Assembly: GCF_041051975.1 (NCBI RefSeq)
Contig: NZ_CP163435.1
Location: forward strand, 5,208,001-5,272,000
Origin: Streptomyces sp. R21
GTDB taxonomy: Bacteria > Actinomycetota > Actinomycetes > Streptomycetales > Streptomycetaceae
Direction: 5' to 3'
Length of the DNA stretch: 64,000 bases
Numbering within the stretch: the stretch's first letter is position 1; every line of letters starts with the position of its first letter. The position numbers and the translations under genes are program-made. The notes under the pieces were generated by a model, which was given only the letters and a program-made list of their open reading frames with translations, ran no database searches and was not told the DNA's origin. Below are positions 1 to 64,000 of the stretch, piece by piece.

Positions 1-126
1 CTGTGCCTGATCCAGGAGCTCGCCGACCACGTGCACATCGGCAACAAGCCGGGCCGTGGCGGTGCGGTGGTGAGCTTCGACAAGATCCTCAAGTGGAAGA
101 AGGACCCTTCTTTGCTGACGGCGTAG
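1..126 (+). CDS. C-terminal end of an ATP-binding (RsbW-like, HATPase) protein, partial
   Basis: An open frame runs from the first base to a TAG at 124-126 and gives the last 41 residues of a protein. The segment reads like the end of an anti-sigma-factor type HATPase_c_2 domain: a helix (LIQELADHVHIG) followed by a glycine-rich strand (PGRGGAVVSF) that normally closes the ATP pocket, then a short basic tail. The start lies outside the window, so neither length nor regulation can be judged. The family call rests only on this short tail. Confidence 0.55.
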   Translation: MCLIQELADHVHIGNKPGRGGAVVSFDKILKWKKDPSLLTA

Positions 127-194
127 CGCGGGAGGGCGCGGTGATGGACCTGTCGTGACAGAGGGACCGTCTCGGCTCCTATTCTGACAGTCGA

Positions 195-250
195 CTTCCA
201 AATGGAAGCCAACTAAATATTGACAGTGGACTCTCAGTTGGGGGTAACCT
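195..250 (+). promoter_or_regulatory. Candidate promoter and operator of the MFS-tetR operon
   Basis: A 14-bp dyad CTTCCAAATGGAAG lies at 195-208. It is followed by a -35-like TTGACA at 220-225 and a -10-like TAACCT at 245-250 with a rather long 19-nt spacer. The dyad sits just upstream of the promoter of an operon that encodes its own TetR protein, so it is a reasonable operator candidate. Promoter and operator are read by eye only. Confidence 0.4.
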
Positions 251-281
251 CGCATCAGGTTGCTCCCTTCAGGAGGTCCAC

Positions 282-1856
282 ATGTCCCTTCCCGCCCTCG
301 CCCGGTCGCCGCGCCGCTGGCTCGCCCTCGCCGCCCTCACGCTGAGCGTGCTGATCGTCGGGCTCGACGGCACGATCATCAACGTCGCCCTGCCCACGCT
401 CGCCGGTGAGCTGCACGCCGACAGCGCGCAGCTGCAGTGGATCGGCGGCGGCTATCTGCTGACCCTGTCCGTGGCGATGCTCCCGGTCGGCCTGCTGGGC
501 GACCGCTACGGCCACAAACGGCTGCTGCTCGGCGGCATCGGCCTCTTCGCGCTCGCCTCGCTCGGCGGGGCGTTCGCCGGATCGCCCGCCACGGTCATCG
601 TGGCGCGGGCCGTCCTCGGCCTCGGCGCCGCCGCGATCATGCCGCTGTCCATGGCGATCCTGCCGCGCGTCTTCGCCAAGGACGAACTGCCCCGGGCCAT
701 CGCCGTCTGGACCGCCGCCACCGCCCTCGGCATGCCCGTGGGCCCGCTCGTCGGAGGCTGGCTTCTCGACCACTTCCACTGGAGCTCGATCTTCCTGTTC
801 AACGTGCCGGTCGCGGCCCTCGCCATGCTCGCCGGGCTGTGGCTGCTGCCGAGCGACGGCAAGCACGAGCGCACCGTCCCCTTCGACGCCCTCGGCGCCG
901 TACTGAGCGCCCTCGGTATCACCGCACTGGTGTACGGCACGATCCTCATCCCGCAGGACGGCTGGACCGACCCCGCCGTCCTTGGCACGCTGACCGCCGC
1001 GGCCGCCCTCCTCACGGCGTTCGTCGTCCGCGAGCGCCGCCTGGCGCACCCGCTCGTCGACCTGAAGCTGTTCACGGACCGCCGCTTCCTGTGGGGCACA
1101 CTGATCGCGGTCTTCGTCAACTTCGCTGTGATGGGCATCCTGTTCGTCGTCCCGCAGTACCTGCAGGCCGTGCTCGGCAACGACTCCTTCGCCACCGGAA
1201 TCCGCGTACTGCCCCTGATCGGCGGCCTCATGGCGGCCGCGACGGCGAGCGAGGCCCTCGTCCCCCGGCTCGGCGCCCGGACCGTCATCCCGTTCGGCAT
1301 GCTCGTGCTCGCCGCGGGGACCGCGCTCGGGGCGCGTACGGACGGCTCGGACGGCTACGGGTTCACCGCGCTCTGGCTCGCCCTCACCGGCCTCGGCTTC
1401 GGGCTCGCCGTCGTTCCCGCGACCAGCCTGGTGATGGGGTCGCTGACGGCCGACCACGCCGGATCGGGGACGAGCCTGCTGGAGACCGTCCAGCAGCTCG
1501 GCAGCGTCCTCGGCGTGGCGGGCCTCGGCAGCCTGCTCGGATACGGCTACCTGGACCGGATCCGCACCGACGGCCTCCCGGCCGGGGCGGCGGACGCGGC
1601 CCGCGACTCGGTGTCCGGCGCGGACGCGGTCGCCCGGCAGCTGCACGACGCCGGTCTCACCGCCTCCGCGCACGAGGCCTTCGTCCACGGCATGAACCTG
1701 GTCCTCATGGCCTGCGGGGCGATGTCCCTGTTCGCGGCCGTGCTGGCGGCGCTCTTCCTGCCGGGCCGGTCCGCCGCCGCCACCGCTGTCGCTGCGCCGG
1801 ACGTCCCCCGCACGGTGGCCGATGCCGCGCCGCAGCAAGCAGAATCGGTGGCATGA
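282..1856 (+). CDS. MFS drug exporter, DHA2 (EmrB/QacA) 14-TM family
   Basis: Predicted 524-residue inner-membrane drug:proton antiporter. The N-terminus carries the DHA2 signature: LDGTIINVALPTL in the first helix, a GDRYGHKR loop after helix 2, and the GxxxGPxxGG antiporter motif (GMPVGPLVGG) in helix 5. Length and the run of about 14 hydrophobic helices fit the QacA/EmrB type. The start is well placed, with AGGAGG at 271-276 six bases before the ATG. The stop overlaps the start of the downstream tetR gene (ATGA), so exporter and regulator are translationally coupled, and the TetR protein probably represses the operon. The substrate cannot be read from sequence. Confidence 0.9.
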   Translation: MSLPALARSPRRWLALAALTLSVLIVGLDGTIINVALPTLAGELHADSAQLQWIGGGYLLTLSVAMLPVGLLGDRYGHKRLLLGGIGLFALASLGGAFAGSPATVIVARAVLGLGAAAIMPLSMAILPRVFAKDELPRAIAVWTAATALGMPVGPLVGGWLLDHFHWSSIFLFNVPVAALAMLAGLWLLPSDGKHERTVPFDALGAVLSALGITALVYGTILIPQDGWTDPAVLGTLTAAAALLTAFVVRERRLAHPLVDLKLFTDRRFLWGTLIAVFVNFAVMGILFVVPQYLQAVLGNDSFATGIRVLPLIGGLMAAATASEALVPRLGARTVIPFGMLVLAAGTALGARTDGSDGYGFTALWLALTGLGFGLAVVPATSLVMGSLTADHAGSGTSLLETVQQLGSVLGVAGLGSLLGYGYLDRIRTDGLPAGAADAARDSVSGADAVARQLHDAGLTASAHEAFVHGMNLVLMACGAMSLFAAVLAALFLPGRSAAATAVAAPDVPRTVADAAPQQAESVA

Positions 1857-2461
1857 CGATGCACGAGACCTCCGCCGCGCCCCTCGGTCTGAGGGAACGC
1901 AAGAAGCAGAAGACCCTGGAGCGCATCCGCCGTGAGGCCTACCGCCTCTTCGCCGAGAACGGGTACGAGGCGACGACGGTCGACCAGATCGCGGACGCGG
2001 CGGAGATCTCGCCGAGCACGTTCTTCCGCTACTTCCCCACCAAGGAGGACGTGGTCGTCCAGGACGAGTACGACCCCGCGCTCGCCGACGCGATCCGGGC
2101 CCGCCCGGCCGACGAGCCGATGGTGGACGCGCTCCTGAACGCGCTGAAGGGCCCGCTGGGCCAGATGCTGGAGCAGGACCGCGAGGAACTGCTGCTGCGG
2201 ACCCGGATCATGTTCTCCGACCCCGCGATCCGGGCCCGCTCGGTCGCCGAGCAGCAGCGCAGCGAGGACGCGATCGCCGCGATCATCGCGGAGCGCACCG
2301 GGCGCGACGCCGCCGACCTGGAGGTCAAGTGCGCGGCCGCCGCGATCATCGCCGTGTTCACGACGCTGGTACGGCACTGGGCGGAGGGCGGCGGCACGGA
2401 GGACCTGGCGGGGCTGTACGAACGCCATCTGCCGCTGCTGTCGCGCGGGTTGGACTTCTAG
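1853..2461 (+). CDS. TetR/AcrR family transcriptional regulator
   Basis: A 202-residue regulator with an N-terminal TetR helix-turn-helix: RREAYRLFAENGYEATTVDQIA, then ISPSTFFRYFPTKEDV as recognition helix and following turn. The C-terminal ligand-binding part (about residues 75-200) is all-helical and unlike any sensor I can name. Translation starts inside the stop of the exporter gene (ATGA), so the two proteins are made together. By analogy with QacR/TetR-exporter pairs it probably represses its own operon through the dyad near 195-208 and is released by the exporter's substrate; this is inference. Confidence 0.88.
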   Translation: MTMHETSAAPLGLRERKKQKTLERIRREAYRLFAENGYEATTVDQIADAAEISPSTFFRYFPTKEDVVVQDEYDPALADAIRARPADEPMVDALLNALKGPLGQMLEQDREELLLRTRIMFSDPAIRARSVAEQQRSEDAIAAIIAERTGRDAADLEVKCAAAAIIAVFTTLVRHWAEGGGTEDLAGLYERHLPLLSRGLDF

Positions 2462-2576
2462 GGCGGACGGGCCGGCCGGGGCCGTTTTTCCGCCGACTTC
2501 AGCTTTCTCAGAATTCTCAGGTCTCTGACAGCCCCGCCCCATGCCCCTGACGGGTGCCGCTCCTAACTTCCCGATC

Positions 2577-3521
2577 ATGACGGGAAACCACAAAGACACG
2601 TCCATCACCCGGCGCCGCGCGATCGCGGTGACCGGAGGCACGGTCGCGGCCGGCGGACTCGCGGTCGCCGGGTACCAGGCCGCCTTCGCCGATGAGACCA
2701 CGGCCGCCGAGGCGGAGGCCGCGGCCTCCACCAGCAGCAGCCAGTGCGTGCTGATGTCCAGCGTCACCGAGGGGCCGTACTACCTGGACGGCGCCCTGGT
2801 GCGCAAGGACATCACCGAGGGCAAGAGCGGGGTCCCGCTGACGCTGCGCATCACCGTGCAGGACACCACCGACTCCTGCGACCCGGTCGCGGGCGCGGCC
2901 GTCGAGATCTGGCACTGCGACGCCTGGGGCTACTACTCCGGCTACACCACCGCCAACCCCGGCGGTTCGGCACCCGCCGAGTCCGAGGACGGCTCCACCG
3001 CCGACGACAAGACCTATCTGCGCGGTTACCAGGTCGCCAACGCCAACGGGGTAGTCAAGTTCGAGACGATCTTCCCCGGCTGGTACACGCCCCGCACCTG
3101 CCACATCCACGTCAAGGTGCACACCGGCGGCGAGAAGGCGGACGGCACCTACGAGGGCGGCACGGTCAACTACACCGGGCAGTTCTTCTTCGACGACGAC
3201 ATCGCCGAGGAGATCTTCGCGCTGGAGCCGTACTCCAAGCACTCCGGCAGCTACACCAAGCTCGCCGACGACATGGTCTACGACGGAGGCGGCGCGTCCA
3301 GCGGCCTGCTCACCCTGAAAGCGGTCCACAAGAAGGACCCGTCCAAGGGCTACAAGGGCTTCATCACGCTGGGCATCGACCCGGACGCCTCGAACGACGG
3401 CGCCGGCAGCGGCGGTGGCGGCACGCCCCCGAGCGGTGCGCCGAGCGACGCCCCCACGGGTACGCCGCCGAGCGGTGCGCCGAGCGACAGCGCCTCTCCC
3501 TCCGCCTCGGCCTCTTCGTAG
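2577..3521 (+). CDS. Tat-exported intradiol ring-cleavage dioxygenase-like protein
   Basis: A 314-residue protein with a twin-arginine signal near the start (TRRRAIAVTGG followed by a hydrophobic stretch), so it is probably exported folded. The body matches the intradiol (catechol/protocatechuate) dioxygenase beta-sandwich. The four non-heme Fe(III) ligands are recognisable: Tyr in EGPYYLDG, Tyr in PGWYTPR, and the two His of CHIHVKVH. The extra C-terminal tail (GGGG, then TPPSGAPSDA repeats and Ser/Ala) is low-complexity and looks like a cell-wall spacer. The ATG at 2577 is preferred over the in-frame ATG at 2541 because it puts the RR motif at the normal distance. No clear ribosome site precedes either. 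The substrate is unknown; such secreted forms often act on lignin-type aromatics. Confidence 0.82.
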   Translation: MTGNHKDTSITRRRAIAVTGGTVAAGGLAVAGYQAAFADETTAAEAEAAASTSSSQCVLMSSVTEGPYYLDGALVRKDITEGKSGVPLTLRITVQDTTDSCDPVAGAAVEIWHCDAWGYYSGYTTANPGGSAPAESEDGSTADDKTYLRGYQVANANGVVKFETIFPGWYTPRTCHIHVKVHTGGEKADGTYEGGTVNYTGQFFFDDDIAEEIFALEPYSKHSGSYTKLADDMVYDGGGASSGLLTLKAVHKKDPSKGYKGFITLGIDPDASNDGAGSGGGGTPPSGAPSDAPTGTPPSGAPSDSASPSASASS

Positions 3522-3530
3522 GGTGCGCCC

Positions 3531-4370
3531 ATGAGCAGCCGCGAGGACGAGACGCTGGCGCAGGCCGCCGTGGCCGCGCTGACACGGCAGTTGGAGCTGG
3601 CCCCCAAGCCCGGACTGCCCGACCCGCGCGATCTCGGCGCCCGGGCCACCCGCCGGGACCACTGTTCCCTGCGCTGGTCGGCCAAGGCGCTGGCGCCCGG
3701 CCTCGCGGCCATGGCGGCCGCCGCCCGCCGTATCGGCGCGCCCACACCCCAGCTCCGTACGGAACTGGGCGCGATCGGCCGCTCCACCGAGCACTCGGTG
3801 GCCCTGGCGGGCGGCGGCCACCGCGGGGCCCTGTGGGCGCTCGGGTTCCTCGTCGCGGCGGCGGCCCTGGACCCCCGCGCCGCCGGGACCGACGTGACCG
3901 CGACCGCCAAGCGCATCGCGGCGCATCCCGACCGGCGCGCGCCACGGCGGCCCTCTCGGGGGTCGTCCGTGTCGGCGCAGTACGGCGCGGCGGGCGCGCG
4001 AGGAGAAGCGCGCGCCGGTTTCCCGCACGTGCGCCGAGCGCTGGCCGCGCTCACCACGGCGCGCGCTGCGGGCGCGGCCGAACCGGAGGCCGGGCTCGAC
4101 GCCCTCCTCACCGTCATGTCCACCCTCCAGGACACGGAGTTGCTGTACACAGCGGGGCCTCTCGGCCTGCGCCACGTCCAGGCGGGCGCCCGCACCGTCC
4201 TGGAGGAGGGCGGCAGCGCCACGGAGTCGGGCCGCGCGGCCCTCACCGCCTTCGACGAAGACCTGCACACGCGCGCGTGGAGCCCCCGCGGCAGCGGAGC
4301 GCTGCTCGCGGGGGCCCTGTTCGTGGACGCTCTGCCGGTGGTGGTCAGCACACCGGCGCGGGCTGCGTGA
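3531..4370 (+). CDS. Triphosphoribosyl-dephospho-CoA synthase-like (CitG/MdcB family)
   Basis: 279 residues. It shows the CitG/MdcB layout: an early APKPGLPDPRD segment (family PKPGLV), an RDHCSLRWSAKALAPGLAAM helix, and the GGHRGALWALGF motif that corresponds to the family GvNTHKGaiFalG. Family members make the triphosphoribosyl-dephospho-CoA precursor of the prosthetic group of citrate lyase or malonate decarboxylase. No such enzyme is encoded nearby, and the motif lacks the usual Asn-Thr, so the actual reaction is uncertain. It starts 9 bp after the dioxygenase stop, with only a weak ribosome site. Its 3' end overlaps the convergent MFS gene by 26 bp. Confidence 0.7.
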   Translation: MSSREDETLAQAAVAALTRQLELAPKPGLPDPRDLGARATRRDHCSLRWSAKALAPGLAAMAAAARRIGAPTPQLRTELGAIGRSTEHSVALAGGGHRGALWALGFLVAAAALDPRAAGTDVTATAKRIAAHPDRRAPRRPSRGSSVSAQYGAAGARGEARAGFPHVRRALAALTTARAAGAAEPEAGLDALLTVMSTLQDTELLYTAGPLGLRHVQAGARTVLEEGGSATESGRAALTAFDEDLHTRAWSPRGSGALLAGALFVDALPVVVSTPARAA

Positions 4371-5631
4371 CGACGGCGCTCGCGCTGTCGCAGACCCGGC
4401 GGCCGGCGGCCCACCGCGTCGCCGGTCCCATCGCGTACGACGCCGCCAGCATGAGCCCGCCCAGCAGCAGCCACCCGGCCGTGCCCCAGCTGACCAGCAG
4501 GGCCGTCAGGACCAGCGGGCCCATCGTGCGGGCCACGGTGACTCCGGTGCCGAAGAAGCCCTGGTACTCGCCCATGCGGTCGGCCGGCGCGAGGTCGAAG
4601 CCCAGCTGCCAGGAACCCGCCGACTGGAGCATCTCGGCGACGACCTGGAGCACCGCGCCCGCCACCAGGATCCCGGCCGCCGTCCACGGCGAGACACCGG
4701 ACGACAGGGCGAACACCGCGCACGACGCCAGCATGACGAGCCCTGAGCGGCGGATCGCGCGGGTGGCGGTCGCGAGGCCCGTGATCCCGCGGGCCATCCG
4801 CACCTGGAAGACCATCACCGCACCGGTGTTGAGCACGAACAGGGCCGAGACCAGCCAGGCCGGCGCGGCCGTCCGTTCGGTGATCCACAGCGGGATGCCG
4901 AGGCTCAGCAGCGGCATCCGCAGCAGCAGCACGGTGTTGAGGAATGTGACGGCGACGTACGGGCGGTCGCGCAGCACGCCGCGCTCCCGGGCGACGGCTT
5001 CCCGGCTGGCCGGGGCGGGGGTCACGGACGGCAGCCGCAGCAGCACCGCCGCGCAGACCAGGAAACTCACCGCGTCCAGCGCGAACACCCCGAGGTAGGC
5101 GGCCCGCGTCCCCGCGTGCAGCGCGAGTCCGCCGAGGCCCGCGCCCACCGCCAGACCGGCGTTGAGCGTCGACTGGAGGTGCGCGAGCAGCCCGGTCCGC
5201 TGCCCGGCGGGGATCAGCCCGGCGAGCAACGCCTGCCGCGCCGCGGCGAGCCCGGACTGCGCCGACGCGTACGCGCACGCCGCGAGCACGAAGGGGACGA
5301 ATCCGCGGACGACCAGGAAGGACGCCACCGCAGCCCCGGTCGCCAGCGCCAGCAGCACCGCCGTGCCGCGCGGCCCGCGCCGGTCGGCCAGCCGCCCCAG
5401 CGGCACGCCCACCACGGAGCCCACGGCCCAGGCGACGGTCAGGCCGAGCCCCACGCGCGCGGGGGCCAGCCCGACCACGTGGGTGAAGTACAGCGCGGAG
5501 GTCACGTAATAGGCCCCGTCCCCCACGGAGTTGGCCAGTTGCGCCCCCGCCAGGACCCGCTGCGGCCCGGCGGGCGGAACAAGGCGACCCGTCTCGGCGG
5601 TGCCTGCGACTCGTGCGACGCGATTCGTCAT
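4345..5631 (-). CDS. MFS transporter, 12-TM type
   Basis: A 428-residue polytopic membrane protein with about 12 hydrophobic helices. The MFS loop motif GRLADRRGPR between helices 2 and 3 marks the family. It lies 67 bp downstream of the MocR-type regulator on the same strand and probably forms a regulator-exporter pair with it. The 3' end overlaps the convergent CitG-like gene. A repeated AATTGG element lies in the short gap between regulator and transporter and may be the operator. Substrate unknown. Confidence 0.85.
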   Translation of the reverse strand: MTNRVARVAGTAETGRLVPPAGPQRVLAGAQLANSVGDGAYYVTSALYFTHVVGLAPARVGLGLTVAWAVGSVVGVPLGRLADRRGPRGTAVLLALATGAAVASFLVVRGFVPFVLAACAYASAQSGLAAARQALLAGLIPAGQRTGLLAHLQSTLNAGLAVGAGLGGLALHAGTRAAYLGVFALDAVSFLVCAAVLLRLPSVTPAPASREAVARERGVLRDRPYVAVTFLNTVLLLRMPLLSLGIPLWITERTAAPAWLVSALFVLNTGAVMVFQVRMARGITGLATATRAIRRSGLVMLASCAVFALSSGVSPWTAAGILVAGAVLQVVAEMLQSAGSWQLGFDLAPADRMGEYQGFFGTGVTVARTMGPLVLTALLVSWGTAGWLLLGGLMLAASYAMGPATRWAAGRRVCDSASAVVTQPAPVC

Positions 5632-5670
5632 GCCTACGACACTAGGGCCGGGATGGACCCCTCAACAGCA

Positions 5671-5700
5671 CCAATTGGCGTGCCATTTTATGGCCCAATT
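5671..5700 (-). promoter_or_regulatory. AATTGG direct repeat upstream of the MFS gene, possible MocR operator
   Basis: Reading the minus strand, AATTGG occurs at 5700-5695 and again at 5676-5671, 24 bp apart. The second copy lies inside the 8-bp palindrome CCAATTGG (5671-5678). The pair overlaps the stop codon of the MocR gene and sits just ahead of the transporter. MocR proteins bind direct repeats, often with ATTGG-like cores, so this is a plausible operator for an internal promoter. Confidence 0.3.
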
Positions 5701-7093
5701 ACTCCCCGCGATCCCTGTGGAGGCCCCCGTCCAACACCCGTCCCAACGCCTCCAGTGCCTCCGGATAGACCCGCTCCCGGGGCGTCCCGTACCCGACGAC
5801 CAGACCCTGTGGACGGTCGAGCGAGCCGCCCGGTGCGTGCCAGTGGTCGCCGAGGCGGCCGACCGCGAGGCCTTCCTCCTCGGCCAGGGCCAGGGCCTCG
5901 GCCTCGTCGGGTACGTCGACCAGGGCGTGCAGGCCCGCCGCGATGCCCTGGACGCGGCGGCGCGTGCCCAGGCGGCCCAGGAGCTGGTCGCGGCGCCGGC
6001 GGTAGCGCAGGCGACAGGCACGGACGTGGCGGTCGTAGGCGTGGCTGTTGATCAGCTCGGCCAGCGCCAACTGGCCGATGGACTCGGTGTGGTGGTCGCT
6101 GTGCAGCTTCGCGTCGGCGACCGCGTCGACGAGGTGTGGCGGCAGCACCATCCAGCCGAGCCGCAGTGCGGGCCCGAGCGTCTTGGAGGCGGTGCCCAGG
6201 TACACGACGTGCCCCGGCGCCATGCCCTGGAGGGCGCCGACGGGCTGGCGGTCGTAGCGGAACTCCCCGTCGTAGTCGTCCTCGACGATCAGCCCCCCGC
6301 GCGCGCGTGCCCAGTCGGTGAGCGCCCGCCGCCGCTCGGGGTGCAGTGTGACTCCGGTCGGGTACTGGTGGGCGGGCGTGACGACTACCGCGGCCTCCTC
6401 GCCCAACCCGTCGGCGCGGGCGCCCCGTTCGTCGACCGGTACCGGCGCCACGGTGCCCCCGTTGTGCCGCACCACCTCCCGGTGGAACGGCAGCCCGGGG
6501 TCCTCCATGGCGATCACTCCGCCGTCCAGCACACGCGTGAGGAGCGCGAGCCCCTGCACGTACCCCGAAGTGATCACGATGTGCTCGGGCGGTGCGATGA
6601 CCCCGCGCGCCCGCCCCAGGTAGCCCGAGAGCGCGGTCCGCAGTTCGATCCGGCCGCGCGGGTCTCCGTAGTCGTACGCCAGGGAGGGCGCCGTCGCGAT
6701 CGCGCGGCGCAGCGCGCGCAGCCAGGCGGCCGCCGGGAACGCGCCGACGTCCGGGCTGCCGGGCCGCAGGTCGAAACGGGGTGCACGCGCGCGTGCACCC
6801 CCGCCCGGCGCCGTCGGCGAGGCGGCGGGCAGCAGCGCGACCTCGGTGCCCGAACCCTGGCGCGCTGTCAGATACCCCTCGGCGACCAGTTGGTCGTACG
6901 CCGCCTTCGCCGTGCCCCGGGAGATGCCCAGCTCGGCCGCGAGCCGCCGGGTCGCGGGCAGTCGCGTGCCCGGAGCGAGCCGCCCGTCGCGCACCGCGTC
7001 CCGCAGTGCCCGCTCCAGCCCCGCCCTGCGTCCCGCCGCCGCATCCGGCTCCAGATGCAGATCCACCCCGACACCGGACCAGAAGCCGTCCAC
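5699..7093 (-). CDS. MocR/PdxR-type regulator: GntR helix-turn-helix fused to an aminotransferase fold
   Basis: 464 residues. The N-terminal 75 or so form a GntR winged helix (LPATRRLAAELGISRGTAKAAYDQL). A linker follows, then a fold-type I aminotransferase domain in which the PLP-binding lysine is seen in GTASKTLGPALRLGW and the PLP-contacting aspartate region in IVEDDYDGEF. MocR proteins sense PLP or an amino-acid derivative and usually do not transaminate. The start is a GTG without a strong ribosome site. The downstream MFS gene on the same strand is the likely target. The linker DNA contains a 24-bp perfect palindrome (6778-6801) encoding Ala-Arg repeats. Confidence 0.88.
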   Translation of the reverse strand: MDGFWSGVGVDLHLEPDAAAGRRAGLERALRDAVRDGRLAPGTRLPATRRLAAELGISRGTAKAAYDQLVAEGYLTARQGSGTEVALLPAASPTAPGGGARARAPRFDLRPGSPDVGAFPAAAWLRALRRAIATAPSLAYDYGDPRGRIELRTALSGYLGRARGVIAPPEHIVITSGYVQGLALLTRVLDGGVIAMEDPGLPFHREVVRHNGGTVAPVPVDERGARADGLGEEAAVVVTPAHQYPTGVTLHPERRRALTDWARARGGLIVEDDYDGEFRYDRQPVGALQGMAPGHVVYLGTASKTLGPALRLGWMVLPPHLVDAVADAKLHSDHHTESIGQLALAELINSHAYDRHVRACRLRYRRRRDQLLGRLGTRRRVQGIAAGLHALVDVPDEAEALALAEEEGLAVGRLGDHWHAPGGSLDRPQGLVVGYGTPRERVYPEALEALGRVLDGGLHRDRGE

Positions 7094-7185
7094 GAAAAAG
7101 CCGCCCCCCTAGGCACCGCACCCGAAAGGCACCTCTACAGGCACCCCAAAAACCCGGGAAGCCACCGCGGCCCCCGGGCACACCA

Positions 7186-7217
7186 ATGGCCGGGTACCCG
7201 TGAGGACACCCGGCCAT
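7186..7217 (-). terminator. Hairpin terminator after the aminopeptidase gene
   Basis: A perfect 10-bp stem (ATGGCCGGGT at 7186-7195 pairing with ACCCGGCCAT at 7208-7217) with a 12-nt loop lies 33 bp past the stop of the aminopeptidase gene. It has no T-run, as is usual for Streptomyces. Confidence 0.6.
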
Positions 7218-7249
7218 CAGTCTCGTATCAGCCCTCGAAGGGCACTATG

Positions 7250-8737
7250 TCAGCCCTTCAGGGCGGCCATCCATGCTTCGACCTCGTCCCAGCGGCGGGG
7301 CAGCCCGTCCGACAGGTTCCGGTTGCCGTCCGCTGTGACCAGGATGTCGTCCTCGATGCGGACGCCGATGCCGCGGTACTCCTCGGGCACCGTCAGGTCG
7401 TCCGCCTGGAAGTACAGGCCCGGCTCGACCGTGAGGACCACGCCCGGCTCCAGCGTGCCGTTGACGTAGTGCTCCGTGCGTGCGGCCGCGCAGTCGTGGA
7501 CGTCCATGCCGAGCATGTGCCCGGTGCCGTGCAGCGTCCAGCGGCGCTGCAGACCGAGCTCCAGGACACGCTCGACCGTGCCCTCCACCAGCCCCCACTC
7601 GACGAGCTTCTCGGCGAGCACGCGCTGCGAGGCGTCATGGAAGTCGCGGTAGGCGGCGCCCGGCTTCACGGCGGCGATACCGGCCTCCTGGGCCTCGTAC
7701 ACGGCGTCGTAGATCTTCTTCTGGATCTCGGAGAAGCGGCCGTTGATCGGCAGCGTGCGGGTGACGTCGGCCGTGTAGTACGTGTGCGTCTCCACGCCCG
7801 CGTCCAGCAGGAGCAGGTCCCCGGAGCGCACCGGGCCGTCGTTGCGCACCCAGTGCAGGGTGCAGGCGTGCGGCCCGGCGGCGCAGATCGAGCCGTAGCC
7901 GATGTCGTTGCCCTCGACCCGCGCGCGCAGGAAGAAGGTGCCCTCGATGTAGCGCTCGGAGGTGGCCTCCGCCTTGTCGAGGACCTTCACGACGTCCTCG
8001 AAGCCGCGCACCGTCGAGTCGACGGCCTTCTGCAGCTCGCCGATCTCGAAGTCGTCCTTGATCAGCCGTGCCTCGGAGAGGAAGACCCGCAGCTCCTCGT
8101 CGCGCTCGGCGGTCACCTTGTCGGTGAGCGCGGCCTCGATGCCGGCGTCGTAGCCGCGCACGGCACGGACCGGACCGGTGGCCTCCTTCAGCTTCCCCGC
8201 CAGCTCCCGCACGTCCGAGGCGGGGATGCCGTACAGCTGTTCGGCCTCGCCGAGTGAGTGGCGGCGGCCGACCCACAGCTCGCCCTGCCCGGAGAGCCAG
8301 AACTCGCCGTTCTCGCGGTCGGAACGCGGCAGCAGGTAGATCGTCGCGTCGTGACCGTCGTCCGTGGGTTCGAGGACGAGGACGCCGTCCTCGGTCTGGT
8401 TGCCCGTGAGGTACGCGTACTCGACCGACGCCCGGAAGGAGTACTCCGTGTCGTTCGAGCGGGTCTTCAGGTTGCCCGCGGGGACGACCAGGCGCTCGCC
8501 CGGGAAGCGCGCGGAGAGCGCGGCGCGGCGGCGCGCGGTGTGCTCGGCCTGCGCGATCGGCTCCAGACCGTGCAGCTCCGTGTCGGCCCAGCCGGACTTC
8601 ATGTTCTCGGCCAGCTCGTCGGACACGCCCGGGTACAGGCCGTTCTTGCGCTGCTTGAGCGGCTCTTCTTCGCCCGCTTCGTCAGCGGTTTCGTCAAGGA
8701 CAGCTTCCGGGGTCTCCGGATTGAGCTCGTCCGCCAC
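7250..8737 (-). CDS. pepP: Xaa-Pro aminopeptidase (aminopeptidase P, M24B)
   Basis: A 495-residue cytoplasmic metallopeptidase removing N-terminal residues next to proline. An N-terminal creatinase-like domain (about residues 30-210) precedes the pita-bread catalytic domain. The dinuclear metal ligands are visible: Asp in LLLLDAGVE, Asp in YTADVTRTLP, His in HGTGHMLGMDVHD, Glu in LTVEPGLYF and Glu in GVRIEDD. The start is chosen by spacing: AAGGAGG abuts the ATG at 8743 but is six bases ahead of the in-frame GTG at 8737, which gives a protein starting ADELNPETP. A longer start at 8770 has no support. The gene stands alone and ends in a hairpin. Confidence 0.9.
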   Translation of the reverse strand: MADELNPETPEAVLDETADEAGEEEPLKQRKNGLYPGVSDELAENMKSGWADTELHGLEPIAQAEHTARRRAALSARFPGERLVVPAGNLKTRSNDTEYSFRASVEYAYLTGNQTEDGVLVLEPTDDGHDATIYLLPRSDRENGEFWLSGQGELWVGRRHSLGEAEQLYGIPASDVRELAGKLKEATGPVRAVRGYDAGIEAALTDKVTAERDEELRVFLSEARLIKDDFEIGELQKAVDSTVRGFEDVVKVLDKAEATSERYIEGTFFLRARVEGNDIGYGSICAAGPHACTLHWVRNDGPVRSGDLLLLDAGVETHTYYTADVTRTLPINGRFSEIQKKIYDAVYEAQEAGIAAVKPGAAYRDFHDASQRVLAEKLVEWGLVEGTVERVLELGLQRRWTLHGTGHMLGMDVHDCAAARTEHYVNGTLEPGVVLTVEPGLYFQADDLTVPEEYRGIGVRIEDDILVTADGNRNLSDGLPRRWDEVEAWMAALKG

Positions 8738-8835
8738 GGTCATCCTCCTTGGTACGGCACTGGACCCCATCCATCGTACGGTCGTACGGAAGGGGGCCCA
8801 GGGCCGGAGGACCTGTTACACGAATTCGTCTGTCC

Positions 8836-10239
8836 TCACTCGAAGCGCGCCGCCAGCAGGACGACGTCCTCCTCGCCGCCCGCCTCGTCGAGACCGTCCG
8901 GCAGCACGGTGCGCAGCACGTGGTCGGCGATCGCGTCCGGGTCGTCGCGCAGCGCCCTGGGGACGCTCGCCGCCGCCGCGTGCAGCCGGCTGAAGGCGCG
9001 GTCCATGGGGTCGCCGGTGCGGTGCAGCAGGCCGTCCGTGTAGAGCAGCACCGTTTCGCCGGGCTCCGCGAGCAGCTCGACGCTGGGCGCCTCCCAGCAG
9101 GCCAGCATGCCCAGCGGCGCCGACACCGAGGTCTCCACGAACTCCGTGCGCCGCTCGCCGATCACCAGCGGCGGGCTGTGTCCGGCACCGGCCAGGGTGA
9201 TCTTGCGCAGGGCGGGCTCGCAGTAGGCGAAGAGCGCGGTCGCGGACCGGGCGGGCTCGGTCAGCCGGAGCAGCAGCTCCAGGTCGGACAGGACAGCGAC
9301 GGGGTCCTCGCCCTCCATCACGGCGTACGCCCGCAGGGAGGCTCTGAGTCGTCCCATCGCGGCGATCGCGCTGGGGCCCGCCCCGGTGACCGAGCCGACC
9401 GCGAGGCCGAGCGCGGCGTCGGGCAGCGGCAGCGCGTCGTACCAGTCGCCGCCGCCGCGCGGACCCGTGCGGTGCCGGGCGGCGAGCTGGACGCCGGAGA
9501 CCCGGGGCAGCCGCGGGGGCAGCAGCTCCTCGGTGATGGTCGCCATGCACGCGCGCGTGCGCTCCAGTTCCACCAGCCGCGCCAGATGCTCGGTCGCGTA
9601 GCGGGCGTAGAGGCCGATGAGGTGGCGCTGACGCTCGACCGGTTCGGCGGGCTCGTCGTAGAGCCATACGGCCGCACCGAGGCGGCCCGCCGCCTGTGTG
9701 GACAGCGGGAGCGCGTAGCTCGCGGCGTAACCGAGCCGGGCGGCCACCTCGCGGTGGCGGGGGTCGAGCCCGTCCTCGGCGAACAGGTCGGGCTGGGCGA
9801 TCTCGGCGTCGCCGCCGGGCAGCCCGGCCGGTGTGTCCAGGAGCTTTCCGTACGACATGGAGCTGCGCGGCACGGTCTCGATGTGACCGAGGTCGGCCCG
9901 GCCCAGGCCCAGGCCGATGGTGGTGTCCGGACCGAGCCCGTCGGCCGGCTCCAGGACGATGAGACCGCGCCGGGCGCCCACCAGGGCGGCTCCGGCACGC
10001 AGCAGTTCCTGGAGTGCGTCGTCCAGTGCTGCCGTGCGCGCGAGGCGTTCGGTGAGTTCGTGGAGCGTGGTCAGGTCGGAGACCCAGCCCGCCAGACGAT
10101 CTTGGAGAACGGCGCCTGGGCCGATGGAGGAGGTGGCCGAAGGGATACCAGTGACGGATGACGTCGGCGCGACAGTGTGTGCGGGCGCGGGAACCGTTGA
10201 ATCGATTCCGGCCACTTTCGGGAGGTGAGGGGCGTTCAT
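8836..10239 (-). CDS. GAF-domain PP2C-type (SpoIIE/RsbU) serine phosphatase
   Basis: 467 residues. A leading disordered stretch of about 60 residues precedes a GAF sensor domain (about 65-240) and a C-terminal SpoIIE-like PP2C phosphatase. The metal-binding motifs GGGDWYDAL and LYTDGLLHR are seen, with a less canonical VGSVTGAGPSA where GDVxGhG is usual. Such proteins dephosphorylate anti-anti-sigma factors in partner-switching control of sigma factors. No cognate STAS or RsbW gene is adjacent. The ATG at 10239 is preferred because GGAAGG precedes it; an ATG at 10293 lacks a ribosome site. Confidence 0.83.
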   Translation of the reverse strand: MNAPHLPKVAGIDSTVPAPAHTVAPTSSVTGIPSATSSIGPGAVLQDRLAGWVSDLTTLHELTERLARTAALDDALQELLRAGAALVGARRGLIVLEPADGLGPDTTIGLGLGRADLGHIETVPRSSMSYGKLLDTPAGLPGGDAEIAQPDLFAEDGLDPRHREVAARLGYAASYALPLSTQAAGRLGAAVWLYDEPAEPVERQRHLIGLYARYATEHLARLVELERTRACMATITEELLPPRLPRVSGVQLAARHRTGPRGGGDWYDALPLPDAALGLAVGSVTGAGPSAIAAMGRLRASLRAYAVMEGEDPVAVLSDLELLLRLTEPARSATALFAYCEPALRKITLAGAGHSPPLVIGERRTEFVETSVSAPLGMLACWEAPSVELLAEPGETVLLYTDGLLHRTGDPMDRAFSRLHAAAASVPRALRDDPDAIADHVLRTVLPDGLDEAGGEEDVVLLAARFE

Positions 10240-10829
10240 GGCGTCCGGCCTTCCGACCGGTGCGTATTGCTCAATAGCATCGCAAACCCCCATGTCGTTC
10301 TGCGCCGCTAGCGGTGGCTCCACATGTACACGCACTCGTGAGGGGATGTCCAGCATTGTCCTGCTGGGATTCCTGGTGTCCACGGGCCGGTTGCGGAAAA
10401 GCAAAGTTGGCTTAAAACTGACTCGGGTAACGGCTTATTGCGGTCGACTGGCCTTGCTCGACGGAGCGTCACAGCGGTCGTGGTGGGTACGTACTCGGTG
10501 AAGGCCAGGGGTGGTTGAGATCCACCCGGGAACCTGGCGACGGACCCGGGCGTCTTAACCACCGACGACCGTGCCCCATCCTCCCGTGGCGGAGGCGGAG
10601 AGAAATACGCGGGACGCGAAACGCCAGACTCCGCCACCCCACGCCATGCCCATGCTTTTGCCAGACGCGGTATGGATCCGGACGCAGCCAAACGCTCGGC
10701 CCATAGGGGTTCCCCTTGTCTCCAGCAGGGGTGTGATGCGCCAGTAGGTACGCACAGTGAAGTGATCGACACATGGTGTGATGTGGTCCACAGTGTTGCC
10801 AGGCGTGCAACGGAAAGGAACGAGCGCTC
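10240..10829. other. Long intergenic region without a supported gene
   Basis: 590 bp between the divergent phosphatase and prim-pol genes. GC is lower than in the neighbours, and several short inverted repeats occur, including one around a CCACCCGGGAACCTGG segment at about 10520. I could not fit it to a riboswitch or a small RNA. It must hold both promoters. No protein-like frame with a good ribosome site was seen. Confidence 0.4.
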
Positions 10830-11495
10830 ATGCGCGAGATCCTCGGAAGGCGACGCAGGCTCCTGTCCAGGCGAAACAACGGGAGGCCTGAGATGCTCAG
10901 CGCGGCCCTGACCTTCGCGGCCGAATGGCAGTGGCCCGTACTGCCGGGAGTGGCACCCGATCCGCAGGGGCGCGGCCGCTGCGGCTGCCCCGACCCGGAA
11001 TGCACGGTGCCCGGCGCTCACCCCTTCGACCCCGGCCTCCTCGCCGCGACCACCGACGAGCGCATGGTGCGCTGGTGGTGGACGAACCGGCCGACGGCAC
11101 CGATCGTGCTGGCCACCGGAGGCAAGGCTCCCTGCGCGGTGAGCCTGCCCGCCCTCGCGGCGGCCCGCGCGCTCGTCGCGCTCGACCACCAGGGCATGCG
11201 GCTGGGCCCCGTCGTCGCGACCCCCACGCGCTGGGCCCTGCTCGTGGCGCCGTACTCGATGGAGCAACTGGGCGAGCTGCTCTACGCTCAGGACTTCGTC
11301 CCCGGCTCCCTGCGCTTCCACGGAGAGGGCGGCTACATCGCGCTGCCGCCCTCCGAGACGGGCCAGGGCCAGATCCGCTGGGAGCGGGCTCCGCTGCCCG
11401 GCTCGGCCGCGCCCTGGGTGCCCGATGTGGAGGCCGTGGTGGACACCGTGGTCGAAGCCCTCACTCGTACGGGTGTGAGCGCGCCCGAGTTGTAG
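10830..11495 (+). CDS. Bifunctional DNA primase/polymerase (prim-pol) domain protein, small
   Basis: 221 residues with the layout of the N-terminal prim-pol domain of Streptomyces: an early AALTFAAEWQWPVLPGVAPD (family: alpha-helix, then W.VfPl.PG.K), a Cys-rich insert (CGCPDPECTVPGAHP) and the WWTNRPTAPIVLATG strand. The acidic metal pair typical of active prim-pols is not obvious: AAARALVALD replaces the usual hD.D. It may therefore be a non-catalytic derivative. GGAAAGGA precedes the ATG at good spacing. It stands alone and has a chromosomal relative at 33436-34362. Confidence 0.72.
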   Translation: MREILGRRRRLLSRRNNGRPEMLSAALTFAAEWQWPVLPGVAPDPQGRGRCGCPDPECTVPGAHPFDPGLLAATTDERMVRWWWTNRPTAPIVLATGGKAPCAVSLPALAAARALVALDHQGMRLGPVVATPTRWALLVAPYSMEQLGELLYAQDFVPGSLRFHGEGGYIALPPSETGQGQIRWERAPLPGSAAPWVPDVEAVVDTVVEALTRTGVSAPEL

Positions 11496-11551
11496 GGATG
11501 TCGGGCGCGCGGTGAACCGGGCGCCCGCCCTGCGTGGCTATCTTCCCTTTC

Positions 11552-12271
11552 ATGAACCTACGTCTGCTCGCGCTCGCGGGCGTCGTGGCGGCCACGGTCG
11601 CACTGCCCCTGGCCGTGGCGTCCGCGGGGCCCGTGAGCGACGGGGTCCCCGGAGCCGTACGCCTGCGCGCCGGCGATCTGTTCGCCGGCGGGCGCGTCGG
11701 CGACTCACGTGCCAATGATTCGCGGGCCGACGGCAAGAGCGGTGCCGGCGCTTCCGGGCGGCGTAGCGATGACGCGGGCCGTAGCGATGACGCGCGTACC
11801 GATGGCGCGCGTTCCGGTGGCGCGCGTTCCGGTGGCGCGAGCCGCGCCGACGGCGAAGAGCGGGCGTCCGAGTCGAGGCGGTCCTCCCCGCTGCTCGGCC
11901 TCGGTCTCGCCACCGCGGCCAACTGCGGGCCCGAACTCTCCTCCCCCGACGGCCTCGAAGCGCAGACCTGTGTCCTGACGCAGGGGCAGGACACCTGGGC
12001 GCGCACCTACTACCGCAACGCGTCGGGCGAGGAGCTGAGTTCCGTACTGAGCCTGATGAAGCCCGACGGGCGCACCCTGCAGATGCGCTGCGCCGTGGGC
12101 GCGGAGGACGAGCCGGGGGCGTGCGAAACGCCCAGGGAGCGCACCACGGGGGACGCGGGGGCGTACACGGCGGTCGCGGAGTTCGCGAAGAGCGCTGGGA
12201 GCGGACCACTGCTGCTGCGCTCCGGGAGCAGTACGAGCGACGCGGGCAACGCGAGCGACTCGCACAACTAG
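11552..12271 (+). CDS. Secreted hypothetical protein with Ser/Asp/Ala/Arg-rich repeats
   Basis: 239 residues with a clear Sec signal peptide (MNLRLLALAGVVAATVALPLAVASA). Residues about 45-110 are a hydrophilic repeat region (SDDAGRSDDARTDGARSGGARSGGASR) encoded by 15-bp DNA repeats. A compact C-terminal domain with two Cys pairs follows (CGPELSSP...QTCVLTQG...MRCAVG...GACETP), probably disulfide-bonded. The start MNLRLL is chosen over an upstream ATG at 11534 because it gives a clean signal peptide; no strong ribosome site is seen for either. Function unknown. Confidence 0.65.
   Translation: MNLRLLALAGVVAATVALPLAVASAGPVSDGVPGAVRLRAGDLFAGGRVGDSRANDSRADGKSGAGASGRRSDDAGRSDDARTDGARSGGARSGGASRADGEERASESRRSSPLLGLGLATAANCGPELSSPDGLEAQTCVLTQGQDTWARTYYRNASGEELSSVLSLMKPDGRTLQMRCAVGAEDEPGACETPRERTTGDAGAYTAVAEFAKSAGSGPLLLRSGSSTSDAGNASDSHN
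11762..11840 (+). repeat. 15-bp tandem repeat inside the secreted-protein gene
   Basis: Five imperfect copies of CGTAGCGATGACGCG-type units (drifting to CGTTCCGGTGGCGCG) run head to tail. The first copy is extended by 3 bp, so the frame is kept. They encode repeated S-D-D-A-R or S-G-G-A-R pentads. Confidence 0.75.
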
Positions 12272-12331
12272 GCTGATCGGAGCGCTGGTTGACGCCGGAC
12301 GGGCGGCAGGCGCGGGCCGGACATGCGAAGA

Positions 12332-12369
12332 CCCGGTTGCTGGCGACGGGGGATGCACCAGCAACCGGG
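12332..12369. terminator. Hairpin terminator (12-bp stem)
   Basis: CCCGGTTGCTGG at 12332-12343 pairs with CCAGCAACCGGG at 12358-12369. It sits between convergent genes and can serve the secreted-protein gene. Confidence 0.6.
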
Positions 12370-12436
12370 CTACTCGAACGGTAACAAGAGATCGGCGGTT
12401 CGCAAATTCGATCTCGGCTATTCGGACACGGATTTA

Positions 12437-12463
12437 CCTGTCACAACGGGGAGTTGTGACAGG
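12437..12463. terminator. Second hairpin between convergent genes (11-bp stem)
   Basis: CCTGTCACAAC (12437-12447) pairs with GTTGTGACAGG (12453-12463) across a 5-nt loop. It lies 61 bp past the end of the leftward DUF5926 gene and is probably its terminator. Confidence 0.55.
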
Positions 12464-12523
12464 AGTCACCCGTTTGTGAGGTCCTGACGAGCTGACCGGT
12501 CGGTCAGTTCGCTCGGCTGTGCG

Positions 12524-13489
12524 TCAGCTGAGAGTCACCTGTCGGTTGGTGAGGCCGCCGCGCGCCCGGCGCTCGTCCGCGGTCAGCGGCGCGTCCGTGG
12601 CCAGAGCGGTCGCGAGGCGCTCGGCGAACTCGGCCGCCGGCTTCTCGATGTCCTCCGCCGAGACCCCTGTCGGCAGGTCCCAGACCGGCACCGTGAGCCC
12701 GTGCGCACGGAAGGAACCGACCAGTCGGGTGCCCTCGCCGAGGCTTGATCCACCGGCTGCGTGCAGCCGAGCGAGAGCGTCCAGAAGCTGCTCCTCGGGG
12801 TGCGGCATGACCCAGCGCAGATGGTTCTTGTCGGGCGTCTCGCACCAGTACGCGGCGTCGACACCGGTCAGCTTGACGGTCGGGATGGCCGCGGCGTTGG
12901 CCCGCTCCAGGGAGGCGGTCACCTCGGTCGTCGCGTTCTCCGAGTCCGGGACCCAGAATTCGAAGCCCGAGTGCACAACTGGCTCGAACACGCCTTCGGG
13001 GTCGAGCAGATCCTGCAGTCGCGGACCGTCGGCCGGTGCGCGCCGGCCCTCGACCGGCGTACCCGGCTTCGCGGTGAGCGCGCGCTGGAGGGTGTCCGCC
13101 AGATCGCGGCTGATGTCGCCGGAGGGCGTGTCGTTCTGCAGGCCGATCAGCACCGAGCCGTCGTCGCGGCGCAGCGCGGGCCACGCCATCGGCAGGACGG
13201 TGGCGAGCGTGACCGAGGGGACTCCCTCGGGGAGGCTCTCCTTGAGGTTCAGCTCGACGGTCGCGGCGGGCACCAGCTCGCGCAGCGCGATCCAGTCGCC
13301 CTCGCCGGGCAGCCCCTCGAAGGGGCGCTGCACCAATTCGGTCACCGCGTGTGCGGCGGCGCGGCCGTGACAGGCCTTGTAACGGCGGCCGCTGCCGCAG
13401 GGGCAGGGCTCGCGAGCGCCTACGACCGGGATCTCCCCGTCCTTCAGCTGAGGCCGCTGGGCCTTCGTCTGGGGTCGCTTCTTGGCCAT
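12524..13489 (-). CDS. DUF5926 family protein with N-terminal SEC-C zinc motif
   Basis: 321 residues. A basic start (MAKKRPQTKAQRPQ) leads to a SEC-C motif PCPCGSGRRYKACHG, the zinc-binding tail motif also found at the end of SecA. The rest is an acidic alpha/beta region that I recognise only as the actinobacterial DUF5926 type. A role linked to translocation or ribosomes is suggested only by the SEC-C motif. The start at 13489 has GGGAGA upstream; a longer frame to 13573 reads as a non-coding extension. Confidence 0.75.
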   Translation of the reverse strand: MAKKRPQTKAQRPQLKDGEIPVVGAREPCPCGSGRRYKACHGRAAAHAVTELVQRPFEGLPGEGDWIALRELVPAATVELNLKESLPEGVPSVTLATVLPMAWPALRRDDGSVLIGLQNDTPSGDISRDLADTLQRALTAKPGTPVEGRRAPADGPRLQDLLDPEGVFEPVVHSGFEFWVPDSENATTEVTASLERANAAAIPTVKLTGVDAAYWCETPDKNHLRWVMPHPEEQLLDALARLHAAGGSSLGEGTRLVGSFRAHGLTVPVWDLPTGVSAEDIEKPAAEFAERLATALATDAPLTADERRARGGLTNRQVTLS

Positions 13490-13642
13490 CGTGGGTGTCT
13501 CCCGATCAGGGCTCGTCTCGTACGAGCGCGAGCCTAGCCGTTCGTACGACGGCCGACGGGACCCTGTGGACAACGCACCGGGTCGTCCCCTTCGCCGTCC
13601 TCTTCCTCGTCGCCACGGTCGCCCCCTTCGGGCAGGGCCCGC

Positions 13643-14263
13643 TCAGTCCAGGCCGGGTATCGCCGTGCTCGGCCGCAGCGACTGCCGTCGTACGGCCGAG
13701 ACCGACGACCCGGACGAGGCCGGGGACGGTGAGGATGAGGCCTGGGACGGTGAATTCGACGATGACGAGGAGGGCGACGGCGACATGACGCGCGTAGCGA
13801 AGTCGTCGGCGCGGTGCGCCGCGTTCACGTTGTCCTGCACGACCACCCACACCGTGACCTCGCCGTGGGCGTCGTCCCTTACGCCCCAGTCCTTGGCCAG
13901 TGCCGTGATGATGTTCAGCCCGCGGCCACCGTGTGCGGTGACCGAGGGCGTGGCCGGAACCGGGCGGGTCGGACCACCGCCGTCCGTCACTTCGAGGGTG
14001 AGTTTTCCGGACGGATCCATGCGCCACGCGGCGCGGACGTCACCGTCACCGGCCAGGGCGTCGCCGAGCGGCCTGCCGTGTCGGCACGCGTTGCTCAGCA
14101 GTTCGGAAAGGATCAGTACGGCATCGTCGATGACCGCTTCCGACACTCCACCGGAGCGCAGCTGATCCCGCATCCGGTGTCTTGCTTTCCCCACGCCCGC
14201 AGGGCCATGGGGTACGGCCATGCTCGACGACGCGGGCACCTCCTGTGCCACCACCAACGCCAC
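13643..14263 (-). CDS. ATP-binding protein, anti-sigma (RsbW-like HATPase_c_2) family
   Basis: 206 residues. The HATPase fold is seen with the N-box helix VLILSELLSNACRHG and a G-box VTDGGG...HGGRGLNIITALA. Such proteins are serine kinases that bind and hold sigma factors or inactivate anti-anti-sigma factors. After about residue 150 comes a Ser/Pro-rich disordered tail (PSPSSSSSNSPSQASS), unusual for the family. The GTG at 14263 is taken as start because AAAGGAGG lies eight bases upstream. The gene is monocistronic; the PP2C phosphatase at 8836-10239 is a possible but unproven partner. Confidence 0.78.
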   Translation of the reverse strand: MALVVAQEVPASSSMAVPHGPAGVGKARHRMRDQLRSGGVSEAVIDDAVLILSELLSNACRHGRPLGDALAGDGDVRAAWRMDPSGKLTLEVTDGGGPTRPVPATPSVTAHGGRGLNIITALAKDWGVRDDAHGEVTVWVVVQDNVNAAHRADDFATRVMSPSPSSSSSNSPSQASSSPSPASSGSSVSAVRRQSLRPSTAIPGLD

Positions 14264-14467
14264 CCCCGAGACCTCCTTTGCCCCACGCCACGGTGTGGAT
14301 GCCCCTTTGGACTGGACCGGAAACCGGCCAATCCATGTGTGCTGACGCACTCGTAACGATCGAATACGGAACGAACGCGCCGGTGCACTCCCTGTAACTG
14401 GGTGGCTGGAATTCGACGGTGCGGGCGAGGCGGTGTCGGGTGTGGACGAGGTGATGGCCGACGCGGG

Positions 14468-15277
14468 TCAGCGGCCCAGTTGTCGCAGCACCGCGCGCGG
14501 GCGGTTGGTGATGATGGCGTCGACGCCCAGCTCAACGCAGAGATCGACGTCCTCGGGCTCGTTCACCGTCCAGACGTGCACCTGGTGCCCGGCGCGCTTG
14601 AGGCGCTCGATGTACCCGGGGTTGCTCCGCACGATCCGCATCGAGGGGCCCGCGATCCGGACACCGGCGGGCAGCCGTCCGTCCCGCAGCCGGGGCGAGA
14701 CGAACTGCAGCAGATAGACCGTGGGCAAGGTCGGGGAGGCGGCCCGGATGCGGTGCAGTGAGCGCGCCGAGAAGCTCATGACACGTACCGGCGACTCGGC
14801 GGCGGAGTCCGGGGCGTCCAGACCGAAGCGCTTCAGGAGGTGCAGCAGCCGCTCCTCGACCTGGCCCGCCCAGCGCGTGGGGTGCTTTGTCTCGATCGCC
14901 ATCTCCACGCGACGCCCCGCGTCGGCGACGAGTTCGAGCAGCCGCTCCAGGGTCAGTACGGAGGTGTCCTCGCGGTCGCCCGGCCCGTACTCCCAGTCGG
15001 GGGCCTCGTCGCGGTTCCTCCAGGCACTGAAGTCCAGCGCCGCGAGGTCGGCGAGTTCGAGGGCGGAGACCGCTCCGCGGCCGTTCGACGTGCGGTTGAC
15101 GCGGCGGTCGTGGACGCATACGAGGTGGCCGTCCGCGGTCAGCCGTACATCGCACTCGAGGGCGTCGGCACCGTCCTCGATCGCCTTCTTGTACGCGGCC
15201 AGCGTGTGCTCGGGGGCCTCTTCGGAGGCTCCGCGGTGGGCGACGACCTGAATCGGGTGCTGTCGTGCGTGGGTCAC
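14468..15277 (-). CDS. Glycerophosphodiester phosphodiesterase
   Basis: 269 residues. The GDPD signature is complete: VVAHRGASEEAPEHTLAAYKKAIEDGADALECDVRLT, with the catalytic His-Arg and the metal-binding Glu/Asp, then VCVHDRRVNRTSNG with the second His. It hydrolyses glycerophosphodiesters to glycerol-3-phosphate and an alcohol. No signal peptide is present, so it acts in the cytoplasm. The start is a GTG at 15277; upstream codons in frame do not look coding. It is divergent from the HtrA-like protease. Confidence 0.87.
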   Translation of the reverse strand: MTHARQHPIQVVAHRGASEEAPEHTLAAYKKAIEDGADALECDVRLTADGHLVCVHDRRVNRTSNGRGAVSALELADLAALDFSAWRNRDEAPDWEYGPGDREDTSVLTLERLLELVADAGRRVEMAIETKHPTRWAGQVEERLLHLLKRFGLDAPDSAAESPVRVMSFSARSLHRIRAASPTLPTVYLLQFVSPRLRDGRLPAGVRIAGPSMRIVRSNPGYIERLKRAGHQVHVWTVNEPEDVDLCVELGVDAIITNRPRAVLRQLGR

Positions 15278-15534
15278 CGCGTCATGGTGCCACCGCAAAG
15301 GGGTAGGCGTGGGGGCGGTGACGTCGGGAATGAGTCCGTTTCGTCGGACAGGCCCTATATAAAGGATCGCCTCGGACGCACAGCCACCGCTTATGGTGCT
15401 CTGACGGCCGGTGGGAAAAGCTGACGACGTACAAAAGCACATGCACAGCTGAATCGCGCCGGATCGCCGACAAGCGTGAATGAGCGTGACCGAGTGCGAC
15501 CGAGAACAACAGCCGTGGATCGAGGAGAAGAGCT

Positions 15535-17073
15535 GTGAGCACCGAGAACGAGGGCACTGCAGTACCCCCGGCCCCGTCCGCACCTCCTGTGCCGGTGGAC
15601 ACTCCCGCTGCTTCCGCGCACACCGAGCGGCCCGCTCCGCCCGAGGGGAGCGCGCCGACGGCCCCGATCCCTGCGGTGCCTTCGAGCGCCCCCGGCGCGC
15701 CGGAGCAGCAGGCGGCTCCCGTGGGGCAGCCGGCGTACGCGTCCGTGGGGGCCGGACCGGGTTCCGAGGCGCAGGGGCAGGGCGGCCAGGGTTCGGAGGC
15801 GTACGGGCAGGGCTCCGGCGTACCGGCCTCCGCCGCGGAGGCGGGCTGGCCGCCTCCGCCGCCCGCCACTCCGTCGTACGCCGACGGGGGCGGGTCGGGG
15901 GCCGGCTGGGGCTCCTCCTACCAGCAGACGGCGCCCGCGCCGAAGTCCGGCGGTGGACGTGGCGGCCTGGTCGCCGCGGTCCTGATCGCCGCGCTGGTCG
16001 CGGGCGGCGTGGGTGGCGGCATCGGCTACTCACTGGCCGACCGGAACGACGACTCGTCCAACTCGACGACGGTCGCGGCCTCCGACAGCGGCGGCGACGT
16101 CAAGCGCGACGCGGGCACGGTGTCGGGCGTGGCCGCCAGCGCGCTGCCGAGCACGGTCACCATCGAGGCCGAGAGCAGCAGCGGAGAGGGCGGCACCGGT
16201 ACCGGGTTCGTCTTCGACACGCAGGGCCACATCCTCACCAACAACCACGTCGTCGCGGACGCGGTCGACGGCGGCAAGCTGACGGCGACCTTCCCCAACG
16301 GCAAGAAGTACAACGCCGAGGTGGTGGGCCACGCGCAGGGTTACGACGTTGCGGTCATCAAGCTCAAGAACGCGCCGTCGGACCTGAAGCCCCTCGCGCT
16401 CGGCAACTCCGACAAGGTCGCCGTGGGTGACTCGACCATCGCGATCGGCGCACCGTTCGGTCTGTCCAACACGGTGACCACGGGCATCATCAGCGCCAAG
16501 AACCGCCCGGTGGCCTCCAGCGACGGCAGCTCCGGCAGCAAGGCCTCCTACATGAGCGCCCTGCAGACGGATGCCTCCATCAACCCCGGCAACTCGGGCG
16601 GCCCGCTCCTGGACGCCCACGGCTCGGTCATCGGCATCAACTCCGCGATCCAGTCCTCCAGCAGCGGCGGCCTGGGCGGCACCGGCCAGTCCGGCTCGAT
16701 CGGCCTGGGCTTCGCGATCCCGATCAACCAGGCGAAGAACGTCGCCCAGCAGCTCATCAAGACGGGCAAGCCGGTCTACCCCGTCATCGGCGCGTCGGTC
16801 ACCCTCGAAGAGGGCACGGACGGCGCGAAGATCACCGAGCAGGGCGCCGGCAGCTCGGCCGCGGTCGTCTCCGGCGGCCCCGCCGACAAGGCCGGCCTCA
16901 AGCCCGGCGACGTCATCACCAAGCTCGACGACATGCCGATCGACAGCGGCCCCACCCTCATCGGCGAGATCTGGACCCACCGCCCCGGCGACACGGTCAA
17001 GCTCACCTACACCCGCGACGGCAAGACCCACACCACCGACGTGACCCTCGGCCAGCGCGAGGGCGACAGCTGA
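15535..17073 (+). CDS. HtrA/DegP-like membrane-anchored trypsin-type protease with PDZ domain
   Basis: 512 residues. A Pro/Ala/Gly/Gln-rich cytoplasmic region (about 1-140) precedes one transmembrane helix (about 144-166), a trypsin-like domain and a C-terminal PDZ domain (about 410-505). The catalytic triad is His238 (LTNNHVV), Asp271 (GYDVAVIKL) and Ser354 (NPGNSGGPL). Such proteins degrade or refold damaged exported proteins. The GTG at 15535 has GAGGAG upstream. It is the last chromosomal gene before the tRNA-Ser attachment site of AICE-1. Confidence 0.9.
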   Translation: MSTENEGTAVPPAPSAPPVPVDTPAASAHTERPAPPEGSAPTAPIPAVPSSAPGAPEQQAAPVGQPAYASVGAGPGSEAQGQGGQGSEAYGQGSGVPASAAEAGWPPPPPATPSYADGGGSGAGWGSSYQQTAPAPKSGGGRGGLVAAVLIAALVAGGVGGGIGYSLADRNDDSSNSTTVAASDSGGDVKRDAGTVSGVAASALPSTVTIEAESSSGEGGTGTGFVFDTQGHILTNNHVVADAVDGGKLTATFPNGKKYNAEVVGHAQGYDVAVIKLKNAPSDLKPLALGNSDKVAVGDSTIAIGAPFGLSNTVTTGIISAKNRPVASSDGSSGSKASYMSALQTDASINPGNSGGPLLDAHGSVIGINSAIQSSSSGGLGGTGQSGSIGLGFAIPINQAKNVAQQLIKTGKPVYPVIGASVTLEEGTDGAKITEQGAGSSAAVVSGGPADKAGLKPGDVITKLDDMPIDSGPTLIGEIWTHRPGDTVKLTYTRDGKTHTTDVTLGQREGDS

Positions 17074-17119
17074 CCGGTTAGTCTTGTCCCCGCGCCGCCC
17101 ACACTCGTGGGCAGCGCGG

Positions 17120-17207
17120 GGTGGGTTGCCCGAGCGGCCTAAGGGAACGGTCTTGAAAAACGTGAGGACGCGAGAGCGTCTCCGTGGGTTCGGATCGCGC
17201 CGACTCC
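17120..17207 (+). pseudogene. tRNA-Ser(TGA) remnant = attL of AICE-1
   Basis: The first 40 nt are identical to the intact tRNA-Ser at 33060. A variable arm with a perfect GACGC/GCGTC hairpin and a T-loop (GTGGGTTCGGATC) follow, but the 3' sides of the T-stem and acceptor stem no longer pair. The gene cannot fold as a tRNA. Most simply the 5' half is chromosomal and the decayed 3' half came with the element. Confidence 0.8.
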
Positions 17208-17229
17208 GCAGGTCATAGACATGCTGGTC

Positions 17230-17264
17230 AGAAGGGGTGTCCCTCGATGAGGGGCGCCCCTTCT
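17230..17264 (+). terminator. Interrupted hairpin after attL
   Basis: AGAAGGGG (17230-17237) pairs with CCCCTTCT (17257-17264), and inside it CCCTC (17241-17245) pairs with GAGGG (17249-17253). It is a likely terminator for transcription entering from the tRNA promoter. Confidence 0.5.
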
Positions 17265-17304
17265 GTATTGGTCCTGTCTCACCTTGACCCAGCCCGGCAC
17301 GTCG

Positions 17305-17336
17305 TGGATCAGCCTGAGTGGACCAGGCGTGGACCA
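17305..17336 (+). repeat. Left integrase arm-type sites of AICE-1 (candidate)
   Basis: TGGACCA occurs at 17319-17325 and 17330-17336, 11 bp apart, with a related TGGATCA at 17305-17311. The same pair with the same spacing recurs beside the right end (32976-32993). Confidence 0.55.
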
Positions 17337-17382
17337 CTCGTCGATGGCAGCGGCACACTCGTTGCACCTCCAGAACGATCTG

Positions 17383-17661
17383 CTAGGCCACCTTGCCGCT
17401 GATGAGCCCCACGATCGCCCCGAAGCCCATCATGTAGGTCGTGGAGCATGCCTCAGCAGCGGCCTTTACTTGCTCGGAGTCGCCCCCGAACGCGGCCAGT
17501 AGCACATTCAAGATCAGCGCCAGGACCGTCAGTACGGCCACCGTCGAAAAGATCAGCTTGAAGCGGGGCGTCAGGTCGGACTTGCTCTCAGGTACGCGGG
17601 TGCTCTGCTGCTCGGGCTCGTACGATCGCGCCCGCTTGCGACTGGGGTTTTTGTTCTCCAT
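17383..17661 (-). CDS. Small two-helix membrane protein, AICE-1 cargo
   Basis: 92 residues. A basic, polar N-terminus of about 30 residues is followed by two hydrophobic helices (LIFSTVAVLTVLALILNVLLAA and TTYMMGFGAIVGLISG) joined by a short loop. No family is recognised. Its start codon overlaps, on the opposite strand, the promoter of the rightward gene at 17681, so the two are divergent with almost no spacer. It reads towards attL and is probably cargo rather than transfer machinery. Confidence 0.6.
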   Translation of the reverse strand: MENKNPSRKRARSYEPEQQSTRVPESKSDLTPRFKLIFSTVAVLTVLALILNVLLAAFGGDSEQVKAAAEACSTTYMMGFGAIVGLISGKVA

Positions 17662-17680
17662 GCCCTCGTATACTGCCCAG

Positions 17681-19060
17681 ATGGGACATTGGTCGGAGGG
17701 CCTAGTCGACGAGGTCGCGAAGCGGATCGGTGGCAGCCTCGACCGTCAAGCCCTGAGGGACAAACTCTCCCAGGCCGGACGCGAGGTTGAGACCCTGTCG
17801 GGCCGTAGCTTCCAACCACTGCGCCGAGCGACCTCACTTATCGAGCCCAACGGCTTGCCTTTCGTGGACATCCCGGACCTGCAGGTCGGCTCGATGGAAC
17901 CTGTGGAAGGAGCATGGGCGGTCCCTGACCCGGTGAACGGCCAAGTGGCGACCGTCATGCAGGTCCTACCCATGGCTAACCCTGTCCCGAGTGCGGCGCC
18001 CAAGGCTGACGGGCTCTGGATAGCTGGCCAACTCGTGGCCGGGGCGGCACAGACGGGGCGTTTGTCAGCGGACTACGTGCTCCACTGGCTGGGCACGTCC
18101 ATGGACCACGAGCGGCGAATGGAAGTATTTCGCCGAGTAATGGACCCTGCCGTTCGATTTTATGTCCCAATCCTCGGGGTATCTGTAAACGGGTGGTGGA
18201 TCCAAATCACCCGGCGTCTCATCTGGGTGACAAGCGAATCCGAGGATGACGGACAGCTTATTGAGCCACTGATGAACAATTCGACGGATGGCGGCGAGTT
18301 GACACCACTAGCCGCAGTAGAGGCCATCCTGATCGCGGCTCCAATGACACAACATCCCGCAGCTTGGGCATTCACCGCACGTATATGGCCCGAGCAGGTT
18401 CAGCAGCCCAACGATCGGCCATGGAACAAGCTTGCGGACGCCATCCACGGCTACGGAATGCCGACCATCACTGTCGACCCCATATCGACCCCTCACGAGA
18501 TCGCGTGCCAAGTGGTCCTTAAGGGTTACTGGCACGGCTACATCAGCGGTGATGAGCCGGCGCTGGCGAACGCCGTTGCGATGGCGTACCCGCAGCAGGT
18601 CGACCGCATTAAGCGAGTAACCAGTGCCCCAAATAAGATTTCTGCAGCCGCAACGTTGCTCGAACAGCTGATCCGCCCCGGATTCGATCCAGCGCAGGGT
18701 GCAGAGGCGACCCGTCGGTACGTACGCCGGAAGGCAAACATCGCAGTAAAGGAGTACCGGAAGAGTGAGAAACCGGACCGGTACCCTTGGACGCAAGTCG
18801 GAATCACTGAACGCCGCTACTACAAACTCCTGCCACTGTTTGCGCAGAAGGTAAACGGTCGCTACGACTACGACTACGACGATGTGGTGGCGCGTATGAA
18901 AGCTCACCTGGATCGTGCAGATAAGGAACGAGCGGTGCGAGCAGCCGCCCTCGAAGTCCTCCGGTCTCATGGCTTCGGAGAGGATGCCGCACGCAAATGG
19001 CTACAGCGGCATCCTCCTGAGGAGGCTGTAAACGCGTGGCCGCGTGCTCGGCGCTCTTAG
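17681..19060 (+). CDS. Unrecognised 459-residue cargo protein of AICE-1
   Basis: No family is recognised. The sequence is mostly alpha/beta and soluble. Its C-terminal third is helical and basic (ATRRYVRRKANIAVKEYRK, then KAHLDRADKERAVRAAALEVLRSHGF), which could bind nucleic acid. GC and codon choice are less extreme than in flanking Streptomyces genes, suggesting recent transfer. The ATG at 17681 lies exactly seven bases after a -10-like TATACT (17669-17674), which would give a leaderless mRNA; an ATG at 17660 is the alternative. It is convergent with int. Confidence 0.6.
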   Translation: MGHWSEGLVDEVAKRIGGSLDRQALRDKLSQAGREVETLSGRSFQPLRRATSLIEPNGLPFVDIPDLQVGSMEPVEGAWAVPDPVNGQVATVMQVLPMANPVPSAAPKADGLWIAGQLVAGAAQTGRLSADYVLHWLGTSMDHERRMEVFRRVMDPAVRFYVPILGVSVNGWWIQITRRLIWVTSESEDDGQLIEPLMNNSTDGGELTPLAAVEAILIAAPMTQHPAAWAFTARIWPEQVQQPNDRPWNKLADAIHGYGMPTITVDPISTPHEIACQVVLKGYWHGYISGDEPALANAVAMAYPQQVDRIKRVTSAPNKISAAATLLEQLIRPGFDPAQGAEATRRYVRRKANIAVKEYRKSEKPDRYPWTQVGITERRYYKLLPLFAQKVNGRYDYDYDDVVARMKAHLDRADKERAVRAAALEVLRSHGFGEDAARKWLQRHPPEEAVNAWPRARRS

Positions 19061-19094
19061 TTCTGCCCATGCGCACGAAAACCACAGCGATCAG

Positions 19095-20483
19095 CTACTC
19101 ACATTCTTCCAGTGCGCGCTGGATCTGCTCATTCGCCCACTGCTGATTGCGGTGGATCGCCTTGGCATAGAAGCGGAAGAGAACCGCGATGCTGTGGCCA
19201 GCCCGGCGCGCGACTTCGGCTGGGGAGACGCCGGACTCAAGCCAGAGCGAGACGCCCGCGTGTCGCAGGGAGTACGGCACGTCAGCCAGCGGCGAGACTG
19301 CCTCGGGCTCCGTGAGCACTGCGAGCCGGGCAGCCTTCCAAGCCTCCCCGTACTCCTTGGATAGCAGACCGCCGCCCTGGGCCGCGCGGAACAGTCGGCC
19401 GTCTTCAGCTGTACCGAACTCCTTGATGTGCTCGCGGACTAGGCGCACGAGGACGGGGGGAATCGGTACAGGCCGAGTCGCTTTGCGGGCCCGCTTCTTC
19501 AGGCCGCGCGTATCGAACGACTTGCCCGTGTCGGTCCACCCGGATCCGACGCGGGGCGTGCTCGTCGACAGCAGCACGTCTCCCCAGCCCTCTTCGGGCA
19601 AGGTGAAGTCTTCTTCCCGGAGATTGGCTGCCTCCCCAGGGCGGTTGGCCGCGTAGTAGAGGCAGCCGAAGAACGCCATCAGGTGCCGTCCGCGTGCCCC
19701 CTGGTCGCCCACAGCGTCGATCAGTGCCTTCGCCAGCTTCGGACCGGGTACGAACCGGAAGTCGATCTCGTCGTCAGTCTCGGGCGGGGTCCAGTCGACC
19801 TTGTCGAGGGGCAGTGCCGTCAGCAACTTCCGTTCGACCGCGTACCGGAGACAGTTACTGAAGACCGTCCGCTTGCGGTTCACCGTGTTCTCGGCAGCGG
19901 CCGTGCCGTCCTGCTTCAGCTTCAGCGCGTCGAGGGCGGTCCGCACCATGGAGGGCGTGTTGAGGTTGGCGATGTCCACCGACTTGCGGCCGATCCAGTC
20001 CAGCGCGGCCACGATCTCGGCGGGGGGTTCTTCGACGTCGAGTCGGGGCTTCAGTGACCCGTTGTCGTCCAGGACGAACCTGTAGACCCAGGAGTAGAGC
20101 GCGATCCGAAGCACTTTCGGGGCCGGAACTCCGCGCTGGTCCTTGACCAGCTTCGGGGTGATGGTCGCCAGCGCGTCGGCGATGCTCGCGCGGTGCTTGG
20201 CCGAGGCACCCGGCCACTTCATCTCGGCGTATGCGCGCGTGTGGGCATACCAGGTGGAGGAGTTGAGGGCCTGTACCTCGGAGGCGGGCAGACCGGTCTC
20301 CGTGTCGAACTGCTCACGGTTGCGCAGGGCGGCCAGTAACTCGGCGCGACGCCCGTCGGCCTGGGCCTTGATCTTGTAGCTTTTTGAGAAGGGACGCGGA
20401 CCAACGCGCCACCGGAGTTGATAGGCCGTCGCACGGTTGGGTCGCTTGCGGATGCCCCAGATCTGGACGTCGTAGGTCAGCAT
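19095..20483 (-). CDS. int: Tyrosine site-specific integrase of AICE-1
   Basis: 462 residues. An N-terminal arm-binding/core-binding part is followed by the catalytic domain with all expected residues: Arg in AANRPGEAANLREEDF, the LRH box near residues 406-408 (PYSLRHAGVS), His430 (RRAGHS) and the nucleophile Tyr439 (RFYAKAI). It recombines the element with the tRNA-Ser attachment site. The start MLTYDVQIW overlaps the end of xis. In-frame sequence further upstream is only the shadow of xis. It is the last gene of the rep-xis-int operon and reads towards attL. Confidence 0.92.
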   Translation of the reverse strand: MLTYDVQIWGIRKRPNRATAYQLRWRVGPRPFSKSYKIKAQADGRRAELLAALRNREQFDTETGLPASEVQALNSSTWYAHTRAYAEMKWPGASAKHRASIADALATITPKLVKDQRGVPAPKVLRIALYSWVYRFVLDDNGSLKPRLDVEEPPAEIVAALDWIGRKSVDIANLNTPSMVRTALDALKLKQDGTAAAENTVNRKRTVFSNCLRYAVERKLLTALPLDKVDWTPPETDDEIDFRFVPGPKLAKALIDAVGDQGARGRHLMAFFGCLYYAANRPGEAANLREEDFTLPEEGWGDVLLSTSTPRVGSGWTDTGKSFDTRGLKKRARKATRPVPIPPVLVRLVREHIKEFGTAEDGRLFRAAQGGGLLSKEYGEAWKAARLAVLTEPEAVSPLADVPYSLRHAGVSLWLESGVSPAEVARRAGHSIAVLFRFYAKAIHRNQQWANEQIQRALEECE

Positions 20484-20683
20484 GCTTCCTGCACCTCGCA
20501 GCCGTCGAACCAGGCGTCGAGGTCGGCCCGGCGGATGCGTATCTGGCCGTTGGGGAGCTTCAGATGTTTGGGGGCCTGGCCGCGAGCACGCATTCGGTAG
20601 AAGGCGGCACGAGAGACCCGGATCTCGGCGAGGGCTTCGACCAGCGTCAGCGTTCGCTTGTCGGCGGTGGTCGGAGTGGTCAC
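20477..20683 (-). CDS. xis: Excisionase (HTH_17 / MerR-like), AICE-1
   Basis: 68 residues with a winged helix-turn-helix typical of AICE Xis: TLTLVEALAEIRVSRAAFYRMRARGQAP, then the wing RIRRADLDAWFDG. It overlaps repSA by four bases upstream and int by seven downstream, so the three are co-translated. It is needed with Int for excision. Confidence 0.88.
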   Translation of the reverse strand: MTTPTTADKRTLTLVEALAEIRVSRAAFYRMRARGQAPKHLKLPNGQIRIRRADLDAWFDGCEVQEAC

Positions 20684-22143
20684 AGCCAGGGTGCTCCTTC
20701 GGACTTGAGGAGTTCGGAGTGAGTTCTGTCGTGGCGGACCTGGGCGGCAAGGAGTTCTTCACCGGGGCGGTAGCCGCTACTGAGGTAGGTCCACAAGGAG
20801 GAGGTGACGAGGGTGGTGTTCTCGTCGTCTACGGGGAAGCCGGCCCGGATGCGGATGGCTTCGGCCTGGGCGAGGCGCCAGGCTCGGCGTACGTCGCGGA
20901 GTGCGCCGAGCGTGGTGGAGTAGGCGCGGGATTTGCTGGAGAAGTGACCGCGGAAGCCGAGCATGTGGGCCCACTTCCAGAGCTTGAGGTGGGCGAACTC
21001 GGGGAGGTGGCCGAGGGCCCATGCGGTGCGGATCATCTGCCGGGCGTGCTGCTGAACGGGGAGACCGGTGAGGGGTTCGGCTTGGCCGCTGCCGTCGCAG
21101 TCGTCGCACAGGTCGCGGAAGCCGTCGGGGCCGCGTACGTAGCCGCGTCCGGTGCAGGGGCGGCATGCGAGGGTGCGGTCCACGGTGCCCGCGCCTTCGG
21201 CGTTCTTGGTGGCGTACTTGGCGACGTATCCGGCGACCTTGGCGTCCGTGAGTTCGCCGTCCCCCATGGCGGAGATCTGATCCACCTTGAACCGGTCGCC
21301 CCACCGGATGACGCGTTCGCCGACTGCGTCGGACTCGACGGTGAGCCGGGCACGGTTGACCGCCAGGCCGACGGCAGCGTGGAGGGCGTCGAAGGTGGCC
21401 CAGGCCGGGGGTGAGGTGGTGTGGCCGTCGGGCCCGTCGAAGCGAACGACCGCGTGAAAGTGGACCAGGCCTCGTTGCTGGTACTCGGCGACTTTGGCGA
21501 AGGAGACGCGGAGGGCCGCGCTGAGCGCCTTCTGCGTCATGCCGAGGTGCTCGGCGAGGGCGCGGCGCAGGTAGGTGGTGAAGCGTGCCCACAGGGCCCC
21601 GGCATGAGCGTTCCACAGCACGGCGCCGCTGTAGTCGTAGCTTGCCGGGCGCAGCGGGGTGCCGAGTTCGGGTGCGTCCGGTGCGTGGCTTTCGCCGCAC
21701 GCGCAGGGGCGGGGCTTGCCCGCGTCGGTCGTGGGGCGGTTGTGGACAGGGCCGAAGGACGGGGCGGTCAAGGTGACGAAGGCGCGCGGGTGGTCGCGGA
21801 CGGTTTCGGCGACGTTTTTGCCGCCGGACAGTCCGGCCTTGATCAAGTGGTAGGTGTCGGCGGCGTAGAGGCGGGAGCAGGCGGGGCAGCGGGAGGCGCG
21901 GCGGTTGCCGCAGGTGGTGAGGAGGCGTCCGGACGGCTCGTCTTCGGAGCGGTAGGAGCGGACCACTTGCTTGGTGGTCTGGTCGGTGGTGATCGTCCAG
22001 CCGTGCAGGTTGATGGGGCTGGTGCAGCCCCGCAGGTTGCGGACCTGTTCGGTGACTCGGTCGAAGTTGTCGGTGTTGGCCAGTTCGACCAGGTCCCGCA
22101 GGCCGGGGCTGATGATGTGGCGCAGGTCGAGGGGGCGGCGCAT
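20680..22143 (-). CDS. repSA: RepSA-type rolling-circle replication initiator
   Basis: 487 residues. The HUH-type rolling-circle motifs are visible: motif 1 FVTLTAPS (122-129), motif 2 with the metal-binding HFH (228-230) and motif 3 YVAKY (306-310) with the nicking tyrosine. Two Cys pairs (CPAC near 86-89; CRPC...CDDC near 325-345) suggest zinc sites, common in pSAM2-like Rep. It nicks the double-strand origin to start replication of the excised circle. It heads a tight operon with xis and int. GGAAAGGA precedes the ATG at slightly long spacing. Confidence 0.9.
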   Translation of the reverse strand: MRRPLDLRHIISPGLRDLVELANTDNFDRVTEQVRNLRGCTSPINLHGWTITTDQTTKQVVRSYRSEDEPSGRLLTTCGNRRASRCPACSRLYAADTYHLIKAGLSGGKNVAETVRDHPRAFVTLTAPSFGPVHNRPTTDAGKPRPCACGESHAPDAPELGTPLRPASYDYSGAVLWNAHAGALWARFTTYLRRALAEHLGMTQKALSAALRVSFAKVAEYQQRGLVHFHAVVRFDGPDGHTTSPPAWATFDALHAAVGLAVNRARLTVESDAVGERVIRWGDRFKVDQISAMGDGELTDAKVAGYVAKYATKNAEGAGTVDRTLACRPCTGRGYVRGPDGFRDLCDDCDGSGQAEPLTGLPVQQHARQMIRTAWALGHLPEFAHLKLWKWAHMLGFRGHFSSKSRAYSTTLGALRDVRRAWRLAQAEAIRIRAGFPVDDENTTLVTSSLWTYLSSGYRPGEELLAAQVRHDRTHSELLKSEGAPWL

Positions 22144-22295
22144 GGGTGGCGGGGTGTCCTTTCCGGCGCGAGGGTGGGGGCCTGCGGGCAGCAGCGATTC
22201 AGTGCGCTCGGGCTGTTGCCCGCAGGCATGGCAGGTCGGGCCCAGGGGCGGGCGGCGATGGGAAGTGCTGGGGAGGCCAGCGGAAGGGTGTGGTT

Positions 22296-22994
22296 CTACA
22301 GAGCGGCGTGAAGCGCGGTGGCCATGGGCAGGCCGATTCCGAGTCGCGTTTTGAGCTGGGCCGCAGTGATCGGTTCGCCGTGCTCGACGTGGTGGGACGT
22401 TGCGATGGAGCGCGCTTCAGTCAGCAGCGGCTCAGGAAGCTTGGCCGCAGGCGATGCGGAAGCCGGGGCGATGTGAGGAGCGACGGAGGCCGGGGCCGGA
22501 GTAGGGAGCGGCACGGCAGGGCGGGGCGCGTCGGAAGTCGTCTCAGGCACCGACCCGATCTCGTCCGGCAGGGAAGCCGGTACGGCGGGGCGGGCGACGG
22601 TGTGGAAGGCACGCAGGAGCTGCGGTCCGACGGTGCCCCAGCCGAGGAGGAGCAGCGGGGCCACCGCGTCAACGGCAGCGCGGCCGTAGTGCCCGGCAAC
22701 GATCGGTTCTGCGACGTTGAGGGCCAGGGTCAGCAGTCCGGAGAAGTGCATGAGACGGGTGGCTGCCGTCATCTGTTCGGCAGGCAGGCCGCGCAAGGAG
22801 AGATAGCGCAGGGCCACCAGAAGGCCGACCACCGAGAGGTCCACCATCGGAGCGATGAGCGGTGCGATCGGGCCGGGGACGCCCAGGCGCAGGGCCAGGG
22901 ACCAGACGTTGCCGAATGAGAAGACGAACGCCAGCGCGGCAATGACGATCATGACGGCAGTGATGGTGCGCTGAGTGATTCGGTCCTCTGTCAT
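22296..22994 (-). CDS. DUF2637 membrane protein (SpdB-like spread protein), AICE-1
   Basis: 232 residues. Four hydrophobic helices in the first 130 residues (starting TITAVMIVIAALAFVFSFGNVW) have the spacing of DUF2637. A Pro/Ala-rich linker and a short helical C-terminal domain (ITAAQLKTRLGIGLPMATALH), which could be a small helix-turn-helix, follow. DUF2637 proteins sit next to tra in most actinomycete conjugative elements and are thought to help intramycelial spread. GGAGGTG precedes the start. It lies 59 bp downstream of tra in the same operon. Confidence 0.75.
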   Translation of the reverse strand: MTEDRITQRTITAVMIVIAALAFVFSFGNVWSLALRLGVPGPIAPLIAPMVDLSVVGLLVALRYLSLRGLPAEQMTAATRLMHFSGLLTLALNVAEPIVAGHYGRAAVDAVAPLLLLGWGTVGPQLLRAFHTVARPAVPASLPDEIGSVPETTSDAPRPAVPLPTPAPASVAPHIAPASASPAAKLPEPLLTEARSIATSHHVEHGEPITAAQLKTRLGIGLPMATALHAAL

Positions 22995-23053
22995 GGGTGT
23001 TCACCTCCTCTCCTTGGGTGTTGGGAACGTGCGGGCGCGGTAGGTCAGGCTGC

Positions 23054-24460
23054 TCAGGCGTCGAGCTTGGTGAGGTCCACGTCCGCCATGCGAAGGCCGA
23101 GGAAGGCTTCCAGGAGGGCGCACGGGTCGGCGGTGAGATCCGCAGTCTGTTCGGCGATGCGAGCTGCTTCTGCGTCGGGTACGTAGGGCGTACGGATGCG
23201 GGTGAAGCCGGGTTGCGACTGGTGGTTCATCGACGCGACGCCGACATAGGTGGGGTCCTGGAGGTTGATCGGGTTGGCGTCCGGCCATTCCCGGATCTCG
23301 TCGCCGAGCGCAGCCACCGCGGCTTCGGCAGTCTTCTGGGCGAAGCTCAGGCCCACGGGGCACACGTCGCGGATGAAGGTGGGGATTGCGTCGCCGGTGG
23401 ACTTCTGAGTGGTGAGGATGACAAGCAGACCCACGGACCGGCCCTTCTTCACCAGGTCTTCCACGAGTCGGGCGTTCTCGGCGGCGAGCGCGGCCAGCCT
23501 CTTCGTCTGCTGGTCGCTGCCCTTGTGGTCCCGGAAGTACGTGTGCGCTTCGTCGACGATCAGCACGACCAGCGGCCAGCTCTCGGAAGGGCCGACGTCC
23601 CATATGGACTTCACTCCGAGCATCTGGCGCACCGAAGCCGAGCGGGCGCGGCGCAGTTCCACCAGGTTCCGGAACAGCTTGTTGGCCTCTTCGAGGTCAT
23701 CGCCCACGAAGGCGAACATGCGTTGGACCCAGTCGGCGTAGTCGCCTTCGTACGCAGCCGACACCTTGCCGTCTGCGCAGGCGAACTGCACTGCGGGCGA
23801 CGGTGCCCAGTCGGAGAGAAGCCGGTTGATCAGGCTGGTCTTGCCGAAGCCGGGAAGGCCGGCCACGGTCACGCCAGGCACCTGCGTGAGGTTCACGGAC
23901 ACGGGCTGTGCGTACTCGTCCAGGCCCAGATCCCACCGGGCTGTCTCCTCCGGTGCTTCCCCCGTGGGGTGGTGCTCGGTCGGGAACTTCAGCGGATCCA
24001 GCCGCACACCCCGGATGAGGACCTGCCCAGGCTTGTCCTGGGTGACCGACACCCGTGTGCATCGCCAGGCATCCGCCAGGTGTGGGCCCGCCTTCTGAAA
24101 TTGCTGGAGCCCAACGCCAGGCAGGCACTGCGCCCGCGCGATCACTCCGTACGCGTCGTGCTTCACCTTCAGAGTGGGGATGAGGACACGAGGCTTGATG
24201 GGCTTGCCGTTCGTGTTTGCCAGCGACGCGAGCGCGGTCGGGGTCTTGTCCGTGGCCGACAGTTTGAGCATTGGTGCGAGCCGCTTCCAGCCCCACCGCA
24301 CACGTACGGCCTGCCGTATGGACTGCCGGGTCATGGCATCGGCGCGAACGTAGCGGACTACCCACCAGACCGCCCATCCGACGAGAACGGCGAGCACCAG
24401 GGCGACGACGAGCGGGACGTGACCAAAGATCCCTTGCGCCGGTGCGTTCGAATCCTTCAT
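23054..24460 (-). CDS. FtsK/SpoIIIE-type conjugative transfer protein (TraSA-like)
   Basis: 468 residues. One N-terminal transmembrane segment (about 12-36) is followed by an FtsK-like motor domain with Walker A GLPGFGKTS (201-209) and Walker B LVVLIVDEAH (297-306). Proteins of this class move double-stranded DNA between hyphae in Streptomyces conjugation. The start overlaps the upstream small gene by ATGA. The operon is read from the korSA control region at 25.1 kb. Confidence 0.9.
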   Translation of the reverse strand: MKDSNAPAQGIFGHVPLVVALVLAVLVGWAVWWVVRYVRADAMTRQSIRQAVRVRWGWKRLAPMLKLSATDKTPTALASLANTNGKPIKPRVLIPTLKVKHDAYGVIARAQCLPGVGLQQFQKAGPHLADAWRCTRVSVTQDKPGQVLIRGVRLDPLKFPTEHHPTGEAPEETARWDLGLDEYAQPVSVNLTQVPGVTVAGLPGFGKTSLINRLLSDWAPSPAVQFACADGKVSAAYEGDYADWVQRMFAFVGDDLEEANKLFRNLVELRRARSASVRQMLGVKSIWDVGPSESWPLVVLIVDEAHTYFRDHKGSDQQTKRLAALAAENARLVEDLVKKGRSVGLLVILTTQKSTGDAIPTFIRDVCPVGLSFAQKTAEAAVAALGDEIREWPDANPINLQDPTYVGVASMNHQSQPGFTRIRTPYVPDAEAARIAEQTADLTADPCALLEAFLGLRMADVDLTKLDA

Positions 24461-24669
24461 ATGCGGCTCTCCATCGGGTTGTAGAGGAAGGCCACGAGGG
24501 CCGATTCGAGGGCCGCCCGATCTGCCGAGGCGTCGAGGCGGGGATAGCCGTAGCCGACGAGCACGGCCGCCACCGAGTTCACGAGCGATTCGGTGAACCG
24601 GGCATCCGGCCCGGCGTGAGGCAGCGGGCAGCTGCGCTCAGCGCCGGACCGGAAAGCAGTGCCGCTCAC
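24457..24669 (-). CDS. Small conserved-looking protein between the tra-operon leader gene and tra
   Basis: 70 residues, GTG start. Overlaps by four bases with the genes on both sides (GTGA upstream, ATGA downstream), so it is translated as part of the transfer operon. It is mainly helical (TESLVNSVAAVLVGYGYPRLDASADRAALESALVAFL) and has no recognised domain. The tight coupling, rather than similarity, is the evidence that it is real. Confidence 0.6.
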   Translation of the reverse strand: MSGTAFRSGAERSCPLPHAGPDARFTESLVNSVAAVLVGYGYPRLDASADRAALESALVAFLYNPMESRI

Positions 24670-25016
24670 GCCACCTCAGCGGCCGGGGCCGCCAGGTCCA
24701 GCCGACCCGCGCGGTAGGCGATGCCGTCCGAGAGCGAACCGTTGAAGATGCGCGCCCACGGAGTGGCGAACAGCTCCACCGGCATGACCGGGACGCCCGG
24801 CCGGAGCCCGTTGGGCAGACCGGTCTCAGGGACGGTGATCTTCAGAGCCTCGGCGCGGTCCTCCTCCATGAAGAAGAGGGTGATCGTGTAGAGCTTCGCG
24901 CCGGTCTCACGGTCGGTCGCGAACTGCGTCTTCTCCTGGTCCGCGTACTTCGGCACCGGCAGGGTGCCAACCATGAACGACGAGGTGGGAAGCAGGCCAA
25001 CACGGATGCGTGCCAT
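24666..25016 (-). CDS. First gene of the AICE-1 transfer operon, conserved hypothetical
   Basis: 116 residues, rich in beta strands (MARIRVGLLPTSSFMVGTLPVPKYADQ, then KLYTITLFFMEEDRAEALKITVPE). Proteins like this are found upstream of tra in pSAM2-type elements, but no activity is known to me. AAAGGA lies ten bases before the ATG at 25016, which is preferred over a start at 25046. Its promoter must lie in the CTAG-rich control region shared with korSA. Confidence 0.65.
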   Translation of the reverse strand: MARIRVGLLPTSSFMVGTLPVPKYADQEKTQFATDRETGAKLYTITLFFMEEDRAEALKITVPETGLPNGLRPGVPVMPVELFATPWARIFNGSLSDGIAYRAGRLDLAAPAAEVA

Positions 25017-25073
25017 GGGAGTTGATTCCTTTCGGTTGCGTTCCACCAGGGCGGTGGGGCGCGATCACCATTG

Positions 25074-25187
25074 AACATAGCTGACCTAGCAGTGTCAAGT
25101 GAATCGGGTGAGCTAGGTATCAACTGACGTAGGCCACCTATGTCAGTGGGGTGTGCTAGGGGTGCTAGAAATCGCTACTCTTGGGCC
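25074..25187. promoter_or_regulatory. Divergent control region of korSA and the tra operon with repeated TGAxCTAGG half-sites
   Basis: Half-sites are TGACCTAGC (25082-25090), TGAGCTAGG (25109-25117), TGACGTAGG (25125-25133) opposed by CCTATGTCA (25137-25145), TGTGCTAGG (25152-25160) and GGTGCTAGA (25161-25169). The central pair is a 9-3-9 inverted repeat. A -10-like TACTCT (25176-25181) lies seven bases before the korSA ATG, so its mRNA is probably leaderless. KorSA of pSAM2 represses its own gene and the transfer/replication activator; this layout fits. Confidence 0.6.
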
Positions 25188-25676
25188 ATGAGCCCCGCGC
25201 CAGAGAGCAAGCAGGACCGTCGGCCGCCGTATCAGCACGCTGCCGACGAGCTTCGGCGCGACATCTTGCAGGGGCGGATCAAGCCGGGCGAGCAGATGCC
25301 GTCCATCCGCGAGCTACAGGAACGCTTCGGCGTGGCCAACATGACCGCGAGGTCCGCGCTCAACGTGCTGCGGGATGAGGGCCTGATCTACACGATCCAT
25401 GGTCGGGGCAGCTTCGTGGCAGACCACAATGCCAGCGGGGAGCGCTCGGCGAACTACACGGCTCCAGCTTGGTACTTGGCCAAGGACGAGAAGCCCGGCC
25501 AGGCAGAGCAGGGGGAGGGAGGGCCCGACGACGCCGAAGCTGCCGCAGACGCCGGGACCACCCTTGCTGAAGTACTCACCGCACTACGTGACGAGATCCG
25601 TGTTCTCAGCGCCGATCATCAGGAACTGCGGCGTGAGGTCGAGGAGCTGAAGGCAGCTCAGCAGTCGAAGCCGTAG
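25188..25676 (+). CDS. KorSA-like GntR-family repressor of AICE-1
   Basis: 162 residues. An N-terminal GntR winged helix (YQHAADELRRDILQGRIKPGEQMPSIRELQERFGVANMTARSALNVL) is followed by a linker and a C-terminal coiled coil (EVLTALRDEIRVLSADHQELRREVEELKAA) that probably serves dimerisation. No ligand-binding UTRA or FCD domain is present, as in KorSA of pSAM2. It is divergent from the transfer operon and very likely represses it. The ATG at 25188 is chosen because a -10 element sits seven bases upstream. Confidence 0.82.
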   Translation: MSPAPESKQDRRPPYQHAADELRRDILQGRIKPGEQMPSIRELQERFGVANMTARSALNVLRDEGLIYTIHGRGSFVADHNASGERSANYTAPAWYLAKDEKPGQAEQGEGGPDDAEAAADAGTTLAEVLTALRDEIRVLSADHQELRREVEELKAAQQSKP

Positions 25677-25833
25677 TCCTGAGCTGGGCCACTTCCTCTC
25701 GCAACTCCCTGGTCTCCCTGCTGAGGCGGACGACCATGGCCCGCATCTCCTCGATCAGTGCGACTACCTGATCCGTGTCCCCGACGTGAATGCTGGTCGA
25801 CCCCATTTCGTTGTCCGGCATGTGCTCGGTCAT
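25606..25833 (-). CDS. Small coiled-coil protein convergent with and overlapping korSA
   Basis: 75 residues starting MTEHMPDNEM. A predicted coiled coil spans residues 19-48 (VVALIEEMRAMVVRLSRETRELREEVAQL) and resembles the C-terminal coiled coil of the KorSA protein encoded opposite. Its last 23 codons overlap korSA on the other strand. AGGGAG precedes the ATG. A mixed coiled coil with KorSA is imaginable but speculative, and the gene itself is uncertain. Confidence 0.45.
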   Translation of the reverse strand: MTEHMPDNEMGSTSIHVGDTDQVVALIEEMRAMVVRLSRETRELREEVAQLRTTASTAELPSAPRPHAAVPDDRR

Positions 25834-25970
25834 CGCTCCCTGCTTGCCGACGTGCCGTCGCTCCGTGCCGCACTTGCTCGAAGCGGCGGGGCTTGCCCAC
25901 GGCATCCGTGCCTCTCAGGTTGATCGACTACTGCCTGCCGTGCTGTCCAGAGTTTCTTTACTGGATCAAG

Positions 25971-25993
25971 GCGGCCCGCCTGCGGCGGGCCGC
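25971..25993. terminator. Perfect hairpin, 10-bp stem, 3-nt loop
   Basis: GCGGCCCGCC (25971-25980) pairs with GGCGGGCCGC (25984-25993). It can work in both directions. Confidence 0.55.
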
Positions 25994-26517
25994 GCGCGCT
26001 GGCGGCCATGGGCCGCCGCCGCTCCATGTCTTCGCCACCGCTCCGGCGGCCCCCAGCCGCTCAGCGCGCAACATCGCCGAGGCGTACCGCCAGACCAGGA
26101 AGCAGCCCGACCACTTCGAGCACCAGGACCAGGCCGACTCCCACCAAGTGCGACCGCGCCCCCCAACTGCCCACCGCTTCAAGGCCGCATGGCCTGCAGA
26201 GCCACAGTCCGAGCCCAGTTGGAATGACACGTCGGCAACGCACAGGCAGGGCCGCGGTGCTGTCCGTGAAGCAAGGAAGCGTGGCTGAGCCCGGTACGGG
26301 GTTGCTGGAAACACACGTGACGGGTGCTCGTTCGCCAGTCCCGCCGTCGTGGCTGACTTTCGGTGGCTCAGGTCGGAACGGGGCTTTCGCCAGCCGAACG
26401 ACAACAGTGATCCTCCCTAACTCGACAAAAGAAAGCCGGAGTTGGAGCCGCACCCGCGTTCGAGCACGCCAACCGCCCCGGTACCATCGGCACCAGGGTC
26501 CTGATCAGGGATTCTGT

Positions 26518-26563
26518 GACCGGACCACCCGGAATGCTGTCCAGGCTGAGGGGTGGTCCGGTC
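26518..26563. terminator. 13-bp stem hairpin after the kinase-like gene
   Basis: GACCGGACCACCC (26518-26530) pairs perfectly with GGGTGGTCCGGTC (26551-26563) over a 20-nt loop. It lies about 40 bp past the stop of the leftward kinase-like gene. Confidence 0.65.
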
Positions 26564-26601
26564 TTGCGTTGTTGGCCTTAGCCGCACGAGCGGCACCGGC
26601 T

Positions 26602-27444
26602 TCAGAGGCAGCTCAGGGCCTTACCCACCTCGTAGATCGTCGGTCGATCTTCGGGAGCATGGCTGAGCATCGCGTCGATCAACTCGCCCAGCTCGCCGGG
26701 CGCCTTCACGCGGCGACGCTTGCCGTTCGCCACGGCCTCTCTCTGTACGGGGCGCGGTGCGTCGTCCGGGTACTCGACCGCCCGCCAGCCGGTGGCGGAG
26801 ATGAGCAGCGAGGCGCCGAGGGCGTAGATGTCGGCTTCCTGGGTCGGCTCGGCTTCCCCGGTGGCGAGCACGGTGCGGGCGATCTCTGGTGCCTCGTAGT
26901 GGACGAGGCAGCCGCGGAAGGGGAAGTCGTATCTCTCGGGCACGTGTCCGCCCTCGGCTAGGGCGAGGTCGATGAGGTGGGTTCGTTCCGGCCCGATGAT
27001 GAAGTGGGCCGGTTGTACGTCACCGTGGGCCCAGCCCTTGGCGTGGAGTTCGGCCAGGGCTTCGACGCATCCCAGGGCCACGCTGGTGTGCGGGGCGATG
27101 GACGAGTCCGGGCTACGGCAGGGTTCCCACAGCCGGTACAGGTCCGGGCCCTCGTGCCACGGTTGGAGGTTCCACGTTCCGCGCTCCCACTCGCCGTACG
27201 CGATGTCATCGAGACCGAGACGGTGCAGGATGGCCCCTTCGCGTGCGGGCGCGAGCGCGGTCCAGGGCTGGGCGGGCCAGTCGGCCGTTTCCTCGATCGG
27301 GTGGCCGAGCTTCACGGCGTAGTGGCCCCGGTGGCTTTCGACTTCCCAGACCGTGGAGCCCCGACGGTTGATGACCAGGTGCTGAGCCGTGGGCATGAGC
27401 GCGTCGAGCACCACGATGGGCAGTTCAGGGGTTGAGCCGGACAA
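26602..27444 (-). CDS. Degenerate serine/threonine protein kinase-like protein
   Basis: 280 residues with a recognisable kinase fold. The VAIK lysine is probably Lys45 (HYAVKLGH). The catalytic loop is HGDVQPAHFII (140-150) in place of HRDLKPxN, keeping the aspartate but losing the asparagine. The DFG motif is DLA (159-161). The APE motif (185-187) and DIYALG (205-210) are intact. Activity is therefore uncertain; it may bind ATP or a partner. The start is a TTG with AAGGAG nine bases upstream. It is the promoter-distal member of a leftward set with the genes at 27521, 28116 and 28214. Confidence 0.75.
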   Translation of the reverse strand: MSGSTPELPIVVLDALMPTAQHLVINRRGSTVWEVESHRGHYAVKLGHPIEETADWPAQPWTALAPAREGAILHRLGLDDIAYGEWERGTWNLQPWHEGPDLYRLWEPCRSPDSSIAPHTSVALGCVEALAELHAKGWAHGDVQPAHFIIGPERTHLIDLALAEGGHVPERYDFPFRGCLVHYEAPEIARTVLATGEAEPTQEADIYALGASLLISATGWRAVEYPDDAPRPVQREAVANGKRRRVKAPGELGELIDAMLSHAPEDRPTIYEVGKALSCL

Positions 27445-27520
27445 CGTCTCTTCTCCTTCCGGGCGAACGCGGCCGACCCCGAGTTGAGGCCGGCCGCGCC
27501 GCTGTTGTCGTTGTCGGGGG

Positions 27521-27964
27521 CTACGCCTGACCGTATGGTCGGCCGCAGTCCGAGTCGCACTGCGCGAGGTTCGTGCCGTCCACGGTCCACAGGTCGTCGA
27601 AGACCATGAATCCGGCGGCCTTCATAGCGCGTGCCGAGGCGGCGACCTTCTCAGGGTCACGGGCCCCGCCACCCGGCATCGGGTTGTGGTGCAGGAAGCG
27701 GCCCGCGAACCGATCGCACAGCTCGGCGTACTCCTTCGTGTGCAGGATGAGTGCGTGCAGGCCGAGGTCCACGTCGTCCGACGGGACCATGGGCACGGTG
27801 GCGGTGGCCGCCGTGCCCACGAACGCGAGCGCCTGGTCCGCGATCCGCTCGGCACGCGCGGGCGACTGCCCGTTGTGGAGAACCACGAAGTGGGCGAGGC
27901 TCTCGAACAGCTCCTCACCCGCTACCGTGCGACCGGTCTTCTGCTCGTTCGCCGTTGCCGTCAT
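27521..27964 (-). CDS. Hypothetical protein of the actinobacterial glycine-rich-domain-like family
   Basis: 147 residues, soluble. The core LGLHALILHTKEYAELCDRFAGRFLHHNP is shared with Streptomyces proteins named glycine-rich domain-containing, where a His-rich helix precedes a FxHH motif; a metal site is possible. Residues near the C-terminus carry a Cys pair (AQCDSDCGRP). AGGAG lies seven bases before the ATG at 27964. It is 76 bp upstream of the kinase-like gene and probably co-transcribed with it. Confidence 0.6.
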   Translation of the reverse strand: MTATANEQKTGRTVAGEELFESLAHFVVLHNGQSPARAERIADQALAFVGTAATATVPMVPSDDVDLGLHALILHTKEYAELCDRFAGRFLHHNPMPGGGARDPEKVAASARAMKAAGFMVFDDLWTVDGTNLAQCDSDCGRPYGQA

Positions 27965-28115
27965 GTGCAATCTCCTGGTGTGGGGTAGTCCGTGGCACGT
28001 GCATTCCGCCCTGGTCGCCGAGTTCGGGTCGTAGGCGATGGAGAAGCGGACTGAGAGGCCAGCCCCGAACGGGAAGGGGGAGCCGGGGAATTGGCACCCG
28101 TTCGGGGTGGCCGGT

Positions 28116-28214
28116 CTACTGGCTGAGGCCGAGAGTCATGCCGATCACCAGGCCGCACGACCCGCTGATGCAGATGATGAACAGGACTCCGGCGTACCGG
28201 CCGAGGGCGCGCAT
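28116..28214 (-). CDS. 32-residue single-helix membrane microprotein
   Basis: The frame encodes MRALGRYAGVLFIICISGSC and then a second half ending MTLGLSQ. A basic N-terminus and one hydrophobic helix with two cysteines make it a plausible small membrane protein. Its ATG overlaps the stop of the upstream gene in the arrangement TGATG, typical of coupled translation. Function unknown; it may anchor or regulate the other products of this operon. Confidence 0.5.
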   Translation of the reverse strand: MRALGRYAGVLFIICISGSCGLVIGMTLGLSQ

Positions 28215-28444
28215 CACAGCCCGACCTGACTGTTGCCGTTCTTCACAGTCAGACGTGCGCTCAGTTCCTCCCGCGAGCTGAGCCTCACCACCTGGTCAGG
28301 CATGGCGTCCCACTCGACGCCGCCGCAGAGCGGTCTCATCTGCACACGACCGCCGATCTCACCCATGACGACGCCGATGCGTCCTCGGGCGCTGTCCTTC
28401 GCCAGTTCGCCGATGCCTGGTCTGGTCTGCTGATTGCTCGCCAT
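28214..28444 (-). CDS. Small conserved Streptomyces-type protein
   Basis: 76 residues. Pattern GELAKDSARGRIGVVMGEIGGRVQMRPLCGGVEWDAMPDQV matches small Streptomyces proteins that sit beside XRE regulators. The beta-rich core with G..G.VMG..G..VQ.RP.GGG.EWDA suggests an SH3-like barrel. The start is uncertain (28444 or 28456); neither has a strong ribosome site. It is the first gene of the leftward set and is divergent from the XRE regulator across a shared operator. Confidence 0.6.
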   Translation of the reverse strand: MASNQQTRPGIGELAKDSARGRIGVVMGEIGGRVQMRPLCGGVEWDAMPDQVVRLSSREELSARLTVKNGNSQVGL

Positions 28445-28492
28445 GTCTAGGAGCATCGCGATCCGGATACCCCCGCCAAAAGGTCAGGCTGA

Positions 28493-28509
28493 TTACCCAA
28501 CTTGGGTAA
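28493..28509. promoter_or_regulatory. Perfect palindromic operator between the XRE regulator and the small-protein operon
   Basis: TTACCCAA-C-TTGGGTAA is a perfect 8-1-8 inverted repeat centred at 28501. It lies in the 126-bp divergent gap and is the obvious binding site for the neighbouring XRE/TPR regulator. Confidence 0.6.
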
Positions 28510-28570
28510 CATCGCGGCAAGTAGAGAATCAGCGACGTTGCGTAGCCCTCGCAGTGTGGGAGCTTGCCCA

Positions 28571-29911
28571 ATGCCCGACGCCGACCGGCCGCAGGAACTA
28601 CCCGCCAGGTTGCTCACCGATCCCGAGATGATCAGTGCGTGCCGGGTGCGGGACTTCGCGAGAGTCTTCCGGCTCGTGAAGACCAGGGCGGGCATCTACC
28701 CGTCGATGATCGCCAGGCGATGCGAACTGACCCCCAGTCGAGTCGGCGAAGTCATCGCTGGGCGACGTCAGTTGCTGCACATGGAAGTCGTCGAGCGCAT
28801 CGCGGACGGCTTGCGCATCCCAGGACACATGCTCGGGCTTGCTCGCCGAGCGTGGGAGACGCCACAGGCCCTCGTGGTCGCCGAGCGTGAAGCACCCCAA
28901 GCACCAGAGCCCGAGCAGCAGGCCCCCGCATCGCTGCCAGGTCCCGATGTGGACAGCATCTTGGCGCTGGCCACGCGAACCAGCTTGAACGCCAACACAC
29001 TTGAAGCCTTCCGTTCCTCCATCGAGGACTATTGGCGACGGGACGACCAGCACGGCGGCGAGGCTCTGAGGCCGGCCATCGTCGGTCAGCTCCGGTATGT
29101 GGTCGGGCTCTTGAAGGAGAGCCGTCCGCCGTCCATCCAGAACGGCCTGTACGGAATCGCGGCCGAGTTGGCGCGCCTTACGGGCTGGACCTACTTCGAC
29201 GCCCGCCAGTACAACCAGGCCCGCGCGTACTTCACCGAGGCCCTGCAATTGGCCAAGGAAATTGACGACCGGCAGTTCATGGCCAACGTCCTCGCCTGCA
29301 TGAGCTTGCAGGCGACCTACCAGGACAAGCCCGCGGACTCCCTCGCACTCGTGACCGCCGCGCAGGACCAGGCTCGCTCAGCCCTCGGCACCACTCCACG
29401 GGTGCTGTCCATGCTGTCCATGCGGGAAGCCTTCGCCCATGCCACCCTCGGCAACCGAGACTCCACCCACCGGTCTATCGGGGAAGCGCACCGCCATTTC
29501 GAGGCGATCCAGACGAGCGACCCGGACCCGTCATGGGTGACCTACTTCGACGAGCCGAAGCTCATCGTGGACACGGGCATCGCCCACGGGCGACTGGGCG
29601 AGGCAGCGACTGCCGAACCCTTGATCGCGGACGCTATGCGACGGGAGGACCGCACCAACCAGCGGGGCCGTGCGTTTCACGCGTTCTGGCTGGCTCGCAC
29701 GCAGTTGGACCAGGGCAAGCTTGATCAGTCGTGCCACACGGCCACGCAAGCTCTGGAGTCCGCATCGGCGGTTGCTTCCGAGCGGGTGTCCGGCCATCTT
29801 CGGGAGTTCTACGATCAGTTGGCCCCACACAGGCAAGAGCCCGTAGCTCTGGCCTTCGAGGCGAGGCTACGGGCACTTCTGCCACCGGTCAGCGGATCGC
29901 TTCATCCATGA
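28571..29911 (+). CDS. XRE-family regulator with C-terminal TPR-like domain
   Basis: 446 residues. An N-terminal helix-turn-helix (ARVFRLVKTRAGIYPSMIARRCELTPSRVGEVIAGRRQL) is followed by a linker and a long all-helical region with tetratricopeptide-like repeats (FDARQYNQARAYFTEALQLAKEIDDRQ and later units). This design is common in Streptomyces regulators that sense a peptide or a partner through the TPR part. GGGAG lies eight bases before the ATG at 28571. It is divergent from the kinase-like gene set, which it probably controls with itself through the palindrome at 28493-28509. Confidence 0.8.
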   Translation: MPDADRPQELPARLLTDPEMISACRVRDFARVFRLVKTRAGIYPSMIARRCELTPSRVGEVIAGRRQLLHMEVVERIADGLRIPGHMLGLARRAWETPQALVVAEREAPQAPEPEQQAPASLPGPDVDSILALATRTSLNANTLEAFRSSIEDYWRRDDQHGGEALRPAIVGQLRYVVGLLKESRPPSIQNGLYGIAAELARLTGWTYFDARQYNQARAYFTEALQLAKEIDDRQFMANVLACMSLQATYQDKPADSLALVTAAQDQARSALGTTPRVLSMLSMREAFAHATLGNRDSTHRSIGEAHRHFEAIQTSDPDPSWVTYFDEPKLIVDTGIAHGRLGEAATAEPLIADAMRREDRTNQRGRAFHAFWLARTQLDQGKLDQSCHTATQALESASAVASERVSGHLREFYDQLAPHRQEPVALAFEARLRALLPPVSGSLHP

Positions 29912-30422
29912 GCAGGTACAGCAGACCGACGAGCGATCCGCTGCTCACGATCTCGCGGCGGTCGATCATCCCTCGCACCTCGCTGAGGGGGATCCACTCG
30001 ATGCGGTCGGACTCGTTCTTCTCCGTGGGCGGACCGTCGTAAGTCGCCCCGTCCGCACGGAAGACGTGGTGCTGCGAGTCCGTGATGCCGTTGGCCGGCT
30101 CGGCGTAGATCAGGGGCTTGATGGGACCGGGACGCCAGCCCGTCTCCTCCAGAACTTCGCGGGCCGCCGCCTCCTCAGGGGTCTCACCCTCCTCTACCAG
30201 GCCCATGGGCAACTCCCAGGCCCACGATTCCGTGATGAAGCGGTGCCGCCACATCATCAGCACCTCCTGGCGGTCGTTGACCACGGCAGCCACGGCCAGG
30301 TGACGCAGGCGAACGACGTGGTACTCCCACCTGCGCCCATCAGGCTGTTGGACGTCGACCAGACACAGATTCACCCAAGGGTTGGTGTAGATCTGTCGCT
30401 CACCGTGGGTCTTCCACTGCAT
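29889..30422 (-). CDS. Nudix hydrolase, possibly Pif-like transfer-immunity factor
   Basis: 177 residues. The full Nudix box is present: GLVEEGETPEEAAAREVLEETGW, with the metal-binding REVLEE glutamates. The rest of the fold (WEYHVVRLRHLAVAAVVND and ESDRIEWIPLSEV) is that of ADP-ribose-pyrophosphatase-like members. In pSAM2 the immunity factor Pif, which blocks transfer between two element-bearing cells, also has a Nudix motif, so the location in an AICE makes that role attractive; a housekeeping hydrolase is the alternative. It is convergent with the XRE gene, overlapping it by 23 bp. Confidence 0.78.
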   Translation of the reverse strand: MQWKTHGERQIYTNPWVNLCLVDVQQPDGRRWEYHVVRLRHLAVAAVVNDRQEVLMMWRHRFITESWAWELPMGLVEEGETPEEAAAREVLEETGWRPGPIKPLIYAEPANGITDSQHHVFRADGATYDGPPTEKNESDRIEWIPLSEVRGMIDRREIVSSGSLVGLLYLLMDEAIR

Positions 30423-30823
30423 GTCTACGGCCCCTCTCGATCGGTGTCTAGGATCTCAAACCAGACCAACCTGTGCCGCCGCGTCCCCAAGCGGTTAGCG
30501 TCATGATGACGAATAGTTGGTGCACGTTCAAACCTGATCAAGAAAGTGCTCGCGCTACGGGACGGGCCTGCCTATGTCCTCAAGGGTGGCTCCTCGGATG
30601 CTGAGGGTCTGCAAGGCGGCCGAGTCAATAACACAGTCCCGGTCGGTTGTCAGTGGTGGCAGCTACTTGAGGGCGCAGACAGGATCGTTATGCCCGCAGG
30701 AGGGAAGTAGGTGGCCCTTGTTCGCTTCTGCCGCGCAGTGGTCTGTCGGCTCTCGACAGCAACAGCTCATCTATGAGAAAGCCAGAGAGCCTCTACGGAA
30801 GGGGAGTTGGGGCAATCATCCCC
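30423..30823. other. About 400-bp gap with one possible short gene
   Basis: Apart from the weak 54-residue frame listed at 30546-30710 nothing is supported. The area has the lower GC of the cargo zone. Confidence 0.3.
30546..30710 (+). CDS. Possible 54-residue protein or 3' gene remnant
   Basis: A GTG-initiated frame encodes a beta-rich peptide (LALRDGPAYVLKGGSSDAEGLQ, then GCQWWQLLEGADRIVMPAGGK). The composition looks protein-like, but there is no good ribosome site and upstream sequence is closed by a stop, so it could be the remnant of a longer gene lost when cargo was acquired. Confidence 0.3.
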   Translation: MLALRDGPAYVLKGGSSDAEGLQGGRVNNTVPVGCQWWQLLEGADRIVMPAGGK

Positions 30824-31156
30824 TTAAGCCAGCGCATTTGCCACTGCTGCGGCGACTCCCAAGAAAAGGATGGCGCCTAGTGACATCAGTAGAGTCCCTT
30901 GGGCCATCATGCGCTGTGACGTCGGGTATTTATCTCCACCGATAGCGACCTTGAAGGAATTCTTCAGAAGCCACAGGAGAGCTGACGAGTTGTCCTCAGC
31001 TTCGGGCTTGGGAACGGCTCGATCCTTCAGTGCTCCTACAAGGAACAATGTCATGCCCGCGAGGAATACGACGAAGATGATGAAGCTGGCAACCGATGTG
31101 AGGATGATCCAGAGCACGTTCACAAGTGATCTCTTGCCGTGCTTGGAAGGTTTCAA
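30824..31156 (-). CDS. Two-helix membrane protein of the AICE-1 protease cargo operon
   Basis: 110 residues. A basic N-terminus (KPSKHGKRS) is followed by a transmembrane helix (LWIILTSVASFIIFVVFLAGMTLFLVG), a 45-residue loop with acidic and basic residues, and a second helix (GTLLMSLGAILFLGVAAAVANAL). The assumed start is a TTG; GTG codons slightly downstream are alternatives. No family is recognised. It lies about 100 bp downstream of the stand-alone prodomain gene on the same strand and may place the module at the membrane. Confidence 0.6.
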   Translation of the reverse strand: MKPSKHGKRSLVNVLWIILTSVASFIIFVVFLAGMTLFLVGALKDRAVPKPEAEDNSSALLWLLKNSFKVAIGGDKYPTSQRMMAQGTLLMSLGAILFLGVAAAVANALA

Positions 31157-31259
31157 GCGCGAGAGGTCTTTCTTCCCTCGCTTGGAGGCTGAATCATTGA
31201 TTCACCCGCGAGGGCCGCTCCTCGTTTCGCTGACCATCGAGCTGTCAGGGGCTTACAGG

Positions 31260-31478
31260 TCAGGCCTCCGCCACGGCTCGGCCAGTTACGATCTGTCGCA
31301 CGGGGACGCCCTGAATCTCCCGCTCGATTTGCGGGGGGTGCTCTGTATTGACCAGGTGAACCCGCACTACGAACTGGGTACCCTCCATGCCGATACCGAC
31401 CCCGCTCACACGCTGATCTTGCTCGAAGCGTCGGTAGAGGGCGTCTCGTACCGCCTCGACGATGTCAAGATCAACCAT
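31260..31478 (-). CDS. Free-standing prodomain-like protein paired with the trypsin-like protease
   Basis: 72 residues. The pattern GVGIG (26-30), FVVRVHLV (36-43) and the C-terminal GRAVAEA (66-72) matches the region before the catalytic domain of the neighbouring protease (GLGI 53-56, LSIHVHV 67-73, GRAVAQA 99-105). Even the N-termini agree (VDLD against VDLE). The small protein stops exactly where the prodomain stops. Proteins like this could inhibit or chaperone the protease in trans; this is inference. The gene starts 18 bp after the protease stop. Confidence 0.68.
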   Translation of the reverse strand: MVDLDIVEAVRDALYRRFEQDQRVSGVGIGMEGTQFVVRVHLVNTEHPPQIEREIQGVPVRQIVTGRAVAEA

Positions 31479-31496
31479 GATGCCTCGCTTCGGTTG

Positions 31497-32516
31497 TCAG
31501 GAGATGAGCGTTACGCGCAGCTTCTTCAGTATTGGTTCCAGCGGGGCTACGTATGAGACCGGGATGCCGCGCGTCTCGTCGAGCTCAGTTCCGCCGATGT
31601 GGAGCCCCACCGGTTCGCGGGAGTCTGGGCGAAACACTAGCGCCCCGCTGTCTCCACCTCTACTGAATCGCTGGCCGACTTTACCGGCTACGACCATAAG
31701 ATCATCGAATCTTAGGTAACCCTCACCTTGGTACCACAGTTTGGTGCTGAATCCGATGTCAATGACCGTTCCCGTCGTGCGGTCCGTGGTAGAGCCTACT
31801 TTGGACACTTGGGAACCGATCACCGCCACCGGGGGCGGGATCGATGCCGAGAGCCCCCCGAGTTCGCCCAAGTCAAACGAAACGTCTCCGTCTAGTAGGC
31901 AGAGTGCAGCATCCATTGTGTTTGGCGTCACTCCGTCTCTGTGAAGCTCCTCCTTCTCGTCCAAGGCCCCGATACGACTTCTTGGCGCTCTGCCTCCCTG
32001 GTGGGGGCCGGGTTGCAGAATGTCGTCTCCCCGTATACCCCGGTCGCACGCGGCCAAGACATGGTTGTTCGACAGAAACCGGATCCCGTCGCTGTGGCGA
32101 CTGCTTGCGACGAAGGCACCTAGAGTGCCGTAGGTCACCTTTTCATGGCCCACAGAGAGTCCAGGCCTGAGCGGCAGGGTCGGAGCAGCGCCAGCGGTGG
32201 TTGCTTGAGCCACCGCTCGACCTACGTAGAGGATCCGTGCCTCGCCCTCAGCCTCCTCTTTCAGGTAGTGCGCAGTCTCCCAGGCTTCCGGCGTGTCTAC
32301 GTGTACGTGGATTGACAGTGCGTACTGAAGGTGGCCGGCCATGGAGGTGATTCCGAGACCCAGCTCCTCCAATGCTGATATCGGCATCGGAGGCCCTTCG
32401 TCGGAGGGTCCGGCGCACTGCGCCATGGCCTGGATTTTTCTGAGACTCCTGTCCTCAACGGTCACGAGGGAGTCGAGGAGTTTGAGATGAAGCGACATCG
32501 CTGATTCAAGGTCCAC
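31497..32516 (-). CDS. Trypsin-like (S1/Nal1-like) serine protease, AICE-1 cargo
   Basis: 339 residues. After a helical N-terminus (1-50) and an alpha/beta prodomain (51-105) comes a trypsin fold with His152 (FLSNNHVLA), Asp202 (NTMDAALCLL) and Ser290 (RGGDSGALVF). There is no signal peptide or membrane helix, so it acts in the cytoplasm, unlike most trypsin-like proteases. The GTG at 32516 is preceded by GGGAGGA at five bases; in-frame sequence upstream of it has no coding character. Codon use is less GC-biased than the element backbone. It heads an operon with the prodomain-like and membrane proteins. Confidence 0.75.
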   Translation of the reverse strand: MDLESAMSLHLKLLDSLVTVEDRSLRKIQAMAQCAGPSDEGPPMPISALEELGLGITSMAGHLQYALSIHVHVDTPEAWETAHYLKEEAEGEARILYVGRAVAQATTAGAAPTLPLRPGLSVGHEKVTYGTLGAFVASSRHSDGIRFLSNNHVLAACDRGIRGDDILQPGPHQGGRAPRSRIGALDEKEELHRDGVTPNTMDAALCLLDGDVSFDLGELGGLSASIPPPVAVIGSQVSKVGSTTDRTTGTVIDIGFSTKLWYQGEGYLRFDDLMVVAGKVGQRFSRGGDSGALVFRPDSREPVGLHIGGTELDETRGIPVSYVAPLEPILKKLRVTLIS

Positions 32517-33059
32517 GGGGTCCTCCCGTGAGGGTCTGCTATTAGAGCCGCCTCGCGGTGACGAGCGAGCACCAAGGGCAGGGAGTTCAAGCCCTACTGT
32601 TCGAGGTTCCCACCTTTCGCGACCTGCGGCCAATGAAGCGAATGACCGTCTCACGCCCACCTCAAGGGCTTCCGTACGCCTAGGGATGGTTCCGAGCCTT
32701 GTAACGGTGTCCTGTCGGAAGCTGTTGCTGCGCGCCGCCACCGGAAGAGGTTGACGGCAGATGCGACGGCAACGACGACACTCGGGCACACATATCGCCA
32801 CTCCGAGCCATCGGGTCATGGAGCCGCTAGCACCTCTACTGCAGGACTGCCCGATCCTAGGGATCAAGAGGGTGGTCTGGCAGCCCAGCTCTAGGCTTAC
32901 CGGCGCCAGCCTGGGGCCGCGGACCGGATGCTGGTGATCGGCGCGGTGGGCCTAGGGGGCGCGGAACGGGGCCAGTGGACCCCGTGTGGACCACGGACTC
33001 CGCGCGACGCCCGAGACCGGTACGCTGTACCCGCTCCGCACCTGGTGGGCAGGGGCGCA
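32517..33059. other. Right-end non-coding arm of AICE-1
   Basis: About 540 bp between the protease operon and attR. It holds the protease promoter, the paired integrase arm candidates (32976-32993) and the element-derived promoter of the reconstituted tRNA-Ser, with a -10-like TACGCT at 33021-33026. No gene is supported. Confidence 0.5.
32976..32993 (+). repeat. Right integrase arm-type sites of AICE-1 (candidate)
   Basis: TGGACCC (32976-32982) and TGGACCA (32987-32993) are direct repeats 11 bp apart, matching the pair inside the left end (17319-17336) in sequence, strand and spacing. Confidence 0.55.
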
Positions 33060-33146
33060 GGTGGGTTGCCCGAGCGGCCTAAGGGAACGGTCTTGAAAAC
33101 CGTCGTCGCAGCGATGTGACCGTGGGTTCAAATCCCACACCCACCG
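33060..33146 (+). tRNA. tRNA-Ser(TGA), reconstituted at attR of AICE-1
   Basis: Acceptor strands GGTGGGT (33060-33066) and ACCCACC (33139-33145) pair fully; the discriminator is G. The anticodon loop CTTGAAA holds TGA at 33094-33096, so it reads UCA codons. A long variable arm confirms a serine tRNA. Its first 40 nt are the attachment repeat, so the 5' half and promoter come from the element and the 3' half from the chromosome. Confidence 0.93.
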
Positions 33147-33155
33147 CACTGATGG

Positions 33156-33190
33156 AGAGCCCCTGACCAGCGCAACCGGTCAGGGGCTCT
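33156..33190 (+). terminator. tRNA-Ser terminator
   Basis: AGAGCCCCTGACC (33156-33168) pairs perfectly with GGTCAGGGGCTCT (33178-33190), a 13-bp stem starting 10 bp past the tRNA. Confidence 0.75.
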
Positions 33191-33192
33191 AG

Positions 33193-33414
33193 TCATGTGC
33201 GGTCGGCTGCAAGCTTGTCGTCGCGTTCCAGGATCAGGCTGATCGAGCCGTCCTCGAGATCCATGCCGCCCTCGAGGTGCTCGTGGTACCCGGCGCCGAG
33301 TTCGGGATCGCTGAGACCGATGAGTCGCTCGGCAAGGTACCGAAGCCCGGCCGCGTTGGCCGCGATGGTGATCTCGGTCCCGGAGCCGTACACGTTGATG
33401 CGGGGATCGTCCAT
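33193..33414 (-). CDS. Imm32-like small protein
   Basis: 73 residues. The pattern VYGSGTEITIAANAAGLRYLAERLIGLS...YHEHLE...LEDGSISLILER is that of the Imm32 family, originally named as an immunity protein to polymorphic toxins but widespread in Streptomyces without a toxin nearby. No toxin is visible here. It lies at the right flank of the AICE-1 insertion, 22 bp downstream of the prim-pol gene on the same strand. Confidence 0.6.
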   Translation of the reverse strand: MDDPRINVYGSGTEITIAANAAGLRYLAERLIGLSDPELGAGYHEHLEGGMDLEDGSISLILERDDKLAADRT

Positions 33415-33435
33415 GGCGTCACGCTACAGCCGGGG

Positions 33436-34362
33436 TCAGTTCTGTTCCGGCCGTGGGCGTTCCACGGACATGCGGGCCGCCGAGGCGATCGTGGAGCGGG
33501 CCTCGCGTTCGGTGAGGCCCGTGCGGACGGCGGCTTCGGTGAGGGCGCCGGCGAGTTCCGGGCCGAAGCCGTTCTCGTAGGCGCGGCAAGCGGCCCAGAA
33601 GAGGCGGGTGTTGCGTTGGCCCTCGTGCGCGGCGAGTACGAACTGCACCAGGCCCTGGTCGTGTTGGCCGGTCGCCGAGGGCGCGCGGTGGTGTGTGCGC
33701 GGCGGGGGCGTGAGCAGGCGCAGGAGTTCGGGTGGGCAGTGCGCCGGTGCCAGTTGTGCGGTGCCCGGCGCCGTGCCGTACACACCGTGCTCGGTGCGGG
33801 AACCGGGGCCGACGAGGTAGCCGCCGGCGCCGCGGATGTCGATACCGGGGGCGAGCCGGCTCGCGGAGTTGGGGACGACCACGTCCGGCGGACCGCTCAG
33901 CCAGAGATGGCGGCCGCCGCTGGGGGTCAGCACGACGACCGTGGCCGGGATCGTGAAGAGGTGACGCAGGGCCAGTTCGCGCAGGGCCGCCGAGGAGTCC
34001 GTACCGGATTTGGTGTCGAGGTCGATGCCGATGAGGTGGTGCGGGGGCAGCCCGCAGGCGATGCCGTAGCCGGTGGCCCAGGGGGCGGCGGCGAAGAGCT
34101 CACGGATGCGCCGGGGATCGGTCGAGGCGTCGTACACGCCGTGTCCGAAGCGGCCGCATTCGCCGTGGCAGCGCGGGGTCGGAAGTTCCCCTTGTTCGAA
34201 CGGAGTTGCGGGCAGGGGGGAGGGGGCGGGGTCGTCGCGGTGGGGGGAGCGCAGGGCCGGGAGCTTCGTCCGGGACAGCGGAATGACCGCCAGTCCGCGT
34301 TCGGCGGCGGACAGGGCGTGGGCCAGGGCCAGGGTTGTGGCCTGCCGGTCGGTGGTGGCCAT
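33436..34362 (-). CDS. Bifunctional DNA primase/polymerase (prim-pol) protein
   Basis: 308 residues. The prim-pol domain is clear: helix LALAHALSAAERGLAVIPLSRTKLPAL, the metal-binding GIDLDTK near residue 120, a RHLWLSG strand, and the GIDIRGAGGYLVGPGSRT motif. A short helical C-terminal domain follows (RLFWAACRAYENGF...AALT...GLTEREARSTIASA), as in many Streptomyces chromosomal copies. A primase or gap-filling role is inferred from the family. Starts are ambiguous: the ATG at 34362 has GGAG only two bases upstream. Confidence 0.82.
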   Translation of the reverse strand: MATTDRQATTLALAHALSAAERGLAVIPLSRTKLPALRSPHRDDPAPSPLPATPFEQGELPTPRCHGECGRFGHGVYDASTDPRRIRELFAAAPWATGYGIACGLPPHHLIGIDLDTKSGTDSSAALRELALRHLFTIPATVVVLTPSGGRHLWLSGPPDVVVPNSASRLAPGIDIRGAGGYLVGPGSRTEHGVYGTAPGTAQLAPAHCPPELLRLLTPPPRTHHRAPSATGQHDQGLVQFVLAAHEGQRNTRLFWAACRAYENGFGPELAGALTEAAVRTGLTEREARSTIASAARMSVERPRPEQN

Positions 34363-34754
34363 GGCTCCATGTTCGTACGAGTGTTCGAAAAAGGGAAGAG
34401 GGTTCACCGGGCGGACCGGGCCCGCTCGGGGTTCGGTGACGTCTCCATCGGACTCGGGTGAGATTGGCCGAAAATGTGCCGAAACGCTTCAGCCCTTGCG
34501 GCGACTGGAGTGGAGTCGCCTGTGCGCGTCTGAGCTGGGGATTTGTCGGGCTGAAGGGGGTTTATCGACATGTCATCACGCTTCAGGGCGAATCACGGCT
34601 TCCGGGGTGGTTCGCCGGGGATTCGGTGGGCAACTCTGGAGTCGCGACGTTGTGATCAGCCCCGAGGCGGTCGGCCAACTGCCTTGGAACAAGCCGTACT
34701 TCCGTACCTCCCGGTGCATCGCCGGGGCGTACATCCGGTTCTGGAGGAATTCAC
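34363..34754. other. Intergenic region between divergent genes, about 390 bp
   Basis: Contains both promoters. Short rightward frames here lack ribosome sites and do not look like proteins. Nothing else supported. Confidence 0.4.
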
Positions 34755-35066
34755 ATGGCAAGCATCCGTACCGCCCGCGTCCTCGCCGCCGTCGCGGCCC
34801 TGCCCCTCGCGGCCGCCCTCTTCACAGGCGTCGCGGCGGCAGACAACGGCGCCTTCGCGGACGACGGATCGAACGCGGGCGTGGCCACCATCAGCGGCAG
34901 CGGGGTCGGGCACGACAACAACGGCAACTCGTCCACCACACAGCAGCAGGCGGTCGGCTCGGGGGCCTCGAACCAGAGCAACACGGCCCAGGTGAACGGC
35001 TCCGCGTTCACGGCCATCAACCAGGGAAACGAGAACGTGGCCATCAACTTCGCCAACCTCTGGTGA
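34755..35066 (+). CDS. Small secreted Asn/Gln/Ser-rich protein, rodlin/chaplin-like in style
   Basis: 103 residues. A Sec signal peptide (MASIRTARVLAAVAALPLAAALFTGVAAA) precedes a 74-residue mature part rich in Asn, Gln, Gly and Ser (SGVGHDNNGNSSTTQQQAVG, NQGNENVAINFANLW). It has no Cys and no chaplin domain, but the composition recalls rodlins and amyloid-forming surface proteins. The ribosome site GGAGG is seven bases before the ATG. Surface location is inferred; the function is unknown. Confidence 0.65.
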   Translation: MASIRTARVLAAVAALPLAAALFTGVAAADNGAFADDGSNAGVATISGSGVGHDNNGNSSTTQQQAVGSGASNQSNTAQVNGSAFTAINQGNENVAINFANLW

Positions 35067-35134
35067 GCCGTGGGCCGATGCGCTCCCATCGGCCCTGACG
35101 CTCCCGTGCGGGGTGAGCTCTGTGGGGTGTGACG

Positions 35135-35176
35135 CGCCTGCGCGGCGGTACTTCGGTGCCGTCGCGCAGGCGTTTT
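35135..35176 (+). terminator. Rho-independent terminator with T-run
   Basis: CGCCTGCGCG (35135-35144) pairs with CGCGCAGGCG (35163-35172) and is followed by TTTT, unusual for this GC-rich genome. It closes the small secreted-protein gene. Confidence 0.75.
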
Positions 35177-35287
35177 CGTATGTCCGGGGCGGGTGTTCCG
35201 CGGGCTCCCGTCGACCTTGACAGTCAGCCATGCCTGACGGACAGTCAGAAACCCTTGTCCATGTGACGTCCGGGAGGGCCGTTCGCC

Positions 35288-36481
35288 GTGCACCTCGCCC
35301 CCACCGAGCGCCAGCAACGGCTGCGCGCCGAACTCCGTACGTACTTCCGGGAGCTGATGCCCGACGGACCGCCGCCCACCGACGACCCCGCCCGGCAGCG
35401 CGCGGTGCTGCGCCGGATCGGCGCCGACGGGCTGCTCGGACTCGGCTGGCCCCTCGCGTACGGCGGTCAGGGGCGCGGCGCGGACGAGCAGTTCGTGTTC
35501 TTCGACGAGGCGTACCGGGCCGGCGCGCCGGTGTCCATGGTCACGCTGAACACCGTGGGGCCGACGCTCATGAAGTACGGGAGCGAGGAGCAGAAGGACT
35601 TCTTTCTGCCGCGCATCCTGAGCGGTGACCTCGTCTTCGCGATCGGGTACTCGGAGCCCTCGGCGGGCACCGACCTCGCGTCCTTGCGCACGCGCGCCGT
35701 GCGGGACGTCCAGGACGGTCGGGGCGGCGGCAGCGACGACGCGGACTGGCTGATCGACGGGCAGAAGATCTTCACCTCCAACGCCCAGCACGCCGACTGG
35801 ATCTGGCTCGCCTGCCGCACCGACCCCGATGCGCCCAAACACCGGGGCATCTCCATCCTCCTCGTGCCCACGGACGCGCCGGGTTTCTCGTGGACGCCGA
35901 TCGAGACCGTGGGCGGACTGACCACGACGGCCACTTACTACGACGGGATCCGCGTCCCCGCCGCGAACCTGGTCGGCGAGGAGAACGGCGGCTGGGCTCT
36001 CATCACCAACCAGCTCAACCACGAACGGGTCGCCCTCGCCGCCATCGGCATGCAGGCCGAGGACTTCTACGCGTCAACCCTGGAGGCGTCGCGATCACCT
36101 GATCCGGTGAATGGCCGACGCCGGATCGATGAGCCGTGGGTGCGGTTCCGACTGGCCGAGGTGCATGCCCGTCTGGCGGCATCACGCCTGCTCAGCTGGC
36201 GTTTGGTGGGAAACATGGGAGCCGGCCGACTGGCTCCCGGCGACGCGAGCGGTGTGAAGTTCGCGGGAACGGAATCGGCTGTCGCGACGTATCGCATGTG
36301 TCGGGAAATTGTGGGAGAGGCGGGATTGATCCGTGCCGGTTCACCGGGGGTGTTCGGGGACGGCGAGCTGGAGCGGATGAACAGGGCGGCGCAGATCAAC
36401 ACGTTCGGGGGCGGGGTGAGCGAGGTGCAGCGGGAGATCGTGGCGACGATGCGGCTCGGGATGACCAGGGGGCGGCGGTGA
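35288..36481 (+). CDS. Acyl-CoA dehydrogenase, ChsE (FadE28/29)-like, first gene of an igr-like operon
   Basis: 397 residues. The acyl-CoA dehydrogenase fold is visible: GLGWPLAYGG in the N-terminal helical domain, AIGYSEPSAGTDLASLRTRA (flavin-binding) and DGQKIFTSNAQHADWIW in the beta domain, and the C-terminal helical domain ending NTFGGGVSEVQREIVATMRLGM. In steroid degraders, two dissimilar ACADs form a heterotetramer that oxidises the C22 side chain; the gene order here points to that role. The GTG at 35288 has GGGAGG upstream. The stop overlaps the next start (GTGA). Confidence 0.85.
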   Translation: MHLAPTERQQRLRAELRTYFRELMPDGPPPTDDPARQRAVLRRIGADGLLGLGWPLAYGGQGRGADEQFVFFDEAYRAGAPVSMVTLNTVGPTLMKYGSEEQKDFFLPRILSGDLVFAIGYSEPSAGTDLASLRTRAVRDVQDGRGGGSDDADWLIDGQKIFTSNAQHADWIWLACRTDPDAPKHRGISILLVPTDAPGFSWTPIETVGGLTTTATYYDGIRVPAANLVGEENGGWALITNQLNHERVALAAIGMQAEDFYASTLEASRSPDPVNGRRRIDEPWVRFRLAEVHARLAASRLLSWRLVGNMGAGRLAPGDASGVKFAGTESAVATYRMCREIVGEAGLIRAGSPGVFGDGELERMNRAAQINTFGGGVSEVQREIVATMRLGMTRGRR

Positions 36482-37446
36482 GTGCGACGGAGCCGACCGA
36501 TGAGCTGGGCGTGAGACTGAAGGTGTACGAGGGGCAGGCGGTCGCTGTCGCCGGTGTGGGCAAGGACCCGGTGAACATGCCGATGATCCGGCACTGGTGC
36601 GAGGTGATGGGCGACACCCATCCCATGTACGCGGGGCCGGGCGCCATGGCCCCGCCCACGATGCTCCAGGCGTGGACCATGGGGGGCCTGTCCGGGCACA
36701 CGGGGCGCACGGGTGCGTACGACGAACTGTTCGGCCTCCTCGACGAGGCGGGCTATGCGGCGGTGGTCGCCACCGACTGCGAACAGGAGTATCTGCGCCC
36801 GCTGCGGCCCGGGGACGAGGTCACCTTCGACGCGGTGATCGAGTCGGTGTCGGACCGCAAGACGACGAAACTGGGCACGGGGTACTTCGTGACGACCCGC
36901 ATGGACGTGCGGGTGGGAGAGGAACTCGCGGGCACGCACCGTTTCCGCATCCTCAAGTACGCCCCTGCGCACCGGAAGCGGGGTGATGAGCGGGAGAAGC
37001 GGCGTGCTGCGCAAGCCCTGCGCCCGCGTCCGGTGGTCAACCGGGACAACGCCGGGTTCTGGGAGGGCGTGGGGCGGCACCAGTTGCTGATCCAGCGGTG
37101 CGACGGCTGCGACGCCCTGCGGTTTCCCTGGCTGCCGGGATGCCAGGCCTGCGGCTGCCTGGAGTGGGACACGGTCGAGGCGACCGGGGACGGCACGGTC
37201 TACTCCTACGTCGTCATGCACCACCCGCCCTTCCCCGCCTTCGCCCCGCCCTACGCGGTCGCACTGGTCGAACTGGCCGAGGGCGTGCGGATCGTGAGCA
37301 ACGTGGTGGGGGTGCCGCACGACAAGGTGCGGATCGGGATGCCCGTACGGCTCGAATTCCGGCGGTACGACGATGAGTTGGAGCTTCCGGTCTTCCGGGC
37401 CGACCCGGAGCGGGCCGACGAGCACCGGACCGGGGGCGAGGGCTGA
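36478..37446 (+). CDS. MaoC/DUF35 fusion, ChsH2-like
   Basis: 322 residues. The N-terminal half is a hotdog MaoC-like domain (YEGQAVAVAGVGKDPVNMPMIRHWCEVMGDTHPMY). The C-terminal half is a DUF35 unit: a zinc ribbon CDGCDALRFPWLPGCQACG, then an OB fold (GDGTVYSYVVMHHPPFPAF). This fusion is the arrangement of ChsH2, which pairs with ChsH1 to hydrate the enoyl-CoA and whose DUF35 part binds the aldolase Ltp2. The GTG start overlaps the upstream stop. Confidence 0.85.
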   Translation: MSATEPTDELGVRLKVYEGQAVAVAGVGKDPVNMPMIRHWCEVMGDTHPMYAGPGAMAPPTMLQAWTMGGLSGHTGRTGAYDELFGLLDEAGYAAVVATDCEQEYLRPLRPGDEVTFDAVIESVSDRKTTKLGTGYFVTTRMDVRVGEELAGTHRFRILKYAPAHRKRGDEREKRRAAQALRPRPVVNRDNAGFWEGVGRHQLLIQRCDGCDALRFPWLPGCQACGCLEWDTVEATGDGTVYSYVVMHHPPFPAFAPPYAVALVELAEGVRIVSNVVGVPHDKVRIGMPVRLEFRRYDDELELPVFRADPERADEHRTGGEG

Positions 37447-37447
37447 C

Positions 37448-38497
37448 ATGGACTTCACGCCCACCGAGGAGCAGGCAGCCGCTCGCGATCTGGCCGCGCG
37501 GATCTTCGGCGACCTCTCCACCCATGAGCGACTTGCCGCCGCCGGTACGGGGAGCGACCCCGAGCTGTGGAAGGCGCTCTGCGCGGCCGGGCTCGTGACG
37601 GCCGTGGAGGAGACGGGACTCCTCGGCCTGGTGCTCCTCCTGGAGGAACAGGGGCGCCGTACGGCGCAGGTGCCGTTCGCGGCGAGCTGTGTGTACGGGG
37701 TGCTGGCGGTGTCGGCGCACGGCTCGCGGGAGCAGCAGGAGCGGCTGCTGCCCGGCATCGGGGACGGAACGGTGGTGGTGAGCGGGGCGCTGCCCGACCA
37801 GGGAGGCGTACGGGTTTGCGGGGAGCGCGAGTTGACCGGCACCGCTCCCGTCGTGCCGTGGCTGCGGGACGCCACGCACATCCTCGTGGCCGACGACCGG
37901 CGGCGGTTGTGGCTGGTCGGGGCCGCCGACGCGGTGTGCGAACCGGTCGAGACGACGGCGCCCTGGTCGGCGGGGCGGCTGACCCTCGACGGAACACCGG
38001 CGGAGCGGCTCGGGGAGCAGAGCGCCCACGACGACGTGCTGGCCTCCGCCCGGACCGCCTTCGCGGGGCTGCAGGCCGGGGTGTGCGCGGGTTCGCTGGC
38101 CAGGGCGGTGGAGCACACGAACACGCGCGAGCAGTTCGGGCGCCCGCTCGCCGTCAAGCAGGGGGTCCAACTCCGGGCGGCCGACGCCCATATGGACACC
38201 GAGGCGATACGGGTGACGGCGTACGAGGCGGCCTGGCGGCGCGACGAGGGGCTGCCGTACGCCACGCACGCCCTGACCGCCGCCTGGTGGGCGTCCGAGG
38301 CCGGGCAGCGCGTCGTGCACGCGGGCCAGCATCTGCACGGCGGGACGGGAGCCGACCTGGAGCACCCCGTGCACCGGCACTTCCTCTGGGGGCGGCAGCT
38401 GGACGCGTATCTGGGCTGCGGGAGCGAAGTGCTCCAGGAACTGGGGGAGTTGATCGCACGGGGTGAGTCGATCGCGCAGGAGGAGGGAGAGGCATGA
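37448..38497 (+). CDS. Second acyl-CoA dehydrogenase subunit, ChsE-like
   Basis: 349 residues. Shorter and less conserved than the first subunit, starting MDFTPTEEQAAARDLAARIF; the C-terminal domain keeps EHTNTREQFGRPLAVKQGVQLRAADAH and HLHGGTGADLEHPVHRHFLW. The middle domain lacks the usual catalytic glutamate motif, as expected for the partner that supplies part of the flavin site in an alpha2beta2 enzyme. One base lies between the preceding stop and this ATG; the stop overlaps the next gene (ATGA). Confidence 0.82.
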   Translation: MDFTPTEEQAAARDLAARIFGDLSTHERLAAAGTGSDPELWKALCAAGLVTAVEETGLLGLVLLLEEQGRRTAQVPFAASCVYGVLAVSAHGSREQQERLLPGIGDGTVVVSGALPDQGGVRVCGERELTGTAPVVPWLRDATHILVADDRRRLWLVGAADAVCEPVETTAPWSAGRLTLDGTPAERLGEQSAHDDVLASARTAFAGLQAGVCAGSLARAVEHTNTREQFGRPLAVKQGVQLRAADAHMDTEAIRVTAYEAAWRRDEGLPYATHALTAAWWASEAGQRVVHAGQHLHGGTGADLEHPVHRHFLWGRQLDAYLGCGSEVLQELGELIARGESIAQEEGEA

Positions 38498-38943
38498 GAG
38501 CCGGTGAGGAGTTGCCGCCGCTGGAGATCGAGATCACGCGCACGCTGATCGTCGCCGGGGCGATCGCGTCCCGCGACTACCAGGACGTGCACCACGACGC
38601 GGAGCTGGCACGGCAGAAGGGATCGCCGGACATCTTCATGAACATCCTGACCACCAACGGCCTGGTCGGGCGGTACGTCACCGATCACTTCGGGCCGGCG
38701 GCCGTGCTCCGCAAGGTGGCCATACGGCTCGGGGCGCCCAACTATCCGGGGGACACGATGGTGTTGAGGGGCACGGTCGAGGTGGTCGAGGGCGACACGG
38801 CGACGGTGAAGGTGATCGGGGCGAACGGCATCGGCAGACATGTCACCGGCACGGTGACGGTCACGGTCCCCGGTACGGAGACCGTCATGCCCCCCGGTGC
38901 GGAGACTGTCATGGCCCCCGGCGCAGCGGGAGGCGTCCGGTGA
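38494..38943 (+). CDS. MaoC-like enoyl-CoA hydratase, ChsH1-like
   Basis: 149 residues. A single hotdog domain with the hydratase motif SRDYQDVHHDAELA, in which the Asp and His are the likely catalytic pair. Its small size and position match ChsH1, the partner of ChsH2. The last 25 residues contain a short duplicated PGxETVMxPG segment, made by a DNA repeat at 38868-38925. Overlaps the genes on both sides by four bases. Confidence 0.83.
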   Translation: MRAGEELPPLEIEITRTLIVAGAIASRDYQDVHHDAELARQKGSPDIFMNILTTNGLVGRYVTDHFGPAAVLRKVAIRLGAPNYPGDTMVLRGTVEVVEGDTATVKVIGANGIGRHVTGTVTVTVPGTETVMPPGAETVMAPGAAGGVR

Positions 38944-40106
38944 GCGTACGGAGGCGCGACACCCTCGGCGGACGCGCGGCGATCGTCGGGATCGGGGCCA
39001 CCGAGTTCTCCAAGGACTCGGGGCGCAGTGAGCTGCGGCTCGCCGTGGAAGCCGTGCGGGCCGCGCTGGACGACGCCGGGCTGACACCGGCCGATGTGGA
39101 CGGCATGGTGACGTTCACGATGGACACCAGCCCGGAGATCACCGTCGCCCAGGCGGCCGGAATGGGGGAGCTCTCCTTCTTCTCGCGGATCCACTACGGC
39201 GGCGGGGCGGCCTGCGCGACCGTGCAGCAGGCGGCGCTCGCGGTGGCGACCGGCGTGGCCGAGGTGGTCGTCTGCTACCGGGCGTTCAACGAGCGGTCGG
39301 GGCGGAGATTCGGATCCGGGGTGCAGCAGCGGGAGCCGTCGGCCGAGGGCGCGGCGCTCGGCTGGGCGCTGCCGTTCGGGCTGCTCACCCCCGCGTCCTG
39401 GGTGGCGATGGCTGCCCAGCGGTATCTGCACACATACGGGCTGACGCCCGAGGCGTTCGGCCACGTCGCCGTGGTGGACCGGAAGTACGCGGCGACGAAC
39501 CCGGCGGCGTACTTCCACGGCAGACCCATCACGCTCGCCGAGCACGCCGCCTCGCGGTGGATCGTCGAGCCGCTGCGGCTGCTGGACTGCTGCCAGGAGA
39601 CCGACGGCGGGCAGGCGCTGGTCGTGACCTCCGTGGAGCGCGCCCGCGAGCTGCCGCGTCCGCCGGCGGTGATCACCGCGGCCGCGCAGGGTGCGGGCCG
39701 TGCCCAGGAGCAGATGACCGGCTTCTACCGGGACGACCTGACGGGGTTGCCGGAGATGGGTGTGGTGGCCCGGCAGCTGTGGCGGACCGCGGGGCTGACG
39801 CCGTCGGACATCGACGTGGCGATCCTCTACGACCACTTCACACCGTTCGTGCTGATGCAGCTGGAGGAGTTCGGGTTCTGCAAGCCGGGGGAGGCCGCCG
39901 ACTTCGTCGCCGAGGAGCGGCTGCCGCTCAACACCCACGGAGGACAGCTGGGGGAGGCCTATCTGCACGGGATGAACGGGATCGCGGAGGCGGTACGGCA
40001 ACTGCGCGGCACGTCCGTGAACCAGATACCCGGAGCCCGTCGCGCCCTGGTCACCGCGGGAACCGGGGTCCCCACCTCGGGTCTGGTGCTGGGGGCCGAT
40101 GGCTGA
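38940..40106 (+). CDS. Thiolase-like lipid-transfer protein, Ltp2-like aldolase
   Basis: 388 residues with the thiolase fold (RAAIVGIGATEFSKDSGRSELRLAVEAVRAALDDAGL). The active-site cysteine of true thiolases is not in its usual context: YGGGAACATVQQAA holds a Cys but the C-terminal motifs are changed to NTHGGQLGEAYLHGMNG. This fits Ltp2, which cleaves the steroid side chain by a retro-aldol reaction. It ends the five-gene operon. The GTG start overlaps the preceding stop. Confidence 0.84.
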   Translation: MSVRRRDTLGGRAAIVGIGATEFSKDSGRSELRLAVEAVRAALDDAGLTPADVDGMVTFTMDTSPEITVAQAAGMGELSFFSRIHYGGGAACATVQQAALAVATGVAEVVVCYRAFNERSGRRFGSGVQQREPSAEGAALGWALPFGLLTPASWVAMAAQRYLHTYGLTPEAFGHVAVVDRKYAATNPAAYFHGRPITLAEHAASRWIVEPLRLLDCCQETDGGQALVVTSVERARELPRPPAVITAAAQGAGRAQEQMTGFYRDDLTGLPEMGVVARQLWRTAGLTPSDIDVAILYDHFTPFVLMQLEEFGFCKPGEAADFVAEERLPLNTHGGQLGEAYLHGMNGIAEAVRQLRGTSVNQIPGARRALVTAGTGVPTSGLVLGADG

Positions 40107-40308
40107 GCGGCGCATGCCGGGGACGTAGAGGAAGGGGCCCGGCGTACTGCGGTGGAAGTCGTCTCTCAGGGGTGAACCCTCAGAGGGCCGGGGCCGCTCG
40201 TCCACCTTCAGGAGGTGGGGTCAACCCCCTTCCTACAACCTGAGGCGGACACCGCTTCGGGACCTGCGGCCGATCCGCGGGAACGGGGGTCACTTCTAGC
40301 GTGGAGCC

Positions 40309-40881
40309 ATGACCACACCCGTCTGCACCAGCGCTTCGAACGTCGCTACGCGAAGGGCCGGGACCCATCCGATGGCGTCCCACCTCTCGTACCCGTCGTT
40401 CGCGTCGTACGTGAAGGCACGCCAGCCGGTGCTGCTGCGCACCGCCAGGTCGCTGACCGCGAACCCGTGCGACGCGGAGGACCTGCTGCAGACCGCGCTC
40501 ACCAAGACATACGTCGCCTGGGACCGGATCGAGGACCACCGGGCGCTCGACGGCTATGTGCGGCGCGCCCTGCTGAACACGCGGACGTCGCAGTGGCGGA
40601 AGCGGAAGGTCGACGAGTTCGCGTGCGACGAGCTGCCGGAGCCCGAGGGGCTGCCCGCCGGGGACCCCGCCGAGCAGCAGGCGCTGCACGACGCGATGTG
40701 GCGGGCGATCATGAAGCTTCCCGCGCGGCAGCGGGCGATGGTGGTACTGCGGTACTACGAGGACCTGAGCGAGGTGCAGACGGCGGAGGTGCTCGGCGTC
40801 TCCGTCGGCACGGTCAAGTCCGCGGTGTCGCGTGCGCTCGGCAAGCTGCGCGAGGACCCCGAGCTGAGCCCGGTCCGCTAG
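40309..40881 (+). CDS. ECF-type RNA polymerase sigma factor (SigE-like family)
   Basis: 190 residues. Region 2 (SYPSFASYVKARQPVLLRTARSLTANPCDAEDLLQTALTKTYVAW) and region 4 (LPARQRAMVVLRYYEDLSEVQTAEVLGVSVGTVKSAVSRALGKLRE) are both complete, joined by a short linker. No anti-sigma gene follows. The start may be the ATG at 40309 or the later ATG at 40372, since neither has a strong ribosome site. A GGAAC element at about 40280 could be part of an autoregulated ECF promoter. Confidence 0.87.
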   Translation: MTTPVCTSASNVATRRAGTHPMASHLSYPSFASYVKARQPVLLRTARSLTANPCDAEDLLQTALTKTYVAWDRIEDHRALDGYVRRALLNTRTSQWRKRKVDEFACDELPEPEGLPAGDPAEQQALHDAMWRAIMKLPARQRAMVVLRYYEDLSEVQTAEVLGVSVGTVKSAVSRALGKLREDPELSPVR

Positions 40882-41064
40882 GCGCCGCGGCACCGCAGCC
40901 TCCGGGATTGCTGCCTGTTGCCGGTGTTACTGCTGGTAGAAGCGTTACGAAGCCAACACGTGACGTGATCGATCACCCGGAACTAGTGACATACCACGCG
41001 GTATGTGAGCAGAATCAGCGCAGCCCTTACTACCGCGTAGGCAATGTCGCCCCGGGAGGACGCC

Positions 41065-42720
<1,656 letters not shown>

Positions 42721-42737
42721 CGCGCCTTTGGGCCCGC

Positions 42738-42785
42738 ACGACGGTTGGGGCACTGTTTCACGTGAAACAGTGCCCCAACCGTCGT
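42738..42785. promoter_or_regulatory. parS: parS centromere site inside a 48-bp perfect palindrome (also terminator)
   Basis: GTTTCACGTGAAAC (42755-42768) is the exact Streptomyces parS consensus bound by ParB. It is the centre of a palindrome that extends without mismatch to 42738 and 42785, 24 bp on each side. It lies between the convergent acyl-CoA ligase and hybrid-kinase genes, so the flanks (GACGGTTGGGGCACT and complement) also make a strong bidirectional terminator. Confidence 0.85.
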
Positions 42786-42795
42786 ATCAGCGGCG

Positions 42796-45700
42796 TCAGT
42801 TCGTGCCGATCCTCGCGAGGAGGTCCACGATCCGGTCCTGCACCTCGTTGCTCGTGGAGCGTTCCGCAAGGAAGAGGACCGTCTCCCCCGAGGCGAGCCG
42901 CGGGAGCTCGGTCGGGTCGACGGCGGCGGTGTAGACGACGAGCGGGGTGCGGTTCAACTGCCCGTTCGCGCGCAGCCAGTCGACGATTCCGGCACGGCGG
43001 CGACGTACCTGCAGCAGGTCCATCACCACCAGGTTCGGCCGCATCTGCGCGGCCAGCGTGACCGCGTCCGCGTCCGACGCGGCCCGTGCGACCTGCATAC
43101 CGCGCCGCTCCAGCGTCGAGGTGAGCGCGAGCGCGATCTCCGCGTGCTCCTCGATGAGCAGGACACGCGGCGGGTGCTGCTCGGAGTCCCGAGGAGCCAG
43201 CGCCTTGAGGAGCACGGCGGGATCGGCGCCGTACGCCGCCTCGCGCGTCGCCTGGCCGAGTCCCGCCGTCACGAGCACGGGGACCTCGGCGGCGACCGCG
43301 GCCTGGCGCAGCGACTGGAGCGCCGTACGCGTGATCGGACCGGTCAGCGGGTCCACGAACAGCGCGGCCGGGAACGCGGCGATCTGTGCGTCGACCTCCT
43401 CGCGCGAGTGCACGATGACGGGCCGGTAGCCACGGTCGCTCAGCGCCTGCTGGGTGGTGATGTCCGGCGCGGGCCACACGAGCAGCCGCCGCGGGTTGTC
43501 CAGCGGCTCCGGAGGCAGCTCGTCGTCCATCGGCTGCGGCTGAGGCCGGTCGGCGACCTCGACGGCACCGCCGGGCCCGTCGAGCGGCTCGGGCCCCTCG
43601 GCGGCGTTCTCGTCCGGTGCCCCTATGGCGTACGACCGTCCGGCGCCCTCGGTGACCGCGGCCAGCAGCGACTGGGGAGCGGCCGGGGTGGCCCCGGCCG
43701 GCTGCCCGGCCTGCGGGTGCGGGCGGGCGCCCGTCTCCGGACGCTCGACAGCGGGCTCGGGGGGCGTACCGAGCTTGCGGCGTCGGCCGGAGCCGTTGGT
43801 CTGGTGCGGGGGAGGCGTCGGGGTCGCGGACGTGGGGCCCGGCTGAGCCGGAGTCTGCGGCTGCGCCGATGCCGGCGGCTGCGGGGAGGGCGGCTGAGGC
43901 GCGGCGGTCTGGCGGCCGAACGGTACGCCCTGGCCGAGCGTCCGCACGCTGATCGCGCGCCCCTGCGTCGAATTGGGGTCGATCGGCGCGACGGCCTCGG
44001 CGGGCAGCGGCTGCGCGACCCGGGCCGGCGCGGCTCCCTCGGGCGGGAGGGGGGTGCCGGTGGCGGGGGTGGCCGGCTGCGCCGGGGCGGGAGCCGTCGG
44101 CTGTACGGGAGCTGCGGCCTGGGCGGGGACGCCGGCACCGGGGGTGTCGTCGGCGACCGGGTTCGGCCAGGGCTGGGGGGCGGGGAGGGGCGTGCCGGCC
44201 GCGGGGGTTGCCGGGGCGGGGGCGGCGGCCTGGGCGGGGACGCCGGCCGTCGGGGTCCCGGGTGCCGGAGTCCCCTGCGTGGGAACGTCCGCGGCCGGGC
44301 CCCCCTGCGCAGAGACGCCCGTCGCGTCGGGCTGAGCCGGAGCCGACGCCGGAGTCGGATTCGGTCGGGCGCGGCGGCGGCCCGTCGGTGTGGAGACGGG
44401 GTGCGGCTGGGGCGGGGTGTGGTCGTCGGCCGGGTCGTGCAGCATCGCGTCGTGGCGACCGTCGTCGGCCTGGCCGTGATCGTGATCGTGACCGTGACTC
44501 TGTACATGGCCGTGACCGGCAACGGCCGTCTCGCTCTGCACGCCCGGAGCCTGAGCCTGAGCCCGGACCTGCGCCTGTCCCTGTACCGGTACCGGTCCCT
44601 GTGCTCGCGCCTGGGCCTGGGCCTGGGCCTGAGAGGTCCCTGCCTGTTCCTGGATGTACTCGGGTGAGCGGTCCGCATCCGCAGGCGGGAGCGCGAAGAC
44701 GGTACGGGCGCCCGCCTCCTGCGCGGCGGCACGCTCCGCCGCAGCGGCCAGCGCACGCCGACGCCGCCCCGTGGGCTGCGCGTCGCCACCCTCGACAGAG
44801 GCCTCCGCGGCACCCTGTGTCCCAGCAGCCGCAGCCGGAAGAGCGGCGGGCAGCGCGGGCGGCAGCGCCTGCTGCTCGGTGTCGCGGCGTGCGCGCCGCC
44901 CCGAGGGCGCGGGCACGCCCTGCGGTGGCACCGTCCCGCCCAGCCCCGTACCCACCGCGGCGGTCCCCGCCGCGTGCTCGGCCGCCATGACGACCGCACC
45001 CTCGCTCACACCGGCGGCAGCGGCAGCGATCTCGGCAGCACTGGGCTGCCCGCGCCGCCGCCCGGAACCCCCGGAACCACCCGAGGCCTCACCGTCGTTC
45101 GTGTCGGCGTCCTCGGCCCTCGACGCCTGCGCCGGAACCGACACCTCGCCGGTCGCGGTCGTCGTCTCGCCGGCCGCCGCCGCCCGCCGCCGACGCCGTC
45201 CCGTGGGCGGGGCAGCACCTGTGGCGGCGTCCGGAACACCGGTCGCGGGGGCGGCGGAGCCCACCTCGCTCTCCAGGAAAGCGTCCACGGAGGACCGGCG
45301 CGCCCGCCGCCGTCCGCCTCCCTGGTGCGAGGCCTGCTCGGGAACGGCGATCTCGGCGCCGGTGGTCACCGAGCCGTCGGAGCCGTCACCCGCGGCGGTC
45401 GGCTCGGCCACGGTGACCGGCGCCTGCGGCGGAGTCATGGCCCCGGCGCCGTCGCCGAGCGGCACTTCGAGCACGAACGCGCTGCCGCTCATCCCCGGCA
45501 CCTCGTGGGTCTGCAGCACACCGCCGTGAGCCCGCACGATCCCGCGCACGATCGGCTCGTGCACCGGGTCTCCCCCGGCGTACGGCCCGCGCACCTCGAT
45601 CCGTACGACCTCACCGCGCTGTGCGGCCGCCACCACGACCGTGTTGTCCATGTAACCGCCCGCCGAGACGGGCGCGTTGCCCGTCGCGTCGACACCGGCG

Positions 45701-47106
45701 ACGTCGGCGATGAGGTGCGCGAGCGCCCTCGCGAGCAGCGCGGGGTCGACCTCGGCCTCGATGGGCGGCGCGTGCACGGCGAACTGGATCCGCCCGGGGC
45801 CGATCAGTTCGACGGCGCCGTCGACACCGGCCGCGACGACCGCGTCGAGCATCACCGCCGTACGTACGACGTCGACGTCGCCGGAGTCGAGGCGCTGGTA
45901 GCCGAGGACGTTGTCGACGAGCGTGGTGATGCGCGAGTAGCCGGCGGCCAGGTGGTGGAGCACCTGGTTGGCCTCGGGCCACAGCTGGCCGGCGTCGTCG
46001 GCGGCGAGCTTCGACAGTTCGCCGCGCAGTTGGTCGAGCGGGCCGCGCAGCGACTGACTGAGCACGGCAAGCAGCTGCTCGTGCCGGGCGGCGAGCGCCT
46101 CGTAGCGGTCCTTCTCGCGCTCGCCGAGCGACGCGTACCGCTCGTCGCCCGCCGCGAGCTCCTCTTCGTGCTGCTCGCGCAGCTCGGCGAGCTCGGCCGC
46201 GTGCTGCTCCCGGACTTCCCCGAGCTGCTCCTCGTGCTCGGCGGCGACCCGCGCGAGCTCCTCCGCGTGCCGCTTGGCCTCGGTGTCCTTCTCCTCGGCG
46301 AGGGTGTCGTACGGCCGCCGGTCGGTGAACGTCATGACCGCGCCGACGAGCTGGTCCCCGTCGCGCACCGGCGCCGTCGTGAGGTCGACCGGCACCTTGG
46401 CACCGGACTTGGACCACAGCACCTGCCCGCGCACCCGGTGCTTGCGCCCGGAGCGGAGGGTGTCGGCGAGCGGCGACTCGTCGTACGAGAAGGGCTCGCC
46501 GTCGGCCCGCGAGTGCAGGACGAGCGCGTGGAGGTCCTGGCCGCCGAGGTCGCTGGCCCGGTACCCCAGTATCTGGGCGGCGGCGGGATTGACGAGAACA
46601 ACCCGCCCCTCGGTGTCGGTCCCCACGACACCCTCGGCCGCCGCGCGCAGGATCATCTCGGTCTGCCGCTGCGAACGCGCGAGTTCGGCCTCGGTGTCGA
46701 CGGTGCCCGACAGATCGCGTACGACGAGCATGAGCAGCTCGTCAGGAGTGGGGCCGTAGCTGTCGTAGGCCTGCTGGCCGTTCTCCAGATTCGCGCTGGT
46801 GACCTCGACGGGGAACTCGACACCGTCGGTCCGCCGCGCGATCATCCGGGTCGGCTTGGTCCGCCCGCTCTGGTCGATGGTCTCGGGCCGACGCATGGAT
46901 CCGGGGATGAGCCGCGAGTCGAACTCGGGCAGCAGATCGAGCAGTCCGCGCCCCACCAGAGCCGTGCCCGGGGCCTCGAAGGCCTCCAGGGCGATGGTGT
47001 TCGCGTTGACGACGGTCCCATTGGCGTTGACCAGCACCAACGCATCGGGCAGCGCGTCCAGTATGGCTGCGAGGCGAGCAGCGCCTCGGGATGGCCTGCT
47101 GCTCAC
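42796..47106 (-). CDS. Giant PAS-PAS hybrid kinase with degenerate histidine-kinase core and receiver-like end
   Basis: 1436 residues, soluble. Two PAS domains (about 10-130 and 145-265), a coiled coil rich in Glu (268-345), an HisKA-like segment [13 protein letters not shown] in which the phospho-acceptor His is replaced by Gln351, and an HATPase-like domain whose N-box has lost its Asn. A Pro/Ala/Gln-rich linker of about 600 residues carries seven GRRR-type basic motifs. The C-terminus is receiver-like ([29 protein letters not shown]) with the phosphorylatable Asp kept. The GTG start has GGGAGGA upstream. Probably a scaffold or sensor rather than an active kinase. Confidence 0.75.
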
Positions 47107-47430
47107 GAGACGCTTCCTCCCTGTTACCGCACCTTGCCGACCGCGGATGCCATCTTGCCAACCGGCCCGCAGCGTGTCACGCGAGGGAGTCTACGGGCAG
47201 AGGTTGCGTCGGCGGCCCCGGATGAGAGGGAGGTCGCACGCAGAAGACAAGCAGAAGACACGAAGAACCTGTGACCGACCTTCCGACCGCGTATCTCACC
47301 TCAGGAAACCCCCAGGTGACTCCCGGGAAGCAGGGTCGGCGAACGTCGGGGAGCGGGATCAACGAACGCTGGAGGATTCAGAGGACAGGGTCACGAACGC
47401 CGGAGGATTCGGAGGATTCGGAGGACAGGG
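47107..47430. other. Upstream region of the hybrid kinase, with imperfect 31-41-bp tandem repeat
   Basis: Holds the kinase promoter. At 47363-47434 two head-to-tail copies of a CGAACG[C]xGGAGGATTC...GAGGACAGGGTCA unit occur, the second with an internal 9-bp GGAGGATTC duplication; a third CGAACGTCGGG overlaps the end of the inhibitor gene. No gene is supported. Confidence 0.5.
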
Positions 47431-47958
47431 TCAACGAACGTCGGGAAGCAGCGGCACGAGACCGTCCCACCGCCCGATCTCGCATCCGTTGCCCCGGTCG
47501 AACCTGGCGTCGACCGGCCGTCCGGCCCAGATCCCCGTGACGTGAGCGGTGGCCGGACCGCCGTACTGCATCGTGCACATCGTGTCCGGCGGTACCGGCG
47601 CGAAGAGGTCCTTGCCCCAGGTGGTACCCCGGTCGAGCGTGCCGCAGGCGGCCTCGGCCTGGGGGTGAGTGCCTCCGCCGGGATGACAGAGCAGTTCGTA
47701 CGTACCGTCCGCACCGGCGCCCGCATCGTGCACCGTCACCGTCAGGTGGTCACCACGGCGCGCGGGGTCCGGGTGGTGGCCGGCGTCCTCGCCCGGGGGC
47801 GGCGGTGGCATCAGGGACGGCAGGTTCAGCGGGAGCGGCTCGGCGTACGCGGTGGCGGGCACCGCGGACAACGAGGCGAGGGACGCGGCAGCGGCGGTGC
47901 CGACGGCGAGGACGAGACGGGGGAGCACGGGGCGGGACACCGCGGGACGACGCAACAT
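47431..47958 (-). CDS. SSI-type secreted protease inhibitor
   Basis: 175 residues. A signal peptide (LPRLVLAVGTAAAASLASLSAVPATAYA) precedes a Pro-rich spacer and a Streptomyces subtilisin inhibitor domain: HLTVTVHDAG, LLCHPGGGTHPQAEAACGTL (first disulfide), DTMCTMQYGGPATAHVTGIWAG (reactive loop; Met after CT is the probable P1) and FDRGNGCEIG (second disulfide). It inhibits extracellular subtilisin-like proteases. The ATG at 47958 gives a normal signal peptide; only a weak AGG precedes it. Confidence 0.85.
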   Translation of the reverse strand: MLRRPAVSRPVLPRLVLAVGTAAAASLASLSAVPATAYAEPLPLNLPSLMPPPPPGEDAGHHPDPARRGDHLTVTVHDAGAGADGTYELLCHPGGGTHPQAEAACGTLDRGTTWGKDLFAPVPPDTMCTMQYGGPATAHVTGIWAGRPVDARFDRGNGCEIGRWDGLVPLLPDVR

Positions 47959-48125
47959 GACCTGACTAACGCCACACCGGTCTCGCAGTTGCGCGCCCGC
48001 CACCGGCGGAATGGGCTTTGCTCTGCGGCCCGCCCGCCTAGTACCGTGGGAGGCGATTGGTGACAGGCCGCTCGGCTGTGTCATCATCTGCACGCACCAC
48101 TCGCGCTCGCGCGGGGGGTTGTGCT

Positions 48126-48216
48126 GGAGGCGTCGCCTAGTCCGGTCTATGGCGCCGCACTGCTAATGCGGTTTGGGACGCAAATCCCATCGAGGGTTCA
48201 AATCCCTCCGCCTCCG
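48126..48216 (+). tRNA. tRNA-Ser(GCT)
   Basis: Acceptor strands GGAGGCG (48126-48132) and CGCCTCC (48209-48215), discriminator G. Anticodon stem CCGCA/TGCGG encloses CTGCTAA with anticodon GCT, reading AGC. A long variable arm is present. Confidence 0.95.
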
Positions 48217-48226
48217 CACCACGATC

Positions 48227-48258
48227 CGAAGCCCCGGTCCACCTGGACCGGGGCTTCG
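48227..48258 (+). terminator. tRNA-Ser(GCT) terminator
   Basis: CGAAGCCCCGGTCCA (48227-48241) and TGGACCGGGGCTTCG (48244-48258) form a nearly loopless 15-bp hairpin directly after the tRNA. Confidence 0.75.
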
Positions 48259-48337
48259 GTGCGTACGGGCCCACGGCGCGCGCCGTGGCCGCCCCAGGAA
48301 CCGTTTCCGCAGCTCACAAGGGGTGCGGCAAACGGAT

Positions 48338-48366
48338 TTCACATGGCGGCGGCAGTCATGTAATGT
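48338..48366 (+). promoter_or_regulatory. Promoter of tRNA-Arg
   Basis: -35 TTCACA (48338-48343) and -10 TAATGT (48361-48366) are separated by exactly 17 nt, 67 bp upstream of the mature tRNA. Confidence 0.6.
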
Positions 48367-48432
48367 TCTTCCTGTCGCCGCGAGCGGGTCGAAAGAACCG
48401 GGACCGAGACAAGCAAGACAAAAACAAAACAA

Positions 48433-48505
48433 GCACTCGTAGCTTAACGGATAGAGCATCTGACTACGGATCAGAAGGTTGCAGGTTCGAATCCTGCCGA
48501 GTGCA
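48433..48505 (+). tRNA. tRNA-Arg(ACG), attL side of AICE-2
   Basis: Acceptor strands GCACTCG (48433-48439) and CGAGTGC (48498-48504), discriminator A. Anticodon stem TCTGA/TCAGA with loop CTACGGA, anticodon ACG reading CGU and CGC via inosine. Int of AICE-2 reads towards it 80 bp away. Confidence 0.95.
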
Positions 48506-48510
48506 CACAG

Positions 48511-48549
48511 GTCAAAGGCCCCCCGGGATCATCCCGGGGGGCCTTTGAC
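48511..48549. terminator. 18-bp hairpin between tRNA-Arg and int
   Basis: GTCAAAGGCCCCCCGGGA (48511-48528) pairs with its exact complement at 48532-48549 over a 3-nt loop. It can terminate both the tRNA and the convergent int operon. Confidence 0.8.
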
Positions 48550-48566
48550 ATCAGCGGGTGACATCA
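48546..48566 (+). repeat. Left integrase arm-type sites of AICE-2 (candidate)
   Basis: TGACATCA at 48546-48553 and 48559-48566, starts 13 bp apart. The same pair with the same spacing recurs at 61898-61918. Confidence 0.5.
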
Positions 48567-48585
48567 ACGCGGTCGGAAACGGCGC

Positions 48586-49869
48586 TCAGTCCTCGTTGTC
48601 CGGCTTCGCCTCGCCCTCCGATTCCTCGTCGGGCTCGTTGAGGTTGAGCGCGTCGTCCATCCGTTTAGCGGCTGCCCTCAGCGTCGTGTCCATGACGTGC
48701 GCGTAGGTGTCCAGCGTCATCGTGATCGTGCTGTGCCCCAGTGTCTCCATGATCGTGCGAGCGTCGACACCTTGGGCGAGCAGAAGGGAAGCGCAGGTGT
48801 GCCGGAGGTCGTGCACCCGAACGCGGTGCACGTGCGCGTCCCTGCACAGCGTGGTCAGCATCCGGTTCAGGCCCCGGGGGTCTGTGACGCTGCCGGTCGC
48901 CGTGGTGAAGATCAGGCCGTCCGGCTGACCTGATGTGGGTTGCCACTTTTCGCCCGCGACCAGGCGTTCCCGCTCCTGCTGCTCACTGTGCTGCGTGAGC
49001 GCCCGTACGCAGTGCTTCGGGAGGGGGACCGTGCGAATCGACCGTGTGGTCTTGGGCGTGCCGAAGATCAGCTCTCGCCGGATGCGCTGCACGTTCCGGC
49101 GGACACGGAGCTGGCTGTTCGCGAGGTCGACGTCCGACCAGGTGAGCGCGAGAGCCTCACCCCGGCGCAGGCCGGTCGACACAAGCAGCAGCCACAGGGC
49201 GTAGAGGCGGTGGGGCCGGGCGGTCTTGAGCAACAGGCGAGCTTCGGCGGCGTTCAGCGGACGCACCTCCTTGCGTGTGACTGTGGGTGTTTCGACGATC
49301 CGCGCGACGTTCCGAGTGATCAGTTCCTCTCGAATCGCCTGCTGTAGGGCGGACCGGAGCACGGCGTGGATGTACTGGACGGTGCGTGCCGAGGGCCTGC
49401 GCTTGCAGCAGCGACCGACGGCGCAGCAAGAGCGCTTCTCCTCGGGCCGCTCCTTGTCCGCACCGCGCAGGCAGCACAGGCAGGCGGCCTTGAACTCCGT
49501 GAGGAACCGGCGGATGTCTGCCGGGGACAGCCGATTCAGCTTCTTTTTGCCGAGTGCCGGCCGGATGTACAGGCGGGTCAATCCCTCGTAGCTGTTCACC
49601 GTCGCGGGCTTGAGCCGTTCCGGCGCGATGGCGGCCAGCCAGTAGGTCAGGAAGTCACCGAACACCATCGTGGACGACGCGGCGGGGATGCCCTGCCTGG
49701 TCTTCTCCTGCAACTCCGTGAGCTTGTCGGCCACTTCGTCGCGAGTCTTGCCGTAGACGAACTGGCGGTGCCTGGTCCCGTCGGGGCGGTACACGTAGGC
49801 GGCGGCCTGATAGCGACCGTCCTTGCGCTTGGTGATCGTTCCTTCGCCGTTGGCGCGACGCTTGGCCAT
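48586..49869 (-). CDS. int: Tyrosine integrase of AICE-2
   Basis: 427 residues. The SAM-like core-binding domain is followed by the catalytic domain with Arg (STGLRRGEALAL), the HDLRHT box, His (LGHSTI) and Tyr (LDTYAHV). An inserted Cys-rich segment (CLCCLRGADKERPEEKRSCC, then AVGRCC) in the core-binding domain could hold zinc; similar inserts occur in some actinomycete integrases. The acidic C-terminal tail is EPDEESEGEAKPDNED. The ATG at 49869 overlaps the xis stop. It is convergent with tRNA-Arg, the usual attL layout. Confidence 0.92.
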   Translation of the reverse strand: MAKRRANGEGTITKRKDGRYQAAAYVYRPDGTRHRQFVYGKTRDEVADKLTELQEKTRQGIPAASSTMVFGDFLTYWLAAIAPERLKPATVNSYEGLTRLYIRPALGKKKLNRLSPADIRRFLTEFKAACLCCLRGADKERPEEKRSCCAVGRCCKRRPSARTVQYIHAVLRSALQQAIREELITRNVARIVETPTVTRKEVRPLNAAEARLLLKTARPHRLYALWLLLVSTGLRRGEALALTWSDVDLANSQLRVRRNVQRIRRELIFGTPKTTRSIRTVPLPKHCVRALTQHSEQQERERLVAGEKWQPTSGQPDGLIFTTATGSVTDPRGLNRMLTTLCRDAHVHRVRVHDLRHTCASLLLAQGVDARTIMETLGHSTITMTLDTYAHVMDTTLRAAAKRMDDALNLNEPDEESEGEAKPDNED

Positions 49870-50066
49870 CAGTCGGTCTCCTCGATTCGGTTCTGCATGT
49901 ACTTGCGTACGGCGTCGACCGGAATGCGGCGGGCGCGTCCGGACGTGAAGCTTGCGAGCTGCTTCGAGCGGATGAGGTCGTAGACCTTGCTGCGGCTGAG
50001 GCGCAGAGCGGTCATGACTTCGGGGACCTTGAGTGCTTCGTGGCTCGGGGGCATGGCGGTGGTCAT
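49869..50066 (-). CDS. xis: Excisionase / HTH_17 protein of AICE-2
   Basis: 65 residues. Helix-turn-helix KVPEVMTALRLSRSKVYDLIRSKQL followed by a basic wing (SGRARRIPVDAVRKYM). AGGAG lies nine bases before the ATG; the stop overlaps the int start (ATGA). Needed for excision with Int. Confidence 0.9.
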   Translation of the reverse strand: MTTAMPPSHEALKVPEVMTALRLSRSKVYDLIRSKQLASFTSGRARRIPVDAVRKYMQNRIEETD

Positions 50067-50107
50067 GCGGTGACTCCTCTGGGGGGCCTGTCCGAGGCGT
50101 GGATTTC

Positions 50108-50313
50108 TGCGTCATTGCGTCATCAGCGTCATTTAGGCTTCTGACCTGCGGCTTTGCGTGACGCGGCGGTTGGGGGGTGCGTCATCTGCGCGTCATGGGC
50201 TGCGTCATCGCATGACGCAGATGACGCAGGATGACGCAGGGCTCTCCGTCTGCGTCATGCCTGTTGCCGCAGGTCAGGTGACGTTTTTCGGGCTGCATGA
50301 CGCAGATGACGCA
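50108..50313. repeat. Iteron array (TGCGTCAT / ATGACGCA), candidate replication origin of AICE-2
   Basis: Ten exact copies of the octamer in both orientations start at 50108, 50116, 50178, 50201, 50212, 50221, 50231, 50251, 50297 and 50306; degenerate copies lie at 50125 and 50189. Copies at 50201 and 50212 form a palindrome with a CGC spacer; others are tandem at 8, 9 or 10 bp. The array sits between xis and the helicase gene, the usual place for an origin bound by the element's own initiator. Confidence 0.75.
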
Positions 50314-50486
50314 GCGTCTTCCCTCCTAGGACAAAAGAGGGGGTGTCTGTTGTAGTGCGGTGCGCCTCAAGCGTGAAGAAGGAGCCGCTGCGCGGCGCGA
50401 CCTTGGGGCGGCGTTCCGCCGAACAGCAAGAGGAGCACGCGCGCCCTGGTGCTCTTCTTGCTTGTCCGGGCGGGCGCGGGTGGGGG

Positions 50487-51974
50487 TCAGAACGCCCGCG
50501 TCTGCTCGTGCGGAGGCAGGGTCAGGACGACCGTGCGGGTCATTTCCAGGTAGCGGCCCTCGCTGGTACGGCCCGAGTCGATGACGACCCCGCGAGCTGC
50601 AAGCGTCGGCTGGAGACGCTTGAGGCGGTCGGAGAGGACCTTGCCCGTCGTCGGCCAGCCCTTGGGCAGCGGCCGCAATTCCTCGCCGCTGTAGACGCCA
50701 CTGAGGCAGTGCAGCCACTCGGTGGAGGTCATCCGCTGCGCCCCGTCCGGTCCCGGCTCGATGGTGTCGGCGTGCCGGAGGACGGTCTGCGCGAGGAGGT
50801 CACCCTCGATGACGTCGTCGTTCAGGTCGTCCAGGCTGGCTCGGTAGGCGGTGAGTGCCCCGAGGCCGGTTGCCGCGTCGAGCTGCGCGCACAGGTGCGC
50901 GAAGTCCGCCATTCGCAGGTCGGTGGGGGTTTCCGCCTCCACGGCGCGGACCTTGACCGTGAGATCCAGGAGCGAGCCGAGGACGACGGGCAGGACTTCC
51001 GCGTAGTCCGCCCACAGTTCGGCCTCGGTCCGCCGGACGCGGGGCCGCTCCAAGCGCAGGGGCAGGAGCCGTTCGGCGAGGTCGGGCCGGATGACGCCGA
51101 CGTCGATACCGGTCAAGAGGAGGGGGCGGCGGTAGCCGACGCGGAACACGTCCCCGTCGGTGAACAGGGCCCGCTTGACGCTCTCGGCTCCGGTGACGAT
51201 GCAGCACATGGCGTCGGACAGGTCCGGCGTCATGTGGGAGAGGTTGTCCAGCGCGGTGATCCATCCCGCCGCCACGGCCGCGATGAGGTTCTCCTCGTCC
51301 TTCGGTGCACGGCGCAGGTCGCCGCTCATCCCCTCGATGATCCTGGTGAGCATCCGGCCCCCGGTGGACTTGCCCGCGCCCTGCGGTCCGGTGAGGAACG
51401 GCGCGGGGACCGGCACGGACGGTCCGAGGCAGCCGATCAGCCAGGCGATGGCCAGGCATTCGGTCTCGGCGTTGGCGAAGTTGCACAGCCGCATCAGCAG
51501 GTCGATGCCCTTACCGTCGGTGTCCTTGACGGGAAGGGGCAGTTCCCCGGTGAGCTGCGTGCGCCGCCAGCAGACTTCCCGCGGGTCGGGGGTGAGGATG
51601 TCCCAGCCCGACGGGTGGATGCGGACGGACTTCCCGTCATCGCGCCCCAAGTCCAGCCACGTCGCCCCGTCGAACCCGGGGGCCACGCGGATGTTCACGG
51701 TGTGCGTGTCCTCGTACAGCGCGAGCGCTTCGATCAAGTCCAACGCCTCCTTGAGCGCGGTCCCGTTGAACACGCCGACCCCGTCCCTGTACATGCCGAC
51801 CATGAGTTCCTGGCGGTGGCTGCCGGTCGTGCCCTGGGAGCGCATCGGACGGGCCACGGGGTGGCCGTTCCGCTGCGCGTACACGGTCCCGTCGGCGGTG
51901 CGGAAGTACCGGAAGTGCGCCTGCGCGTAGTCCGCGATGACCTCGCGGGCCGGATTCTTCTCGTCCTCGGACAT
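50487..51974 (-). CDS. Replication ATPase/helicase-like protein of AICE-2
   Basis: 495 residues. The central ATPase core has Walker A GPQGAGKST (196-204), a later ITALDNLSHM strand that can serve as Walker B, and an arginine-rich segment RPLLLTGIDVGVIRPDLAERLLPLRLE reminiscent of primase-associated superfamily 3 or DUF927-type helicases. The C-terminus (SGVYSGEELRPLPKGWPTTGKVLSDRLKRLQPTL) looks like a winged helix that could bind the adjacent iterons. The ATG at 51974 lies directly after the prim-pol stop. Confidence 0.78.
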   Translation of the reverse strand: MSEDEKNPAREVIADYAQAHFRYFRTADGTVYAQRNGHPVARPMRSQGTTGSHRQELMVGMYRDGVGVFNGTALKEALDLIEALALYEDTHTVNIRVAPGFDGATWLDLGRDDGKSVRIHPSGWDILTPDPREVCWRRTQLTGELPLPVKDTDGKGIDLLMRLCNFANAETECLAIAWLIGCLGPSVPVPAPFLTGPQGAGKSTGGRMLTRIIEGMSGDLRRAPKDEENLIAAVAAGWITALDNLSHMTPDLSDAMCCIVTGAESVKRALFTDGDVFRVGYRRPLLLTGIDVGVIRPDLAERLLPLRLERPRVRRTEAELWADYAEVLPVVLGSLLDLTVKVRAVEAETPTDLRMADFAHLCAQLDAATGLGALTAYRASLDDLNDDVIEGDLLAQTVLRHADTIEPGPDGAQRMTSTEWLHCLSGVYSGEELRPLPKGWPTTGKVLSDRLKRLQPTLAARGVVIDSGRTSEGRYLEMTRTVVLTLPPHEQTRAF

Positions 51975-51976
51975 GG

Positions 51977-52825
51977 TCACAGTCCCAACCTGGTCAGGGC
52001 GTTGGTCCACGCATCGGTGCAGTGCCGGGGCGATTCGCCCTTGGCCTGCGCGGCGGCGAACAGCCTGGTGATGTGGGCGTCAGTGAGGCAGCCGCACCGG
52101 CCGTGCGTGGACAGCACCGCGAGGAAGGTCCGGTAGACGGTGGCGTGCACCGCCCCGCGTGCCTCCGTGATGCGCTGCTCGGCCATGGCAATCCCACGGT
52201 CCAGGTAGGCGGGCGTGCGGTGAGGGCACTCCCCGCCCCCGGCCCGTGCAGGCACGGCGATAGCCTGTGGCGCTGGCCGGACTGCGGTGGACTCCTTCAC
52301 GCCCAAGGCGCGGACGACGTCCGGCAGCGCCGTGAGGGTGCCGGTGCCGGGACCGAGCCACCGCGCGTAGGCCATGGTCGACTTGATGTCCACGCCGGGT
52401 CGTACGGCGTTGGCGGACGGCATGGCGCCCTGGTACAGCCAGTGCTCGCCCCGGGTCGTCGGCACGGTCCGTGTGGCGGGCAGGCTCGCACGGGCCCATG
52501 CGATGGCTTCCGCGTTGTCGAGGTCGACGACGGTGAGGCCGGCGCCGCCGGGGTGGTAGGCCACCGCCGCTGCCTCCCGCCACGCCCGAGCCCATGTCGG
52601 CGAGTTGATGACGTCGGGGTCGGTGGTGGCGGCGGCCCAGCCGTGGCAGGGTGCCGGGCAGGTGCAGGGGCCGGGGGTCTTCATGTTCGGTCGGCCACCG
52701 CAGGCGTTCTTGGCGCAGGCCGGGCAGTTGCCGAACGGCACCTTGCCCGCGCGGAGGGGCATCGGCGGGACACCGGCCGTTGCAAGATCCAGCGCGGTGC
52801 GCAGGGGGTTGGTCAACGTGTTCAT
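51977..52825 (-). CDS. Prim-pol replication protein of AICE-2
   Basis: 282 residues. The prim-pol fold is recognisable: helix LRTALDLATAGVPPMPLRAGKVPFG, a Cys-rich insert (CPACAKNACGG, CTCPAPCHG), metal-binding LTVVDLDNAEA, and GEHWLYQG followed by GVDIKSTMAYARWLGPG. It presumably primes replication of the excised element with the helicase encoded next. Overlaps the methyltransferase gene by four bases. The C-terminal 90 residues form a helical domain (AEQRITEARGAVHATVYRTFL). Confidence 0.83.
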   Translation of the reverse strand: MNTLTNPLRTALDLATAGVPPMPLRAGKVPFGNCPACAKNACGGRPNMKTPGPCTCPAPCHGWAAATTDPDVINSPTWARAWREAAAVAYHPGGAGLTVVDLDNAEAIAWARASLPATRTVPTTRGEHWLYQGAMPSANAVRPGVDIKSTMAYARWLGPGTGTLTALPDVVRALGVKESTAVRPAPQAIAVPARAGGGECPHRTPAYLDRGIAMAEQRITEARGAVHATVYRTFLAVLSTHGRCGCLTDAHITRLFAAAQAKGESPRHCTDAWTNALTRLGL

Positions 52826-53574
52826 GCCGCCGCCCCCAGGGAAGGGGTGAGAGCGGTGAGGAAGGCGCGGCCGATCCATTCGGTGTAGGCGGGTGGGAGG
52901 GCCTCGCGGAGCCGCAGGTGATCGGTGGACCAGTCGATGCGCTTGGCGGCGCGGATCTCCGCGACGGTGGCCTTGCCGCCGCCCTTGCCGTAGGCGGCCA
53001 CGTACGGGCCGTCGTGCCATTGGCCGTGGCGCCACCCGCGTACCCTGCCTCGATGCTGGGGGTGGGGCGGTTGCGCGGTCGTCCAGCCTCCGAGTTCGAA
53101 GTAGCGGTGCATGAGCACTCCGAGGCCGAACATCTCGCCGCACAGCCGGATGTCCTTGCGTACCTCGGAGCCGGCCACGTTCTCGATGACGTACGGCCGG
53201 CCCGTGGCCTTGAGGGCGGCGCGGGTGGGGGCGATGAGGCGGGGGTAGGTGCGGCCGATCGCCGCGTTGCGCGCCTTGTTGGTGCCCTTGGTGGGGGCGC
53301 CCTCGCCTTGGCAGGGCGGGGAGGCGTGGATGAAGTCGTACTCGTGGCCGTGGGCGCGGATGTACTCGATGGCGTCGCCCTGGTGGAAGGCGTCGCCCTG
53401 GTAGTCGGGTTGGGCCTGGATGTCCACGCCGTCGATGCGGCAGCGGGCGCCGAACGCGGCTCGGTAGCCGTCGGTGCCACCGCCGATGCAGCAGTAGGCG
53501 TCCAGTACCCGGATCACGTCCCCGAGTCGGGGCGGTAAGGCGAGTGCTCGCCGGATGTCGGTGGGTTGGGTCAT
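52822..53574 (-). CDS. Orphan DNA cytosine-5 methyltransferase-like protein
   Basis: 250 residues. Motif I (DAYCCIGGGTDGY, 25-37), the catalytic PCQ in ASPPCQGEG (87-89) and motif VI ENV (131-133) identify an m5C methyltransferase. The target-recognition region is short, as in phage-type orphan enzymes, and no restriction enzyme is encoded nearby. It may protect the element or mark its origin. GGAG lies nine bases upstream of the ATG. It sits within the replication operon. Confidence 0.8.
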   Translation of the reverse strand: MTQPTDIRRALALPPRLGDVIRVLDAYCCIGGGTDGYRAAFGARCRIDGVDIQAQPDYQGDAFHQGDAIEYIRAHGHEYDFIHASPPCQGEGAPTKGTNKARNAAIGRTYPRLIAPTRAALKATGRPYVIENVAGSEVRKDIRLCGEMFGLGVLMHRYFELGGWTTAQPPHPQHRGRVRGWRHGQWHDGPYVAAYGKGGGKATVAEIRAAKRIDWSTDHLRLREALPPAYTEWIGRAFLTALTPSLGAAA

Positions 53575-53612
53575 GCTGGAGGTCTCCAGTTCCTTGGACG
53601 GATGCTGGTGGG

Positions 53613-53657
53613 CAAGGGCGGCCCCGCTTCTTTGGCGAGAGGGAGGGGCCGCCCTTG
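53613..53657 (-). terminator. Hairpin upstream of the methyltransferase gene
   Basis: CAAGGGCGGCCCC (53613-53625) pairs with GGGGCCGCCCTTG (53645-53657), a 13-bp stem just past the small membrane-protein gene; it may separate transfer from replication transcription. Confidence 0.6.
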
Positions 53658-53663
53658 GCGTAG

Positions 53664-53972
53664 CTAGGGCTTCTTGGGTCGGGCGAGCTTGAGGCTGATC
53701 CCGCCGACGCCGATCGGGCCGGAGGCGGCGGCGACGGCGACGGCGGTGTGGACGGCGAAGTCAAGCAGGGCGAGGAGTCCGGCCACGGTGGCGAAGATCC
53801 CGATGGCGCCCGCGCCGGCGACAGCGATCGGGTACAGGTACTGCCGTAGGGGTCGGCCGCTCGGGTCGGTGGTGTGGACGACGATGACGACCGGGGCGCC
53901 GGTCGCTTCGGCGCGGCGGTAGGCGTCGGCGGGGATGTGCGGGGCGATGAACCCTGGCGGGTCGCGGTGCAT
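53664..53972 (-). CDS. Small membrane protein downstream of tra (AICE-2)
   Basis: 102 residues. A soluble N-terminal half (MHRDPPGFIAPHIPADAYRRAEATGAPVVIVVHTTDPSGRPLRQYLYP) is followed by two hydrophobic stretches (IAVAGAGAIGIFATVAGLLALLDF and AVAVAAASGPIGVGGISL). AAGGGA precedes the ATG at 53972. Spread-type (Spd) proteins of Streptomyces plasmids are similarly small and located here, but no direct family match is claimed. Confidence 0.65.
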   Translation of the reverse strand: MHRDPPGFIAPHIPADAYRRAEATGAPVVIVVHTTDPSGRPLRQYLYPIAVAGAGAIGIFATVAGLLALLDFAVHTAVAVAAASGPIGVGGISLKLARPKKP

Positions 53973-53996
53973 GCGGAATCCCTTCCGTACGTCAGT

Positions 53997-54176
53997 CAGG
54001 GAGGCAGGAGCACCCCCTTGGGGGAGGCTTCTGGAGGGGGTTTCGGGGGTGCTGACCTGCGGGCCTCCCTGCCTCCCTGAACGATCATTTGTGCAGGTCA
54101 AGGCGAGGGAGGTGGGGCAGGGAGGGGGTCAGGGAGTTCTCCCTGCCTCCCTGCCCCGGCGGGGTGCGCCTCCCTG
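53997..54176. repeat. CCTCCCTG/CAGGGAGG octamer array beside tra, candidate clt transfer locus
   Basis: Exact octamers at 53997-54004 (reverse), 54064-54071 and 54072-54079 (tandem), 54118-54125 (reverse), 54146-54153 and 54169-54176; near copies at 54130 and 54138 form an inverted repeat with a TT spacer. The array fills the gap just downstream of tra. In Streptomyces plasmids TraB binds repeated plasmid-specific octamers (TRS) in the adjacent clt locus, which is the closest known parallel. Confidence 0.6.
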
Positions 54177-56303
54177 TCACTCGGAGTCGGAAGCGGAACC
54201 CTCGCCGTCGCGGTGGGCGAGGGCGCGGGTGAGGCGGTCGCGGGCGATGACCATGACGCCGTCGGACTTGTACGGCTCCGCGCCGGTGCTGCCCAGGACG
54301 CGCTTGAGGTCGAGGAAGGACCACTTGCCGTAGGCGTCCGTGTTCAGCGTCCCCAGGCGGGTGATGACCTCCTGGGTGCGCACGCGCTCGTCGCGGCCCA
54401 GCACGGCGAGGATGTCGGCGAGCGGGTCGCGTTCCTCGCCCCGTTCGATGACGTGCAGGGTGGTGACCCCGTCGCGCAGGGCCTTGGCGCGGGCGGTGAT
54501 GGCCTTGGCCTCGTCGTCGTCGATGAAGTGCGTGCGCACGGTGATGGACGACTGGCCCTTGGGGATGTCGATGCCGTCGGAGGCGACCACCAGGGTGCCC
54601 TTGTCCAGGCCCTGCCGGAGCAGGTGCGGGGCGGCACCGCCGTTGACGGCCTTCTCTCCCAGGGCCATGACGGCCTGGGACTCGGTGCCCAGGGCGAGCG
54701 AGGCGCGGGTGTGGGCGCCCTCGCGGACCAGCTTGGGAAGGTTCTGGTCGGTGGGGTCCTGGGTGCCCTCCCACATCATCACGTCGACCACGCGGCCCTG
54801 GTTGTGGATCTCTCGGACGCCCATGAAGTAGCGGGAGGTGGCCTTGGCCCCGCCGTAGGGCCGCTTGTCCTCGTCTATGGCCGGGCACATGAACGCCTTC
54901 TGTGCCTCGTCGACGATGCAGACCAGCGGATCGAACACCGCCTGCGGGTCCTTCAGGCGCTTCTCGATCCGGCGGTTCATCTCAGCCACCGCCTCCTCGA
55001 CCATCTCGGTCGCCTGGATCACGTGGTCGTCCGTCGGCCCTTGGATCAGCACCGTGGCCAGGCCGTCGAACATGTCCCAGTCGCCCACGCCCTTCAGGTC
55101 GGCGATCCGGAACTCAACGCGCTTGTCCAGCGCGGCCCAGAGCGCGAGTGCGCGCAGCGCGGCGGTCTTGCCCTGGTTGGACACGCCGGTGACGAGTACG
55201 TGGCGCTGATACAGGCTCAGGCCTGCCGCGTCGCCGCGCAGGTCCTGCCCCCACGGGGCGCGGCCCTTGGCGTAGTCGGCGGTCATCGTCTCGTCGGTGA
55301 CCAGCGGGGACGGGCCGATCGGCTCGTCCAGCGCACCCGAGTCCGCGATCCACAGCCGGACCGTGCGGGCCGCCTCGGGGATCGTGATGAACAGCTCGTG
55401 CTCGTGCCGGGTCAGGTTCTCCGCGAGCTTGCGCCGCCGCTTCTGCACCTCGATGGTCGACACCCCGGACGGCAGGGTGACGTCAACCTCGACACCGCAT
55501 CCGGCGATACGGATCGGGCCGAGCATCGACGCGCCCGCGTCGCCCATCTCCTTGATGGCGGTACGCAGTGCCGAGACGCCCAGGTCCCGCAGGGCCTTGA
55601 CCACGATCGAGGGTGTGATCGGCTCACCCTCACCGGAGCGGATGTTCGCGGGCAGCGCCCAGTTCGGCGCGGCCTGCTGGTGGCGGCCCACGCCCCACAG
55701 GCTGAGCAGGGCGAGGAACGGGCCGATCGTGAGTGCCGGACCCCATACGACCTGCACGATCCGGATGAGCAGGCCGATGAAGTCGATGACGGCGCTCAGC
55801 GGGGTGATGACGTCGGCGATGTCCTTGTTGTTGATGGCCATCACGACCCCGAGCGCGACCAGCGCCCCGATGCTCATCCCCGTGCCGACGGCGACGCCCT
55901 TGGCGACGTCCACCGGGGAATGGAGGAGATCCATGCGGCGGTGGTGGCGGGCCTGGCGGAAGCGCTGCAACCGCTCCTCCCACTCGGCGGCCAGTTCCAT
56001 GTTCCCGGCGGCTTCCGCCGCGCGCATGTACCGCTCGTAGCGGGCTCCGGTCTTGCCGTCCCAGGTGCGACGGGCCACGATCCGGCCCCCGTTGAAGGTG
56101 TAGAGGCTGTGCCGGGCGATGGCGCGTGTAGCGGTCTTGGTGTGCTCGTGGGTGACCACGGTCCGTATGGCGCGTCCGGAGCGCACCCACAGCGGCACCA
56201 CCGGTGCGGCCGGCGGGTCGGGGACCACGGTCAGCGTGGTCACGGTCGCGTCCGGGGCGGGAGTCTGGGGGTCCTTGTGGAGCTGGACGACGTTCTCGGA
56301 CAT
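54177..56303 (-). CDS. FtsK/SpoIIIE-like conjugative DNA translocase of AICE-2
   Basis: 708 residues. Two or three membrane helices (about 134-205) precede an FtsK-type motor with Walker A GVSNQGKTA (373-381) and Walker B LVCIVDEAQK. The C-terminal about 90 residues (REERDPLADILAVLGRDERVRTQEVITRL...) form a winged helix like FtsK-gamma and TraB, the part that reads the 8-bp TRS repeats. The candidate repeats lie directly downstream of the gene. AGGAGA precedes the start. Confidence 0.9.
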   Translation of the reverse strand: MSENVVQLHKDPQTPAPDATVTTLTVVPDPPAAPVVPLWVRSGRAIRTVVTHEHTKTATRAIARHSLYTFNGGRIVARRTWDGKTGARYERYMRAAEAAGNMELAAEWEERLQRFRQARHHRRMDLLHSPVDVAKGVAVGTGMSIGALVALGVVMAINNKDIADVITPLSAVIDFIGLLIRIVQVVWGPALTIGPFLALLSLWGVGRHQQAAPNWALPANIRSGEGEPITPSIVVKALRDLGVSALRTAIKEMGDAGASMLGPIRIAGCGVEVDVTLPSGVSTIEVQKRRRKLAENLTRHEHELFITIPEAARTVRLWIADSGALDEPIGPSPLVTDETMTADYAKGRAPWGQDLRGDAAGLSLYQRHVLVTGVSNQGKTAALRALALWAALDKRVEFRIADLKGVGDWDMFDGLATVLIQGPTDDHVIQATEMVEEAVAEMNRRIEKRLKDPQAVFDPLVCIVDEAQKAFMCPAIDEDKRPYGGAKATSRYFMGVREIHNQGRVVDVMMWEGTQDPTDQNLPKLVREGAHTRASLALGTESQAVMALGEKAVNGGAAPHLLRQGLDKGTLVVASDGIDIPKGQSSITVRTHFIDDDEAKAITARAKALRDGVTTLHVIERGEERDPLADILAVLGRDERVRTQEVITRLGTLNTDAYGKWSFLDLKRVLGSTGAEPYKSDGVMVIARDRLTRALAHRDGEGSASDSE

Positions 56304-56404
56304 GTAGGGGTGTCTCCTGACTGCCCCGATCGGGGCGGGAGTTGAGGAAGGCTGCGGGTGCCGCGCGGTTCAGGCGGCGGGAACGGCGCGCGGTGGGGGC
56401 GTGG

Positions 56405-56575
56405 TCACCACCAGCGGGACGCCTTCTTGGGCACGAGGTAGGGGCAGCCGTTGACCATGTGGTCAACGCACTGCGGGCAGTCCTGCCGGGGGCGGAGGCT
56501 GCGGTGGATGCGCCGGTCGTGGGCGTGCTGCCAGCACTGCGGGCACTCGCCCGGAGGCGTCTGGGTGGCGGCCAT
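56405..56575 (-). CDS. Small CxxC zinc-ribbon-like protein ending in RWW
   Basis: 56 residues. Two CPQC motifs, each followed by a helix with His (CPQCWQHAHD and CPQCVDHMVNGCP), suggest a zinc knuckle. The C-terminus is PKKASRWW. It follows the 105-residue gene almost without spacing. Function unknown; it is part of the leftward operon before tra. Confidence 0.6.
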   Translation of the reverse strand: MAATQTPPGECPQCWQHAHDRRIHRSLRPRQDCPQCVDHMVNGCPYLVPKKASRWW

Positions 56576-56577
56576 GC

Positions 56578-56895
56578 TCACCACCACCCCGAGGACTTCT
56601 TCGCGGCCTTCGCCTTGGCGGCCTCAGTCACGAGGCGCTGCCGCTCGCCCTGCAACGCGGTGACCTCCGCAATCAGCCGGGTCTCGGCGGCGCTCCACGC
56701 GGTGTCGATGCTGCGTTCGGCGCGGCCGGTGCTCTTACCTCGGGCCGTCCTGATGCCGCCCCCGGCGACGGCGGCGAGGATCGCGCGCCGCTCGCGACCG
56801 TCCAGCGGCCACAGCTCCCGGTTCTGCACGGCGGTGAGCTTGCGGGTGGTGTGCTGGATCTCTTTGTCCAGACGACGGGTGTCGGACTTTGCCAT
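56578..56895 (-). CDS. 105-residue helical protein ending in GWW, AICE-2
   Basis: Highly helical and basic: DTRRLDKEIQHTTRKLTAVQ, a short Gly-rich turn (LAAVAGGGIRTARGKS) and a C-terminal coiled coil (ETRLIAEVTALQGERQRLVTEAAKAKAAKK). It ends KKSSGWW, close to the end of the next gene (KKASRWW). GAAGGGA lies eight bases before the ATG. No domain is recognised. Confidence 0.62.
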   Translation of the reverse strand: MAKSDTRRLDKEIQHTTRKLTAVQNRELWPLDGRERRAILAAVAGGGIRTARGKSTGRAERSIDTAWSAAETRLIAEVTALQGERQRLVTEAAKAKAAKKSSGWW

Positions 56896-56897
56896 GG

Positions 56898-57326
56898 TCA
56901 GTCCCTTCCGGGAAACGAGCAGGTGGCAGAGGGGTCGACAGCGGCGCGACTGTCGGGAAAGGCGCAGGGCACGCACATGCCGAGCGACTTGGGGATGCAG
57001 TAGCCGTAGATCAGGCGGCAGTTGGGGCAGGTGCGGCGGGCGAGCATCGCCAGCGCGAGCGCTCCCCACTTGCGCGACGTCATCGGCCGAACCGGCTTGG
57101 CGAGGTCGATGCGGTACAGGTAGGCGACGCGTACGGTCCCCGAGCGCCGGCTGACGCGCATGACCTGCGCCGCTATCGGCTGACCGCCCGGACGCAGACC
57201 ACGTGCCCGCAGTTGTCGACGGGTGGCGAACCGGTCGTCGTCGGGGGCGTACTTCCACGGGTAGGTGGGGATGCCGTAGCGGGCGCCGGTGGGGTCGAAG
57301 CACTCGCCGTACGCGGCGGACATCAC
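56898..57326 (-). CDS. RRQRL motif-containing zinc-binding protein
   Basis: 142 residues. The family motif appears as ATRRQLRARGLRPGGQPI, followed by LYRIDLAKPVRPMTSRKWGALALAMLARRTC and a zinc-binding CPNCRLIYGYCIP...CVPC. Such proteins are frequent in Streptomyces integrative elements and are of unknown role; zinc and DNA binding are likely. Overlaps the DUF2637 gene by four bases. Confidence 0.78.
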   Translation of the reverse strand: MMSAAYGECFDPTGARYGIPTYPWKYAPDDDRFATRRQLRARGLRPGGQPIAAQVMRVSRRSGTVRVAYLYRIDLAKPVRPMTSRKWGALALAMLARRTCPNCRLIYGYCIPKSLGMCVPCAFPDSRAAVDPSATCSFPGRD

Positions 57327-58225
57327 GGCCCCGCCACAGCGGGCTGCGCGCGCTCGGCAAGCAGCGTGTCCCGCAGCGTCCGGGCGTTCGCCGGGGACGT
57401 GTGGATCTCACGGCGAATGCCCTCGGCGGTGATCTGCGTGTCCCGCCAACCGGCCGTCGCGGTCCGTGCCTCATCGAGCAGTTGCGCGGCCGTGCGCTTG
57501 GGCCGGGGCGAGCGCGCCACGTCGGGCACCCGCCCGGTCGCCCGGCGCGGACGGGTCGATCCGGCCGCGACCGTGCGCGGCGAGGTCGACCCGATCGGCT
57601 GAACGGAGGTTGGGGCGATGGCGGGTACGGGCTTGAGCGAGAGGGCCGATTTCAGGAAGTCGACCGCGACCGGATCGGGCATCCGCACCGGCGTCACAGT
57701 GATCGGGGAGGGGGTCGATTCCGGCAGGTCAGCCGTAGACCGAATCATCTCGGTATCGGTAGATTCCTCCGCATTCGCGTCTGCGGTCGGGATCGGGGCA
57801 GGGCGGTGGTGCAGGACCTTGGCGACCAGATCGGATCCGAAGTAGATCGACCCGACCGGCAGCGACGTGGCCAGCAGCACCAACACGTAGTTGGCTTTGT
57901 CCCAGTCGGCGAGGTGTCCCCAGTCGACCGTGCCGTCGTGGAGTTCGGGCACGAGTCCGTGGATGTAGTTGAGGACGAGTGAGGCGAGCGTGTAGGTGCC
58001 CAGCACCCGCAGCGCGAACTTCCGGTCGTCGTCGACCAGCACCAGCGTGGCAACCAGGGCCAGCGCCATCAGACCGTCGACCACGAACGGATAGAGCGTG
58101 GCAGCGGTGCCGTCGGCGCCGACCGCGCCCGCGATGTCCCGCAGCGCGTTCCACGAGACCCGAAACGCCATGCCGACTACGACGACCAGGGCGAGCACGA
58201 GAGCGGTACGGCCCTTACGGTTCAC
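57323..58225 (-). CDS. DUF2637 membrane protein, SpdB-like, AICE-2
   Basis: 300 residues. Four membrane helices in the first 160 residues (ALVLALVVVVGMAFRVSWNAL, LYPFVVDGLMALALVATLVLV and two more) follow the DUF2637 pattern, including an acidic residue in the second helix. The C-terminal half is a Pro/Thr-rich linker and a short helical domain (RTAAQLLDEARTATAGWRDTQITAEGIRREI). The start is a GTG overlapping the preceding stop (GTGA). It probably works in spread with Tra. Confidence 0.76.
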   Translation of the reverse strand: MNRKGRTALVLALVVVVGMAFRVSWNALRDIAGAVGADGTAATLYPFVVDGLMALALVATLVLVDDDRKFALRVLGTYTLASLVLNYIHGLVPELHDGTVDWGHLADWDKANYVLVLLATSLPVGSIYFGSDLVAKVLHHRPAPIPTADANAEESTDTEMIRSTADLPESTPSPITVTPVRMPDPVAVDFLKSALSLKPVPAIAPTSVQPIGSTSPRTVAAGSTRPRRATGRVPDVARSPRPKRTAAQLLDEARTATAGWRDTQITAEGIRREIHTSPANARTLRDTLLAERAQPAVAGP

Positions 58226-58506
58226 CGGAACCACCCGCGCTTCTTCGGCTTGACCTCGGCCTCGGCACGGTTCGCCGTAGCCCGCAGGCCTCGACCACGC
58301 TCGCGAAGCCGGTCCGCCTCCTGCTGCGCGCGGCCCGCCTTCACGGGGTCGGAGTAGCTGCGGCCCCGGCGCCCGTACACGTCGGCCGTCATCTGCTGCC
58401 GTTCCGCCTCCTGCTCTGCGGAGTAAGCCATCCGCCGCAGCGCGGGAGCCTGCCGGGCCGCGTACTGCTGCTCGGGCGTCTGCATGTCCTTGAACTTGCG
58501 CCCCAT
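58222..58506 (-). CDS. Charged helical protein ending in KKRGWFR, AICE-2
   Basis: 94 residues, very polar and helical (AYSAEQEAERQQMTADVYGR, VKAGRAQQEADRLRERGRG). Its C-terminus PKKRGWFR resembles the KK..WW ends of two other proteins of this operon. The start overlaps the upstream stop (GTGATG); GTG at 58509 or ATG at 58506 are both possible. No family recognised. Confidence 0.6.
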   Translation of the reverse strand: MGRKFKDMQTPEQQYAARQAPALRRMAYSAEQEAERQQMTADVYGRRGRSYSDPVKAGRAQQEADRLRERGRGLRATANRAEAEVKPKKRGWFR

Positions 58507-58769
58507 CACGCACCCCCCGCCGTGAGCAGGGCGGACATGTTCGTCACGGCGACGCGGGCGGCCAGCGCCCGGCGGCGGGCGCGGCGCAGCCGGCGCGCGT
58601 CCAGCTCGGACGGGATGCGGTCCAGGGTGATGATCTGCGCGTCCAGCAACTCGACGTCCGCCGCAATGACGGGCATCTCCCGCTCGATCGCGTCCAGCTC
58701 AGCGGCCGTCGGCTCAAGCCAATCGGCGAACGCGGTAACAGCTTCCTGAACAGTGACGATGTGGTCCAT
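58506..58769 (-). CDS. DUF6284 family protein
   Basis: 87 residues. The pattern EPTAAELDAIEREMPVIAADVELLDAQIITLDR...LDARRLRRARRRALAAR is that of DUF6284, short helical proteins found beside RRQRL and DUF2637 genes in Streptomyces elements. Function unknown. It is the second gene of the transfer operon and overlaps the next. Confidence 0.72.
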   Translation of the reverse strand: MDHIVTVQEAVTAFADWLEPTAAELDAIEREMPVIAADVELLDAQIITLDRIPSELDARRLRRARRRALAARVAVTNMSALLTAGGA

Positions 58770-58807
58770 TGGGTCGTGTTCTCCCTAGCAGGTGGAACGG
58801 CCCGAAG

Positions 58808-58837
58808 GCGGCCCCGGTGCTCGAACACCGGGGCCGC
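58808..58837 (-). terminator. Hairpin inside the AICE-2 transfer operon
   Basis: GCGGCCCCGGTG (58808-58819) pairs with CACCGGGGCCGC (58826-58837), a 12-bp stem with a CTCGAA loop. It lies between the zinc-finger gene and the DUF6284 gene and could attenuate transcription. Confidence 0.55.
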
Positions 58838-58900
58838 GCGCCGTTGGGGTGGGAAGCCGCGTGGAATCACGCGGTAGGGGTCGCCAGAACGGCGACCGGG

Positions 58901-59077
58901 TCAGCGGTGGCTGCGCTCGTGTGCGCGCCGATGCTCCTTGCAGGCGGGGCACTTGCGCTCACGGCCCGCCCCCTCGATGAGGTACTGGATGGTGCGGCCG
59001 CAGATGCCCGGGGTGGAGCCGATGACGAGCTGCGGGTGACACTCCGGACAGTGGAAGTGGAAGTCCTGGACCGGCAT
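58901..59077 (-). CDS. Small zinc-finger-like protein, first gene of the AICE-2 transfer operon
   Basis: 58 residues: HFHCPECHP, CGRTIQYLIEG, CPACKEHRRAHERSHR. Two CxxC pairs and several His make a zinc site. GAGGAGA lies seven bases before the ATG at 59077. It is the first gene after the operator region and may be a regulator of the operon. Confidence 0.65.
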   Translation of the reverse strand: MPVQDFHFHCPECHPQLVIGSTPGICGRTIQYLIEGAGRERKCPACKEHRRAHERSHR

Positions 59078-59592
59078 GGGTGATCTCCTCGGCACGTGAG
59101 ACCGGGTCCGTCCCCGGCTCCCCTCAGCGCTGCTCGTACGAGACGAGCAGCGGAGGCAACCGGCCGCAGCCGCTGAGCTGCGGAAAGGTCGAAATGCGCT
59201 GTACCGCGCACGGGGCAGGACCCGTACGCGCCCGCCCGCTTGCTGCGGGGTGGGGCGGGATTCCCCAGGACCCATCGACCACCCGTATGCAGGCGGCTGG
59301 GTCCGCACGCTGTTGAGTTCTCAAGCAATCGGCGCTCCCTTCGTACTCACCCCCTCGGGCTTTCCTCCGGTGCACCTGTCCGGAGCAGCCCAAAATGGGC
59401 CCCTCCTGTCGCTCCGCTGAACTAGTTCTGCGGTGCGCTGTGACGATTAAGGCACGCTCCGGAGCGGGCGTCAATAGAACTAGTTCAGAAGCCCTGAAGT
59501 TCGTTCAGGCAGATGCGGAGCGATCCCGGCTATCCTTGTAGGACTAGTTCTGCAACACTGGGGCCGCGAGTCGCACACCAAGGGAGTCATGC
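59078..59592. promoter_or_regulatory. Divergent control region of AICE-2 with three GAACTAGTTC operators
   Basis: Perfect palindromes GAACTAGTTC at 59419-59428 and 59477-59486, and GGACTAGTTC at 59541-59550. The last overlaps the expected start of transcription of the GntR gene, just after a -10-like TATCCT (59531-59536). The other two are placed to control the leftward operon. CTAG is normally rare, so the cluster is meaningful. Confidence 0.65.
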
Positions 59593-60369
59593 GTGGAAGA
59601 GATCAAGGTCCCGAAGATCCAGCGGGTCGCCGCTGAGCTTCGGGCGAAGATCCTGGAAGGGGTGTATCCCCCAGGTTCTGCGCTGCCCAAGGTTCGGGAA
59701 CTTCAGGAATCCGAAGGCGTCGCCTACCAGACCGCACGCGACGTGTACCGGGTGCTGGAAGACGAGGGCCTGATCATCTCTCGCAGGGGTGAAGGCACGT
59801 TCGTCTCTCCGATCCTCGGCAAGATCCACCGGGACGGGACTGGTCGCTACATCAAGTCGGCTCGGGAAGAAGCCGGGGCGCGAGGTGCGTTCGCGGCAGA
59901 GATTGCCAGGCTCGGGATGACGTCGAGCGCATCAACCGTCATCAGCCGGCAGCGGCCACCGAAGCGAGTTGCTCAGATCCTGGGCATCCACCACGCGGCT
60001 AAGGCACTCGTCAGGGCACGGGTCATGCGCGCTGATACCACCGTCGTTCAGGTGGCGACCTCGTACTTCCCTGGTGACGTGGCGTTCGATACGCAACTTG
60101 AGCAGCAGGACACCGGGGACGGCGGAAGCAAGTCTCGTCTTGCTGAGCTTGGGTACCAGCAGACCCGTATCCGGGAGTCCGTAGATGTACGGCCCCCGAG
60201 CAAGGAGGAGGCCGAGTCGCTCGGCGTCTCACCCGACAGGCTGGTCTACGAGATCACCCACGTCGGCCTGACCGAGAGCGGCAGGGCCGTGGAGGTCTGC
60301 GTCCACGTCATGCCCATCACCCTCTGGTCGCTCAGCTATGAGTGGCCTATTGACCAGCCCGCCGTCTGA
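59593..60369 (+). CDS. GntR-family regulator with UTRA ligand domain, AICE-2 repressor
   Basis: 258 residues. The N-terminal GntR winged helix is VPKIQRVAAELRAKILEGVYPPGSALPKVRELQESEGVAYQTARDVYRVL. The UTRA domain (about 85-250) ends YEITHVGLTESGRAVEVCVHVMPITLW. Unlike the KorSA of AICE-1 it can bind an effector. The GTG at 59593 has AGGGAG six bases upstream. It is divergent from the transfer operon and probably binds the GAACTAGTTC sites to repress both directions. A UTRA-only paralogue follows. Confidence 0.83.
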   Translation: MEEIKVPKIQRVAAELRAKILEGVYPPGSALPKVRELQESEGVAYQTARDVYRVLEDEGLIISRRGEGTFVSPILGKIHRDGTGRYIKSAREEAGARGAFAAEIARLGMTSSASTVISRQRPPKRVAQILGIHHAAKALVRARVMRADTTVVQVATSYFPGDVAFDTQLEQQDTGDGGSKSRLAELGYQQTRIRESVDVRPPSKEEAESLGVSPDRLVYEITHVGLTESGRAVEVCVHVMPITLWSLSYEWPIDQPAV

Positions 60370-60383
60370 GAGGAAAGACCGAA

Positions 60384-60932
60384 GTGAGCAGCAACAACGC
60401 CATCGTCCGTGACGCTACGGAGCGCTACCGCACGGCGCGTCGCGAGGCAGGCGAAAGCCGTGGCGCTTTCGAGACCGAGATCAAGCGACTCGGGGGGACT
60501 CCCCGAGTGGAAACCGTGATCCGTCGCGACACCGCGCCCTCTCACGTCGCCGAACTTCTCGACATCGCGGGCACCGATCAGACCGTGATCCGTGCCAGGC
60601 ACATGTACGACGGTGACCGCCTGGTCCAGCTTGCCGACTCGTATGTCCCTGTCGATGTGGCAGAGGCGGCAAGCATCGAGAGCCCTGACCCGGGTCTTGG
60701 CGGCATCATCAGCCGGATGCGTGACGCGGGGTACGAGCAGACCGAAGCGATCGAGGAGATCACGCTGTACGCGGCGACCCCGGTCGAAGCAGAGGCGTTC
60801 GGGGTCGAGGTCGGCAGCAACCTGCTTCAGATCACGCACACCGGTTACACGAAGACCGGTCGTGCCGTCGAGGTCACTGTCCACCGGCCGAGCCCCGGTT
60901 GGGTTCTGCGCTACAGCCCGCCCATTAGCTGA
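60384..60932 (+). CDS. UTRA-only paralogue of the GntR regulator (no DNA-binding domain)
   Basis: 182 residues aligned over their whole length with the UTRA part of the preceding protein (RDATERYRTARREAGESRGAFETEIKRLG against DGTGRYIKSAREEAGARGAFAAEIARLG) and ending ITHTGYTKTGRAVEVTVHRPSPGW. No helix-turn-helix is present. It may bind the same effector or form mixed dimers, tuning the repressor; this is inference. The GTG start is 14 bp after the regulator stop, with AGGAAAG upstream. Confidence 0.7.
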   Translation: MSSNNAIVRDATERYRTARREAGESRGAFETEIKRLGGTPRVETVIRRDTAPSHVAELLDIAGTDQTVIRARHMYDGDRLVQLADSYVPVDVAEAASIESPDPGLGGIISRMRDAGYEQTEAIEEITLYAATPVEAEAFGVEVGSNLLQITHTGYTKTGRAVEVTVHRPSPGWVLRYSPPIS

Positions 60933-60941
60933 CGCCAGCGC

Positions 60942-60981
60942 ATCGCGACGGCCCGCACCGAACGGTGCGGGCCGTCGCGAT
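60942..60981 (+). terminator. Terminator of the gntR-UTRA operon
   Basis: An 18-bp perfect stem (60942-60959 with 60964-60981) closed by a GAAC tetraloop, ten bases after the UTRA gene stop. Confidence 0.8.
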
Positions 60982-61139
60982 TCCCACCTGTGAGGATTCG
61001 GATGCTTGGCTACACGTAACCGTGTGACCCTCATCACGCCTGGCATAGGTTCGATCCTGTATAGATCCGGATGGCAAACGCCGCTTGCGAAAGATCAGCG
61101 AGTTGGGGATTTTTACGGAAAGAGATTCCGGGATTTTGC

Positions 61140-61200
61140 GCTAGCTAGGGCTAACTAGAGCCAGTTAGCGGGAACTAGCGGGAACTAGCGAGAAGTCGCG
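61140..61200 (+). repeat. CTAG-core repeat block with 10-bp period
   Basis: GCTAGCTAGG starts the block; GCTAACT and AGTTAGC (61150-61169) form an inverted repeat. Then 10-bp units run in tandem: CCAGTTAGCG, GGAACTAGCG, GGAACTAGCG, AGAAGTCGCG (61161-61200). The unit contains GAACTAG-like half-sites of the operators upstream of gntR. Confidence 0.6.
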
Positions 61201-61487
61201 GAAACTGCGCGCTGCCAGCCGCTATCTATCGTGCGCGCAATGGCGATCATGGTGTCAGTTCGTCTCGGCTGGCTTCATCGTCACGCATCCATTAATGCGC
61301 AAGAGCAAAGTTGCTTTCCTGGTCAAAGGAATTGAAGAACGTCGTCCCTGCTCTTGGAGCCGAGTCAACGCCCCTATGCTTGGGGCCACTTCCTCTCAGA
61401 AGCCCCCCGAGTCGTTCGCCTCGGCGGGAGGCGAACTCCTGAGCTGCGCTCAGGATTCCCTACCGGGGCCGAAGGGAGGGGTGCAAG

Positions 61488-61622
61488 GTGACTGAGGAGT
61501 CTTCTCCGGACGGTCGCTGCGAACGCAGTGAACGCCGTCTGCCGTTCAGGCAGATGGTGATCGACTGGGTGCCAGTGATCGCCGTGGTCATCAAGGAAGT
61601 GGTGCAGTACTTCTGGCGTTGA
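61488..61622 (+). CDS. Possible 44-residue amphipathic/membrane peptide
   Basis: GTG-initiated frame: a polar basic start (TEESSPDGRCERSERRLPFR) and a hydrophobic C-terminal helix (VIDWVPVIAVVIKEVVQYFW). GGGAGGGG precedes the GTG. The end shortly precedes an inverted repeat around 61663-61693. Coding is plausible but unproven; function unknown. Confidence 0.45.
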   Translation: MTEESSPDGRCERSERRLPFRQMVIDWVPVIAVVIKEVVQYFWR

Positions 61623-61897
61623 TCGGAAGTATGGCGAACCGGCCGGTGAGGTTGGGCGTAACAGAGCCCGACCGCGTGGAACTCGGCCGGGCTCATGTTG
61701 CACCGCCTCGGGTCTGGCGCTGGTTGCACAGCGTCAGGCCCTTCCTTGTCTCTTAAGACTTGCGGGTCCTTGCATCGTAAGGCATGGCATTGCATGGCAA
61801 TGTTTTAGGTTGTGGTGTGGTCAAGCTGGGCGACGGAGCCTTCCTCGTTTTGCGGAGCCTGCATAAGTCACCCACCAGCGCGAACGAGTGCGCGTCG

Positions 61898-61918
61898 TGA
61901 CATCAACGTCTGACATCA
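61898..61918 (+). repeat. Right integrase arm-type sites of AICE-2 (candidate)
   Basis: TGACATCA at 61898-61905 and 61911-61918, 13 bp apart, in the same orientation and spacing as at 48546-48566 next to attL. Confidence 0.5.
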
Positions 61919-62025
61919 ACAGTCACGTACACCGGTGCACGCTTGCGGACCGATGTAGCCCCGCCATCGTGGATCAGCGGCACTCGATGGCTGGTCGGCG
62001 GGATGCGTATCCGGGGTGCACGCGC

Positions 62026-62190
62026 CTACGGATCACGCACACCGGCTACACGAAGACCGGTCGCGCTGTTGAGGTCACTGTCCACCGCCCCGGGCCCGGT
62101 TGGGTACTGCGCTACAGCCCTCCCATCAGCTGATCCCCGTGCACATCGACGGTCCGCACCAACGGTGCGGGCCTGCAATCGCTTCGTAGC
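62026..62190 (+). pseudogene. Truncated second copy of the UTRA gene 3' end, starting at an anticodon-loop match
   Basis: From about 62032 the sequence repeats the last 34 codons of the gene at 60384-60932 (RITHTGYTKTGRAVEVTVHR then PGPGWVLRYSPPIS) and its terminator, with scattered base changes. Homology begins inside CTACGGATCA (62026-62035), a 10-nt match to the tRNA-Arg anticodon loop. It is a fragment without a start and is best explained as the edge of a second related element. Confidence 0.75.
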
Positions 62191-62312
62191 TCCCGCGCGA
62201 AGCGAACAGCATGTCACTTATGACGGCGACCCCGCGTCAGTCATCGCGGTATTGGAGGCCGCTCGATCCTGACTGGCCGAGATCGCCCCCCAATGAGCCC
62301 TTCTCCCGGTGA

Positions 62313-63461
62313 TCAGGCTCCGGGCACGGGTATCTTTCCGGTCGTCTTCTTGTTGTCGGCCCGGCTGACCGTGCAGACAACCTTGTTGAAGCCGACTTCC
62401 CAGTCCTCCTTGCCGGCGCTCCACCCGTAGACGGTCCGTTCCGGACCCGGGGCCCAGGCCGACTCGAATTTGTTGCCGCACAGCTTGTTCGCGTTGGCGG
62501 TGGCCTTCTTGTAGCTCATTCCTCCGGGCGCCTGAACGGTCCCGATGACCTGGTCGGTGTGCGGTTCGGCGCAGTCGGTGAGCGGTGCGTAGTACCCCTC
62601 TTTCTCTTCCTTGTAGAGGAAGCAGTCGCCGATGCTCATCTGACCGACCCACAGGTTCTCGCCAACGTCGCGGAAGCGGCCCACTTCACCGCCTATCGCG
62701 GCATGCTGCCCGAGTACAAGACATGCCGTACCGCCATTGGCCGCGGCGAATCCGTCCTTCGTCGGTACGACGGCGTAGCTGGCCGCGTCCGGCAGCGCGC
62801 TGGCGATCGCCTCGCTCTGCTTCTCACAGCGCCGCGCGCCCTCCGCGCGGGCGTCGGCGAAGTCGGTGGCCGTGTCGACCGCCACGACCTGGCCGTCCGG
62901 CCAGTCCTCGGCGCAGTCCACGACCCCCAGGTTTGGCACCGACTTGAACGGCGTCCCCGACCACACCGCCTGTACACAGTCCCCGGCCTCCAGTGGCGCG
63001 GTGAGCCCCACGACATCGCCGTACGGATACACGGGCCCGCTGGGTGAGGTCGATCCCTCGCCTGTCGGCGACGCTGATGTCTTCGGCGGGGCGCCGGCTT
63101 CGGAGGAATCAACGCGGAAATACTGCCATGCGGGAAGGGCGGCCGCAAAAGCGACACAAGCCGCAGCGATTACACATGCGAATTGCCAGAAATAAGTGCG
63201 GCGATGTGATGCGGTTGACGGTCCAAATGATCCTTTCTTGACTGACTTGCTAACTTGTACGTTTATCTGGGGTCGCGCTGTTTTCTCGGTCCTCGTATGG
63301 CTTGTCGTGGGGTCAGAAAGCGATACGCCCAGGAAGGCTGCCAGTACGCGACGGCCAAGTGAATACTGGCTCTTTTGGCTGACACGTGGTCCTCGATAGC
63401 CAGCCCGCCTTAGTCCAAATAATGTAATGGCGCATCGACGTCCCAAAGAGAGGTCCGTCAT
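62313..63461 (-). CDS. Membrane-anchored septum-formation-like protein
   Basis: 382 residues. A basic cytoplasmic N-terminus of about 90 residues, one membrane helix (TYFWQFACVIAAACVAFAAALPAW), a Ser/Pro/Gly linker and an extracellular part with two Cys-rich septum-formation-type repeats (LEAGDCVQAVWSG...VVDCAEDWPDGQVV and MSIGDCFLYKEEKEG...LTDCAEPHTDQVIGTVQ). The pattern DC...DC..PH..QV is typical of the septum formation domain. The ATG at 63461 overlaps the upstream stop (TAATG). GC is lower than in the core. Role in division is inferred from the domain name only. Confidence 0.65.
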   Translation of the reverse strand: MTDLSLGRRCAITLFGLRRAGYRGPRVSQKSQYSLGRRVLAAFLGVSLSDPTTSHTRTEKTARPQINVQVSKSVKKGSFGPSTASHRRTYFWQFACVIAAACVAFAAALPAWQYFRVDSSEAGAPPKTSASPTGEGSTSPSGPVYPYGDVVGLTAPLEAGDCVQAVWSGTPFKSVPNLGVVDCAEDWPDGQVVAVDTATDFADARAEGARRCEKQSEAIASALPDAASYAVVPTKDGFAAANGGTACLVLGQHAAIGGEVGRFRDVGENLWVGQMSIGDCFLYKEEKEGYYAPLTDCAEPHTDQVIGTVQAPGGMSYKKATANANKLCGNKFESAWAPGPERTVYGWSAGKEDWEVGFNKVVCTVSRADNKKTTGKIPVPGA

Positions 63462-63877
63462 TATTGAGCCCCCTCAGGGCTGGCCTCGCTGATCGTAGGG
63501 CTACTTGGATCAGTAGGGCCGGCCTGTGGTGTACCAGTCACTGCACTGTTTACGGCCGGTATCTGGCCGATCTGGTTCAGTAGAGCTGGCGCTGAGAGGC
63601 CTACGGCGACGGCTGCGTATGCACCGGTGATTTGGCCCTGCATCGCGAACAGTCCGGCAATAATCGCACCTAACGCGACATTGCCGAGCGCCATCATTAA
63701 ATCTGGGAAGGGGTCGAAATAGTCGCGGAGGAGTGGCGGTTCCGGATTCTCGGTGGAGGGGCTCTTGCGGTAGTTGAGGCGCGCGGTTCGCCATGTCATG
63801 ACCTGGCTGTAGGCATCCAAGAATCCGCGCAGTGATCCACCGGCAGCACCTAGTAAGATCAACAGCGGAGTTTCCAC
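63461..63877 (-). CDS. Small membrane protein coupled to the septum-formation-like gene
   Basis: 138 residues. A first hydrophobic segment (VETPLLILLGAAGGSLRGFLDAY), a polar loop (TWRTARLNYRKSPSTENPEPP) and a longer hydrophobic region (LMMALGNVALGAIIAGLFAM...AYAAVAVGLSAPALLNQI) precede a Pro/Ser/Thr-rich tail. The GTG at 63877 has GGGGGAG five bases upstream and is preferred to a GTG at 63931. It overlaps the next gene by one base of TAATG. No family recognised. Confidence 0.6.
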   Translation of the reverse strand: METPLLILLGAAGGSLRGFLDAYSQVMTWRTARLNYRKSPSTENPEPPLLRDYFDPFPDLMMALGNVALGAIIAGLFAMQGQITGAYAAVAVGLSAPALLNQIGQIPAVNSAVTGTPQAGPTDPSSPTISEASPEGAQ

Positions 63878-64000
63878 GACTGCTCCCCCTGGCTCTGCAG
63901 TCAGACGATCCTGCAGTAGCGTACGCTCCACGCCCCTCTCGTAGGCCAGGTTTGCGCAGAGTCAGTGCTCGGCAATCAAGCAGCGCCGAAGGGGCTTGTC

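What the first reader, a model, noticed from the sequence alone, without database searches (positions are those of the whole stretch)
30824..32516. Cargo operon: cytoplasmic trypsin-like protease, its free prodomain copy and a two-helix membrane protein
The 72-residue protein reproduces the prodomain of the neighbouring protease (GxGI, xVHV, GRAVAxA) and stops exactly where the prodomain ends. The protease has an intact His-Asp-Ser triad but no secretion signal, and a membrane protein follows. A trans-acting prodomain could hold the protease inactive until a trigger, a layout reminiscent of defence or toxin-inhibitor modules on mobile elements. I know of no described system with this composition.
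Basis: partly seen in the sequence, partly recalled or inferred. Interest (0 to 1): 0.75.

Follow-up and report, generated by a model that had tools for sequence, protein, structure and literature searches.

The report
Protease paired with free prodomain protein
A cell-interior cutting enzyme related to the rice leaf-shape protease NAL1 sits beside a tiny gene encoding a stand-alone copy of its front domain, and this two-gene pairing recurs across at least 14 bacterial phyla, which suggests a widespread, apparently undescribed way of controlling such proteases with a separate part.

Summary
The protease (31497-32516, -) is a Nal1-family enzyme: Pfam Nal1_C, fold closest to rice NAL1 (Z 25), then alpha-lytic protease (Z 22). 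The 72-residue protein (31260-31478, -) is a free-standing NAL1_N-type domain. A free copy lies beside 57 of 80 genomic Nal1-like proteases from at least 14 phyla, with no hit elsewhere in 1.96 Mb of fetched loci. In two genomes the free domain is fused to the protease C-terminus, in a third to its N-terminus. Free copies form their own family (70 of 73 are nearer other free copies than their neighbour's domain): an old partner, not a recent duplicate. Its predicted fold best matches pro regions of alpha-lytic protease, a natural foldase and inhibitor, and NAL1. I favour a trans-acting pro-domain that binds and holds the protease. The defence link is not supported. The membrane protein is unconserved and probably not part. 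The module is cargo of a pSAM2-type element here, but this is not general. Stand-alone propeptide inhibitors are known for subtilases and cathepsins; I found none described for this class. Binding and inhibition are untested.

The parts
31497..32516 (-). Nal1-family trypsin-like serine protease (P0001, 339 aa), degenerate N-terminal NAL1_N-type domain (about residues 46-105) plus alpha-lytic-protease-like catalytic domain (114-339), triad H152-D202-S290
   Evidence: Pfam Nal1_C 3.1e-10, 40.1 bits against cut-off 26.1; PDB NAL1 by sequence 3.3e-9; AF2 model pLDDT 84, pTM 0.81; VIA Z 25.0 to NAL1 over 297 residues, Z 22 to the alpha-lytic / S. griseus protease group
31260..31478 (-). free-standing NAL1_N-type (pro-domain-like) protein (P0002, 72 aa)
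   Evidence: Matches the family of free copies found beside Nal1-like proteases (E 1.2e-13); AF2 pLDDT 91 with one helix and three strands; fold hits to alpha-lytic protease pro region and NAL1
30824..31156 (-). two-helix membrane protein (P0003, 110 aa, TTG start), probably an unrelated downstream gene
   Evidence: No relative in 119 related genomes; no conserved third gene next to other pairs
33060..33099 (+). right attachment repeat (40 bp) in the tRNA-Ser gene 33060-33147; right end of the integrated element that carries the module
   Evidence: Exact 40-bp direct repeat with 17120-17159
17120..17159 (+). left attachment repeat of the same element
   Evidence: Exact 40-bp direct repeat; RepSA (pSAM2 replication initiator, 1.8e-147) at 20680-22143 inside the element

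Best explanation
A two-gene regulatory module: a cytoplasmic Nal1-family serine protease and a dedicated, separately encoded pro-domain. Shown here by comparison and modelling: the small protein is a free NAL1_N-type domain; free copies form their own old family, inherited together with the protease and sometimes fused to it; the protease fold is of the alpha-lytic protease type, and the free domain's predicted fold resembles the C-terminal part of the alpha-lytic pro region. Inferred: the free domain docks on the protease as that pro region does, extending the sheet formed by the conserved C-terminal hairpin and placing its short, fixed-length C-terminal tail (G-x-I-x-A-Q/L) near the active site. 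It would thereby keep the protease latent (and may help it fold) until displaced or degraded. Trigger and substrate are unknown.
For: Adjacency: 57 of 80 genomic Nal1-like loci have a free copy, 48 just downstream and 8 upstream on the same strand, 1 convergent, with no non-adjacent hit over 12 bits in 1.96 Mb. At least 14 bacterial phyla. Without pre-selecting proteases, roughly two thirds of free-type ORFs in 296 genomes lie next to one. Fusions: free-type domain at the protease C-terminus in L145 and L154 and at the N-terminus in L174, with two NAL1_N stretches by Pfam in L145 and L154. Free and catalytic-domain distances correlate, r 0.67, 0 of 2000 permutations. Distinct family: 70 of 73 free copies nearer another free copy than the neighbour's domain; TDV/TDI in 60 of 63 rows of the protease alignment against mostly PV-x-V in free copies, and 43 of 51 free tails end 6-8 residues from the invariant Gly. 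Fold: top VIA rows 3pro_D Z 6.0, 4pro_C 5.9, NAL1 8hau_A 5.7, 2pro_C 5.5; 4hlb, titled alpha-lytic protease prodomain-like, 4.5. Protease: NAL1 Z 25, alpha-lytic group Z about 22, HtrA about 15. The hairpin that in alpha-lytic protease forms a five-stranded sheet with Pro (PMC2829044) lies in the region conserved in the sequence alignment.
Against: No binding, inhibition or folding datum exists. The fold match of the free domain to Pro is Z about 6, a level that common arrangements can reach; Foldseek gave nothing under E 0.001, and no Pfam match to the alpha-lytic prodomain family appears. Most paired proteases also keep a cis domain, which could already do the job. 20 of 80 genomic loci have neither a free copy nor a fusion, and nearly all proteases in viral contigs lack one, so the partner is dispensable in places. 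In about 12 proteobacterial pairs the free ORF can be read with a hydrophobic, signal-like start that the protease lacks. Some NAL1_N domains occur away from any protease.
Confidence: 0.5

Rival explanations
1. Adaptor or assembly subunit: the free NAL1_N domain binds the protease but acts as a substrate-recognition or ring-assembly subunit, not as an inhibitor.
For: The same co-inheritance, fusions and conserved partner signature fit. NAL1 entries in the PDB with six chains and open/closed titles suggest an oligomeric, switchable enzyme. NAL1_N domains also occur fused to unrelated proteins (L215, L227), as a binding module would.
Against: Does not by itself predict the likeness to the alpha-lytic pro region or the fixed, short C-terminal tail.
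Confidence: 0.25
2. Foldase only: the free domain is a trans chaperone needed to fold the protease, with inhibition incidental.
For: The alpha-lytic pro region speeds folding of its protease by many orders of magnitude (PMC2829044), and the catalytic domain is of that lineage.
Against: Many Nal1-like proteases lack the free copy (20 of 80 genomic loci have neither copy nor fusion, and nearly all in viral contigs lack it) and presumably fold with their cis domain alone.
Confidence: 0.12
3. Mobile defence or toxin-inhibitor module: protease released on phage infection, small protein as antidote, membrane protein as sensor.
For: Cargo position next to the attachment site of an AICE; the protease gene has a low third-position GC for the region (0.65).
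Against: No PADLOC hit; pairs recur in genomes of many phyla without a common third gene; the membrane protein is not conserved.
Confidence: 0.08
4. Chance neighbours: two unrelated small genes with a coincidental motif.
For: Pairwise likeness in this window alone is only modest (8 of 5000 shuffles).
Against: Family-level profile match E 1.7e-20 and recurrent adjacency.
Confidence: 0.02

Closest known systems
Rice NARROW LEAF 1 (NAL1) protease family, Pfam Nal1_C PF25819 and NAL1_N PF25608
   Same: Protease fold and domain order (Z 25, 297 residues); Nal1_C above cut-off
   Different: In NAL1 the N-terminal domain is part of the protease chain; here a second, separate copy is encoded next to it. 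I found no report of such a partner.
alpha-lytic protease and its pro region (Pfam PF02983; PDB 2pro, 3pro, 4pro)
   Same: Catalytic domain of the same structural group (Z about 22; sequence profile reaches it); free-domain fold resembles the C-terminal part of the pro region (Z 5.5-6.0)
   Different: That pro region is the covalent front part of a secreted precursor and is cut off; here it is its own gene and the protease has no signal peptide. No sequence match to PF02983.
Stand-alone propeptide-like inhibitors: subtilase type I9 (SUB1-ProM, TgMIC5, P. ostreatus and yeast inhibitors; PMC6993865) and cathepsin type I29 (CTLA-2alpha, crammer; PMC4089206)
   Same: Same idea: a separately encoded mimic of a protease's own pro-domain; SUB1-ProM is even encoded next to subtilase genes
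   Different: Other protease clans and other folds, described there in eukaryotes; inhibition is shown there and not here.
DESPIG_01740 of Desulfovibrio piger, PDB 4hlb, 'alpha-lytic protease prodomain-like protein'
   Same: A small prodomain-like protein crystallised on its own; appears among the fold matches (Z 4.5)
   Different: Its gene neighbourhood and any relation to Nal1-like proteases were not examined; no sequence match to the free-domain profile.

Membership tests
Nal1-like serine protease family | Nal1_C domain above the curated cut-off | tested here: met
   40.1 bits against 26.1
Nal1-like serine protease family | Intact His-Asp-Ser triad | tested here: met
   H152, D202, S290 in conserved columns
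Nal1-like serine protease family | N-terminal NAL1_N domain in the protease | tested here: inconclusive
   No Pfam NAL1_N hit for P0001; profile comparison E 6.7e-4 for its sub-family; model aligns to NAL1 from residue 8
Nal1-like serine protease family | Oligomeric assembly as in rice NAL1 | not testable with these tools
   No complex prediction available
Free-standing NAL1_N domain proteins | Pfam NAL1_N match | tested here: inconclusive
   14 of 51 free copies match, P0002 itself does not; P0002 matches the profile of free copies at 1.2e-13, but it is a row of that profile
Free-standing NAL1_N domain proteins | Gene next to a Nal1-like protease | tested here: met
   18 bases downstream; 57 of 80 genomic loci have an adjacent free copy
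alpha-lytic protease prodomain (PF02983) | Sequence match to the Pfam family | tested here: not met
   No hit for P0002 up to E 10 nor for any of 51 free copies at E 0.01
alpha-lytic protease prodomain (PF02983) | Fold of the C-terminal part of the pro region | tested here: inconclusive
   Best VIA rows, Z 5.5-6.0, rmsd 3.1-3.5 over 64-68 residues; no Foldseek match under E 0.001
Stand-alone propeptide-like inhibitors (I9, I29) | Demonstrated inhibition of the cognate protease | not testable with these tools
   Needs an enzyme assay
Trypsin-co-occurring domains Trypco1/Trypco2 (PMC7159879) | Pfam match to a trypsin-co-occurring domain | tested here: not met
   No Pfam family of any kind for P0002 up to E 10
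Known anti-phage defence systems | Match to a PADLOC model | tested here: not met
   No hit for any of the three proteins up to E 10
pSAM2-type AICE (the element that carries the module) | RepSA initiator and tRNA attachment repeats | tested here: met
   RepSA 1.8e-147; 40-bp repeat in tRNA-Ser
pSAM2-type AICE (the element that carries the module) | Tyrosine integrase | tested here: inconclusive
   ORF 19095-20762 looks like one by eye (R, H-x-x-R and Y motifs) but has no Pfam or NCBIfam match

The most novel reading that the evidence does not exclude
A widespread and apparently undescribed prokaryotic protease-control system: Nal1-family (alpha-lytic-fold) proteases regulated by a separately encoded pro-domain. 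It would be, as far as I know, the first natural trans-encoded pro region for a chymotrypsin-fold protease, present in at least 14 bacterial phyla and seen in one archaeal genome, and would suggest how plant NAL1 may be controlled.
Probability: 0.42. Interest if true: 0.8.

Novelty: new variant of a known kind. Interest (0 to 1): 0.62.

Why it matters
Rice NAL1 affects leaf shape and grain yield, and its maize relative promotes flowering by degrading a corepressor (PMC12915138), yet how enzymes of this family are kept in check is, as far as I found, unknown. If prokaryotes encode a detachable pro-domain for them, regulation of the family becomes directly testable with two small soluble proteins, and the textbook alpha-lytic protease pro region gains a natural in-trans relative. 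Stand-alone propeptide inhibitors would then span a third protease class.

Tried and rejected
Recent duplication of the neighbour's domain: rejected, 70 of 73 free copies are closer to other free copies. Read-through making a protease-plus-domain fusion here: protease stop and small-gene start are in frame, but such in-frame spacing is not enriched among pairs (gap 4 in 5 of 57 genomic loci). Shared export: about 12 proteobacterial free ORFs can be read with a hydrophobic start, but the inner start has the better ribosome site in most, so location stays open. A first single-protein scan of genome contigs found no relative, so an alignment was used. Plasmid and phage records held few or no close relatives. 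The free-domain profile finds no solved structure by sequence, so the pro-region link of the small protein rests on fold alone. Trypco domains, PADLOC and NCBIfam gave nothing for the small protein. Papers: no report found of a stand-alone pro-domain partner for NAL1-like or alpha-lytic-like proteases; the library lacks most subscription journals.

Full report
Observation. The three ORFs are present as stated on the minus strand: protease 32516-31497 (GTG start, GGGAGGA just upstream), 72-aa protein 31478-31260 starting 18 bases after the protease stop, and a 110-aa two-helix protein 31156-30824. The protease keeps His152, Asp202 and Ser290 in columns conserved across 63 relatives and has no signal peptide. 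The small protein's likeness to the neighbour's N-terminus is modest when the two are compared directly (8 of 5000 shuffles reach the score; for the L004 pair 363 of 5000) but clear by profile: hhalign of 51 free copies against 63 proteases gives E 1.7e-20 over the whole domain, and against the window's own sub-family E 6.7e-4.

What the protease is. It carries Pfam Nal1_C (3.1e-10), finds rice NAL1 structures by sequence, and its model (pLDDT 84) matches NAL1 at Z 25 over 297 residues, then the alpha-lytic / S. griseus protease group at Z about 22, well above HtrA at about 15. The family profile also reaches those enzymes by sequence. The aligned stretch (SGRTT... to GDSG) includes the region of the C-terminal hairpin, which in alpha-lytic protease forms a five-stranded sheet with the pro region (PMC2829044). 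In the model the hairpin is strands 245-262 and 266-278. The N-terminal domain of this particular protease is divergent: Pfam NAL1_N does not hit it, the free-domain profile does not detect it, and its model confidence is lower (blocks of 56-76).

What the small protein is. A first hit came from another genome with the same gene order (L004: protease then small gene, free copies 38% identical). A profile of these two, searched through 296 genomes without reference to the protease, found further convincing hits only beside Nal1-like proteases (G321, G196, G198). Seeds from ten such loci were then used on 80 genomic and 80 viral-contig loci. After iteration, 57 of 80 genomic loci had a free copy within 2 kb of the protease (48 downstream and 8 upstream on the same strand, 1 convergent), 3 of 80 viral ones did (two of these look like the protease's own N-terminus in a broken frame), and no hit above 12 bits lay anywhere else in 1.96 Mb. 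The pairs cover at least 14 bacterial phyla and an altiarchaeal genome (L187). In the reverse test, free-type ORFs found by the broad profile in 296 genomes are next to a protease in about two thirds of cases. Pfam of 51 free copies NAL1_N.

Evidence that the two work together. The free-type domain is fused to the protease C-terminus in two Chloroflexota genomes (L145, L154) and to the N-terminus in a third (L174) (two NAL1_N stretches by Pfam in L145 and L154). None of these three has a separate free copy. Distances among free copies and among their proteases' catalytic parts correlate (r 0.67, none of 2000 permutations); this shows co-inheritance, not contact. Free copies are nearer one another than their neighbour's cis domain in 70 of 73 cases. 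The two kinds differ in signature: TDV/TDI before the last strand in 60 of 63 rows of the protease alignment, mostly PV-x-V in free copies; and 43 of 51 free copies stop 6 to 8 residues after the invariant glycine, usually G-x-I-x-A-Q/L. Near-identical loci were not fully removed from the 57 of 80 count, and the 80 were the best-scoring matches, so the proportion is approximate. The tree of the short domain is poorly resolved, so one origin of the free family is not ruled out but not shown.

Mechanism. AlphaFold2 gives the small protein one helix and three strands at pLDDT 91. Its best matches among 996 aligned PDB chains are alpha-lytic protease pro regions (Z 6.0, 5.9, 5.5), NAL1 (5.7) and, at rank 13, a protein titled alpha-lytic protease prodomain-like, 4hlb (4.5). 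These Z values alone would be weak, and Foldseek saw nothing under E 0.001. The weight comes from two separate models, protease and small protein, pointing to the two halves of the same known complex. The pro region catalyses folding of its protease and inhibits the mature enzyme (PMC2829044, PMC2605481). I therefore infer that the free domain binds its protease as a detachable pro-domain, most likely holding it latent, possibly aiding folding. Adaptor or assembly roles are the main rival. Nothing here shows binding or inhibition.

Setting in this window. The module sits at the right end of a 15.9-kb element bounded by a 40-bp repeat in tRNA-Ser (17120-17159 and 33060-33099) with the pSAM2 replication initiator RepSA, so cargo of an AICE is right here. 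It is not a rule for the pair: the host genome has a second Nal1-like protease, with the free copy upstream, outside this window (L002, G000:C1:7693272). The membrane protein has no relative in 119 genomes and no third gene recurs beside the pairs. No PADLOC model matches. The defence reading is therefore unsupported, though not disproved.

Novelty. Stand-alone propeptide mimics that inhibit proteases are known for subtilases, including one encoded next to its targets (SUB1-ProM, PMC6993865), and for cathepsins (PMC4089206). I found no description of one for Nal1-like or alpha-lytic-like proteases, in a library that lacks most subscription journals. I rate it a new variant of a known kind.

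Noticed in passing
L002 / G000:C1:7693272-7694667: The same genome holds a second Nal1-like protease with a free NAL1_N-type gene immediately upstream; this arrangement recurs in other genomes of the genus (L012, L015, L016).
   Followed up: partly
L047-L126 (IMG/VR viral contigs): Nal1-like proteases are common in predicted viral contigs but almost always lack the free partner that most genomic ones have.
   Followed up: partly
L141, L153, L157, L160, L163, L164, L175, L180, L183, L192, L201, L206: In proteobacterial-type pairs the free copy can be read with a recurrent hydrophobic, signal- or lipobox-like N-terminus, although an inner start with a better ribosome site usually exists.
   Followed up: partly
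L215, L227, L228: NAL1_N-type domains fused to other proteins: C-terminal in lipoprotein-like ORFs (L215, L228) and N-terminal in a 675-codon frame (L227), with no protease nearby.
   Followed up: no
window 17118-17209 and 33060-33147: Second, 3'-altered copy of tRNA-Ser (TGA), apparently created by integration; the intact-looking gene is the right one.
   Followed up: partly
window 26602-27444: Protein-kinase-like protein inside the element, weakly resembling the kinase part of class IV lanthionine synthetases.
   Followed up: no
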